This document shows positions 1 through 43,857 of a stretch of DNA of 43,857 bases, piece by piece. A program made the position numbers and the translations under genes. The notes under the pieces are model-generated. The model was not told where the DNA came from, made no database searches, and saw only the letters and a list, made by a program, of their open reading frames with translations. Within the stretch, counting starts at the first letter, position 1. The number at the start of each line of letters is the position of its first letter. The stretch is taken from the NCBI RefSeq assembly GCF_009602465.1, contig NZ_WBKP01000032.1, positions 1 to 43,857 of the forward strand, given 5' to 3'. The DNA comes from Cumulibacter manganitolerans. Its GTDB lineage: Bacteria; Actinomycetota; Actinomycetes; Mycobacteriales; Antricoccaceae.

Positions 1-1
1 C

Positions 2-880
2 GCCTACCTGGCACGCACCCGTCCGGAGCTGATCGGCTCGCTCACGCTGCTCAACACGATGATCGACTGCGCGGACGACGTCGAGCGTGCGTCGGCGACC
101 TCACCGCCGCAGGCGCCCCCGCCGCAGGCGCCCCCGCCGGCGGCGTCACCCCTGATTGCCGCCGATCGCGTGGCCCAGCCCGCCCCCCGCGCCGCCCCGC
201 TGAGCGGCGACGATCGACGCGCCGCCCTGCGCCGCGCGATGGCCGGCACGATGGCCCGCTCCAACAGGGAGATCCCGCACTACTACCTCGCCGCGGACAT
301 CGAGCTGCGCTCCGCGCTGGCCTGGCTGGAGCAACGCAACGCGGCTCGGCCGGTTACCGAGCGGGCGCTGCCCGTCGTGCTGCTGCTGAAGGCGACGGCG
401 CTGGCCCTTCGGAGGACGCCCGATCTCAACGGGTCCTGGGAGCAGGACGACTTCCGGCCGGCCGACGCCGTGCACCTCGGCGTGGCGGTCGCACTGCGCG
501 GCGGCGGTCTGGTGGCTCCGGCCATCCGCGACGCGGACACGCTTTCCATCACCGAGCTCATGGTGGCGCTGCGCGATCTCAGCGGGCGGGCCCGCCAGGG
601 CCGGCTGCGCTCCTCGGAGGTCGCCGAGGCCACGTTCACGGTCACCAGCCTCGGCGACCAGGGCGTGGACACCGTCCTGCCGGTGATCTACCCGCCACAG
701 GTCGCGATCGTCGGCTTCGGCCGGATCAGGGACCGCCCCTGGGCGGTCAACGGCGGACTCGCGGTCCGGCCGGTCGTGACGGCGGCGCTGGCGGGGGACC
801 ATCGAGTCAGCGACGGCCGCCGTGGGGCGGCCTTCCTCAAGGCACTCGACACCCTGTTGCAGGATCCGGAGGGGCTGTGA
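2..880 (+). CDS. 2-oxo-acid dehydrogenase E2-type acyltransferase, 5' end outside window
   Basis: The open frame enters from the left edge. The catalytic acyltransferase domain of the dihydrolipoamide acyltransferase (E2) family starts near base 220 and runs to the stop. The active-site motif DHRVSDG (H..xDG type) is near the C terminus, and core segments IPHYYLAADIEL and TFTVTSLGDQG are also present. E2 enzymes transfer an acyl group from lipoyl-lysine to CoA. A Pro/Ala-rich linker (bases 100-200) precedes the domain. No lipoyl domain or E1/E3-binding domain is visible in the part seen; they may lie upstream or be missing. ATG 59 is a possible but poorly supported start because it lacks a ribosome binding site. 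The following ACP gene overlaps the stop (TGATG). Acyl transfer to or from that ACP is inference. Confidence 0.85.
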   Translation, partial: AYLARTRPELIGSLTLLNTMIDCADDVERASATSPPQAPPPQAPPPAASPLIAADRVAQPAPRAAPLSGDDRRAALRRAMAGTMARSNREIPHYYLAADIELRSALAWLEQRNAARPVTERALPVVLLLKATALALRRTPDLNGSWEQDDFRPADAVHLGVAVALRGGGLVAPAIRDADTLSITELMVALRDLSGRARQGRLRSSEVAEATFTVTSLGDQGVDTVLPVIYPPQVAIVGFGRIRDRPWAVNGGLAVRPVVTAALAGDHRVSDGRRGAAFLKALDTLLQDPEGL

Positions 881-1137
881 TGGACGAAGCGGACCTGCGA
901 GCGGTCGTCCTGCGCTCGCTCGGCGAGATCGCACCCGAGGCCGACCTCGCCGGGCTGGATCACCGTGGCGACCTGCGCGAGGAGCTGGAGCTGGACTCGT
1001 TGGACATCCTCAACCTCGCCATCCGGCTCTACGAGGCGACGGGTATCGACGTCCCCGAGCGGGACTACGCCAAGATCGTGACCGTCGACGGCTGCGTCGA
1101 CTATCTCGGCGGGAGGCTCGAAGGACGCGCCGGCTGA
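880..1137 (+). CDS. Acyl carrier protein
   Basis: An 85-residue acyl carrier protein of normal length. The phosphopantetheine site is the DSLD motif (Ser40) inside ELELDSLDILNL, followed by the usual helix and a GIDVPERDYAKI segment. It carries acyl groups as thioesters in the cytosol. ATG 880 is preferred over GTG 877 because GGAGGGG at 868-874 is correctly spaced only for the ATG. The start overlaps the E2 stop by one base, so the two are probably translationally coupled. An ACP beside an E2-type acyltransferase and a flavin hydroxylase suggests a dedicated small-molecule pathway rather than housekeeping fatty acid synthesis. That role is inference. Confidence 0.92.
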   Translation: MDEADLRAVVLRSLGEIAPEADLAGLDHRGDLREELELDSLDILNLAIRLYEATGIDVPERDYAKIVTVDGCVDYLGGRLEGRAG

Positions 1138-1206
1138 GCTCCGCGGCGCTCGGAATCACCCGGGGCACAAGCAGCAGGTTCAACGGCGAACGAGAGGTGT
1201 ACGAGT

Positions 1207-1815
1207 ATGTCGACGCCGAGCCATGACTACACGGGCGGCGCACGCGACGTGGTGACGCCTTCTCCGGCCCGCGAGGCGGCTCCCAGGGTGCTCGCGAGCG
1301 CGGTCGGCATGCTTGAGCTGACCAGGCGGAAGCGGCTGCATCACCCGCGCGGGCGCGTCGGAAGGGTGATCCACTTCGCGGACGGTACGAGCGGCCGCAT
1401 CTACCGCGAGACCATCGTCGACGAGGGCGTCGCAGCCGATCCCGCGGTCCTCGTCGTCGGTTTCGTGCTCCGCGGAATCCACGGGCGCGCCCATCGCGCA
1501 TTCCGCGTGGAAAGCTGGCTGAACACGCCGCTGTTCGTGGGCTTTCCAGGTTTCACCGCCAAGCTGTGGACGGCCCACGACGAGCACGAGGTGTACCGAG
1601 GCTTCTACGAGTGGGACGGCGCGGACCGCGCTGCGAGCTACGTCCATGCGCTGAGCTGGGTGCTCGGGCTGGTCTGCGTGCCGGGCTCCATTCGGGCACA
1701 CATCACCGTCGGCGTGCACAGCGCGGATGCACTGGCTCATCCGGAGCGGCTCGGGCCCTCCGGCACGGGAACGGAGCAGTGGTGGCGACCGCTGGCACCC
1801 CTCAGCCCGCGCTGA
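1207..1815 (+). CDS. Uncharacterised protein, possibly a YdhR-like alpha/beta-barrel protein
   Basis: A 202-residue soluble protein with no signal peptide or membrane segment. I do not recognise a named family with certainty. The segment around residues 115-140 (FTAKLWTAHDEHEVYRGFYEW) followed by an Ala-rich helix resembles dimeric alpha/beta-barrel monooxygenase-like proteins of the YdhR type, which often accompany flavin hydroxylases; this is a weak resemblance. ATG 1207 is preceded by GAGAGGTG. The next gene begins about 35 bp before this stop, so the two are probably co-translated. Possible roles are a cyclase or hydroxylase partner in the same pathway as the ACP and monooxygenase, or a stress-related protein. 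Confidence 0.7.
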   Translation: MSTPSHDYTGGARDVVTPSPAREAAPRVLASAVGMLELTRRKRLHHPRGRVGRVIHFADGTSGRIYRETIVDEGVAADPAVLVVGFVLRGIHGRAHRAFRVESWLNTPLFVGFPGFTAKLWTAHDEHEVYRGFYEWDGADRAASYVHALSWVLGLVCVPGSIRAHITVGVHSADALAHPERLGPSGTGTEQWWRPLAPLSPR

Positions 1816-3362
1816 GATCAGTCGACCTCCTCGTCGTCGGTGCGGGCCCGGTCGGTCTGGCCCTCGCGCTGCAGGCACAGCAGTACGGCGCGAACGTCGC
1901 GGTCGTCGAACGACGCTCGCGCCTGGCACGCCCGTCGCGAGCGATGTTGCTGTGGACGCGTACCGCGCAGGCGCTCGACCGCCTCGGCGTCGCCGAGGAG
2001 CTGGCGGCTCTTCCCGGGGCGCCGACAGGGACGACCGTGCACCTCGGCGACCGGCACCTGCAGGTGCCGTTGGCGGCGTTGGGCCGCCGTGGCCGTCGTC
2101 CGCCGCTGGTGGTTCGGCAAGCGGATGTCGAGGCGGTCGCACGCAGCGCCGCCGTCACCCGCGGCGTCCCGGTCCTCGACCGCACGGAGCTGACGGACCT
2201 GGTTCTCGACGGTGCAGGCGCCGTCGCGACGCTGTCGACTCCGGACGTGACATGGCAGACGAAGTGCCGGTTCGTCGTGGGCTGCGATGGTGCGGAAAGC
2301 ACGGTGCGCCGCCTAGCCGGCATCTCGTGGCGCGGCCACACCTATCCGCAGGAGACAGTGCTGGCCGACGTCGAGATGGACGACCTCACGCCGTCCGTCG
2401 CCCACATCGGTGCGGGACGCGCCGGCATCGGCTTTCTGTTCCCAGCGGGCGAGCACGGAGCCGTCTGGCGCCTGGTCCTCACGCGCGCGAGCCGCGGGAG
2501 CACGACGCCACCGGGCCGCGACGGACCTGCACTGCCGGTCCCGGAGCTGCGGGAGGCAATGAGCGGGGCAAACCTGCCCGGCCGGATCAGCGCCGCGCCG
2601 TGGTCGACCCGGGTGCGGCTCCAGCACCGGCACGCCGGCACGTATCGGAGTGGGCCGATCTTTCTCGCAGGAGACGCCGCCCACGTCTTCTCACCGGCCG
2701 GTGCGCAAGGGATGAACACCGGCCTGCAGGACGCAACGAATCTCGGTTGGAAGCTGGCAGCGGTGCTGAACGGGTCCATCGACCCGCGAGCGCTGCAAGC
2801 GTCGTACGAAGCGGAGCGGAGGCCGGTCGCTCGCCAGGTCGGACTGCTCACCGACCTGCTGCTTCACTTTGAAGCCGGCGAGCAGCTCCTTCCGCGGTGG
2901 ACACGCACCGCCCTGCTACCCGCCCTGGCCCCGGCCGTACCCGCCGTCCTGAAGATCCGTGCGGCGAGCGCACCCATCGGCTGGGTACTGTCCCAGGAAT
3001 GGGTCCGGTACCGCGGCGCGCTCACCGCCCACCGCCGCTCGCTGAGCCGTTGGGGCGCAGGGCGGTTCGCACCTGCCGCGCACGTGACGATCGACGGCCG
3101 TCGAGTCGCTCTGCACGAGGTCACGGCCCGGCCGGGGGTCCACGTCCTGCACGGGCGCGCCTTCCCCGTCGCCCAGCTCAGTGGCCTACCGGGTGTACGA
3201 CTGCATTCCATCGACGGCTGGCCGGTGGAGCAGGTGGCGGTGGTGCGCCCGGACGGTTACATCGGCTACTTCGACCGGGCCGGTGATCCGGCGTCTCTGC
3301 TGGCTTGGCTGCAGGTGGTCACCGGCTACGCGGCTGATCAGCACCATGGGTGTACCGAGTAG
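1779..3362 (+). CDS. FAD-dependent aromatic hydroxylase (class A flavoprotein monooxygenase)
   Basis: A roughly 527-residue enzyme of the PheA/MhpA/tetracycline-type hydroxylase family, which uses NAD(P)H and O2 to hydroxylate aromatic or polyketide substrates. Visible motifs in order are the FAD dinucleotide fold VVGAGPVGLALAL near the N terminus, the DG motif VVGCDGAESTVRR, and the GD motif IFLAGDAAHVFSPAGAQGMN. The C-terminal thioredoxin-like domain ends VVRPDGYIGYF, as in phenol-hydroxylase-type members. The start is GTG 1779 or GTG 1782, with GGAG at 1773-1776 just upstream. It overlaps the previous gene by about 35 bp. A GC hairpin follows the stop. Substrate is unknown; the ACP nearby hints at biosynthesis rather than catabolism. 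Confidence 0.88.
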   Translation: MVATAGTPQPALRSVDLLVVGAGPVGLALALQAQQYGANVAVVERRSRLARPSRAMLLWTRTAQALDRLGVAEELAALPGAPTGTTVHLGDRHLQVPLAALGRRGRRPPLVVRQADVEAVARSAAVTRGVPVLDRTELTDLVLDGAGAVATLSTPDVTWQTKCRFVVGCDGAESTVRRLAGISWRGHTYPQETVLADVEMDDLTPSVAHIGAGRAGIGFLFPAGEHGAVWRLVLTRASRGSTTPPGRDGPALPVPELREAMSGANLPGRISAAPWSTRVRLQHRHAGTYRSGPIFLAGDAAHVFSPAGAQGMNTGLQDATNLGWKLAAVLNGSIDPRALQASYEAERRPVARQVGLLTDLLLHFEAGEQLLPRWTRTALLPALAPAVPAVLKIRAASAPIGWVLSQEWVRYRGALTAHRRSLSRWGAGRFAPAAHVTIDGRRVALHEVTARPGVHVLHGRAFPVAQLSGLPGVRLHSIDGWPVEQVAVVRPDGYIGYFDRAGDPASLLAWLQVVTGYAADQHHGCTE

Positions 3363-3372
3363 CGGCTGAGCC

Positions 3373-3389
3373 GCCCGCCTTCCGCGGGC
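3373..3389 (+). terminator. Hairpin after monooxygenase gene
   Basis: GCCCGC (3373-3378) pairs with GCGGGC (3384-3389) across a 5-nt loop, ten bases after the monooxygenase stop. There is no T run, so it is a candidate terminator or mRNA 3' stabiliser rather than a classic intrinsic terminator. Confidence 0.4.
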
Positions 3390-3464
3390 CCCTCGCCCGC
3401 CACGGCTCGGCCCCACGACCCACAGTCGACCTCCCGGCGCGCACTGTCCATCCCCGCCGTAACC

Positions 3465-3470
3465 TAGACT
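3465..3470 (+). promoter_or_regulatory. Candidate -10 element of the yajC-secDF operon
   Basis: The TAGACT hexamer fits the actinobacterial TANNNT -10. The ten bases CTAGACTGGC recur on the minus strand in front of the ppi gene. No convincing -35 is seen. Transcription would start near 3477, giving a leader of about 60 nt. Confidence 0.45.
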
Positions 3471-3478
3471 GGCTTGTT

Positions 3479-3514
3479 GGTGCCGCGCGTCCTCTCGCGC
3501 GACCCTGGTTTTTT
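3479..3514 (+). promoter_or_regulatory. Leader hairpin followed by U6 before yajC (possible attenuator)
   Basis: CGCGCG (3484-3489) pairs with CGCGCG (3496-3501) around a TCCTCT loop. Flanking G3479, G3480 and G3482 can pair with C3505, C3504 and C3503. TTTTTT follows at 3509-3514. The ribosome binding site TAGGAA (3525-3530) and GTG 3537 lie just downstream. This terminator-like arrangement inside a 5' leader could attenuate the sec operon; it could also be the terminator of upstream transcription. Confidence 0.4.
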
Positions 3515-3536
3515 CTCCCACCGCTAGGAATTCTCA

Positions 3537-3905
3537 GTGCTTCTCGCCGCCACCGAATCGTCCGGCCTCGGCTCCCAGCTCACGATGCTGCTTCCCCTGC
3601 TGCTCATCGCCGGAATGATGTTCCTCATGTTCCGCAGCCGCAAGAAGCAGATGGCTCAGCAGTCGGCGATGGTGACCTCGCTCGTGCCCGGCGTCCGGGT
3701 GCTGCTGGGCAGCGGGTTCTTCGGGACCATCCAGCGGGTCGAAGGGGACCGCGCCGACATCGAGATCGCGCCCGGCGTCGTCACGACCGTGCTCACCCGC
3801 TCGATCCTGCGCGTCGACAACGGCGACCAGCAGACGGCCGGCGACGACCTGATCGGTCGTGAGCGCGGCGACGAGCCGCCGGCCTCGCCGATCGACGAAC
3901 GCTAG
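3537..3905 (+). CDS. yajC: Preprotein translocase accessory subunit YajC
   Basis: A 122-residue protein with one N-terminal membrane segment (about residues 14-33, LTMLLPLLLIAGMMFLMF). A basic RSRKK stop-transfer stretch and the small cytosolic domain typical of YajC follow (PGVRVLLGSGFFGTI and a SILRV end). YajC associates with SecD and SecF in the inner membrane and assists SecYEG-driven export. The start is GTG 3537 with TAGGAA upstream. It heads the yajC-secD-secF-apt run, and secD follows after 28 bp. The usual upstream neighbours ruvCAB are not present here. Confidence 0.95.
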   Translation: MLLAATESSGLGSQLTMLLPLLLIAGMMFLMFRSRKKQMAQQSAMVTSLVPGVRVLLGSGFFGTIQRVEGDRADIEIAPGVVTTVLTRSILRVDNGDQQTAGDDLIGRERGDEPPASPIDER

Positions 3906-3933
3906 AGGCGCGGCCGACAGAAGGTAGCTGAAC

Positions 3934-5724
3934 GTGGCTCGACCTCACGGATACCCGCCCGTGGCGCGGTACTTCGTCGCCCTGCTGGCGATCTTCGCCG
4001 CGCTCGGCGCCGGCGTCTACTTCGGCGGCAACGACTACACCCCCAAGCTGGGTCTGGACCTGCGCGGCGGTACGACGGTCACGCTGCGGGCCGTCACCGA
4101 GTCCGGCGGCGCCCCCAGCGACGCCGACCTGCAGGTCGCGCGGCAGATCATCGAGGACCGGGTCAACGGCCTGGGCGTCGCCTCCGCCGAGGTGGCGACC
4201 GAGGGCGATCGCAACATCGTCATCTCGGTGCCCGGCACGGGCGGTGAGCAGGTCAAGGACCTCGGCGCCACCGCGCTGCTCGAGATGCGCCCCGTGGTCA
4301 ACGTGCTCGCGGCCGACGGCAGCTCCGCCGCGACGCAGCCCACCGAGGGCGCGGCGACCGGCGGCGCGACGGCCACGCCCGGCGCGACGGCTCCGGCCAG
4401 TGCGGCCCCGACGGACGGTGCGACGACGGGGTCGGCTGCGCCCACCAGCAACGGCCGTCCGGCTCCGCCCCTCGCCGAGGGCACCTCGTCCAGCGCACCG
4501 GCGCCCAGCGCGCCGTCGTCCGCTCCTGCGGCACCTGCCTCCCCGGGCGGCGGCACCCAGACCGTCGACCAGGGCGCCGACACCCAGGAGGCGGCCACCG
4601 CGCTCGCGCCCCAGCTCGACTGCTCGAAGGTCAACGTGAACGCCAAGCAGCCCGCGGCCGGCCAGTACATGGTCGCCTGCGGCGACGGCGGCGTGAAGTA
4701 CGTGCTCGGCCCGGTCATCTTCAAGGGCACCGAGATCAAGAACGCGACGTCCGGGTTCGACACCCAGGGCGGCCAGGGCTGGGTCGTGACCCTCGACCTG
4801 CAGAACCAGGCGCGGGCGCGGTGGGCCGACTACACCGGCGCGAACATCGGCAAGGCCACCGCGATCGTCCTCGATCAGCGGGTCATCTCCGCACCCACGA
4901 TCCAGGGGCGCATCGACGGCACGACGACCATCACCGGCCAGTTCAACCAGGCGTCCGCCGCGAACCTGGCCAACTCGCTGAAGTACGGCGCGCTGCCGCT
5001 GACCTTCACGCAGTCCGAGGCGCGGTCGGTCTCGGCGACCCTCGGCCTCGAGCAGCTCAAGGCCGGCATGCTGGCCGGCGCCATCGGCCTCGGGCTCGTC
5101 GTCATCTACTGCCTGCTGTACTACCGGCTGCTCGGCTTCATCACGATCCTCAGCCTCGCCGTCTCCGGTGCCCTCGTGTACGCCGTCCTCGTGCTGCTGT
5201 CTCGCGGCATCGGCCTGACGCTCACGCTCTCCGGCATCGCCGGGTTCATCGTCGCGATCGGCATCACCGCCGACTCCTTCGTGGTGTACTTCGAGCGGCT
5301 CAAGGACGAGATACGGGACGGCAGATCCATGCGCTCGGCCGTGCCGCGCGCGTGGGACCGCGCCCGTCGCACCATCCTGTCGGCGGACGCCGTCAGCTTC
5401 CTCGCGGCCCTCATCCTGTACCTGATGACGGTCGGTGAGGTGAAGGGCTTCGCGTTCACCCTGGGCCTGTCGACCATCCTCGACCTCGTGGTGGTCTTCC
5501 TGTTCACGCACCCGCTGATGGCCTGGCTGTCGCGGTTCAACATGTTCGCCTCGCCGGTGTTCTCCGGGCTGGGGCAGGCCGCGCCGCTCGAGCGCCGGAC
5601 CCGACGCTCGGCTCCCAAGGCCGCGGGCGCGACGGCCAAGGAGCGCGCCGCGGCACGCCGTGCCGAGCGCGGCTCCGACGGTGCGGCGGAACGCGCGACC
5701 GACGACGCGGAGGCAGCGAAGTGA
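3934..5724 (+). CDS. secD: Protein translocase subunit SecD
   Basis: A 596-residue inner-membrane protein that, with SecF, uses the proton gradient to pull preproteins out of the translocon. There is an N-terminal membrane segment (about residues 9-28). The first periplasmic half carries LGLDLRGGTTVTLRAV, a second periplasmic half follows, and five C-terminal membrane segments begin near residue 375. The conserved RND-type helix GITADSFVVYFERLKDE is present. An Ala/Pro/Thr/Ser-rich low-complexity insert of roughly 100 residues (about 122-212) splits the periplasmic domain; such inserts are common in actinobacterial SecD. GTG 3934 has AAGG upstream. The stop overlaps the secF start by 4 bp (GTGA). 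Confidence 0.97.
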   Translation: MARPHGYPPVARYFVALLAIFAALGAGVYFGGNDYTPKLGLDLRGGTTVTLRAVTESGGAPSDADLQVARQIIEDRVNGLGVASAEVATEGDRNIVISVPGTGGEQVKDLGATALLEMRPVVNVLAADGSSAATQPTEGAATGGATATPGATAPASAAPTDGATTGSAAPTSNGRPAPPLAEGTSSSAPAPSAPSSAPAAPASPGGGTQTVDQGADTQEAATALAPQLDCSKVNVNAKQPAAGQYMVACGDGGVKYVLGPVIFKGTEIKNATSGFDTQGGQGWVVTLDLQNQARARWADYTGANIGKATAIVLDQRVISAPTIQGRIDGTTTITGQFNQASAANLANSLKYGALPLTFTQSEARSVSATLGLEQLKAGMLAGAIGLGLVVIYCLLYYRLLGFITILSLAVSGALVYAVLVLLSRGIGLTLTLSGIAGFIVAIGITADSFVVYFERLKDEIRDGRSMRSAVPRAWDRARRTILSADAVSFLAALILYLMTVGEVKGFAFTLGLSTILDLVVVFLFTHPLMAWLSRFNMFASPVFSGLGQAAPLERRTRRSAPKAAGATAKERAAARRAERGSDGAAERATDDAEAAK

Positions 5725-7076
5725 GCACCGTGACCGACGACGCGACCAGCGAGCCGTCCGCCGCGCTGGTCAACCAGCATCCCAAGAAGGGCCGCGGGAG
5801 CTTCGTACACCGCTTGTACACCGGCGAAGCGGGCTTCGACTTCATCGGCAGGCGTCGCATCTTCTACGTGATCTCGCTGCTGCTGGTGGTCGGCAGCATC
5901 GCGTTGATCGGCTTCAAGGGGATGAACTTCGGCATCGACTTCGCCGGTGGCAACACCTTCGAGGTGCCGGCCGCGGCGAGCGACCAGAACCAGGCCACGG
6001 CCGTGGTTCAGAAGGGGCTCGACAAGGCGAACGCGTCGCTGGGCGCGGGCGCCGAGCCGGCGCAGATCGCATCCACCCAGGTCGTCGGCTCGGGCAGCGG
6101 CACCTCCATCCTGGTCAAGACGAGCGTCGTCCAGCCCGCGACCGCCACCGCGATCGCCGACGACCTCGCCAGCACCTTCCGGCCGGAGATCGAGAAGCGG
6201 CTCACCGCCGCCGGCACCCCGATCACCGATCAGGCCGTGCGGGCCCAGGTGAGCAGCCAGGCGATCGACGCCACGTGGGGCGGGGACGTCTCCCGCAAGG
6301 CGGTCTGGGCGCTGGTGGTCTTCCTGGTCGCCGTCTCGGTGTTCCTGCGCTTCCGCTACCGCAGCCAGCTGGTGATCGGTGCCCTGACGGCGCTGCTGCA
6401 CGACCTGGTCGTGACGGCAGGGCTCTACGCCCTCGTCGGGTTCGAGGTCACGCCCGCGACCGTGATCGGCATGCTGACCATCCTGGGCTTCTCGCTGTAC
6501 GACACCGTCGTGGTGTTCGACAAGGTCGACGAGAACACCCGGCCGTTGCTGGCCGGCAGCCGAATGACGTACTCCGAGGCGGCCAACCTCGCCGTCAACC
6601 AAACCCTGATGCGCTCGGTCAACACCTCGGTCATCTCGCTGCTGCCGGTGGCCGCCCTGCTGTTCGTCGGGGCCGGCATCCTCGGCGTCGGCACGTTGAA
6701 GGACCTCGCGCTGGTGCTGCTGGTCGGCATGGCCGCCGGCGCCTACTCCTCGATCTTCCTCGCCGCGCCGATCGCCGCCGACCTCACCGAGCGGCGTCCC
6801 GAGTACGTCGAGCTGACCCGCAAGGTCGCCGCCCGCCGGGCGCGCGGCGCCACCAGGAAGGCCGGCAAGCCCTCTCGCAAGAGCGGTGCGCGCGCGAAGT
6901 CCCGCGCGGATGCCGCCGAGAGCGCGACGCCGTCCGCCGACGTCCTCGACGAGCCGGACGGCGCCGCCGGTCCGGGTGACGCCGTCGCCCAGGAACCCGA
7001 GCAGGGGCGCGCGCGGCGCGCCGGAGGCACCCCCCGGCCCGGCGCCAAGCCGCAGCGAGATCGGAAGAAGCGATGA
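5721..7076 (+). CDS. secF: Protein translocase subunit SecF
   Basis: A 451-residue partner of SecD. The N-terminal membrane segment (about residues 47-66) is followed by the family motif MNFGIDFAGG, a periplasmic domain, and five membrane segments containing GFSLYDTVVVFDKVDEN. After the last membrane segment comes a long basic, low-complexity cytosolic tail (about residues 355-451) rich in Arg, Lys, Ala and Pro and ending PQRDRKKR. This tail is longer than in Escherichia coli SecF and may contact ribosomes or lipid; that is inference. It overlaps secD and apt by 4 bp each (GTGA, ATGA), so the three are translationally coupled. Confidence 0.97.
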   Translation: MSTVTDDATSEPSAALVNQHPKKGRGSFVHRLYTGEAGFDFIGRRRIFYVISLLLVVGSIALIGFKGMNFGIDFAGGNTFEVPAAASDQNQATAVVQKGLDKANASLGAGAEPAQIASTQVVGSGSGTSILVKTSVVQPATATAIADDLASTFRPEIEKRLTAAGTPITDQAVRAQVSSQAIDATWGGDVSRKAVWALVVFLVAVSVFLRFRYRSQLVIGALTALLHDLVVTAGLYALVGFEVTPATVIGMLTILGFSLYDTVVVFDKVDENTRPLLAGSRMTYSEAANLAVNQTLMRSVNTSVISLLPVAALLFVGAGILGVGTLKDLALVLLVGMAAGAYSSIFLAAPIAADLTERRPEYVELTRKVAARRARGATRKAGKPSRKSGARAKSRADAAESATPSADVLDEPDGAAGPGDAVAQEPEQGRARRAGGTPRPGAKPQRDRKKR

Positions 7077-7618
7077 CCTACACCGAGCAGCTCGAAGAGA
7101 TCGTCCGCTCGCACTGCACCGAGACGCCGGACTTCCCGGCCCCCGGCGTGCTGTTCCGCGACTTCACCAACCTCTTCGCCAGCGGCCCGGCGTTCACCAA
7201 GGCCGTCGACCTCATGTGCCAGGCCATCGAGTCCGAGGGCGGCGTGGACCTGGTGGCCGGCATCGAGGCGCGCGGGTTCCTGCTGTGCTCGGCCGTCGGC
7301 TACCGGCTGGGGGCCGGCGTGCTGCCGATCCGCAAGGCCGGCAAGCTGCCGTCCCCGACCGTCACCCAGACCTACGCCCTCGAGTACGGCGAGGCCACCA
7401 TCGAGGTGCGCGAGGGGTTCGTGCGCCCCGGTCAGCGCGTGTTGCTGATCGACGACGTCCTGGCCACCGGCGGCACGATGGTGGCCGCCGCGACCCTGCT
7501 GCGGCAGCTCGGCGCCGAGGTCGTCGACTCGTGGGTGCTGTTCGAGATCGAGGCTCTCGGGGGCGCGGAAGTGCTGCGCAGCAACGAGATCCCCTTCAAA
7601 TCCGCCTGGAGCGCGTAG
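7073..7618 (+). CDS. apt: Adenine phosphoribosyltransferase
   Basis: A 181-residue cytosolic type I phosphoribosyltransferase that makes AMP from adenine and PRPP. The PRPP-binding signature [14 protein letters not shown] is intact. The N-terminal [12 protein letters not shown] and the GIEARGFLL loop are characteristic of Apt. Length is normal. The start overlaps the secF stop (ATGA). The secF-apt-rel order is standard in actinobacteria and puts purine salvage beside (p)ppGpp metabolism. Confidence 0.97.
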
Positions 7619-7658
7619 GTCGTACACTTATCGCTCAGCGCGGAGAAGGGGGTGGGCG

Positions 7659-9944
7659 ATGAGCGAGACGACCGCTGCCTCCGGGACGTCGGGTGACCTG
7701 CAGTCCACCCGCCGGCGGCGCGTGCGGAACCGGTTGGTCAGGGCGTTCGCCCCGGGCCCCCGCGGGTACGGCGTGCCCAGCATGCTCGAGCCGCTGGTCA
7801 GGGCCCACCGGGCGCACCACCCGGACGCCGACATCGACGTGCTGCGCCGGGCCTACGACACCGCCGAGCACTACCACCGCGACCAGGTCCGCCGCTCGGG
7901 CGACCCGTACATCACCCACCCGCTCGCCGTCGCGGTCATCCTCGCCGACCTCGGCATGGACACCACGACGATCGTCGCCGCGCTGCTGCACGACACCGTC
8001 GAGGACACCGACTACACCCTCGAGCAGCTGATCAGCGACTTCGGGCACGAGGTGGCTCATCTCGTCGACGGCGTCACCAAGCTCGACAAGGTGCAGTACG
8101 GCGACGCCGCCCAGGCCGAGACGATCCGCAAGATGCTGCTCGCCATGGCCAAGGACCCGCGGGTGCTGGTGATCAAGCTGGGCGACCGGCTGCACAACAT
8201 GCGGACGTTGCGCCACCTGCCGCCCGCGAAGCAGGCCAAGAAGGCGCGCGAGACCCTCGAGGTGCTCGCTCCACTGGCCCACCGGCTCGGCATGAACACC
8301 GTCAAGTGGGAGCTGGAGGACCTCGCGTTCGCCACCCTGCACCCCAAGCGCTACGACGAGATCGCCCGGCTGGTGGCCGACCGCACGCCGTCCCGCGACA
8401 CGTTCCTCGACTCGTTCATGAAGGACGTCGGACAGAAGCTCCGCGAGTCGGGGATCCGCGCCGAGCTCACCGGCCGGCCGAAGCACTACTACTCGATCTA
8501 CCAGAAGATGGTCGTTCGCGGCCGCGAGTTCGACGACATCTACGACCTGGTCGGGGTGCGGGTCCTCGTCGACTCGGTGCACGACTGCTACGCGACGCTC
8601 GGGCTGCTGCACTCCCTGTGGACGCCGATGCCGGGCCGCTTCAAGGACTACATCGCGACGCCGAAGTTCAACATGTACCAGTCGCTGCACACGACGCTGA
8701 TCGGTCCGACGGGCCGCCCGGTCGAGCTGCAGATCCGCACGCACGAGATGCATCGGCTGGCCGAGTACGGCATCGCCGCGCACTGGCGCTACAAGGCCCG
8801 CGGCGGCACCCAGGGGTCGACGAAGGCCGACGACATGCAGTGGGTCCGGCAGATGCTCGAGTGGCAGAGCGACACGCAGGAGTCCGGCGACTTCATCGAC
8901 ACTCTCAAGCAGGACCTCAGTGCGGGCGAGGTGTTCGCGTTCACCCCGAAGGGCACCGTCATCCACCTGCCCGGGGGAGCGACGCCCGTCGACTTCGCGT
9001 ACGCCGTCCACACCGAGGTCGGGCACCGCTGCGTCGGGGCACGGGTCAACGGATCGCTGGTACCACTGGATTCCACGCTCAGCAACGGCGACGTCGTCGA
9101 GATCCTCACCTCGAAGTCCGACGCCGCCGGACCGTCGCGCGACTGGCTGCAGTTCGTGGTCGCGCCTCGCACGCGCACCAAGATCCGGCACTGGTTCGCC
9201 CGGGAGCGCCGCGAGGACGCGATCGAGAACGGTCGCGAGTCGCTCACCAAGGCGATGCGGAAGGCCGGCATCCCGCTGAAGCGGGCGTTCGCCGACGGCG
9301 CCATCGAAGCCGTGGGCGCGAAGCTGTCCTACGACGGGCCCAACGCGCTGTACGCCGCCATCGGCGAGAACCACGTGTCGTCGACGAGCGTGACCGCGAA
9401 GATCGTCGCCGAGCTCGCCAAGCGGGACGCGCAGGCCGAGCCGGAGCCGGAGGAGCCAGAGCTGCTCCGGCAGCGCCGTCCGCGCCGCGACCCGAGCAAC
9501 TCGGGCGTGACGGTCAAGGGCCACCACGACATCTGGGTCAAGCTGGCCCGCTGCTGCACACCGGTTCCCGGCGACGAGATCCTCGGCTTCGTCACCCGCG
9601 GCGGGGCGGTCAGCGTGCATCGCGTCGACTGCAGCAACACCAAGGCGCTGCGCGAGGAGCCGGAGCGGCTGATCGAGGTGGAATGGGACACCGGCTCGCA
9701 GGCGGTCTTCCTCGTCGCGATCCAGGTGGAGGCCCTCGACCGGCAGGGGCTGCTGTCGGACATGACGCGGGTGATCTCCGACGAGAAGGTCAACATCCTC
9801 TCGGCCAACATGCAGATCGGCAAGGACCGGGTCGCGACGAGCCGGTTCACCTTCGAGCTGGCGGACGCGAAGCATCTGGTCAACGTGCTGCGCAACGTGC
9901 GCGGCGTGAACGGTGTCTACGACGCCTACCGCGTCACCGACTAG
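7659..9944 (+). CDS. rel: Bifunctional (p)ppGpp synthetase/hydrolase Rel
   Basis: A 761-residue long RelA/SpoT homologue. The order is an HD hydrolase domain (His111-Asp112 in [11 protein letters not shown]), a synthetase domain (about 240-360, with [25 protein letters not shown] and [18 protein letters not shown]), a TGS domain (about 423-486), and a C-terminal ACT domain (about 683-761). Both catalytic halves keep their key residues, so it should both make and degrade (p)ppGpp at the ribosome. The start ATG 7659 has GGAGAAGGGGGTG upstream. A TACACT hexamer at 7623-7628 could provide its own -10, independent of apt. The stop is followed immediately by a large repeat block. Confidence 0.97.
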
Positions 9945-9960
9945 CCGACCTGGCCCTGCC

Positions 9961-10117
9961 CACGGTCCTCGAACCGCGGGCCCCTTCACGGTCGTCGAAC
10001 CGCGGGCCCCTTCACGGTCGTCGAGCCGCCGGCCCCTTCACGGTCGTCGCGCCGCCGGCCCCTTCACGGTCGTCGAGCGAGCGGCCCCTTCACGGTCGTC
10101 GAGCGAGCGAGCCCCTT
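9961..10117 (+). repeat. 26-bp direct tandem array downstream of rel
   Basis: Units start at exactly 26-bp spacing at 9961, 9987, 10013, 10039 and 10065, with a slightly altered sixth from 10091. Each begins CACGGTCGTCGA (first copy CACGGTCCTCGA) and ends GGCCCCTT. The middle varies, from AACCGCGG to AGCCGCCGG, CGCCGCCGG and AGCGAGCGG. There are no spacers, so it is not a CRISPR array. No credible gene lies in the block. Confidence 0.95.
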
Positions 10118-10271
10118 GGGGCGAGCGACGTCGAGACGTCGCGGGTCGCTGGTTCGGGTATGTCGAGCGGTGCCTGCGCGTTCCCGCGGGAACGCTGTTC
10201 GTCGCTGCGGTGGTCGGGCGCATTGTCGGCTCCCGGCGTCTCGACGTCGCTTCGCCTATCGGCTCCGCTCG

Positions 10272-10457
10272 CTCGACGACCGTGGGGCGACCGTGGGGTT
10301 CGTCGAGGACCGTGGGGTTCGTCGAGGACCGCGGGGTTCGCTCGACGACCGTGGGGCGACCGTGGGGTTCGTCGAGGACCGTGGGGTTCGTTCGACGACC
10401 GTGGGGCGACCGTGGGTTCGTTCGAGGGCCGTGGGGTTCGTTCGAGGACCGTGGGGA
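10272..10457 (-). repeat. Inverted counterpart array (50-bp and 19-bp units)
   Basis: Superunits beginning C/TTCGACGACCGTGGGG start at 10272, 10341 and 10391. The steps are 69 bp (50+19) and 50 bp. Within and after them are 19-bp repeats of the form TCGAGGACCGTGGGGTTCG. The CGACGACCGTG core is the reverse complement of the CACGGTCGTCG core of the array at 9961-10117, so the two arrays face each other around about 150 bp of less repetitive sequence. GCGAGCGACGTCGAGAC near 10120 is mirrored by GTCTCGACGTCGCTTCGC near 10238. Confidence 0.92.
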
Positions 10458-10460
10458 GGC

Positions 10461-10483
10461 GGCCCGTTCACGATCGTCGCGCC
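10461..10483 (+). repeat. Stray copy of the 26-bp unit next to the ppi stop
   Basis: The segment GGCCCGTTCACGATCGTCGC (then GCC) matches a stretch of the first array (10031-10053) with two differences. It has the same orientation as that array and lies beyond the inverted one. It ends 2 bp before the ppi stop codon. Confidence 0.8.
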
Positions 10484-10485
10484 GG

Positions 10486-11241
10486 CTAGGAGATGACGGC
10501 CAGGTTGGTGATGGTCACGGGGTTCTTCGGGGCGCCGTCGCTGGCGCCGTTGGACGTGCCCTCCGCGGCGATCGCCTTGACGACGTCGAGTCCCTCGGTG
10601 ACCTTGCCGACCACCGAGTACTCCGGGCCGAGCGCGTCGCTGCAGGACTTGTAGCAGATGAAGAACTGCGAGCCGGTGCTGTTGGCGGCCTGGCCCTTGG
10701 CCATCGCGACGGTGCCCTCGGGGTAGGGGTCCGCGGACGTCGGCGGCTCCTCCGAGAAGTGGTAGCCGGCGCCTCCGCTGCCGGAGCCGGTGGGGTCACC
10801 GCACTGCAGGACGCCGAGCGCGCCGGTGGTCAGCCGGTGGCAGGGCGTGCCGTCGAAGAAGTGCGCCTCGGCCAGGAACGCGAAGCTGTTGACCGCGCAG
10901 GGCGCACCGGCCCGGTCGAGCCGCATCTTGATCTCGCCGCGGTTGGTGCTCATGCCCAGATCGACCGTTCCGGTCTTCTTCAAGCCGTCGGCGGACGGAA
11001 GGCCGACGGTCGGCTCCCCGCTCCCGTCGGCGGCGTAGCCGCAGGCATTGGCGGCCTTCTTCGCCGCACTGTCGGTGCTGCTGACCGCCATCCAGGTCAC
11101 CAGTCCGATGACGGCGACCGCGGCGACCAGACTCAGGATGATCATCTGCTGCTTGCGCTGGCGCTCGGCTTCCTTGCGGGCCGCGATCTGGGCCTCCAGC
11201 TTGCGGTGGGCGGCGGCGCGGCGTTGCTTGGCGGTCGACAC
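10486..11241 (-). CDS. Membrane-anchored cyclophilin-type peptidyl-prolyl isomerase
   Basis: A 251-residue protein. Basic cytosolic N terminus (STAKQRRAAAHRKLEAQIAA), one membrane segment (about residues 33-52, MIILSLVAAVAVIGLVTWMA), then an extracytoplasmic cyclophilin domain with NSFAFLAEAHFFDGTPCHRL, GTVAMAKGQAANSTGSQFFI and VVGKVTEGLDVV. It should catalyse prolyl cis/trans isomerisation of exported proteins. Several active-site positions differ from the standard F(X)FHR motif, as is usual in this actinobacterial subgroup. Two cysteine pairs in the domain may form disulfides. GTG 11241 is chosen because AGAGG lies 9 nt upstream. It is divergent from the hydrolase gene and convergent with rel. 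Confidence 0.93.
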   Translation of the reverse strand: MSTAKQRRAAAHRKLEAQIAARKEAERQRKQQMIILSLVAAVAVIGLVTWMAVSSTDSAAKKAANACGYAADGSGEPTVGLPSADGLKKTGTVDLGMSTNRGEIKMRLDRAGAPCAVNSFAFLAEAHFFDGTPCHRLTTGALGVLQCGDPTGSGSGGAGYHFSEEPPTSADPYPEGTVAMAKGQAANSTGSQFFICYKSCSDALGPEYSVVGKVTEGLDVVKAIAAEGTSNGASDGAPKNPVTITNLAVIS

Positions 11242-11276
11242 GAAAGAGATCCTCTGGTTTGGGCACAGACCAGGCC

Positions 11277-11282
11277 AGTCTA
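11277..11282 (-). promoter_or_regulatory. Candidate -10 element for ppi
   Basis: Minus-strand TAGACT sits within the ten bases CTAGACTGGC that are also found before yajC. Transcription would start about 7 nt further along, leaving a leader of roughly 30 nt before GTG 11241. No consensus -35 is visible. Confidence 0.4.
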
Positions 11283-11348
11283 GAGGGCGCCCCTCGCATC
11301 CTCGCGGTGGCGCGCGCAGCGAGGGCGTCGTCACGTTGCGGCGACGGG

Positions 11349-11354
11349 TAGCCT
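11349..11354 (+). promoter_or_regulatory. Candidate -10 for a leaderless start at GTG 11361
   Basis: TAGCCT ends six bases before GTG 11361. The predicted transcription start is therefore the first base of the codon. There is no purine-rich ribosome binding site in the six-base gap GGTCAG. Confidence 0.5.
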
Positions 11355-11360
11355 GGTCAG

Positions 11361-12047
11361 GTGCTAGTGACTGGATTCCCCGCGGGCGTGTTCGCGACCA
11401 ACTGCTACATCCTCGCCAGCGAACCCGGCGCGGAGTGCATCATCGTCGACCCGGGCATGGATGCCATGCCCACGCTGACCCAGGTGCTCGAGGAGCATCG
11501 GCTCAAGCCGGTCGCGGTCGCGCTGACCCACGGTCACCTCGACCACACCTGGTCGGTCACCCCGCTCGTCGACGGGTACGACATCCCGGCGTACCTGCAC
11601 GGTGACGACGTCGACATGGTCGCCAACCCGCTCGAGTGGCACAGCCGCGGGCTGGTCGACATGGTCGGGGGCGACCCGTCGAAGGTGCCGGCGTTCGACG
11701 ACGTCAAGGTGCTGAACGACGGTGAGCAGATCAGCATCGTCGGCGTCGAGCTGACGGCGCGGCACACCCCCGGCCACACGCAGGGCTCGGTGATCTTCAC
11801 CTTCGAGCACCCCGAGGCCCCGGTGATGCTGTCCGGCGACACCTTGTTCCAGCAGGGCATCGGACGCACCGACCTGCCCGGCGGTTCGTACGAGGCGATC
11901 ATGCGCTCGATCGACGAGGTGTGCCTGTCGTACGACGACCGCACCGTCGTGCTGCCCGGCCACGGCGGCCAGACCAGCATCGGTGCGGAGCGCGCGAGCA
12001 ACCCGTTCATCCTCCAGTACCAGCGCGACCAGCAGTCGCGGTCCTGA
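11361..12047 (+). CDS. Metallo-beta-lactamase-fold hydrolase, glyoxalase II-like
   Basis: A 228-residue cytosolic MBL-fold hydrolase. The metal motif THGHLDH is intact. Further ligands lie in TARHTPGHTQGS, MLSGDTLFQQGIGRTDLPGG and VLPGHGGQTSIG. This set is characteristic of glyoxalase II-like thioester hydrolases (hydroxyacylglutathione hydrolase family); the true substrate in glutathione-free actinobacteria is unknown. GTG 11361 is probably a leaderless start. It precedes hisS by 9 bp, the usual actinobacterial pairing. Confidence 0.92.
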   Translation: MLVTGFPAGVFATNCYILASEPGAECIIVDPGMDAMPTLTQVLEEHRLKPVAVALTHGHLDHTWSVTPLVDGYDIPAYLHGDDVDMVANPLEWHSRGLVDMVGGDPSKVPAFDDVKVLNDGEQISIVGVELTARHTPGHTQGSVIFTFEHPEAPVMLSGDTLFQQGIGRTDLPGGSYEAIMRSIDEVCLSYDDRTVVLPGHGGQTSIGAERASNPFILQYQRDQQSRS

Positions 12048-12056
12048 AAGGCATTC

Positions 12057-13376
<1,320 letters not shown>

Positions 13377-15191
13377 GTGATTCGTACCCACCTGGCATCG
13401 AGCCTGAGCGCGACCGACGCGGGGCAGACCGTCACCCTCGCCGGGTGGGTCGCGCGGCGGCGTGATCACGGCGGAGTGATCTTCGTCGATCTGCGCGACT
13501 CGAGCGGCGTGGCCCAGGTCGTCTTCCGCGAGGGCGACATGGCGCAGAAGGCGCACCGACTGCGTGCGGAGTTCTGCATCGCCGTCACCGGCAAGGTCGA
13601 GGTGCGCCCCGAGGGCAACGAGAACCCGAACCTGCCCTCGGGCGAGATCGAGGTGTACGTCGACTCCCTCGAGGTGCTCAGCGAGTCCGCACCGTTGCCG
13701 TTCCAGATCGATGCCCAGGGCATCGGCGAGGTCGGCGAGGAGGCGCGGCTGCGCTATCGCTACCTCGACCTGCGCCGCGAGCGTTCCGGCAATGCGCTGC
13801 GGCTGCGCAGCAAGGTCAACGCAGCTGCGCGCGCCGTCCTCGCCGAGCGCGACTTCGTCGAGATCGAGACCCCCACGCTCACCCGTTCGACGCCTGAGGG
13901 GGCGCGCGACTTCCTCGTGCCGGCTCGGCTGGCTCCGGGATCGTGGTACGCGCTGCCGCAGTCGCCACAGCTGTTCAAGCAGCTGCTCATGGTCGCGGGC
14001 ATGGAGCGCTACTACCAGATCGCGCGCTGCTACCGCGACGAGGACTTCCGCGCCGACCGCCAGCCGGAGTTCACCCAGCTCGACATCGAGATGTCCTTCG
14101 TCGACCAGGAGGACGTGATCGAGCTCGGCGAGTCCATCATCGCCGCGCTGTGGCGGCTGATCGGCGTCGACGTCCCCCGGCCGATCCCGCGGATGACCTA
14201 CGCCGAGGCGATGCGCCGCTACGGCTCGGACAAGCCCGACCTGCGCAGCGACCTCGAGCTCGTCGAGTGCACCGAGTTCTTCAAGGACACGCCGTTCCGG
14301 GTCTTCCAGGCTCCGTACGTCGGAGCGGTCGTCATGCCGGGGGGAGCGTCGCAGCCGCGCCGTACCCTCGACGCCTGGCAGGAATGGGCGAAGCAGCGTG
14401 GCGCGAAGGGCCTGGCGTACGTCCTCGTCGGCGAGGACGGCGAGCTGACCGGACCGGTCGCCAAGAACCTCTCGGACGACGAGCGTGCCGGGCTCGCCGC
14501 GCACGTCGGCGCCCGTCCCGGCGACTGCGTGTTCTTCGGCGCGGGCGCGGTCAAGTCCACGCGGGAGCTGCTCGGCGCGGCTCGTCTAGAGGTGTCCCGA
14601 CGGTGCGGGCTCATCGACGAGGACGCCTGGTCGTTCCTGTGGGTGGTGGATGCGCCGATGTTCGAGCTCGCCGCCGAGACCGACGACGTCGCCGTCGGCT
14701 CGGGCAAGTGGACCGCCGTGCACCACGCGTTCACCGCGCCGAAGCCCGAGTACCTCGACACCTTCGACACCGATCCCGGTGCGGCGCTGTCGAACGCCTA
14801 CGACATCGTCTGCAACGGCAACGAGATCGGCGGCGGGTCGATCCGCATCCATCGCCAGGACGTCCAGGAGCGGGTGTTCGAGCTGATGGGCCTCTCCCAC
14901 GACGAGGCTCGCGAGAAGTTCGGCTTCCTGCTCGATGCCTTCCAGTACGGCGCTCCGCCGCACGGCGGCATCGCGTTCGGCTGGGACCGGATCGTCGCGC
15001 TGCTGCACAAGAGCGACTCGATCCGCGACGTCATCGCGTTCCCGAAGTCCGGTGGCGGCTTCGACCCGCTGACCTCGGCCCCGGCGCCGATCACCGCGCA
15101 GCAGCGCAAGGAGGCCGGCGTCGACGCGAAGCCCAAGCAGGAGTCGAAGAGCACCGCTGACGCCAAGCCCACGCAGGACGTCAAGGCCTGA
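13377..15191 (+). CDS. aspS: Aspartate-tRNA ligase
   Basis: A 604-residue bacterial-type class IIb synthetase. The order is an N-terminal OB-fold anticodon-binding domain (about 1-105, [19 protein letters not shown]), a catalytic core with RYRYLDLRR and [20 protein letters not shown], a GAD insertion domain (about 290-420), and motif 3 GIAFGWDRI near the C terminus. Many actinobacterial AspRS enzymes are non-discriminating and also feed Asp-tRNA-Asn to GatCAB; that cannot be decided here. A short Lys-rich tail follows residue 575. The start GTG 13377 abuts the hisS stop and has AAGGAG at 13365-13370. Confidence 0.97.
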
Positions 15192-15198
15192 TCCTCGC

Positions 15199-15258
15199 CC
15201 CCGTTGTCATGTGCTCGCTTCGGGCGACGTCGCCCGAAGCGAGCACAACACAACGGGG
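15199..15258. repeat. 60-bp palindrome, family A copy 1 (aspS / DUF2891 junction)
   Basis: An almost perfect inverted repeat centred at 15228.5, with 28 of 30 positions complementary. It comprises outer arms CCCCGTTGT/ACAACGGGG, middle arms GTGCTCGC/GCGAGCAC and a core TTCGGGCGACGTCGCCCGAA. It fills the gap between two convergent genes. It may act as a bidirectional terminator, but no T tract is present. Confidence 0.95.
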
Positions 15259-15268
15259 AGCCGGGTGG

Positions 15269-16264
15269 CTACGGAAGGCCGTGCTCGGCGAGCAGCAGGA
15301 AGCTGACCAGCCAGTGCGTGCTCATGAAGTCGCCGTCCACGGTGGCGCGCGCCGCGTCCGCGACCGTCACGGCGGTCGCGGCGGCGATGCGGTCGCGTCG
15401 ATCGGCGGCCACGTGCGCCGCGAGCGTCCGCAGCAGCCAGGCGCGGCTCAACGCCAGCCCGTGCAGGTGCACGGCCTTCCCGTCGGACGGATCGAGCACG
15501 AGGGTGCGTCCCAGCAGCGGGTCGTCCGGCGCCCCGAGCCCGGGCGCGAAGCGGTCGAGCCACGAGTCAAAGCCGTCCGCGGGGAGGACCTGCTGCAGCA
15601 GCGCGGCCTCGCACAACGTGGGCGAGAGGAAGTCGCTGCCGCTCGGCTCGTACGCCGTCGGTGCGTCCCGATCGTCGGCGTACCAGGTGATCGCGCCGTC
15701 GTCGAGCGACGCGACGATGTCCGGGCGGTCGAGGACCTCCGCGGCGCGGCGGGCGAGCAGCATCGCGAACGCAGTGTTCGAATGCTCGCCGTGGCGCACC
15801 GGGTAGCCCACCCGTGGAAGCCACCGCCTCAGCCTCTCGAGCACCGTGGTACCCAACGGCCGTACGGCGTCCGCCCAGCCGTGCCGGCGCGCGGTCGGCG
15901 AGGCGGCGGCGATCGACGCCAGCTGCGCGGCCCACGCCCACCCGTACGGACGCTCGTAGGCGGGATTGGCTGCCAGATAGGCGATCTCTGTCTCGATGTG
16001 CTCGGCCGTCAGCCGCCAGTCCAGCAGCCGGACTAGGTCCTGGCGCACGCCCTCGCCGATCCGATGGTCCTCCAGCAGCCGGATCGCGGAGGCCTGCATG
16101 TGCACGCTCGAGTGCCAGTCGAAGCTGCCGCAGAACGCCGGGTGCAGGGCGCGGGGATCGAGGTGCACGTCGTCCGATGACCGGTGCACATGCTGGGCGG
16201 CATAAGGAAAGTACGTCGTGAGCGCGGTGAGGACGGTGCGTGCCAGCGGGTCCGGCTCGGTCAT
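15269..16264 (-). CDS. DUF2891 family protein
   Basis: A 331-residue soluble protein matching the DUF2891 family in layout. The N-terminal segment HPAFCGSFDWHSSVHMQ, ERPYGWAWAAQLA, the middle GEHSNTAFAML and SGSDFLSPTLCEA are its typical blocks. Conserved His, Glu and Asp residues in these blocks suggest an alpha-helical (alpha/alpha-barrel-like) enzyme, but no activity is established. ATG 16264 is 19 bp after the DUF937 gene, so the two probably form an operon. The frame stays open further upstream, but that region belongs to the DUF937 gene. Confidence 0.85.
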   Translation of the reverse strand: MTEPDPLARTVLTALTTYFPYAAQHVHRSSDDVHLDPRALHPAFCGSFDWHSSVHMQASAIRLLEDHRIGEGVRQDLVRLLDWRLTAEHIETEIAYLAANPAYERPYGWAWAAQLASIAAASPTARRHGWADAVRPLGTTVLERLRRWLPRVGYPVRHGEHSNTAFAMLLARRAAEVLDRPDIVASLDDGAITWYADDRDAPTAYEPSGSDFLSPTLCEAALLQQVLPADGFDSWLDRFAPGLGAPDDPLLGRTLVLDPSDGKAVHLHGLALSRAWLLRTLAAHVAADRRDRIAAATAVTVADAARATVDGDFMSTHWLVSFLLLAEHGLP

Positions 16265-16283
16265 CCGTCCAGCGGGTGGCGGC

Positions 16284-16904
16284 TCACTTGCGGCCACGGC
16301 CGAGCAGCCCACCGAGCAGGTCGCCGAGCCCGCCGCCGGACCCGCCGAGCAGGCCGCCGAGCAGGTCGCCGAGGCCACCGCCCGCCCTGTGCTCCGGCGC
16401 CGACGAGGGCGAGCCGGCGTCGGCCGGGGCGGGGAAGCCGGCCGGTGACTGCCCGACGCCACCGGAAGCCGGGGTGCCGGACCGGGTCGCCGTGCCGCCG
16501 GACCGCTGCGACCACTTGGCCGCCAGCCACTTCAGCACGATCGGCGCCAGCAGCGGAAGCAGCTTGGCGAGCATGTCCGACCCGAGTGCAGGGCGCGCGC
16601 CCGCGAGCTGGTCGACCACCTGGCCGGTGTTGCCGCCGAAGACGTGGTGCACGATCTTCGCGCCGTCCCGCTCGTCCTGCGCGCCGAGATCGAACAGCGT
16701 CGCCGGGTCCGCGCCCTGGTGCCGCTCGAGCGCCTGCGCGAGCGACTGCTCGCCCGCGGGATCCTGGGCGTTCGCGCCGAGGCCGCCGACCAGGGCGGGG
16801 ACCGCCGCGCGCACCGCCTCGCTCGCCGTCCGCTCGTCGACGCCGAGCGTCCGGGCGACCTGGGAAAGGGGGATCTGGGCGATGAGGCTGTCGATGTCGT
16901 TCAC
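16284..16904 (-). CDS. DUF937 (YidB-like) protein
   Basis: A 206-residue protein. The N-terminal half is a DUF937 domain (VARTLGVDERTASEAVRAAV, then ALVGGLGANAQD) of two small helical repeats, found in YidB-like proteins of unknown function. The C-terminal half is low-complexity and Gly-rich, with the tandem block GGGLGDLLGGLLG seen twice, ending in a basic RGRK. GTG 16904 has GAAGGTG upstream. Divergent from the aminotransferase gene. No function can be assigned. Confidence 0.85.
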   Translation of the reverse strand: MNDIDSLIAQIPLSQVARTLGVDERTASEAVRAAVPALVGGLGANAQDPAGEQSLAQALERHQGADPATLFDLGAQDERDGAKIVHHVFGGNTGQVVDQLAGARPALGSDMLAKLLPLLAPIVLKWLAAKWSQRSGGTATRSGTPASGGVGQSPAGFPAPADAGSPSSAPEHRAGGGLGDLLGGLLGGSGGGLGDLLGGLLGRGRK

Positions 16905-17017
16905 GGCGGCACCTTCCGGCTGATGGGACGACGAGGCAACCGAAGCCTAGCGATCACGCGGCCCTCGTGCAGGGGTTCGGGACGGACCTGCACCGGCGGA
17001 CCGGACCCGCGCGAGGA

Positions 17018-17023
17018 TAGGTT
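17018..17023 (+). promoter_or_regulatory. Candidate -10 for a leaderless start at ATG 17030
   Basis: TAGGTT ends six bases before ATG 17030, so transcription is predicted to start at or next to the start codon. The intervening GAGGGC could alternatively be read as a too-close ribosome binding site. Confidence 0.5.
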
Positions 17024-17029
17024 GAGGGC

Positions 17030-18142
17030 ATGACGAACACGGCTGCCTCTGACATCGTTCTGGAGCGGAAGCTCTTCGGCCCCGGCCCGACCAACGCCTA
17101 TCCCGAGGCCACCGCCGCCCTCGGCCTCCCGTTGCTCGGCCACCTCGACCCGCGGTTCATCGAGATCCTCGACGAGACGTGCGACTACCTCCGCACCGTG
17201 TGGGGCACGAGGAATCCCCGTACCCTGCCGCTGTCCGCGACCGGCTCGGCCGGCATGGAGGCGGCGTTCGTGAACACCGTCGGACCGGGCGACGTCGCGG
17301 TGATCGCGGTCAACGGGCTGTTCGGCGAGCGCATGTGCGACGTCGCGGCGCGCTGTGGCGCCGAGGTCGTCCGCGTCGACCACGAGTGGGGCACGCCGGT
17401 GGACGCCGACAAGGTGCTCGCCGCGCATCCCTCGCCGAAGGTCATCGCCGCCGTGCACGCCGAGACCTCCACGGGGGTGCGCAGCGACATCGCGGCGCTC
17501 GGCGCAGGGAAGGGCGACGCGCTGCTGATCACCGACGCGGTGACCTCGATCGCCGGCATCGAGCTGCAGGCCGACGACTGGGGTGTCGACGTCGGGTACG
17601 CCGGTACCCAGAAGTGTCTCGGCGTCGCGCCGGGTCTGGCGCCGTTCACCATCTCCGAGCGCGCGTTCGAGCGGCGCATCGAGAAGCCGCAGTCGTGGTA
17701 CCTCGACCTGGGGATGCTCGGCGGGTACGTCGGGGGAGCCAAGGGCGCGCGCACCTACCACCACACCGCGCCGGTCGCGATGATCGCCAGCCTGCACGCG
17801 GGGCTGCGCCGCATCCTCGCCGAGGGGCTACCGGCGGTGTGGGCGCGCCACCAGGCAGCCGGCGACGCCCTGCAGGCCGGCCTGCAGGAGCGGGGTCTCG
17901 AGCTGTTCGCGCAGGAGGGCTCGCGGTTGCCGGAGCTCACCACGGTCCGGGTCCCCGACGGCGTCGACTCGGCGAAGGTGCGCGGCTATCTGCTGGAGCA
18001 GTACGGCATCGAGATCGGCGCCGGCGTGAAGGAGTTCGCCTCCTCCGTGTGGCGCATCGGCCTGATGGGCCCGAACGCGAACCCGGCGAGCGTGGCGCTG
18101 CTGCTCAGCGCGCTGGACGACGCGATCGCCGCCACGAAGTAG
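17030..18142 (+). CDS. Class V aminotransferase (alanine-glyoxylate / serine-glyoxylate type)
   Basis: A 370-residue PLP enzyme of fold type I. Characteristic features are the N-terminal FGPGPTNAYPEA, the SATGSAGMEAAF cofactor loop, the ETSTGV segment, ITDAVTSIAG, and the Schiff-base lysine Lys195 in GTQKCLGVAPG. These match alanine-glyoxylate and serine-glyoxylate aminotransferases (AGXT/SgaA family), which move an amino group from alanine or serine to glyoxylate in the cytosol. The exact substrate pair cannot be read from the sequence. The APH-like kinase gene follows after 2 bp. Confidence 0.92.
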   Translation: MTNTAASDIVLERKLFGPGPTNAYPEATAALGLPLLGHLDPRFIEILDETCDYLRTVWGTRNPRTLPLSATGSAGMEAAFVNTVGPGDVAVIAVNGLFGERMCDVAARCGAEVVRVDHEWGTPVDADKVLAAHPSPKVIAAVHAETSTGVRSDIAALGAGKGDALLITDAVTSIAGIELQADDWGVDVGYAGTQKCLGVAPGLAPFTISERAFERRIEKPQSWYLDLGMLGGYVGGAKGARTYHHTAPVAMIASLHAGLRRILAEGLPAVWARHQAAGDALQAGLQERGLELFAQEGSRLPELTTVRVPDGVDSAKVRGYLLEQYGIEIGAGVKEFASSVWRIGLMGPNANPASVALLLSALDDAIAATK

Positions 18143-18144
18143 CG

Positions 18145-18870
18145 GTGTCCGTCCCGCCGGTGACCGGCGTCCCGCCCGCCGTCGCGCGCATCGCCGGCGG
18201 GCGTACACCGGTCGCGGTGTGGCACAACGAGCTCGGCGGCCGCACGTACCGGATCGACGACGACTACGTGAAGTGGTTCGCCGGCGAGCACTGGGAGATC
18301 GACCTGCCGGGGGAGGCCGAGCGCATGCGCTGGGCCTCCGCGTTCGCGCCGGTCCCGCAGGTGGTGGCGGCCGGCCGGGACGACGGTGGGCAATGGCTGC
18401 ACACCAAGGCGCTGCCGGGGGAGTCCGCGGTGCACCCGGACAACGTGGCCGAGCCGGAGCAGACGGTCGCCGCGCTCGGGCGCGGCCTGCGCCGGTGGCA
18501 CGATCTGCTTCCCCCGCCGCCGTGCCCGCACCGGTGGGACGTCCGGGAACGGCTGCGGGCGCGGGGGATGGAGCAGACCCCGGTCGGCCAGCGCTACCTC
18601 GACGCGACGCCGACCATGGAGACCGACCTCGTCGTCTGCCACGGCGACGCCTGCAACCCCAACTTCCTGGTACGCGGCGGTGAGGTGGTCGGGTACGTCG
18701 ACGTCGGCAGGCTCGGCATCGCCGACCGGTGGGCCGATCTCACGCCGGCGCTGGCCAGCCTCACCTGGAACTTCGGCCGTGGGTGGCAGGCGACCTTCCT
18801 CGACGGCTACGGCATCGCGCGGGATGCGGAGAAGCTCGACTACTACTCCCGGCTGTGGGACCTGGCGTGA
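18145..18870 (+). CDS. APH(3')-like phosphotransferase
   Basis: A 241-residue kinase of the aminoglycoside phosphotransferase fold. The ATP-anchoring lysine is in YRIDDDYVKWF with Glu in EAERMRWA. The catalytic loop is VVCHGDACNPN (Asp168) and the metal-binding motif is VDVGRLGIADRWADL (Asp186). The C-terminal NFGRGW...YGIARDAEKLDYYSRL block is close in pattern to APH(3') enzymes. It could phosphorylate an aminoglycoside or a native metabolite; resistance is not shown. GTG 18145 begins 2 bp after the aminotransferase stop, so the two are co-transcribed. It is slightly shorter than typical APH(3') (about 264 residues), mainly at the N terminus. Confidence 0.87.
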   Translation: MSVPPVTGVPPAVARIAGGRTPVAVWHNELGGRTYRIDDDYVKWFAGEHWEIDLPGEAERMRWASAFAPVPQVVAAGRDDGGQWLHTKALPGESAVHPDNVAEPEQTVAALGRGLRRWHDLLPPPPCPHRWDVRERLRARGMEQTPVGQRYLDATPTMETDLVVCHGDACNPNFLVRGGEVVGYVDVGRLGIADRWADLTPALASLTWNFGRGWQATFLDGYGIARDAEKLDYYSRLWDLA

Positions 18871-18940
18871 GCGCTGACCGGCTCGGCGTGAGCGCCCGCA
18901 GAGTTGCCTGGATCACCTTCCGCTTGTTGTAGGTGCGAAG

Positions 18941-18968
18941 TATCCTCGAGTTGACGTACCTATCAACT
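18941..18968 (+). promoter_or_regulatory. Promoter and candidate operator of the thiolase gene
   Basis: TATCCT (18941-18946) is a good -10. It is followed by the inverted repeat AGTTGA (18949-18954) ... TCAACT (18963-18968) with an 8-bp spacer, covering the predicted transcription start near 18953. The position suits a repressor, for example a TetR-type regulator of lipid genes. A ribosome binding site CGGAGG lies at 18971-18976. Confidence 0.5.
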
Positions 18969-18981
18969 TTCGGAGGACGCA

Positions 18982-20250
18982 ATGGCAGACGCCTACATCA
19001 TCGACGCGGTCCGGACGCCGCGCGGCATCGGCAAGGTCGGCAAGGGGTCGCTGGCGCATCTGCACCCGCAGCACCTCGCGTCGACCGTCCTCAAGGCGCT
19101 CAAGGAGCGCAACAACATCGACGAGAAGGACGTCCAGGACGTCATCTGGTCGGTCTCGACCCAGAAGGGCAAGCAGGGCGGCGACATGGGCCGCATGGCT
19201 GCCCTGGACGCCGGATTCGACCAGACGGTCAGCGGCGTGACCCTCGACCGCTTCTGCGGCGGCGGCATCACCAGCGTCGCGCTGGGCGCCGCTCAGGTCA
19301 TGAGCGGCATGGAGGACCTCGTCATCTCCGGCGGCACCGAGATGATGAGCCTCACCGGCACCATGGCCGCGCAGGAGCGCGAGGCCGGCCTCCCGCCGTC
19401 CCTCATGGGCTCGCACAACGAGCACCTCGACGAGCTGCACCCGCAGTCGCACCAGGGCATCTGCGGCGACGCGATCGCCTCCATGGAGGGCATCAGCCGC
19501 GAGGACCTCGACGCATTCGGCCTGGAGAGCCAGCGCCGCGCGAAGATCGCGATGGACGAGGGCCGCTTCGACAACTCGGTCGTACCGGTGCACAACCCGG
19601 ACGGCACCCTCGCGCTCGACAAGGACGAGTACCCGCGTCCCGAGACCACCGCCGAGAGCCTCGCCGGCCTGAAGCCCGCGTTCACCGCGCTGGCGGACAT
19701 GCCGTACGACGAGGAGGGCAACACCTTCCGCAAGCAGATCAACCGCAAGTTCCCCGACCTCGACATCAAGCCCGTGCACCACGCCGGCAACTCGTCGGGC
19801 GTCGTCGACGGCGCGGCCGCCATCCTGCTGGCCTCGAAGGAGTACGCCGACGCGCACGGCCTGAAGAAGCGCGCGCGCATCGTGGCGACCGCCAACATCG
19901 GCGACGACCCGACCCTGATGCTCAACGCTCCGGTGCCGGCCGCGAAGAAGGTCCTCGAGAAGGCCGGCCTGAGCAAGGACGACATCGACGTCTGGGAGGT
20001 CAACGAGGCGTTCGCCGTCGTGACCGAGAAGTTCATCCGCGACATGGGCGTCGACCGCGCGAAGGTCAACCCCAACGGCGGCGCCATCGCGCTCGGCCAC
20101 CCGATCGGCGCCACCGGCAGCATGCTCATCGGCACCGCCCTCGACGAGCTCGAGCGCACCGGCGGCCGCTACGGCCTGATCACGATGTGTGCCGCGGGCG
20201 GCATGGCCCCCGCGATCATCATCGAGCGGGTCGAGGAGGACGCCGCCTAG
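18982..20250 (+). CDS. Acetyl-CoA C-acyltransferase (thiolase)
   Basis: A 422-residue thiolase. The acylated cysteine is Cys92 in LDRFCGGGITS. The catalytic His is in NPNGGAIALGHPIGATG, and the second Cys is in MCAAGGMAPA. It condenses or cleaves acyl-CoA units in beta-oxidation or acetoacetyl-CoA synthesis. No fadB partner is adjacent. It has its own promoter with a palindrome at the start site and a strong CGGAGG. The enrichment of preferred C/G-ending codons suggests high expression. It could also supply acetoacetyl-CoA for the PHA synthase encoded at 32650-34383; that link is inference. Confidence 0.93.
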   Translation: MADAYIIDAVRTPRGIGKVGKGSLAHLHPQHLASTVLKALKERNNIDEKDVQDVIWSVSTQKGKQGGDMGRMAALDAGFDQTVSGVTLDRFCGGGITSVALGAAQVMSGMEDLVISGGTEMMSLTGTMAAQEREAGLPPSLMGSHNEHLDELHPQSHQGICGDAIASMEGISREDLDAFGLESQRRAKIAMDEGRFDNSVVPVHNPDGTLALDKDEYPRPETTAESLAGLKPAFTALADMPYDEEGNTFRKQINRKFPDLDIKPVHHAGNSSGVVDGAAAILLASKEYADAHGLKKRARIVATANIGDDPTLMLNAPVPAAKKVLEKAGLSKDDIDVWEVNEAFAVVTEKFIRDMGVDRAKVNPNGGAIALGHPIGATGSMLIGTALDELERTGGRYGLITMCAAGGMAPAIIIERVEEDAA

Positions 20251-20272
20251 CCAGGCGGCACCGACCGTAATC

Positions 20273-20338
20273 CCGAGGCGGGGTTCGTCGGCCAGAGCGG
20301 GGAAGCTTCCCCGCTTCGGTCGACGAACCCCGCTTCGG
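20273..20338. repeat. 66-bp imperfect palindrome (family B) between thiolase and rarA
   Basis: An inverted repeat centred at 20305.5 on AAGCTT, with 29 of 33 positions complementary. Each arm contains GCGGGGTTCGTCG and AGCGGGGAAG. The position after the thiolase stop suggests a terminator. It shares the CTTCGG/CCGAAG theme with family A but is a different sequence. Confidence 0.9.
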
Positions 20339-20381
20339 CGTACAGGGGCCGACGGCGCGCGCGAAGCGCAGGGGGCACGCC

Positions 20382-20387
20382 TACCAT
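20382..20387 (+). promoter_or_regulatory. Candidate -10 for rarA
   Basis: TACCAT ends seven bases before GTG 20395, which would be a leaderless start. The alternative ATG 20386 overlaps this hexamer. Confidence 0.4.
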
Positions 20388-20394
20388 GGGCCAG

Positions 20395-21754
20395 GTGGCA
20401 GGCCTGTTCGAGATTCCCGGAACGGACGACGATCCGGCGTACGACGAGCCGCCACCCGAGGCCGCCGTCGACCCGCACGCGCCGCTGGCGGTGCGCATGC
20501 GGCCGCGGACCCTCGACGAGGTCGTCGGCCAGCGCAAGCTGATCGGTCCTGGGACGGCGCTGCGGCGCATCGTCGAGGGCGACACCGCGATGTCGGTGAT
20601 CCTGTACGGCCCGCCGGGGACCGGCAAGACGACGCTCGCGCACGTCATCGGGCACGCCACCAACCGGCGGTTCGTGCAGCTGTCGGCGCTCAATGCCGGC
20701 GTCAAGGACGTCCGCGCGGTGATCGAGGAGGCCCGGAAGCGGCGGCAGCGCGGCGGGGAGCAGACGGTGCTGTTCATCGACGAGGTGCACCGCTTCTCCA
20801 AGACCCAGCAGGACTCGCTGCTGGCCGCCGTCGAGCAGCGCACGGTCGCGCTGATCGCGGCGACCACCGAGAACCCGTTCTTCTCGCTGGTCTCGCCGCT
20901 GCTGTCCCGCTCGCTGCTGCTCACCCTTGGAGCCGCTGGCCGACGACGACGTCCGCGCGGTGCTCACCCGGGCGCTCGGCGACGAGCGCGGCCTGGCCGG
21001 CCGGCTGGAGATCGAGCCGGACGCCCTCGACCACCTGGTGCGGACGGCCGCCGGGGACGCGCGGCGGGCGTTGACCTCCCTGGAGGCCGCCGCCGACATC
21101 GCCGACGGCGACGGCAGCTCCCTGGTGGACGCCGAGACGGTCGCCCGGGCGATCGACGTCGCCGCCGTCCGCTACGACCGCGACGGCGACCAGCACTACG
21201 ACGTCGCCAGCGCGCTGATCAAGTCCATCCGCGGCTCGGACGTCGACGCCGCCCTGCACTACCTCGCCCGGATGATCACCGCGGGGGAGGATCCGCGCTT
21301 CATCGCCCGCCGGCTGGTCATCTCCGCCAGCGAGGACATCGGGATGGCCGACCCGAGCGCCCTGCAGACGGCGATCGCCGCGATGCAGGCGGTGTCGTTC
21401 ATCGGCATGCCGGAGGGCCGGATCCCGCTCGCCCAGGCCGTCGTGCACCTCGCCTGCGCACCGAAGTCCAATGCGGCGTACGCCGCGATCAACGCGGCCA
21501 TCGCCGACGTCCGCGCCGGCTCGCTGGGCACCGTGCCGCCGCACCTGCGCGACGGGCACTACGCCGGGGCGAAGAAGCTCGGCCACGCGCAGGAGTACGT
21601 CTACCCGCACGCCCTCGAGGAGGGCATCGCCGGGCAGCAGTACGCGCCGGACGTCGTCGACGGCAAGGACTACTACGTGCCGACCGGGCGCGGGGTCGAG
21701 AAGGCGATCGGCGAGCGGCTGGCGAAGATCCGCCGCATCCTCCGCGACCGCTGA
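20395..21754 (+). pseudogene. rarA: Replication-associated recombination protein A (AAA ATPase), frameshifted
   Basis: The protein sequence matches RarA/MgsA, an AAA+ clamp-loader-like ATPase acting at stalled forks. The N-terminal half has [14 protein letters not shown], Walker [12 protein letters not shown], Walker [12 protein letters not shown] and the [18 protein letters not shown] sensor region. The C-terminal half begins [12 protein letters not shown] and has [16 protein letters not shown] and the usual end. The halves are in different frames: after LLLTL the frame breaks at 20926-20928 (acccttgg), where one extra base is present. Removing one base restores a continuous protein of about 450 residues. 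It may be a sequencing or assembly error, a true mutation, or less likely +1 recoding. The start is GTG 20395 (leaderless pattern) or ATG 20386. Confidence 0.85.
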
Positions 21755-21775
21755 CGCATTGCCGGTCTCCCGGGA

Positions 21776-21831
21776 CCGTTGTGTTGTTGCGACTTCGGGC
21801 GACGTCGCCCGAAGTCGCAACAACTCAACGG
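21776..21831. repeat. 56-bp palindrome, family A copy 2 (rarA / LLM junction)
   Basis: An inverted repeat centred at 21803.5. The core TTCGGGCGACGTCGCCCGAA is identical to copy 1. The arms are TTGTTGCGAC/GTCGCAACAA instead of GTGCTCGC/GCGAGCAC, so both sides changed together. There is one mismatch in 28 pairs. It lies between two convergent genes. Confidence 0.95.
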
Positions 21832-21834
21832 GGC

Positions 21835-22815
21835 CTAGGACCCCACCGCGGACATGAACGCCTCGAGCTCGCGCGGGATGTCCGAGCCGGCCGGCTGGTA
21901 CGCGATCTCGGTGACGCCCTGCTCGGCGTACGCCGCCACCCGGTCGCGGATCTCGGCCCGTGAGCCGGTCAGCGTCAGCTTGCGGATGATCGTCGCGGCA
22001 TCGGCCACCGCCTCGCGGTCGTGCTCGTTCAGGGTGACCATGTGGCCCTCGTGCACCGCGAGGTGCCGCTGGTCGGCCGGCGCCGCCTCAACACTGCGCA
22101 CCCACGCCTCGCCGCCGGGGTAGCGGCGGACGCCGTCGGCGCCCTGCCGCTCGTACATCGCGTGGAAGCGCACCGCGAGCGCGTGACCCGCGGCGTCGAC
22201 CACCCGCGGCGAGGAGCCGTCCTCGCCGTCCTCCAGGACCGTCCCGTACATCAGCAGCGCCTGCCAGCCCTCGGCCCGCTCGTTGGGCACCGCGGCCGCG
22301 AAGATGCCGTCGCCGACCGCCTTGGCGACCTCCGTGCCCAGCGGGCCGTTGGCGCCGATCAGGATCGGGACGTCGATCGGCCGCGCCGCCGCGAACCCGG
22401 GGCCGTGCAGCATCTTGATCGGCGCACCCTCCCACTCGGCGACCTCGCCCGCGAGCAGAGCCCGCAGCACCTCGACGTACCGGCGCACGTCGCGCCACTT
22501 CATCGGGCGCTGGCCCAGGGCGTGCCGGCCGGTGAAGCCGGAGCCCACCGCCACGACCACCCGCCCCGGCGCGATCGCGCACAGCCCGGCGATCGCGGCG
22601 GCGTTCGTCATCGGGTGCCGCAGGCTCGGCACCAGCACGCCCGGGCCGAGGGCGATCCGCTCGGTACGTTCCGCCGCGGCGTACAGCATCGCCCACACGT
22701 CGGGGTACAGCGCGGGGGAGTCGTAGGCCCAGGCCCGCCGATAGCCGAGCGAGTCGGCGATCGCGATGTGCTCGGGCGTCTGCAGGCTGGTCGCGAATGC
22801 GCAGGAGATGTCCAT
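21835..22815 (-). CDS. LLM-class (F420-dependent type) oxidoreductase
   Basis: A 326-residue luciferase-like monooxygenase-fold protein. The N-terminal [20 protein letters not shown], the [16 protein letters not shown] strand-loop, [16 protein letters not shown] and [21 protein letters not shown] are typical of the actinobacterial LLM proteins that use reduced coenzyme F420. Substrate is unknown. ATG 22815 is chosen because it matches the family N terminus and has a TACGCT hexamer 6 nt upstream (leaderless); an in-frame GTG at 22833 would place that hexamer inside the gene. It occupies the interval where rpsD is found in Streptomyces. Confidence 0.88.
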
Positions 22816-22821
22816 GCGCGG

Positions 22822-22827
22822 AGCGTA
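22822..22827 (-). promoter_or_regulatory. Candidate -10 for a leaderless start at ATG 22815
   Basis: Minus-strand TACGCT is followed by six bases (CCGCGC) and then ATG. No ribosome binding site is present in the gap. Confidence 0.5.
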
Positions 22828-22918
22828 GGCCACCGGCGGTCCGCACGGCGACGGGCGGCTCGTGACTACGCGGTAGTCTGGGACGCTGACGCACGTCCAA
22901 CCACGCTAAGGAGTCAAC

Positions 22919-23272
22919 GTGTCCGGTGGAGAGATCGCAGCGCTCGTGGCCGCAGGAGCCTTCCTGCTGCTCGTCCTGCTGCTGGCGGTGCCGATCCTCA
23001 AGCTCGGCCGGACCCTCGACGAGGCCACGCTGGCCGTGCGCAAGACCCACGAGGGCGCCACCCCGTTGCTGCGGAACGCGGTCGACACCGTCAAGCACGT
23101 CAACGCCAATCTCGAGCGGGTCGACGGCATCGCCGCCAACGCCGAGAACATGTCGCAGAACGCCGCCGCGCTGACCTCGCTGGTCTCCAGCACCATCGGC
23201 AGCCCGCTGGTGAAGGTGGCCTCGTTCACCTACGGCGTCCGCAAGGCGGCGGCGAAGCGGACGGGACGGTAG
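22919..23272 (+). CDS. DUF948 membrane protein
   Basis: A 117-residue protein with one N-terminal membrane segment (about residues 6-26, IAALVAAGAFLLLVLLLAVP). An amphipathic, coiled-coil-like region follows (LDEATLAVRKTHEGATPLLR) that matches the DUF948 family, then a basic C-terminal end. Function is unknown. GTG 22919 has AAGGAG at 22908-22913. A TAGTCT -10 candidate lies at 22874-22879. DUF948, DUF6167 and alaS form a conserved actinobacterial set. Confidence 0.88.
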   Translation: MSGGEIAALVAAGAFLLLVLLLAVPILKLGRTLDEATLAVRKTHEGATPLLRNAVDTVKHVNANLERVDGIAANAENMSQNAAALTSLVSSTIGSPLVKVASFTYGVRKAAAKRTGR

Positions 23273-23275
23273 ATC

Positions 23276-23527
23276 ATGCGTCGTCTGTTCTGGCTGGCCA
23301 TGGGCATCACCATCGGCGTCCTGGTGGTCCGCAAGCTGTCGATGGCCGCCGAGGCCATGAAGCCCGAGGCGCTCGCGCAGCGCACCGGACGTGGTGCGGC
23401 GAACGCCGTCGAGCGTCTGCAGCAGTTCGCCGCCGACGTGCGCATCGCGATGCACCAGCGTGAGGACGAGCTCCGCGCGGGGGTCGGCCTGGACGCCGAG
23501 CCTCCCACCACGACCAAGGAAATCTAG
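23276..23527 (+). CDS. DUF6167-like small membrane protein
   Basis: An 83-residue protein. An N-terminal hydrophobic segment (residues 3-20, [18 protein letters not shown]) is followed by a helical charged region ([20 protein letters not shown]), as in the small actinobacterial proteins always found between the DUF948 gene and alaS. No function is known. It starts 3 bp after the DUF948 stop, and alaS follows after 7 bp, so all three are one transcription unit. Confidence 0.83.
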
Positions 23528-23534
23528 ACCGGCA

Positions 23535-26224
<2,690 letters not shown>

Positions 26225-26228
<4 letters not shown>

Positions 26229-26713
26229 GCGGATCTCGCCTCCCGCGCGGGCGGCGGCTCGGGGTCGACCCGGGCGCCGCCCGCGTCGGCGTCGCGGTGT
26301 GCGACCCCGACGGGCGGCTCGCGACCGGGCTGACGACGTTGCGCCGCGACAAGAAGCGCGACACGGACGTCGCCGAGCTCGCGCGCCTGGTGAGCGAGTA
26401 CGAGGCGGTCGAGGTGGTGATCGGCCGCCCGACCAGCCTCAGCGGAGCCGGCGGCCGGGCGGTCGCGGTGGCCGACGACTACGCGGCGAAGGTGGCGCAG
26501 GCGATCGCCCCCGTCCCCGTTGCGCGCGTCGACGAGCGGTTCACCACCGTCTCGGCGTCCGGCGCGCTGCGCGCGGCCGGGCTCGACACGCGACGTCAGC
26601 GGTCGGTGATCGACCAGACCGCCGCGGCGGTGATCCTGCAGGCGTACCTGGACGCGCAGCGCGACGATGACCCGGCGCCGAACGCCCCGCGCAGCGAAGC
26701 GTCCGATTGCTAA
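26225..26713 (+). CDS. ruvX: Holliday junction resolvase-like protein RuvX (YqgF)
   Basis: A 162-residue RNase H-fold nuclease. The N-terminal [19 protein letters not shown] carries the first catalytic Asp. [26 protein letters not shown] (catalytic Glu region) and the C-terminal [16 protein letters not shown] complete the family pattern. YqgF proteins are implicated in 16S rRNA 5' maturation and possibly Holliday junction cleavage. GTG 26225 overlaps the alaS stop. The alaS-ruvX-mltG order is widespread. Confidence 0.93.
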
Positions 26714-26772
26714 TCTTTACCATCGGCCATGGCCCCCAATGCGGACCCCTGCGAAAGTGCGGTGACTGAAGC

Positions 26773-27930
26773 GTGGCACGACACCAGCAAGGCACCCGCG
26801 ACGACGGCTCCGAGGTCGATGACCTCGGCGCGTTGATCCGCGGAAACATCGACGGGGAGGAGCACGCCTACGATCGCCCGAAACGGCATCGGCGGCTCGC
26901 CCCCGCGCTCGCCGCGCTCGTCGCGGTCGCGATCGGTGTCGCAGCGGTGCTGTTCGCCAAGGACCTGTTCGCCGGCTTCGGCGACGTCCCCGACTACTCC
27001 GGCGCGGGCGGCGACACGGTGCAGGTGCGCGTCGACGAGGGCGACACCATCTCGGACATCGCCGTCAAGCTCGAGGACGCCGGCGTGGTCAAGTCGGCGC
27101 GGGCATTCACCGAGGCGGCGTCCGCGAACGACAAGTCCAAGAGCGTGCAGCCCGGGCTGTACTCGCTGAAGAAGCAGATGAAGGCCTCCCTCGCGCTGGA
27201 GGCGATGCTCGACCCCAACGCGGTCCAGACGTACAAGATCACCTTCGCCGAGGGACTCACGGTCGACCAGACGATCGCCAAGCTCGCCGAGAGCACCGGC
27301 AAGCCGAAGTCGGACTTCGAGGCGGCCCTCGGCGACCGCGCCAATCTCGGCCTGCCCGGCTGGGTGCCGGCGAACGCCAACAAGCTCGAGGGCTTCCTGC
27401 AGCCGGGCACCTACACCTTCGACCCGGAGCAGACGCCGCTGGCCATGCTGCAGGCGATGGTGGCGCAGTTCAACGCGGTCGCCGCGGAGACCCAGCTCGA
27501 GCAGAAGGCCGCGGCGGTCGGCCAGTCGCCGTACGGCGTGCTGATCATCGCCTCGCTCATCGAGCGGGAGGCCAAGCACGACGACGAGCGGCCCAAGGTC
27601 GCGCGCGTCATCTACAACCGGCTCGCCAAGCCGATGCCGCTGCAGATCGACGCCGCCACCGCGTACGGCGCCGGCAAGCCCGGCGACCAGCTGACGAAGT
27701 CCGACCTCGAGGACAAGAACAACCCGTACAACCTGCGGGTGCTCCCCGGGCTGACGCCCACGCCGATCGCCAGCTCCAGCGAGGCGTCCATCGCGGCGGC
27801 GCTGGCCCCGGCCGACGGCACGTGGCTGTACTACGTGCGCAACAGCGAGGACGGGCACCACGCGTTCGTGACCACCGATCAGGAGTTCCTGGCCGCCAAG
27901 CAGCAGTGCCAGCAGAAGGGCTGGTGCTGA
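26773..27930 (+). CDS. mltG: Endolytic peptidoglycan transglycosylase MltG
   Basis: A 385-residue type II membrane protein. The cytosolic N terminus (about 1-40) has a basic RPKRHRR stretch. A membrane segment (about 42-64) is followed by a LysM-like subdomain (VQVRVDEGDTISDIAVKLED) and the YceG catalytic domain. Catalytic Glu264 is in IASLIEREAKHDDE, with VARVIYNRL and PYNLRVLPGLTPTPIASSS. It cleaves nascent glycan strands and sets their length. GTG 26773 is the start. TACCAT at 26718-26723 is a possible -10 for the mltG-aroE-peptidase run. aroE follows after 7 bp. Confidence 0.95.
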   Translation: MARHQQGTRDDGSEVDDLGALIRGNIDGEEHAYDRPKRHRRLAPALAALVAVAIGVAAVLFAKDLFAGFGDVPDYSGAGGDTVQVRVDEGDTISDIAVKLEDAGVVKSARAFTEAASANDKSKSVQPGLYSLKKQMKASLALEAMLDPNAVQTYKITFAEGLTVDQTIAKLAESTGKPKSDFEAALGDRANLGLPGWVPANANKLEGFLQPGTYTFDPEQTPLAMLQAMVAQFNAVAAETQLEQKAAAVGQSPYGVLIIASLIEREAKHDDERPKVARVIYNRLAKPMPLQIDAATAYGAGKPGDQLTKSDLEDKNNPYNLRVLPGLTPTPIASSSEASIAAALAPADGTWLYYVRNSEDGHHAFVTTDQEFLAAKQQCQQKGWC

Positions 27931-27937
27931 CCCGGCC

Positions 27938-28780
27938 ATGACGGCGCGTCGCGCGTGCGCGGTGATCGGATCACCGATCGAGCACTCCCGGTCCCCGGCG
28001 CTGCACCTGGCCGCCTACCGGCAGCTCGGCCTCGACTGGACCTACACCCGCCGCGAGGTGGCGGCCGGTGACCTCGCCGCCTTCGTCGACGCCGTGAGTA
28101 CGGGCGGGCTCGACGGCCTGCCGTGCGGCGGGCTGTCGGTGACCATGCCGGGCAAGGCCGAGGCGCTGGAGCGGGCGGAGGTCCGGGACCCGCGGGCCGA
28201 GGCGCTCGGCGCCGCGAACACGCTCGTGCCGCTGTACGAAGGCGCGCGGATCACCTCCTGGCACGCCTACAACACCGACGTCGACGGCATCGTCGGCGCG
28301 CTCGCCGACCAGGGGCACGCGCAGGCCGGCGACCGGCACGCCGTGATCCTCGGCGCGGGTGGCACCGCGGCCGCGGCGCTCGCCGCGCTGCAGAGCCTCG
28401 GCGCGACCCGGACCGACGTCGTCGTGCGCGATCCCCGGCGGGCCGCGACGCTCGCCGCCGTCGGCGACCGCCTGGGCTGCGCGATCGACCTCGTCCCCTG
28501 GTCGGAGCTCGCCTCGACGGTGAGCGGCGCCGACCTCGTGCTGAGCACGGTCCCGCCCGGCGCCGCGGACGCCGCAGCCGATGCCCGGTTCCACCACGGG
28601 CAGGTGGTGCTCGACGCGGCGTACGGCGGCGGCGCCAGCGCGCTGCTCGCGGCGGCGCGCGCGGGCGGCGCGGTGGCGATCGACGGCATCTGGATGCTGC
28701 TGCACCAGGCCGTCGAGCAGGTCCGGCTGATGACCGGACGGCGGCCTTCCGTGGCCGCCATGCGCGCCGCGCTGGGATGA
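27938..28780 (+). CDS. aroE: Shikimate dehydrogenase
   Basis: A 280-residue enzyme reducing 3-dehydroshikimate with NADPH. The N-terminal substrate motif is VIGSPIEHSRSPALH. The catalytic lysine is in GGLSVTMPGK, where Met replaces the more common hydrophobic residue of the VTxPxK motif. YNTDVDGIVGAL supplies the Asn/Asp pair, and the NADPH fold is VILGAGGTAAAAL. The end GIWMLLHQAVEQ is typical. It overlaps the prepilin peptidase gene by 4 bp (ATGA). It is the first shikimate gene here; aroC, aroK, aroB and aroQ follow. Confidence 0.95.
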   Translation: MTARRACAVIGSPIEHSRSPALHLAAYRQLGLDWTYTRREVAAGDLAAFVDAVSTGGLDGLPCGGLSVTMPGKAEALERAEVRDPRAEALGAANTLVPLYEGARITSWHAYNTDVDGIVGALADQGHAQAGDRHAVILGAGGTAAAALAALQSLGATRTDVVVRDPRRAATLAAVGDRLGCAIDLVPWSELASTVSGADLVLSTVPPGAADAAADARFHHGQVVLDAAYGGGASALLAAARAGGAVAIDGIWMLLHQAVEQVRLMTGRRPSVAAMRAALG

Positions 28781-29292
28781 CCGTGCTGGGGCTGCCGGCC
28801 GCCGACCTGGCGATCGCCGTCACCGCGGTCGCGACCGGCGTCCCGCTGATCCGCGTCGACGTCCGCGAACATCGGCTGCCCGATCGGCTCACCGCGCCCG
28901 CGGCGCTGGTGATCCTCGCGATCGCGGCGATCGGCGCGGTGTTCTCCGGAGGCGGCCGGTGGCCGCCGATGCTGCTCACCGGGGCGGCGCTGGCGACCGG
29001 CGGCTATCTGCTCGCGCTGCTCTCACCAGGCGCGTTCGGTCTCGGCGACGTGAAGCTCCTCGGGGTGATCGGGCTGGCGCTCGGGCACCTCGACCCGGCC
29101 ACCGTCGTCCTGTGGCTGCTCGCCCTGTCGGTGTGCACCGCGCTCTGGCTGGTGCTCGCGCGGTACGTCGACAGGCAGAGCGACCTCGCGGTGCCGTGGC
29201 GGCGCCGGCACGTCGCGTTCGGGCCGCCGATGATCACCGCCTGGTGGCTCGTGTACGTCGTGCTGGCCCTCGCGGCCGCGCTGCGCGGCTGA
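28777..29292 (+). CDS. A24 prepilin peptidase, short form
   Basis: A 171-residue polytopic membrane protein with about five membrane segments. It carries the two aspartate sites of the A24 family: Asp in RVDVREHRLPDRL and the GxGD motif GLGDVKLLG. The N-terminal cysteine/methylase domain of full-length PilD is absent, as in TadV/CpaA-like or orphan actinobacterial forms. It would cleave leader peptides of type IV pilin-like or Tad/Flp proteins at the membrane; no such substrate is encoded in the window. ATG 28777 overlaps the aroE stop. The aroE-peptidase-aroC arrangement is conserved in actinobacteria. Confidence 0.9.
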   Translation: MTVLGLPAADLAIAVTAVATGVPLIRVDVREHRLPDRLTAPAALVILAIAAIGAVFSGGGRWPPMLLTGAALATGGYLLALLSPGAFGLGDVKLLGVIGLALGHLDPATVVLWLLALSVCTALWLVLARYVDRQSDLAVPWRRRHVAFGPPMITAWWLVYVVLALAAALRG

Positions 29293-29343
29293 GGCGGCCC
29301 GACCCGGCGAAGCCCGCGGCGCCGGTGATGGGAGAATCGAGCA

Positions 29344-30522
29344 ATGCTGCGTTGGTTGACCGCTGGTGAGTCCCATGGCCCCGTCCTGACCGCGATCGTG
29401 GAGGGGATGCCCGCCGGCGTACCCATCACCACCGGGGCCGTGCAGGACGAGCTCGCCCGCCGGCGCCTCGGCTACGGCCGCGGCGCGCGGATGAAGTTCG
29501 AGAAGGACGTCGTCACCGTGGCCGGCGGCGTACGGCACGGCGTCACGCTCGGCTCGCCGATCGCCATCCACGTCGCCAACACCGAGTGGCCCAAGTGGGA
29601 GACCGTGATGTCCGCCGACCCGGTGGACGACGACCTGCTGGCCGCCCAGGCCCGCAACGCGCCGCTGACCCGGCCACGGCCCGGGCACGCGGACCTGTCG
29701 GGGATCCAGAAGTACGGCTTCGACGACGCCCGGCCGGTGCTCGAGCGGGCCAGCGCCCGCGAGACCGCGGCGCGCGTCGCGCTGGGCGCGATCGCCAAGT
29801 CGTTCGTGCGCGAGGTGTGCGGCGCCGAGGTCATCAGCCACGTCGTCGAGCTCGGCACGGTGAAGGCCCCCGACGGTCTGGTCCCGCAGCCCGGCGATCT
29901 CGCGGTCATCGACGAGAGCCCCGCGCGCTGCCTGGACCCGGCCACCACCGAGGCGATGGTCGCCGAGATCGACGAGACCCGCAAGGCGGGGGACACCATC
30001 GGCGGCGTCGTCGAGGTGGTCGTGAGCGGGTTGCCGATCGGCCTCGGGTCGTACGTGCACTGGGACCGCCGCCTCGACGCGCGGCTCGCCGCCGCACTGA
30101 TGGGCATCCAGGCGATCAAGGGCGTCGAGGTCGGCGACGGCTTCGAGACGGCGCGGCGGCGCGGGTCGGCGGCGCATGACGAGATCGAGTCGCCCGACGG
30201 CACGATTGCGCGCCGCACCAACCGGGCGGGGGGCATCGAGGGCGGGATGACCAACGGCGAGGTGCTGCGGGTCAAGGCGGCGATGAAGCCGATCTCGACC
30301 GTCCCGCGCGCCCTCGACACCGTCGACATCGCCACCGGTGAGAAGGCGGTCGCGATCAACCAGCGTTCCGACGTGTGCGCCGTCCCGGCGGCCGGTGTGG
30401 TCGCCGAGGCCATGGTGGCGCTCGAGCTGGCGAACGCGCTCGTGGAGAAGTTCGGCGGCGACAGCGTCGCCGAAACCCGCCGCAACCTCGAGGCGTACGT
30501 CGCCGCGATGGCGGTCCGGTGA
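29344..30522 (+). CDS. aroC: Chorismate synthase
   Basis: A 392-residue FMN-dependent enzyme converting EPSP to chorismate. The N-terminal [61 protein letters not shown] and [12 protein letters not shown] are classic signatures. The reduced FMN is not consumed but must be supplied. ATG 29344 has GGGAG 9 nt upstream and also a GAGAAT hexamer 6 nt upstream, so both leadered and leaderless initiation are possible. The stop overlaps aroK (GTGA). Confidence 0.97.
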
Positions 30523-31028
30523 AGCCGCTGGTCGTCCTCGTCGGCGCGCCCGGCTCGGGCAAGTCGACCGTCGGACCGCTGCTGGCGCAGCGCCTCGGGG
30601 TGGGCTTCCGCGACATCGACCACGACATCGAGGCCGCCGAGGGCAAGGCGATCAGCGACATCTTCGTCAACGACGGCGAGGCGCACTTCCGCGAGCTCGA
30701 GCACCGGGCCATCCTCCGCGCGCTCGACGAGCACGAGGGTGTCCTGTCGCTCGGGGGCGGCGCCGTGCTGGACCCGCGCACCCGCGACGCGCTGCGCGCG
30801 CATCGCGTGGTGTGGCTGGTCGTGTCGCTGTCGGACGCCGCCGCGCGCGTCGGGCTGGGCACCAACCGGCCGGTCCTGGCGATGAATCCCCGCGCCACTC
30901 TCAAGCACCTGCTCGAGCTGCGCACCCCGCTGTACGACGAGGTGTCCACCGTCGAGGTCGACACCACCGGCCGCACCGCCGACGAGATCGCCGACGGGCT
31001 CGCGGACTTCCTGGCGGACCCGTCGTGA
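30519..31028 (+). CDS. aroK: Shikimate kinase
   Basis: A 169-residue P-loop kinase making shikimate-3-phosphate. Walker A is [10 protein letters not shown]. The shikimate-binding residues are Asp in FRDIDHDIE, Arg in FRELEHRAI and the triple-Gly loop SLGGGAVLD. The LID region contains [12 protein letters not shown] 30519 overlaps the aroC stop and the aroB GTG overlaps this stop, giving tight coupling aroC-aroK-aroB-aroQ. Length and motifs are complete. Confidence 0.96.
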
Positions 31029-32104
31029 CGCGCGTGACGGTCGCCGGGTCGACGCCGTACGACGTCGTCATCGGCGCCGGGGCCGGCGCCGCCCTGCCGG
31101 AGATGCTGGAGGGCGCGGACCGGGTCGCGGTCATCCACACCGACTCGCTGGCGGGGTACGCCGCGGGGGTCATGCGGGCGCTGCGCGAGCGCGGACGGAC
31201 CGTCCTGCCTCTCGTCGTCCCGGACGCCGAGGCGGGCAAGACGCTGCAGGTGGCCGGCCGGTGCTGGGACGCGCTCGGCGCCGCCGGGTTCACCCGCAAC
31301 GACGCCGTCGTCACCGTCGGCGGGGGAGCGGTCACCGACCTCGGCGGCTGGGTCGCTGCGGCCTGGCTGCGTGGCGTGCGCGTCGTGCACGTGCCGACCA
31401 CCCTGCTGGGGATGGTCGACGCCGCGGTCGGCGGGAAGACCGCGATCAACACCGCCGCGGGCAAGAACCTGGTCGGGGCGTTCCACCCGCCTGCGGGCGT
31501 GATCTGCGACGTCGACGCGCTCGCGACCCTGCCGCGCGCGGACTACGTCGCCGGGCTGGCCGAGGTGATCAAGGCCGGCTTCATCGCCGACCCGGTGATC
31601 CTCGAGCTGATCGAAGGCGACCTGGAGGCCGCCGCGACCCCCGAGGCGCCGTTCGCCGCCGAGCTCATCGAGCGCGCGGTCGCGGTCAAGGCCCGCGTCG
31701 TCGGCGAGGACCTCACCGAGCAGGGCCTGCGGGAGATCCTCAACTACGGCCACACCCTCGGGCACGCGATCGAGAGGGCCGAGGACTACCGCTGGCGGCA
31801 CGGGGACGCCGTCGCCGTCGGCATGGTGTTCGCCGCCGAGCTCGGCCGCCGCGCCGGGTCCCTCGACGACGCGACCGCCGACCGCCACCGCAGCATCCTG
31901 GAGGGCGTCGGGCTTCCCACGTCGTACGACGGGACGCCGTGGGAGGCGCTTCGTGCGACGATGGCGGTGGACAAGAAGTCCCGTGGCGCCCGGTTGCGGT
32001 TCGTCGTCCTCGATCGGCTGGCCGCCCCCCGTATCCTCGAAAGCCCCGCGGAGCAGACCCTCGTCGAGGCGTTCTCCGTCGTGTCACGAAAGGCAGTGCA
32101 GTGA
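31025..32104 (+). CDS. aroB: 3-dehydroquinate synthase
   Basis: A 359-residue NAD-dependent enzyme converting DAHP to 3-dehydroquinate. The NAD-binding part has VVTVGGGAVTDLGGWVAAAW. VPTTLLGMVDAAVGGKTAIN, the zinc ligands in GLAEVIKAGF and LNYGHTLGHAIE, and KKSRGARLRFVVL are diagnostic. GTG 31025 overlaps the aroK stop by 4 bp, and aroQ overlaps this stop by 4 bp. Confidence 0.97.
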   Translation: MTRVTVAGSTPYDVVIGAGAGAALPEMLEGADRVAVIHTDSLAGYAAGVMRALRERGRTVLPLVVPDAEAGKTLQVAGRCWDALGAAGFTRNDAVVTVGGGAVTDLGGWVAAAWLRGVRVVHVPTTLLGMVDAAVGGKTAINTAAGKNLVGAFHPPAGVICDVDALATLPRADYVAGLAEVIKAGFIADPVILELIEGDLEAAATPEAPFAAELIERAVAVKARVVGEDLTEQGLREILNYGHTLGHAIERAEDYRWRHGDAVAVGMVFAAELGRRAGSLDDATADRHRSILEGVGLPTSYDGTPWEALRATMAVDKKSRGARLRFVVLDRLAAPRILESPAEQTLVEAFSVVSRKAVQ

Positions 32105-32550
32105 GCGAGATCCTCGTCCTGAACGGACCCAACCTCAACCGCCTCGGGAGCCGCGAGCCGCTGATCTACGGGTCCGGCACGTACGAGGAGCTCGTCGAGT
32201 ACTGCAAGGACGTCGGTGAGGCGGTCGGGCGCACCATCGAGGTGCGCCAGACCAACAGCGAGGCCGAGATGATCGAGTGGCTGCACGAGGCGGCCGACCT
32301 CGAGACCCCCGTCGTGCTCAACCCGGCCGCGTGGGGGCACTACTCCTACGCCCTGCGGGACGCGTGCGCGCTGCTGACCGCGCCGCTGGTCGAGGTGCAC
32401 ATCAGCAACATCCACGCCCGCGAGGACTTCCGGCACACCTCGGTGATCTCCCCGGTGGCCCGCGGCGTGATCGCCGGCCTCGGCGTCGAGGGGTACGCCG
32501 ACGCGATCCAGGCCGTCGTCCGGTTCGTCGCGCAGGCCGAGACCAAGTAG
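32101..32550 (+). CDS. aroQ: Type II 3-dehydroquinate dehydratase
   Basis: A 149-residue dodecameric-type dehydratase. ILVLNGPNLNRLGSREP and the catalytic Tyr in the IYGSGTYEELVE flexible loop are present. NSEAEMIEWLHEA, NPAAWGHYSYALRDA and the catalytic His in VEVHISNIHAREDFRHTS complete the set. It dehydrates 3-dehydroquinate to 3-dehydroshikimate, the step between AroB and AroE. GTG 32101 overlaps the aroB stop. It is the last gene of the shikimate block and is followed by a long hairpin. Confidence 0.96.
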   Translation: MSEILVLNGPNLNRLGSREPLIYGSGTYEELVEYCKDVGEAVGRTIEVRQTNSEAEMIEWLHEAADLETPVVLNPAAWGHYSYALRDACALLTAPLVEVHISNIHAREDFRHTSVISPVARGVIAGLGVEGYADAIQAVVRFVAQAETK

Positions 32551-32562
32551 TCACCCCGCAGC

Positions 32563-32636
32563 CCACGCTCTCGCGGTGGGTGGTACCCCGCTAATCACGC
32601 GATAGCGGGGTACAACCCACTGCGAGCGGTGCGTGG
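32563..32636. terminator. Long hairpin (family C) between aroQ and phaC
   Basis: A 24-bp stem, 32570-32593 with 32603-32626, with two mismatches and a 9-nt loop. The inner arm is GGTACCCCGCTA. Outer CCACGC (32563-32568) can pair with GCGTGG (32631-32636). It sits between two convergent genes, so it could terminate transcription from both sides. There is no T run. Confidence 0.75.
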
Positions 32637-32649
32637 TGGGACGGCGGGC

Positions 32650-34383
32650 TTACTTCTCGTGCACGTACAGCCCGGGCGCGTCCTCCATCGGGGGGTACTC
32701 GGCGCTGCCCAGCGCCTGCGGCGCGCGGCGCTTGGGCCCGGAGCGGGCGGTGACCCACTCGAGCCACTTCGGCCACCACGAGCCGTCGACCTGGTCGGCG
32801 GTGGCCAGCCACTCGTCCGGGTTGGGGACGCCGCCGGGGCCGGTCCAGTACTTGTAGCGCGAGCCCTTCACCGGGTTCACGAAGGTCTGGATGTGCCCGC
32901 TGTTGACGATGACGACCTCGGTCTCGCCGCCGTGCACCTGGGTGGTCATGAAGCACGGCCGCCAGGTGGTGATGTGATCGCGCTGCCCGGCGACGAGGAA
33001 GGCGTCGGTGGTGACCGCCTTCAGGTCGACCGGGCGCCCGAGCAGCGTCATCGTGCCGGGCTTGGTGAACGCGCCGCCGTTCAGCATCTCCTGGGTGTCG
33101 CGGGCGAACGTCGAGGAGACGTTCGTCGCGTCGGCGTTCCAGGACAGCACGTCGAACGCGGGGCTGCGCTTGCCCATCAGCCAGTTGTTGATGACGTAGT
33201 TGAACACCAGGTCCTTCGGGCGCATCCAGGCGAAGTTCGCCGCCATCGTCTTGGAGTTGATCACCGTCGCCTTCTCCGAGCGCCGCGCCATCTGCTGCTG
33301 CGACTCCTCGGTGCCGAGACCGGTGACCATGTTGGGCTCGCGCGGGTCGAGCATCGTGACGATGTACGTCGCGTTCGCGATCGAGCCGTCGCCCTCGCCC
33401 GCGAGGTAGGACTGCGCGAACGCCGTCGTCATGCCGCCCGCGCAGAGTCCGATCGCGTTGAGGTCGTCCGCGCCGCTGATCGCCTTCACGACCTCGATCG
33501 CCCGCAGCAGGCCCTCGGTGTACAGCTCCAGCCCCCAGCTGCCGTGCCGCAGGGCGGGATCCTCCCGCGGGTTGCGCCAGACGAGCATGAACGTGCTCAG
33601 CCCGTTCTGCACGGCGTACTCGACCATCGAACGGCCCGGTGCGAGGTCCAGGACGTAGAACTTGTTGACCTGCGGCGGCACGAACAGCAGCGGCCGGGCG
33701 TGCACGTCCGGGGTCTGCGGCTCGTACTGCAGGATCTCGAACAGCTCCTCGCGGTACACCACCTTGCCCGGCGTGCAGGCGAGGTTCTCGCCCACGTGGT
33801 ACGGCGTGGAGTCGACCATCGACGGCATGCCCTTGTTCTCGCCGAGGTCGACCAGGAAGTTGCGCAGCCCGCGCATCAGCGAGGCGCCGCGGGTGTCGAT
33901 GGCCTCGCGCAACGCGGCCGGGTTCGTCGGCAGGAAGTTGGCGGGGGAGACCGCGCCGGTGACGATCGCCCGGACGAAGGCGGCGCGCTCCTGGTCGGTC
34001 CACGGCCCGTCCGGCTTCGACGTGACCGACTCGAAGACCTCGGTGAACGCCAGGTGGGCCTGCGCCAGGCGGCGGAACAGCGGATGGGTGTGCCACACGC
34101 GGTCGCCGTAGAAGACGTCCTTCTGCGGCAGCTCGATGGTCGACAGTCCCAGCGCCACCTTGAGCCATTCGCCGGCCAGGCGCGGGTACCCCTCGGTCCA
34201 CGCCTTGCGAGAAGCCAGGAGCCGGAACACGTCCCGGCTGCGAATCGGATCCAGGGCGACGACGATGCCGCCGCCGAGCGCTTCCTCCCGGAGCATCGCC
34301 TCGGCCTCGCGCGCCATCGCCGCGGTTGTGGACGTGGCCTTCATTAGTTCGGACGGTCGGACGTATTCCGGTTGAGCGCTCAC
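32650..34383 (-). CDS. phaC: Poly(3-hydroxyalkanoate) synthase
   Basis: A 577-residue alpha/beta-hydrolase-fold polymerase making PHA from hydroxyacyl-CoA. The lipase-like box is AIGLCAGGMTTAF (Cys314). The other catalytic residues are Asp469 in AGQRDHITTW and His497 in VNSGHIQTFVNP. The N-terminal PhaC domain is recognisable (FLPTNPAALREAIDTRG). Size fits class I enzymes, which need no PhaE/PhaR partner. GTG 34383 has GGGAGG six bases upstream. No phasin, PhaB or PhaZ gene is adjacent. It is divergent from pepP and convergent with aroQ. Confidence 0.93.
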   Translation of the reverse strand: MSAQPEYVRPSELMKATSTTAAMAREAEAMLREEALGGGIVVALDPIRSRDVFRLLASRKAWTEGYPRLAGEWLKVALGLSTIELPQKDVFYGDRVWHTHPLFRRLAQAHLAFTEVFESVTSKPDGPWTDQERAAFVRAIVTGAVSPANFLPTNPAALREAIDTRGASLMRGLRNFLVDLGENKGMPSMVDSTPYHVGENLACTPGKVVYREELFEILQYEPQTPDVHARPLLFVPPQVNKFYVLDLAPGRSMVEYAVQNGLSTFMLVWRNPREDPALRHGSWGLELYTEGLLRAIEVVKAISGADDLNAIGLCAGGMTTAFAQSYLAGEGDGSIANATYIVTMLDPREPNMVTGLGTEESQQQMARRSEKATVINSKTMAANFAWMRPKDLVFNYVINNWLMGKRSPAFDVLSWNADATNVSSTFARDTQEMLNGGAFTKPGTMTLLGRPVDLKAVTTDAFLVAGQRDHITTWRPCFMTTQVHGGETEVVIVNSGHIQTFVNPVKGSRYKYWTGPGGVPNPDEWLATADQVDGSWWPKWLEWVTARSGPKRRAPQALGSAEYPPMEDAPGLYVHEK

Positions 34384-34511
34384 CTGGTGCCTCCCGACAG
34401 ATGTTGTCGCATCGTGTGGTCTAGGTCATACCCTCGACACCGTATCCCCATGTCAGTGATCTCGGCCACTTCACCGGCGCCGGCCGGGACGGTGACCCCG
34501 GTGGCCGCTAC

Positions 34512-34517
34512 TACGCT
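34512..34517 (+). promoter_or_regulatory. Candidate -10 for a leaderless start at ATG 34525
   Basis: TACGCT ends seven bases before ATG 34525. The same hexamer precedes the LLM gene on the other strand. No ribosome binding site lies in the gap. Confidence 0.5.
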
Positions 34518-34524
34518 GGGGCCC

Positions 34525-35634
34525 ATGCCTGAGCTCGAGCACGCCACCCGTCGCGACAACCTGCGCCGCAAGATCGCCGGCCTCGGCGCGGACGCCGCCC
34601 TCATCACCAACCTGCTGAACATCCGCTACCTCACCGGGTTCACCGGCTCCAACGCGGCGCTCATCGTCGGCGCGGACGCCGCGCGCGACCTGTTCAGCAC
34701 GGACGGCCGCTACGTCGAGCAGTCGAAGACGCAGGTCCCGGACCTGCCGCTGCTGGTGGGCCGGGCGTCCGGTCAGGCGGTGCTGGCCGAGGTCGGTTCC
34801 TCGGTGCAGACCCTGGCGTACGAGACGCACGTGACCTCGGTGGACGAGGCAAAGGCGCTGGCGGACGCCGCGCAAGGCGTCCGGATGATCAGCCTGCAGT
34901 CGGCCGTGGAAGACCTGCGCGCGATCAAGGACGACGGCGAGATCGAGCTGCTGCGCCAGGCCGCGCACATCGCCGACCAGGCGCTGGCCGACCTGGTCGC
35001 GGCCGGCGGCATCGCGCCGGGGCGCAGCGAGCGCGAGATCGCGCTCGATCTGGACTTCCGGATGCTGCACCTCGGGGCGGAGACGGTGTCCTTCGAGACG
35101 ATCGTCGCGACCGGCCCCAACTCGGCCATCCCGCACCACAGCCCGGGCGATCGGGTGCTGGAGGCCGGTGACCTGATCAAGATCGACTTCGGGTCGACCT
35201 ATCGCGGCTACCACTCCGACATGACCCGCACCTACGCGGTCGGGCACGTGGCGGACTGGCAGCGGGAGATCTACGAGCTGGTGGCGCAGGCGCAGCGCGC
35301 CGGCGCCGAGGCGTTGCGGATCGGGCGCACCGGCAAGGAGATCGACACGGTCAGCCGCGACATCATCGCCGCCGCGGGGTACGGCGAGACGTTCGCGCAC
35401 AGCCTTGGGCACGGCGTCGGGCTCGATGTGCACGAGGCGCCGAACCTCAGCCAGCTGGCAGAGACTAAACTGGAGGATCGGGTCTGCGTCACCGTCGAGC
35501 CAGGGGTCTACCTCGCGGGTCGGGGCGGCGTCCGGATCGAGGACACGCTCGTGCTGCACGAGGACGCCTCCGCCGCCGGCGGGACCCGCACCGACCTGCT
35601 GACGATGACGAGCAAGGACCTCGTCGTCCTCTAG
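34525..35634 (+). CDS. pepP: M24 family aminopeptidase (Xaa-Pro peptidase type)
   Basis: A 369-residue pita-bread-fold metallopeptidase. The N-terminal creatinase-like domain (about 1-125) contains [20 protein letters not shown]. In the catalytic domain, metal ligands are in [20 protein letters not shown] (two Asp), [15 protein letters not shown] (His), VTVEPGVYL (Glu) and [10 protein letters not shown] (Glu). It removes N-terminal residues before proline or cleaves X-Pro dipeptides. ATG 34525 is chosen over in-frame upstream starts because the family N terminus begins here and a -10 hexamer is correctly placed for leaderless initiation. efp follows after 26 bp. Confidence 0.93.
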
Positions 35635-35660
35635 CGACCAACGACGGAGAGGACCTGGCT

Positions 35661-36224
35661 GTGGCCACGACCAATGATCTGAAGAACGGCATCGTGCTCA
35701 ACCTCGACGGGAACCTGTGGTCCGTCGTCGAGTTCCAGCACGTGAAGCCCGGCAAGGGCGGTGCCTTCGTGCGCACCAAGCTCAAGAACGTGCTCTCGGG
35801 GAAGGTCGTCGACAAGACGTTCAACGCCGGCACCAAGGTCGAGACGGCCAACGTCGACAAGCGCGACATGGAGTATCTCTACAACGACGGCTCCGACTTC
35901 GTGTTCATGGACGGTGACACGTACGACCAGATCAACATCCCGGCCGAGACCGTCGGTGATGCGGCGAAGTACATGCTGGAGAACACCAAGGCCGTCGTCG
36001 CCACGCACGACGGGGCGCCGCTGTACGTCGAGCTGCCGGCGAGCGTCGAGCTCGTCGTCAAGCACACCGACCCGGGCTTGCAGGGTGACCGGTCCACCGG
36101 AGGCACCAAGCCGGCCGAGCTGGAGACCGGCGCGCAGATCCAGGTGCCGCTGTTCATCAACACCGGCGACAAGCTGAAGGTCGACACCCGCGACGGGTCG
36201 TACCTCGGCCGCGTCAACAGCTAA
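35661..36224 (+). CDS. efp: Elongation factor P
   Basis: A 187-residue three-domain (KOW-like, OB, C-terminal OB) factor that rescues ribosomes stalled at polyproline. The domain I loop reads [17 protein letters not shown], with Lys32 at the tip. [21 protein letters not shown] and the C-terminal [17 protein letters not shown] are typical. In characterised actinobacterial EF-P the loop is PGKGP and works unmodified; here the second proline is Gly. GTG 35661 has GGAGAGGA upstream. nusB overlaps the stop by one base (TAATG). Confidence 0.96.
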
Positions 36225-36634
36225 TGTCCGCCCGCACCAAGGCTCGCAAGCGGGCGATCGACCTGCTGTTCGAGTCGGACCTGCGCGGCACCGACGCCGT
36301 GAGCACGGCGGCCGACCGGCTGGCCGATCCGGACCGGCCCGTGCAGCCGTACGCCCTCACCCTGGTCGAGGGCGTCGCGACCCACCGGCAGCGGATCGAC
36401 GAGCTCGTCACGACGTACGCCGAGGGCTGGACGCTCACCCGGATGCCCGGTGTCGACCGGGCGATCATCCGCACGGCGATCTACGAGCTGCTGTGGGTCG
36501 ACGAGGTACCCGACGCCGTGGTGATCGACGAGGCCGTCGAGCTCGCGAAGACGCTGTCCACCGACGACTCGCCGAAGTTCGTCAACGGGCTGCTCGGGCG
36601 CCTGGTCAAGGTCAAGCCGGATCTAGTCGTATGA
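36224..36634 (+). CDS. nusB: Transcription antitermination factor NusB
   Basis: A 136-residue all-helical protein that binds boxA RNA with NusE (S10) and supports rRNA antitermination. ARKRAIDLLFESDLRG at the N terminus and MPGVDRAIIRTAIYELLW, PDAVVIDEAVELAKTLSTDD and KFVNGLLGRLVK at the C terminus are the family blocks. It starts one base inside the efp stop and overlaps the next gene (ATGA). Confidence 0.96.
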   Translation: MSARTKARKRAIDLLFESDLRGTDAVSTAADRLADPDRPVQPYALTLVEGVATHRQRIDELVTTYAEGWTLTRMPGVDRAIIRTAIYELLWVDEVPDAVVIDEAVELAKTLSTDDSPKFVNGLLGRLVKVKPDLVV

Positions 36635-37008
36635 CCGCCGACTCGCAGCACCGCGCGCGGCTCGCCGCGCGGGTCCACGACAGCGCCTTCCGCAAGCCGC
36701 CGGTGGGGACTCGCGGCTACGACGACGAGGCGGTCGACCGCTTCCTCGACGAGTTGCAGGACGCCCTGGTGGGCCCGGCGACCGTGGAGGACATCGTGGG
36801 CCGGCTGGAGACCTGCATCTTCGCCAAGCCACCGATCGGGAAGCGCGGCTACCACCCGGACGACGTCGACGACCTGATCGACGGGGTGCTCGGCGAGCTG
36901 ACCGGGCAGCAGCCGGTCTCGCGGGTTCGCCCCGAGCCGCCCGCTCGCGTGCAGAGCGGGCTCGTCGAGCACCGCTCCGGCTTCTGGAAGCGGCTGCTCG
37001 GCCGGTAG
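36631..37008 (+). CDS. Small protein with two DivIVA-type motifs
   Basis: A 125-residue soluble protein. Two related segments, FRKPPVGTRGYDDEAVDRFL (about residues 20-39) and FAKPPIGKRGYHPDDVDDLI (about 64-83), match the short motif at the N terminus of DivIVA/Wag31 and in actinobacterial DivIVA-domain proteins. In Wag31 this motif leads into a membrane-curvature-sensing coiled coil; here no long coiled coil follows, and the C-terminal tail is Arg/Pro-rich ending FWKRLLGR. A polar or septal role is possible but inferred. ATG 36631 overlaps the nusB stop. Confidence 0.8.
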   Translation: MTADSQHRARLAARVHDSAFRKPPVGTRGYDDEAVDRFLDELQDALVGPATVEDIVGRLETCIFAKPPIGKRGYHPDDVDDLIDGVLGELTGQQPVSRVRPEPPARVQSGLVEHRSGFWKRLLGR

Positions 37009-37076
37009 CGCTGCGCGTTTGGTCGGCGTGCTCGTCGACGCGGACTTGTGCCCCGCGGAAGGGCTTCTGCTCAGTG

Positions 37077-37118
37077 AGTGGGCTCGTGCCCATTGAGCGG
37101 GTCGATCGGCCCGCTCAA
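37077..37118. terminator. Two adjoining hairpins (family D) between the DivIVA-type gene and ykoC
   Basis: Hairpin 1 is AGTGGGC with GCCCATT (37077-37094). Hairpin 2 is TTGAGCGGG (37093-37101) with CCCGCTCAA (37110-37118) and an 8-nt loop. They overlap by two bases. They lie between convergent genes, suggesting a bidirectional terminator; no T tract is present. Confidence 0.6.
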
Positions 37119-37127
37119 GGGACACAC

Positions 37128-37177
37128 CCCCGCCCGCTGCACACAACCCCGCCCGCTGCACACAACCCGCCCGGTGG
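37128..37177 (+). repeat. 19-bp direct repeat, two copies plus a partial third
   Basis: CCCCGCCCGCTGCACACAA occurs at 37128-37146 and 37147-37165. It is followed by a partial copy CCCGCCCGGTGG at 37166-37177. The rest of the 208-bp gap (37009-37216) holds no gene that I can support. Confidence 0.85.
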
Positions 37178-37216
37178 ACGTACCGCTCGGCCAGGTGACC
37201 ACCGCGCGCCGGCGGT

Positions 37217-37945
37217 TCAAAGGCCGGTGAGGCGCGCCGCTACCGTCAGCGCCGCAGCGGTCCCGAGCACCGCGACCGCCCAGGCCAGGTCGCTGGCGGT
37301 GACCCGCTGCGGTCGCCATGAGGTCCGGGGGTGCGCGCCGAGCCCGCGGGTCTGCATGACGATCGCCAGCCGCTCGCCACGTCGGATGGAGGAGGCCAGC
37401 AACGCCACCGCCGCGCGCCCCGCCACCGCGGGACCGACCCGTCGGAAGCCGCGCATGCGGTGGGCCCGCAGCAGCGTCTGCCAGGCCTCGGGCAGGTCGG
37501 CCAGCAGCCGGTAGCCCGCGACGACGGCGAAGCAGACGTTGTCCGGCAGCCGGAGGTTCTGGCGCAGGCTCTCCAGCAGCGCCGCGGGCGGGGTCGTGCG
37601 CACCATGAGGATGACGCCGAGGCCCACCACCAGCGTCCGCATCGCGAGCGACCCGCCCACCGCCAGGCCGTGGTTGGTGACGGTCAGCGGGCCGAGCCGA
37701 GCGAGCGGGCGGCCGGCGCGCGTCACGGAGTTCACCACCAGCACGCTGAGCGCGAAGGCCAGGAACGGCAGGTGCCCGAGGAGGAGCGTGCGGACGGGCA
37801 CGGTGCGGTCGACGAGCCACAGCCCGAGCAGCCCGAGGTAGAGCACCGTCGGGGTGAGCGGGTCGAACACCAGAAGCAGACCCAGGCTCAGCACGGTGAG
37901 CACCACGAGCTTCACGCTCGGATTGACCATCGCGAGCCGTCTCAC
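37217..37945 (-). CDS. ykoC: ECF transporter transmembrane (T) component, YkoC-like
   Basis: A roughly 242-residue membrane protein with about five hydrophobic segments (for example KLVVLTVLSLGLLLVFDPL). It carries two coupling motifs of the EcfT family, RAHRMRGF and VMQTRGLGA, which contact the ATPases. It joins the substrate-binding YkoE to the YkoD ATPase. GTG 37945 is preferred because it overlaps the ykoD stop as GTGA; ATG 37930 is the alternative. It is the last gene of the thiamine-precursor operon. Confidence 0.9.
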   Translation of the reverse strand: MRRLAMVNPSVKLVVLTVLSLGLLLVFDPLTPTVLYLGLLGLWLVDRTVPVRTLLLGHLPFLAFALSVLVVNSVTRAGRPLARLGPLTVTNHGLAVGGSLAMRTLVVGLGVILMVRTTPPAALLESLRQNLRLPDNVCFAVVAGYRLLADLPEAWQTLLRAHRMRGFRRVGPAVAGRAAVALLASSIRRGERLAIVMQTRGLGAHPRTSWRPQRVTASDLAWAVAVLGTAAALTVAARLTGL

Positions 37946-39576
37946 GCGCGGACCGTCCGCCGGTCGAGGGCGCCCAGCAGCGCGCCGAGCCCGACCTCCG
38001 GCTCTCGGCGCGCCCACCATGTCAGGATCGGTGGCCGGCGCAGCCCGGCGTCCTCGAGCGCCTGGTCGTCGCGCAGCACCTCCTCGACCGGCCGTGGCGC
38101 GCCGAGCACGCCGGCCGCGGCCATGCACACGGCGTCGGCGATCGCGCCGACCAGCCGCAAATCGTGGGTGATCATCCCGACCGCGAGGCCGTCGTCGGCG
38201 AGCCCCCGGATCAGCCCGGCGAGCCGGGCGCCGTGCGCGGCGTCCTGCCCGAACGTGGGCTCGTCGAGCAGCAGCACGTCGGGGCGCTGCGCAGCGGCGA
38301 TGGCGATCGAGAGCCGCCGCTGCTGACCGCCCGAGAGCCGGAACGGATCGTGCTCCTCCAGGCCGCCCAGCCCGAACGCGTCGATGATCGCCCGAGCACC
38401 GTCGGGATCCAGAGCGGAGCCGAAGCAGATCTCGTCGAGGACCGACCGCCGCAGGAACTGGTGCTCCGGATGCTGGAACACCATCGCGACCTTCCCGGCG
38501 ACGTGCAGCCGCCCGCCGTGGTGGGGCAGCAGCCCAGCGATGCCGAGGAACGCCGACGTCTTGCCCGAGCCGTTGCGGCCGAGCACGGCGGTGACCGAGC
38601 CCGGGCGCAGGCTCAGCGTCGCCGACGCCACCACGACGGGGGATCGCCTCGACCGGCCGGCGCGGAACGCTGCGGCGGCGGCGTCCACGAGCGGTTCGGC
38701 CGAGTGTCCGTCCCGCCGCGCGTCCAAGGCGCCGGGACCCAGCGCGGCCGCGAGACGCTCGAGGGATCTCTCCGGCCGGTCGATGTCGTCCGAGGTGGGG
38801 CGGACGCCGAGCGCGAGCGCCGCCTCGACGCCGTACGGCAGCCGGCAGCCGGCCGCGGCGATCTCCGGGGCCCGCTGCACGAGCACCTCGGTGGTGGGCC
38901 CGTCGGCCAGGATGGCACCTGACCGGTCGAGCACCACGGTGCGCGCCGGCAGCACGCTCAGGTCGTCGACGAGGTGCTCGACGAGGAGCGTCGCACGGCC
39001 GTCGCCGGTCAGCCGGCGTCGGGTCTCCGAGGCGGCCGCGGGGTCGAGCATGGACGTCGGCTCGTCGAGCAGCAGCAGCCGAGGCTCGCGAGCTAGGGTC
39101 GCCGCGAGGGCGACCCGCTGCAGCTCCCCGCCGCTGAGCGTCGCGGTGTCACGCTCGGCAAGGTGCGCGCAGCCGGCGTCGTGCAAGGCGGACGCGACCC
39201 GGTCGCGAATGACGGCCGGCGGCAGGCCGAGGTTCTCCAGACCGAACGCGACCTCGTCGTCCACGCGCGCCAGGACCACCGAGTCGAGCGGGTCCTGGGC
39301 CAGGAAGCCCGCGTCGTCGGCGATCTGCGCGATCGAGCGGCCCTCGGTCGAGTGCCCGTCGATGAGGATGCTGCCGTACACGTCGGCGTCCACCACGTCG
39401 GGGATGACGCCGGCGACCGAGCGCAGCAGGCTGGACTTGCCGCATCCGGACGGTCCGAGCAGCAGCACGGACTCGTCCGGCTCCACTCGCAGATCGACAT
39501 GCTGCGGACGCTCGCCGCCGGCTCCCGGGAACCGGACGGCGAGCGCGCGAACCGTCAGCAGGTCAGCGTCGGTCAC
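37942..39576 (-). CDS. ykoD: ECF transporter double ATPase, YkoD-like
   Basis: A 544-residue protein with two fused ABC ATPase domains. Domain 1 has Walker A LLGPSGCGKSS, signature LSGGELQRV and Walker B LLLLDEPTSMLD. Domain 2 has Walker A LGRNGSGKT, the MVFQHPEHQFL Q-loop region, signature LSGGQQRR and Walker B LLLLDEPTFGQD. It powers uptake of thiamine or hydroxymethylpyrimidine through YkoE/YkoC. The linker between domains (about 270-310) is low in conservation. It overlaps ykoE by 14 bp and ykoC by 4 bp. Confidence 0.94.
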   Translation of the reverse strand: MTDADLLTVRALAVRFPGAGGERPQHVDLRVEPDESVLLLGPSGCGKSSLLRSVAGVIPDVVDADVYGSILIDGHSTEGRSIAQIADDAGFLAQDPLDSVVLARVDDEVAFGLENLGLPPAVIRDRVASALHDAGCAHLAERDTATLSGGELQRVALAATLAREPRLLLLDEPTSMLDPAAASETRRRLTGDGRATLLVEHLVDDLSVLPARTVVLDRSGAILADGPTTEVLVQRAPEIAAAGCRLPYGVEAALALGVRPTSDDIDRPERSLERLAAALGPGALDARRDGHSAEPLVDAAAAAFRAGRSRRSPVVVASATLSLRPGSVTAVLGRNGSGKTSAFLGIAGLLPHHGGRLHVAGKVAMVFQHPEHQFLRRSVLDEICFGSALDPDGARAIIDAFGLGGLEEHDPFRLSGGQQRRLSIAIAAAQRPDVLLLDEPTFGQDAAHGARLAGLIRGLADDGLAVGMITHDLRLVGAIADAVCMAAAGVLGAPRPVEEVLRDDQALEDAGLRRPPILTWWARREPEVGLGALLGALDRRTVRA

Positions 39577-40186
39577 GGAGGTCGCGGACGACGGCGAAGT
39601 TGTCCAGTACGCCCGTCCGCACCAGCAGGTCCCCGAGCGCCTTGGCCAGCAGACCGCAGAGCACGACGCAGCTCGCCAGGTGGATGATCGCCCGCCACAC
39701 GACGATGCTCTGCCCCCACCAGCCCAGGACGCTCGCCTCGTACACGAAGATGGCGGCGCCGCCGACCAGTCCGGACAGCGCGAAGGTGCCCCACGTCCAC
39801 CGGCGGTAGCGCGTCGCGGCGAACACCAGCTCGACGCCGACGCCCTGCACGAGCGCCGTCAGGAACAGCTTCGGGCCGACCGGCGAGCCGAGCACGACGA
39901 CCTCGATCACCGAGGCGATCACCTCCGCGACGATGCCCGCGCCGGGCTTGCGGGTGATGTAGAGCGCCAGCGGCGCCACGACCATCCAGCCGCCCCACAG
40001 GATGTTCTGCGCGAGGTCGCCCGAGGGGCCCATCGCGATGGACAGCGCGAGCCAGGCCTGCACGAGCGCGTAGTACAGGAAGCCGAAGACGGCGCCGAGG
40101 ACGGCGATGAGGACGAGGTCGTGCAGGCGCCAGCCGCGCTGGACGGACGGCTTGCGGGCGATGCGGTCGGTTTCCGAGGTGCTCAT
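39563..40186 (-). CDS. ykoE: ECF transporter substrate-binding (S) component, YkoE-like
   Basis: A 207-residue integral membrane protein with about five to six hydrophobic segments (LHDLVLIAVLGAVFGFLYYA, NILWGGWMVVAPLALYI and others). The pattern GPKLFLTALVQGVGVELVFA and the MSTS...RGWRLHDLV N terminus match YkoE, the S component for thiamine or its hydroxymethylpyrimidine moiety. ATG 40186 overlaps the ykoF stop (ATGA). Gene order F-E-D-C equals that of the Bacillus subtilis ykoFEDC operon. Confidence 0.92.
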   Translation of the reverse strand: MSTSETDRIARKPSVQRGWRLHDLVLIAVLGAVFGFLYYALVQAWLALSIAMGPSGDLAQNILWGGWMVVAPLALYITRKPGAGIVAEVIASVIEVVVLGSPVGPKLFLTALVQGVGVELVFAATRYRRWTWGTFALSGLVGGAAIFVYEASVLGWWGQSIVVWRAIIHLASCVVLCGLLAKALGDLLVRTGVLDNFAVVRDLRDRR

Positions 40187-40830
40187 GCGTGCTGCTCCGT
40201 TCGCGAGGGGGATCCGATGGAGATGGTCAGGTGGCACACGACGTGCGGCACGCTGCGGCCGACCTCGGACCAGGTCGTGAAGACGAGCTCGAGGGCCTGC
40301 GCGAGGTCGCCGCGCAGCATCGTCGCGAAGTGCGCGGGGGTCACCTCCAGGCCGGACTGCTTGGCCTGCTCGATCGCCCGCTCGATGGGCTCGAGGTGCG
40401 CGCCGTGCCCGCTGTCGCCGTCCATCAGCGGGTACAGCGACCACTGGACGTCGGCGTCCAGGCCGGCCGGTTCGAGCGCCACGGCGTCCGGCGTGGGCAG
40501 CGCATAGCGATCGAGGAGGGTGCACTCCATCTCGCCGGGGCACCCGCGCGACAGCAGCACGTGGGTGACGAGGTGGCCGCCGTCCATCGCGCGCGCCGCG
40601 GCGCCGACGGTGCGTAGCAGGTAGCCGGCGAGCGCCGGCTCCGCAGGGGCGGCGGTGGCCCCGACGTACGTGCTCACCGGCCCGGTGTCGATATCGAGTG
40701 TGCCGTCGCCGTCGCCCGCCTCGGCGATCGCGGTGAGGATGACGTGCACGAAGTCGTCGCTCGCCGGATGCAGGCTGTAGCGCATGCCGATCCCGAACTC
40801 GGCCGGGTCGGCCGGTTGCCGGTCGTCCAT
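40183..40830 (-). CDS. ykoF: YkoF-like thiamine/HMP-binding protein
   Basis: A 215-residue soluble protein with a duplicated ferredoxin-like YkoF domain. Repeat 1 starts FGIGMRYSLHPASDDFVHVI and repeat 2 starts DVQWSLYPLMDGD. B. subtilis YkoF binds thiamine through its hydroxymethylpyrimidine part; its role in the transport operon is not settled. ATG 40830 has GGGAG five bases upstream. The in-frame extension to 40947 runs through the TPP riboswitch and is not coding. First gene of the operon. Confidence 0.92.
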   Translation of the reverse strand: MDDRQPADPAEFGIGMRYSLHPASDDFVHVILTAIAEAGDGDGTLDIDTGPVSTYVGATAAPAEPALAGYLLRTVGAAARAMDGGHLVTHVLLSRGCPGEMECTLLDRYALPTPDAVALEPAGLDADVQWSLYPLMDGDSGHGAHLEPIERAIEQAKQSGLEVTPAHFATMLRGDLAQALELVFTTWSEVGRSVPHVVCHLTISIGSPSRTEQHA

Positions 40831-40850
40831 CGGTGCTCCCGGACCACCGA
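40831..40850 (-). promoter_or_regulatory. Possible ribosome-binding-site hairpin of the riboswitch
   Basis: Between aptamer and ATG 40830, minus-strand CGGTG and CACCG can pair around a loop holding the GGGAG ribosome binding site. An upstream GGACC can pair with GGTCC of the same region. This suggests translational control by the TPP riboswitch. No U-run terminator is seen. Confidence 0.45.
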
Positions 40851-40889
40851 GAACGAAGAGACGCGAGGAACGCTGAGGGTCCACGCGTG

Positions 40890-40979
40890 CCCAACTCCCT
40901 ACGCCGGTACGAGCCGGATCAGGTTCACGGGTCTGTGGCCGAGCCACACTCTCAGCGCTGGATGCGCTCCCCGGGGGTC
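40890..40979 (-). promoter_or_regulatory. TPP riboswitch upstream of ykoFEDC
   Basis: Minus-strand order: GGGGAGCGC (40964-40972), GCTGAGA (40950-40956), a P3 hairpin TGTGGC-TCG-GCCACA, ACCCGTGAACCTGATC (40917-40932), a P4/P5 region CCGGCTCGTACCGG, and GTAGGGA (40896-40902). These are the conserved THI-box blocks in the correct order and spacing. It should sense thiamine pyrophosphate and shut down the thiamine-precursor transporter. Confidence 0.95.
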
Positions 40980-40986
40980 GTCGCCC

Positions 40987-40992
40987 ACCCTA
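40987..40992 (-). promoter_or_regulatory. Candidate -10 for ykoFEDC
   Basis: Minus-strand TAGGGT is placed so that transcription would start near 40980, directly before the riboswitch. The divergent SDR gene uses the same hexamer. Confidence 0.45.
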
Positions 40993-41024
40993 CGCGCCCG
41001 GCATCCGCGGCGCGAGGGGGCCAG

Positions 41025-41030
41025 TAGGGT
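41025..41030 (+). promoter_or_regulatory. Candidate -10 for a leaderless start at ATG 41037
   Basis: TAGGGT ends six bases before ATG 41037. GTG 41034 lies between them and would be too close to serve as a leaderless start. Confidence 0.5.
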
Positions 41031-41036
41031 CGGGTG

Positions 41037-41726
41037 ATGACTGATCGACCGATTGCCCTCATCACCGGTGGCTCGCGCGGCGTGGGCCTCGCCATCGCCC
41101 GCGAGCTGCAGGCCACGCACCATCTCCTGATCGGCGCGCGCACCGCGGAGGCTGCCCGCGCCGCGTGCGCGGAGCTCGAGTCGGCGGAGCCGTTCGTAGC
41201 CGACCTCACCGACGAGGCGGCGCTCGCCGAGGCGGCGGCCTCGCTGCCCGACCTGGATCTGCTGGTGCACAACGCGGGCATCTCCACGAAGAACGCCGTC
41301 ATCGACACGACCCGCGCGCAGTGGCGGCAGATCTTCGAGGCGAACCTGTTCGCCGTCGCCGACCTGACCGCGCGGACGCTGCCGGGCCTGCGCCGTACGC
41401 GGGGGATGGTCGTGCTGATCAACTCCGGCTCCGGGTTCTTCACCAATCCGGAGAACGCGATGTACTGCGGGACGAAGTTCGCGCTGCGCGCCTTCGCCGA
41501 CGTGCTGCGGGAGGAGGAGCGGCCCAACGGCGTCCGGGTCAGCTCGGTGCATCCCGGCAAGGTGGACACCGACATGCAGCGGGAGATCGTCGAGCACGAC
41601 GGCGGGACCTATCAGCCCGAGCTCTACCTGACGCCGGAGTCGGTGGCCCGCGCGGTGCGCGCCGCGGTGGAGGCGAGCCCCGACGCGACCCTCGAGGTCG
41701 TCTCAGTACGCCCGACCCGCCGGTAG
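41037..41726 (+). CDS. Short-chain dehydrogenase/reductase
   Basis: A 229-residue classical SDR. The cofactor motif is ALITGGSRGVGLAIA (TGxxxGxG). The NAG motif is LLVHNAGIS. The catalytic Ser is in VVLINSGSG, and the YxxxK motif is MYCGTKFAL. VHPGKVDTDM corresponds to the PG motif after the active site. It is an NAD(P)H-dependent oxidoreductase of unknown substrate; an Arg in the loop after the first strand (GART) suggests NADPH preference. ATG 41037 is predicted leaderless. It stands alone between the divergent thiamine operon and the convergent oxidase gene. Confidence 0.9.
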   Translation: MTDRPIALITGGSRGVGLAIARELQATHHLLIGARTAEAARAACAELESAEPFVADLTDEAALAEAAASLPDLDLLVHNAGISTKNAVIDTTRAQWRQIFEANLFAVADLTARTLPGLRRTRGMVVLINSGSGFFTNPENAMYCGTKFALRAFADVLREEERPNGVRVSSVHPGKVDTDMQREIVEHDGGTYQPELYLTPESVARAVRAAVEASPDATLEVVSVRPTRR

Positions 41727-41766
41727 TCGATGGCCTCCCGCCGTCCGCGACCTCGCCGACCTTCTC

Positions 41767-41818
41767 GTTGTGGTGTGCTCGCTTCGGGCGACTACGCCCG
41801 AAGCGGGCACAACACAAC
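41767..41818. repeat. 52-bp palindrome, family A copy 3 (SDR / oxidase junction)
   Basis: An inverted repeat centred at 41792.5, with GTGCTCGCTTCGGGCG and CGCCCGAAGCGGGCAC. It is more diverged than copies 1 and 2: the central CGACGTCG has become CGACTACG and a few arm positions differ. Again it lies between two convergent genes. Confidence 0.92.
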
Positions 41819-41848
41819 CGGCGGTGGACGACGATGTGGGCCGGGTCG

Positions 41849-43798
41849 TCAGGGCGTCACGACGAAGTGGCCGTGCGCCCCGCGCTCGGCGAGCGCCATC
41901 ACGTGGTCGACGAACGGGTAGCTGCCGGGCTGCTTGAACACCAGCTCGACGAAGCCGCCCTGCGCGGCGGCCAGGTCGAGCGTCTGGGCGCCGCCGGATC
42001 CCGGCCGCAGCAAGAAGGCGCCCTCCTTGTAGACGGTGTCGAACTGGCCGCCGACCACGTGGAACGAGGTCCCGAGGTTGGGCCCCGCGGTCAGTACCCA
42101 GACGCGGACCCGCTGACCGACGGAGGCCGCGAGCGGCTGCGCGTCGTACTGGTTCGCGTAGCCGTTGAAGGTGACCAGGTCCGGCTGCATCGTCGCGATC
42201 TTCCGCGGGTCGGTCGGTCCGCCCAGCTGGCCGAGGTAGTACTCGGACTGCACCAGCAGGTACTCGCGGTCGACCGGCGCGAGGTCCGGCGGGTCGATGA
42301 TCACCGCGCCGTACATCCCGCTGGCGATGTGCGCCGACATCGGCATCGTCGAGCAGTGGTAGAGCCAGATGCCGCTGTGGTCCGCGGTGAACGTGTAGAC
42401 GAGCGACTCACCGGGCGCGATCGTGCGCATGTTGGCGTCGGGGGATACCTCGCCGGCGTGGAAGTCGATCGAGTGCCCCATCGCGCCGTCGTTGACCAGC
42501 GTCACCTCGAAGGTGTCGCCGATCTTGCCCCGCAGCGTCGGGCCGGGGGTGCTGCCGTTGTAGGTCCACAGCTGCTGGCTGACTCCGGGGGCGACCTCGG
42601 TCACCAGCTCCTGGACGGTGAGCGTCACCTTGTGGGTGGTGGTGCCCGCGGCCGGCGGCAGGGTCGGGTCGTGGGCGACGAACTCGGCCGGCGGCTTCTT
42701 CGACAGGTCGATCGCGTCGGCAGCGGGGCCCGTCGACGCCGCGGCGGATCCGGGGTGCCCGGCATGCGAGCCGGACGCCGGTGAGCCCGGCGCCGCCGAC
42801 GTCCCGGCCGCGACCGGCGAGCCGGTGACCCTGATGTGCAGGACCATGCCCATCTGCCGATGCCCCACGACCGAGCACCAGCCCTCGATGCTGCGGCCGA
42901 CTATCCCGACGTCGATCGACGCGGTCTGACCGGGGGACAGCCGACCGCTCGTGTGGCCTGTGTCGAGCACCAGGTCGTGCACCTGGGCGGCCTCGCCGTT
43001 CGTCACCTTCAGCACGAGGCGATCCCCTGCGGGGACGTCGATCGAGCCGGGCGTGAACCGCATGTCCTTCGCAGTGATGCTGACCTCGGTGGTGTGGCCG
43101 GTCGCGGTGACGCCGTCCGCCGCGGACGTCGAGCCGTTGACCGCCTGGGGGTCCAGCGCGACCGCGCCGGCCACGGCCAGCGTCACCACGACCAGCCCGG
43201 CGAGCGCGCCGCCGACTCGCGTGCGCGGATGCGACGCGGGTGGTGGCAGCTCACGCTCCCGCTGCCGGTGGCTGACGATGACCGCGCGCACCGCGAGCAC
43301 CGCGAACGACGCGAGGCCCACCAACCCCAGCATCGAGGCGACCACCTTGACCAGGCTCGGCACCGGCAGGCTGAACAGGACCGCGCCCAGGTTGATGAGC
43401 ACCAGACGCCAACCGAGCCCGCGATCGAGCTCGTGGTTCATCGCTCGGGTGACCTTCGGTCCGCCGCGCAGCACGACCGGCAGCAGGTACGACAGCGCGC
43501 CACTGACCAGCTGCGCGGCGAAGCCGGCCGCGAACGGCGCGAGCAGCCACGCGAGCCGGTCGGCGGCGGCCGGCCACGAGCGGGCGCCGCCGACGAGCAC
43601 CGCGAGAGCGACGGTGGAGCTGAGCAGCCATCCCAGGGCGCAGATGGTCGCCCAGGTGGCGTACGTCGACGGCGGCTTGGCCCGCACGGCCTCCGCCAGT
43701 GGGAGGACGACGGCGCCGATCGCCAACGCGGCGAGGACCAGCGCCGCGGCGGTGCCCGCTCGCGAGCCGGCGACCGCGCAGGCCCGCCTTCGCCGCAC
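41849..43798 (-). CDS. Membrane-fused multicopper oxidase, nitrite-reductase-like; N terminus uncertain
   Basis: About 649 residues. The N-terminal part (about 1-220) has several membrane segments with GFAAQLVSGALSYLLPVVL. A single cupredoxin domain follows, with type 1 ligands in VHDLVLDTGH and GWCSVVGHRQMGM. The C-terminal two-domain region resembles NirK: GHSIDFHAGE, LYHCSTMPMSAHIASGM (type 1 and type 2 ligands), and type 2 His in YPFVDHVMALAE. At the position of the NirK catalytic His (GGH) the sequence reads VVGGQFDTVY, so nitrite reduction is doubtful. It could oxidise copper or another small donor outside the membrane. The frame stays open to the window edge and family members have more membrane sequence upstream, so the gene may be cut by the edge. 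Codon use near 43760-43857 favours another frame. Confidence 0.83.
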   Translation of the reverse strand: MRRRRACAVAGSRAGTAAALVLAALAIGAVVLPLAEAVRAKPPSTYATWATICALGWLLSSTVALAVLVGGARSWPAAADRLAWLLAPFAAGFAAQLVSGALSYLLPVVLRGGPKVTRAMNHELDRGLGWRLVLINLGAVLFSLPVPSLVKVVASMLGLVGLASFAVLAVRAVIVSHRQRERELPPPASHPRTRVGGALAGLVVVTLAVAGAVALDPQAVNGSTSAADGVTATGHTTEVSITAKDMRFTPGSIDVPAGDRLVLKVTNGEAAQVHDLVLDTGHTSGRLSPGQTASIDVGIVGRSIEGWCSVVGHRQMGMVLHIRVTGSPVAAGTSAAPGSPASGSHAGHPGSAAASTGPAADAIDLSKKPPAEFVAHDPTLPPAAGTTTHKVTLTVQELVTEVAPGVSQQLWTYNGSTPGPTLRGKIGDTFEVTLVNDGAMGHSIDFHAGEVSPDANMRTIAPGESLVYTFTADHSGIWLYHCSTMPMSAHIASGMYGAVIIDPPDLAPVDREYLLVQSEYYLGQLGGPTDPRKIATMQPDLVTFNGYANQYDAQPLAASVGQRVRVWVLTAGPNLGTSFHVVGGQFDTVYKEGAFLLRPGSGGAQTLDLAAAQGGFVELVFKQPGSYPFVDHVMALAERGAHGHFVVTP

Positions 43799-43857
43799 CG
43801 GCAGCGAGCCGGTCGAGGACCGGCTGCAGGTCGTCGTACGCGGTGAACACGCCGAGC

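Follow-up and report, generated by a model that had tools for sequence, protein, structure and literature searches.

The window analysed here was a stretch of 43,857 nucleotides of the Cumulibacter manganitolerans genome (contig NZ_WBKP01000032.1, positions 1 to 43,857), in which the initial annotation had marked three intergenic sites as copies of one palindrome. The three sites were confirmed to be copies of a single 56-bp palindrome with a common core (family A), located at the junctions of aspS with a DUF2891 gene, of rarA with a luciferase-like gene, and of an SDR gene with a cupredoxin/multicopper oxidase gene (Table 1). The palindrome forms a 26-pair hairpin, in which some pairs are mismatched, with a 4-nt loop, and can be folded on either strand. 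The outer arms (CCGTTGT..ACAACGG) and the core (CTTCGGGCG..CGCCCGAAG) are conserved, and a variable stretch lies between them. The arms read GTGCTCGC/GCGAGCAC in copy 1 and TTGCGAC/GTCGCAA in copy 2; copy 3 has the arms of copy 1 except for a single pair, which is a wobble on one strand and a mismatch on the other. As had been reported, TTCGGGCGACGTCGCCCGAA is identical in copies 1 and 2; the loop of copy 3 deviates. With up to three mismatches allowed, the core was matched four times in the window (three matches being exact) against 0.17 expected, a number reached in none of 100 shuffles. The RNA folding z-scores of the three copies ranged from −8.4 to −10.8 over both strands, and stop codons were found 3–38 bp away on each side.

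Several other elements were observed in the window. The rarA gene was split over two frames, an AAA N-terminal part and a C-terminal part, due to a frameshift either in the gene or in the assembly; RarA relatives (59–69% identity) were spread over Actinobacteria, the best being from a Blastococcus. A TPP riboswitch scored 57.4 bits, the gathering score of its model being 54.3. A 40-bp hairpin between convergent genes belonged neither to family A nor to a second palindrome family, B, described below.

Table 1. Features of the 43,857-nucleotide window, in window coordinates.
Feature	Position	Strand	Remark
aspS	13377-15191	+	left neighbour of family A copy 1
Family A copy 1	15201-15256 (15199-15258 including two further pairs)		56-bp palindrome, aspS/DUF2891 junction
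DUF2891 gene	15269-16462	-	right neighbour of family A copy 1
66-bp palindrome	20273-20338		resembles a third family
rarA, both frames	20386-21754		AAA N-terminal part to about 20925
rarA C-terminal frame	20927-21754	+	left neighbour of family A copy 2
Family A copy 2	21776-21831		rarA/luciferase-like junction
Luciferase-like gene	21835-22833	-	right neighbour of family A copy 2
Family B copy	32570-32626		57-bp palindrome between convergent genes
40-bp hairpin	37086-37125		between convergent genes
TPP riboswitch	40879-40983	-	
SDR gene	end at 41726	+	left neighbour of family A copy 3
Family A copy 3	41765-41820		SDR/cupredoxin junction
Cupredoxin/multicopper oxidase gene	41849-43798	-	right neighbour of family A copy 3

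The source genome (G000) is a 3.9-Mb draft of 136 contigs. It contained 12 exact family A cores, and a reversed-pattern control gave none. A genome-wide search with a covariance model built from 26 copies identified at least 28 full-length places at E < 1e-9, which bears out the suggestion of a REP-like family and shows that its copies far outnumber the three of the window. Since 150 of 10083 first-look candidates were scored, the 28 copies may represent a lower bound; four weaker places with E values of 5e-4 to 0.1, three of them full-length and one of 57 bases, were left out of the count. One extra copy was truncated by the end of contig C10 and two were interrupted in the middle by an insertion sequence, giving a total of 28 full, one cut-off and two split copies. 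Among the 41 genomes searched, G002, of the same genus, carried a version of family A with diverged arms (24 strand matches at 12 places). No match was found in G001, also of the same genus, and three further genomes had one or two weak matches each. Copy 1 had no match in plasmids, and copy 2 none in phages. Family A is thus specific to its lineage, in which it has multiplied and become dispersed over gene ends. An all-against-all comparison of 106 neighbour proteins for a gene family recurring beside A copies revealed only a few weak matches (29–33% identity). A REP-associated tyrosine transposase (RAYT), proposed earlier as the partner of the palindrome, was not encountered: PF01797 (Y1_Tnp) had no match in the source genome, G001 or G002, nor in G003 and G004, while 4 of the 41 genomes had one and positive controls were detected. 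A RAYT was therefore ruled out as the spreading agent in the source genome. We additionally observed that the right arms of the A copies on contigs C44 and C58 (L011, L012) enter one common tandem array of approximately 21 bp (GGAACAACCGTCCGGAGCCGC), and that two A-like copies of G002 (L072, L084) have a second palindrome, ACAACCGTCC..GGACGGTTGT, directly to the right.

The placement of family A at gene ends was non-random. Of the 28 copies, 22 had a gene 3′ end within 60 bp, as compared to 21.8% of random intergenic positions (p = 3e-10). Convergent placement, described as exact for the window, applied to all three window copies (by called genes) but to only 14 of the 28 copies genome-wide, against 15.3% of random intergenic positions (p = 2e-5). 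Called divergent regions held three A copies (30.6% expected), one of which is situated between the SRP RNA gene and dnaX, that is, behind the SRP RNA gene, and one copy lay inside a called ORF. Genes were called with an in-house codon-usage caller, which missed the nuclease gene described below in a family B pair of the source genome. Thus, most of the retained A copies closely follow a stop codon, and convergent gene pairs are their commonest setting. The reported lack of T runs was reproduced in 26 copies on both strands, with a T fraction of 0.09 in the 8 nt after the hairpin; the corresponding fraction for family B was 0.23. Of the hallmarks of an intrinsic terminator, family A has the stable hairpin behind a gene and lacks the U tract. 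The proposed use as a two-way terminator, predicted from hairpin and position, fits the placement. Because the strong hairpin can be folded from the transcript of either strand, one A copy could end or protect transcripts arriving from both sides, and A copies may act as two-way terminators or 3′-end protectors.

The notion that paired changes keep the fold held for the three window copies, but across 26 copies of the source genome the signal was barely above that of shuffles. Seven pairs had changed on both sides versus 6.6 in column shuffles, and the covariation score was 0.111 versus 0.096, with 32 of 500 column shuffles as high. The signal became clear when the 26 copies were combined with 6 of the 12 copies of G002: the score was 0.171 versus 0.104 and none of 500 shuffles was as high, in a test where relatedness of the copies can inflate the shuffle control. 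Family B gave a much stronger signal, with a score of 0.418 versus 0.149 (0 of 500 shuffles as high); the copies in the alignment used (A2) were partly chosen by hairpin score, which raises the pairing percentage. Template switching between the arms of a perfect DNA palindrome can also restore pairing, so covariation alone is no proof of selection on RNA.

A scan for half-elements showed that, besides full A copies, partnerless halves occurred only at contig ends (C8, C10, C14, C66 and C71). On C8, C14, C66 and C71 each half lay approximately 80 bases from the contig end and was followed by foreign sequence, with one insertion-sequence terminus on C14 and C66 and the other on C8 and C71. Probes for the two termini matched the genome on these four contigs exclusively. 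A 6-bp duplication of the palindrome centre, read by eye, was GACGTC for C14 with C8 and the non-palindromic GACTGC for C66 with C71. The terminal halves, the foreign sequence and the duplications indicate that an insertion sequence entered family A twice, in the middle, using the centre of A as its target. The half-palindromes had also been considered as the ends of a transposon of another kind; this was discarded, as four of them are A copies split by the insertion sequence and the fifth is the cut-off copy on C10. Sequence resembling 28–30 bp of one terminus is present in two further genomes of the order, in one of them behind an rve transposase gene whose best models, below curated cut-offs, were IS3 and IS481. 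As the body of the element is absent from the assembly, its family is deduced from the resemblance of its end to this one IS3/IS481-like element. The insertion-sequence ends had no match in plasmids. An inverted-repeat layout and an association with an insertion sequence would also be expected if family A were a MITE, the two inverted ends of a DDE transposon with its interior lost. We consider this very improbable and rejected it on the lack of target-site duplication: flanking direct repeats of 2–8 bp did not exceed re-paired controls in frequency (26 copies of A, 81 of B), the ends of the detected insertion sequence are different and it lies within A with a 6-bp duplication, and the partnerless halves were restricted to contig ends.

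Family A is one of several families of 50–70-bp palindromes with a common layout. Family B, represented by one copy in the window, is 57 bp long (about TCTGCGG.G..CGCTA..TAGCG..C.CCGCAGA) and occupies approximately 75 or more places in the source genome. In whole-genome model searches that scored at most 150 candidates per genome, strand matches to B numbered at least 150 in the source genome, at least 150 in G004, 73 in G001 and 95 in G002, with none in G003 and at most two in each of 16 other genomes. Palindromes were listed in a sample made up of the window, 400 kb of the source genome and 200 kb from each of G001 and G002; the 443,857 source-genome bases scanned held 14 strong B copies and 8 A copies. 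Among 61 B copies, a non-random draw consisting of 21 from the sampled stretches and 40 high-scoring hits, 54 had a called gene 3′ end within 60 bp and one was in a divergent region. Junctions of orthologous genes were then compared for family B alone, since the A junctions inspected (at aspS, at rarA and two on C5) were not conserved in relatives. Six of 61 conserved neighbouring gene pairs had a B copy in one species, and in all six the other species lacked it; a different hairpin was present in one of these six B-less junctions. At the window's B copy, the orthologous G001 junction measures 29 bp and lacks a palindrome of this kind. In the source genome, a B copy begins 6 nt after the tmRNA. 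In G001 another hairpin stands behind this RNA and a B copy follows 121 nt on, and in G002 there is only another hairpin.

Further palindromes were recorded in the sampled DNA. The 66-bp palindrome of the window resembles a third family (consensus about AAGCGGGCTTCG..GCGGGGAA..TTCCCCGC..CGAAGCCCGCTT) with copies on C1 and C5. A fourth, of approximately 73 bp and CCGGAAA..CTGTCCAC..GTGGACAG..TTTCCGG-like, had two copies in the sample, C1:85570-85642 (L112) and C1:42065-42137 (L110). A repeat array of about GGTCGTCGAGCGAGCGACGAAGGAGCGACGCCGAGACG was found in a convergent junction of G002 (C3:98400-98890), and a similar motif occurs at C1:161860 of the source genome.

Pairs of B copies 1112 bp apart in the source genome and G001 led to a gene located between them. 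All four homologs in the fetched DNA of the source genome, G001 and G004 were each enclosed by two B copies. Within the four pairs, the variable arms agreed in 21, 22, 21 and 21 of 22 letters, against a background mean of 11–12 of 22 (Fisher p = 7e-4), and the arms of different units agreed in 2–9 of 22. Solo B copies whose arms are identical or almost identical to those of a unit occur in the genome of that unit. Two B copies form the ends of a unit encoding a nuclease-like protein, and the arms, which match between the two ends, are found again in solo copies elsewhere in that genome. The 337-residue protein of G001 scored 20.8 bits for DUF559 against a cut-off of 20.6. At E ≤ 0.1, DUF2726 was matched by all four members, and DUF559 and the best AbiEi models by three of four each; sequence matches in PDB were weak (PvuRts1I, E = 0.12). 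Judged by these weak profile scores, the protein is likely to combine an AbiEi-like N-terminus with a DUF559/DUF2726, PD-(D/E)XK nuclease-like C-terminus. The source-genome gene (on C65) has a frameshift near its end. The G001 nuclease had no match in plasmids, and the G004 nuclease none in phages. Near A copies or in the sampled tiles (approximately 0.6 of 3.9 Mb), no nuclease gene was present except the one on C65 between B copies, and consequently the nuclease link of family A is drawn by analogy.

These data bear on a rival account, by which the palindromes serve solely as U-less hairpin terminators that work in both directions and are maintained by selection. Their likeness would then reflect a common optimum or a duplication now and then, and the nuclease gene would be a passenger with a terminator at each end. 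The 3′-end placement of A and B, the positions behind the tmRNA and the SRP RNA gene and the strong folds on both strands are in line with this account. It does not explain why whole sequences of 56–57 bp, including subtype-specific arms, are common to non-homologous places within a genome and differ between species, why the junctions of other species lack the palindromes, or why the 5′ flanking palindromes agree with the 3′ ones. We therefore regard it as rather unlikely.

If the palindrome pairs are indeed the ends of a nuclease unit, other genes of the AbiEi-DUF559 kind should be flanked by palindromes as well, which was tested in Geodermatophilaceae and Arthrobacter. Eight Geodermatophilaceae homologs were found within 80 loci around rarA (518 kb); they are not independent, because they occupy one similar place upstream of rarA. 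Six of the eight adjoined one or more palindromes scoring ≥14, two of the genes having palindromes on both sides, against a background of 44 palindromes of this score in the 518 kb searched. The remaining two had no palindrome of score ≥14 at their ends. A TGATCATCG..CGATGATCA palindrome had four exact copies in the 518 kb, all located at AbiEi-DUF559 homologs. In Arthrobacter plasmids, three of three homologs had inverted-repeat sequence of one kind at both ends; one unit had just a 26-bp piece at its 5′ side, and another (L326) a 3′ palindrome with a 25-nt loop, which was spotted by eye and then measured, 18 of its 19 arm positions being paired. The palindromes of the two StoSoilB13 units were dispersed over 37 and 10 BLAST places in two plasmids of the strain, counts in which a palindrome is able to match on both strands, and were absent from all other plasmids among 72,556 plasmid records. 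A stop codon lay inside the 3′ palindrome in 7 of the 10 genes having a 3′ palindrome and an in-frame stop. AbiEi-DUF559 genes are thus flanked by B and by several unrelated palindromes. Separately, a 70-bp perfect-armed palindrome was noted on an Arthrobacter StoSoilB13 plasmid (L327, 18723-18792) between two shorter-hairpin copies (ACGACGGCGGCCCTCACC..).

The best explanation of these observations, which we consider probable, is that A and B are REP-like copied palindromes doubling as two-way hairpin terminators and probably spread by a nuclease unrelated to RAYTs. The nuclease would bind DNA and nick or cut it, either at the palindrome or at gene ends; repair or gene conversion would then copy the palindrome to a new place, a role corresponding to that proposed for RAYTs with REPs. 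Family A is assumed, by analogy, to have spread in the same mode as B. Counted against this explanation were the weak within-genome covariation of A, the A copies in divergent regions and in an ORF, the missing U tract, the frameshift in the source-genome nuclease gene, the weak profile scores behind the nuclease assignment, the lack of a nuclease gene near A in the DNA covered and the two Geodermatophilaceae homologs without a high-scoring palindrome. Mobility could instead be due to another recombinase or to ordinary replication and repair (e.g., template switching), with the nuclease unit a later user of the palindromes, like the insertion sequence. That family A has no visible nuclease partner in the DNA around its copies and the sampled tiles, that an unrelated insertion sequence also sits in A and that the outermost sequences of the flanking palindromes vary between groups would agree with such a course. 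We nevertheless find it quite unlikely, given the same arm subtype at both unit ends and in the solo copies that follow it, the recurrence of units with unrelated palindromes in two other groups and the frequent stop codon inside the 3′ palindrome. A wider reading of the nuclease-driven explanation would describe a hitherto undescribed prokaryotic mobile unit, in which a pair of long palindromes surrounds an AbiEi-like/PD-(D/E)XK (DUF559) nuclease gene, the stop codon often lies in the palindrome and solo copies are scattered over gene 3′ ends throughout that genome; such a unit would constitute a nuclease-driven counterpart of REP/RAYT in three actinobacterial groups, with A as one of its families. 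As some of the flanking palindromes in Geodermatophilaceae and Arthrobacter are one-sided or partial, we rate the nuclease-driven explanation no higher than probable and keep this wider reading tentative.

With a gene enclosed by a matching palindrome pair in three actinobacterial groups, the way in which RAYT-less palindromes spread becomes directly testable, and the arrangement suggests a possible role for a protein family annotated just as AbiEi-like or DUF559. It also means that copied DNA stands where other species have their own terminator, e.g., behind the tmRNA. In the literature searched, which was largely open-access, we found no description of a palindrome link of DUF559/AbiEi genes, and the same applied to the literature on actinomycete palindromes. 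U-less intrinsic terminators, used both ways between convergent genes, are a known class, and family A shares with them the strong G+C-rich hairpin just behind stop codons. In contrast to independent hairpins, however, A is a copied sequence family, for which the terminator role is predicted.

Among the closest known systems are REP/REPIN sequences with their RAYTs (REPtrons), as portrayed in PMC2817692, PMC3116915, PMC3733652 and PMC1525189. Like A and B, these are dispersed, lineage-specific extragenic palindromes; like B, they include a gene between two palindrome copies; separate palindrome types go with separate genes; and, like A, REPs are targets of insertion sequences. IS1397 and others insert into REPs, according to the part of PMC1525189 devoted to them, and the insertion sequence in A, with its rve-transposase relative, resembles the IS1397/ISKpn1 type in this respect, although the element in A is known from its ends alone and its family is deduced. 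CGTC-type palindromic repeats, which PMC3733652 presents as apparently lacking a dedicated transposase, likewise are copied palindromes without a RAYT between copies, but in 12-base stretches CGTC accompanied no more than 7 of the 52 ends of A and 14 of the 162 ends of B. GTAG, typical of GTAG REPs, was present at none of 52 A ends and at 6 of 162 B ends (4 inner and 8 outer bases). Moreover, A and B are near-perfect palindromes of 56–57 bp, whereas REPs measure 20–40 bp, and in contrast to REPtrons the source genome has no Y1 transposase, the B-flanked gene being AbiEi-like/DUF559. With no Y1 transposase, no GTAG end and a greater length, family A resembles the REP/RAYT system in its working without being a member of it. 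We rate it as a variant within the REP-like palindromes; the bolder reading would be a class of mobile unit that is categorically new.
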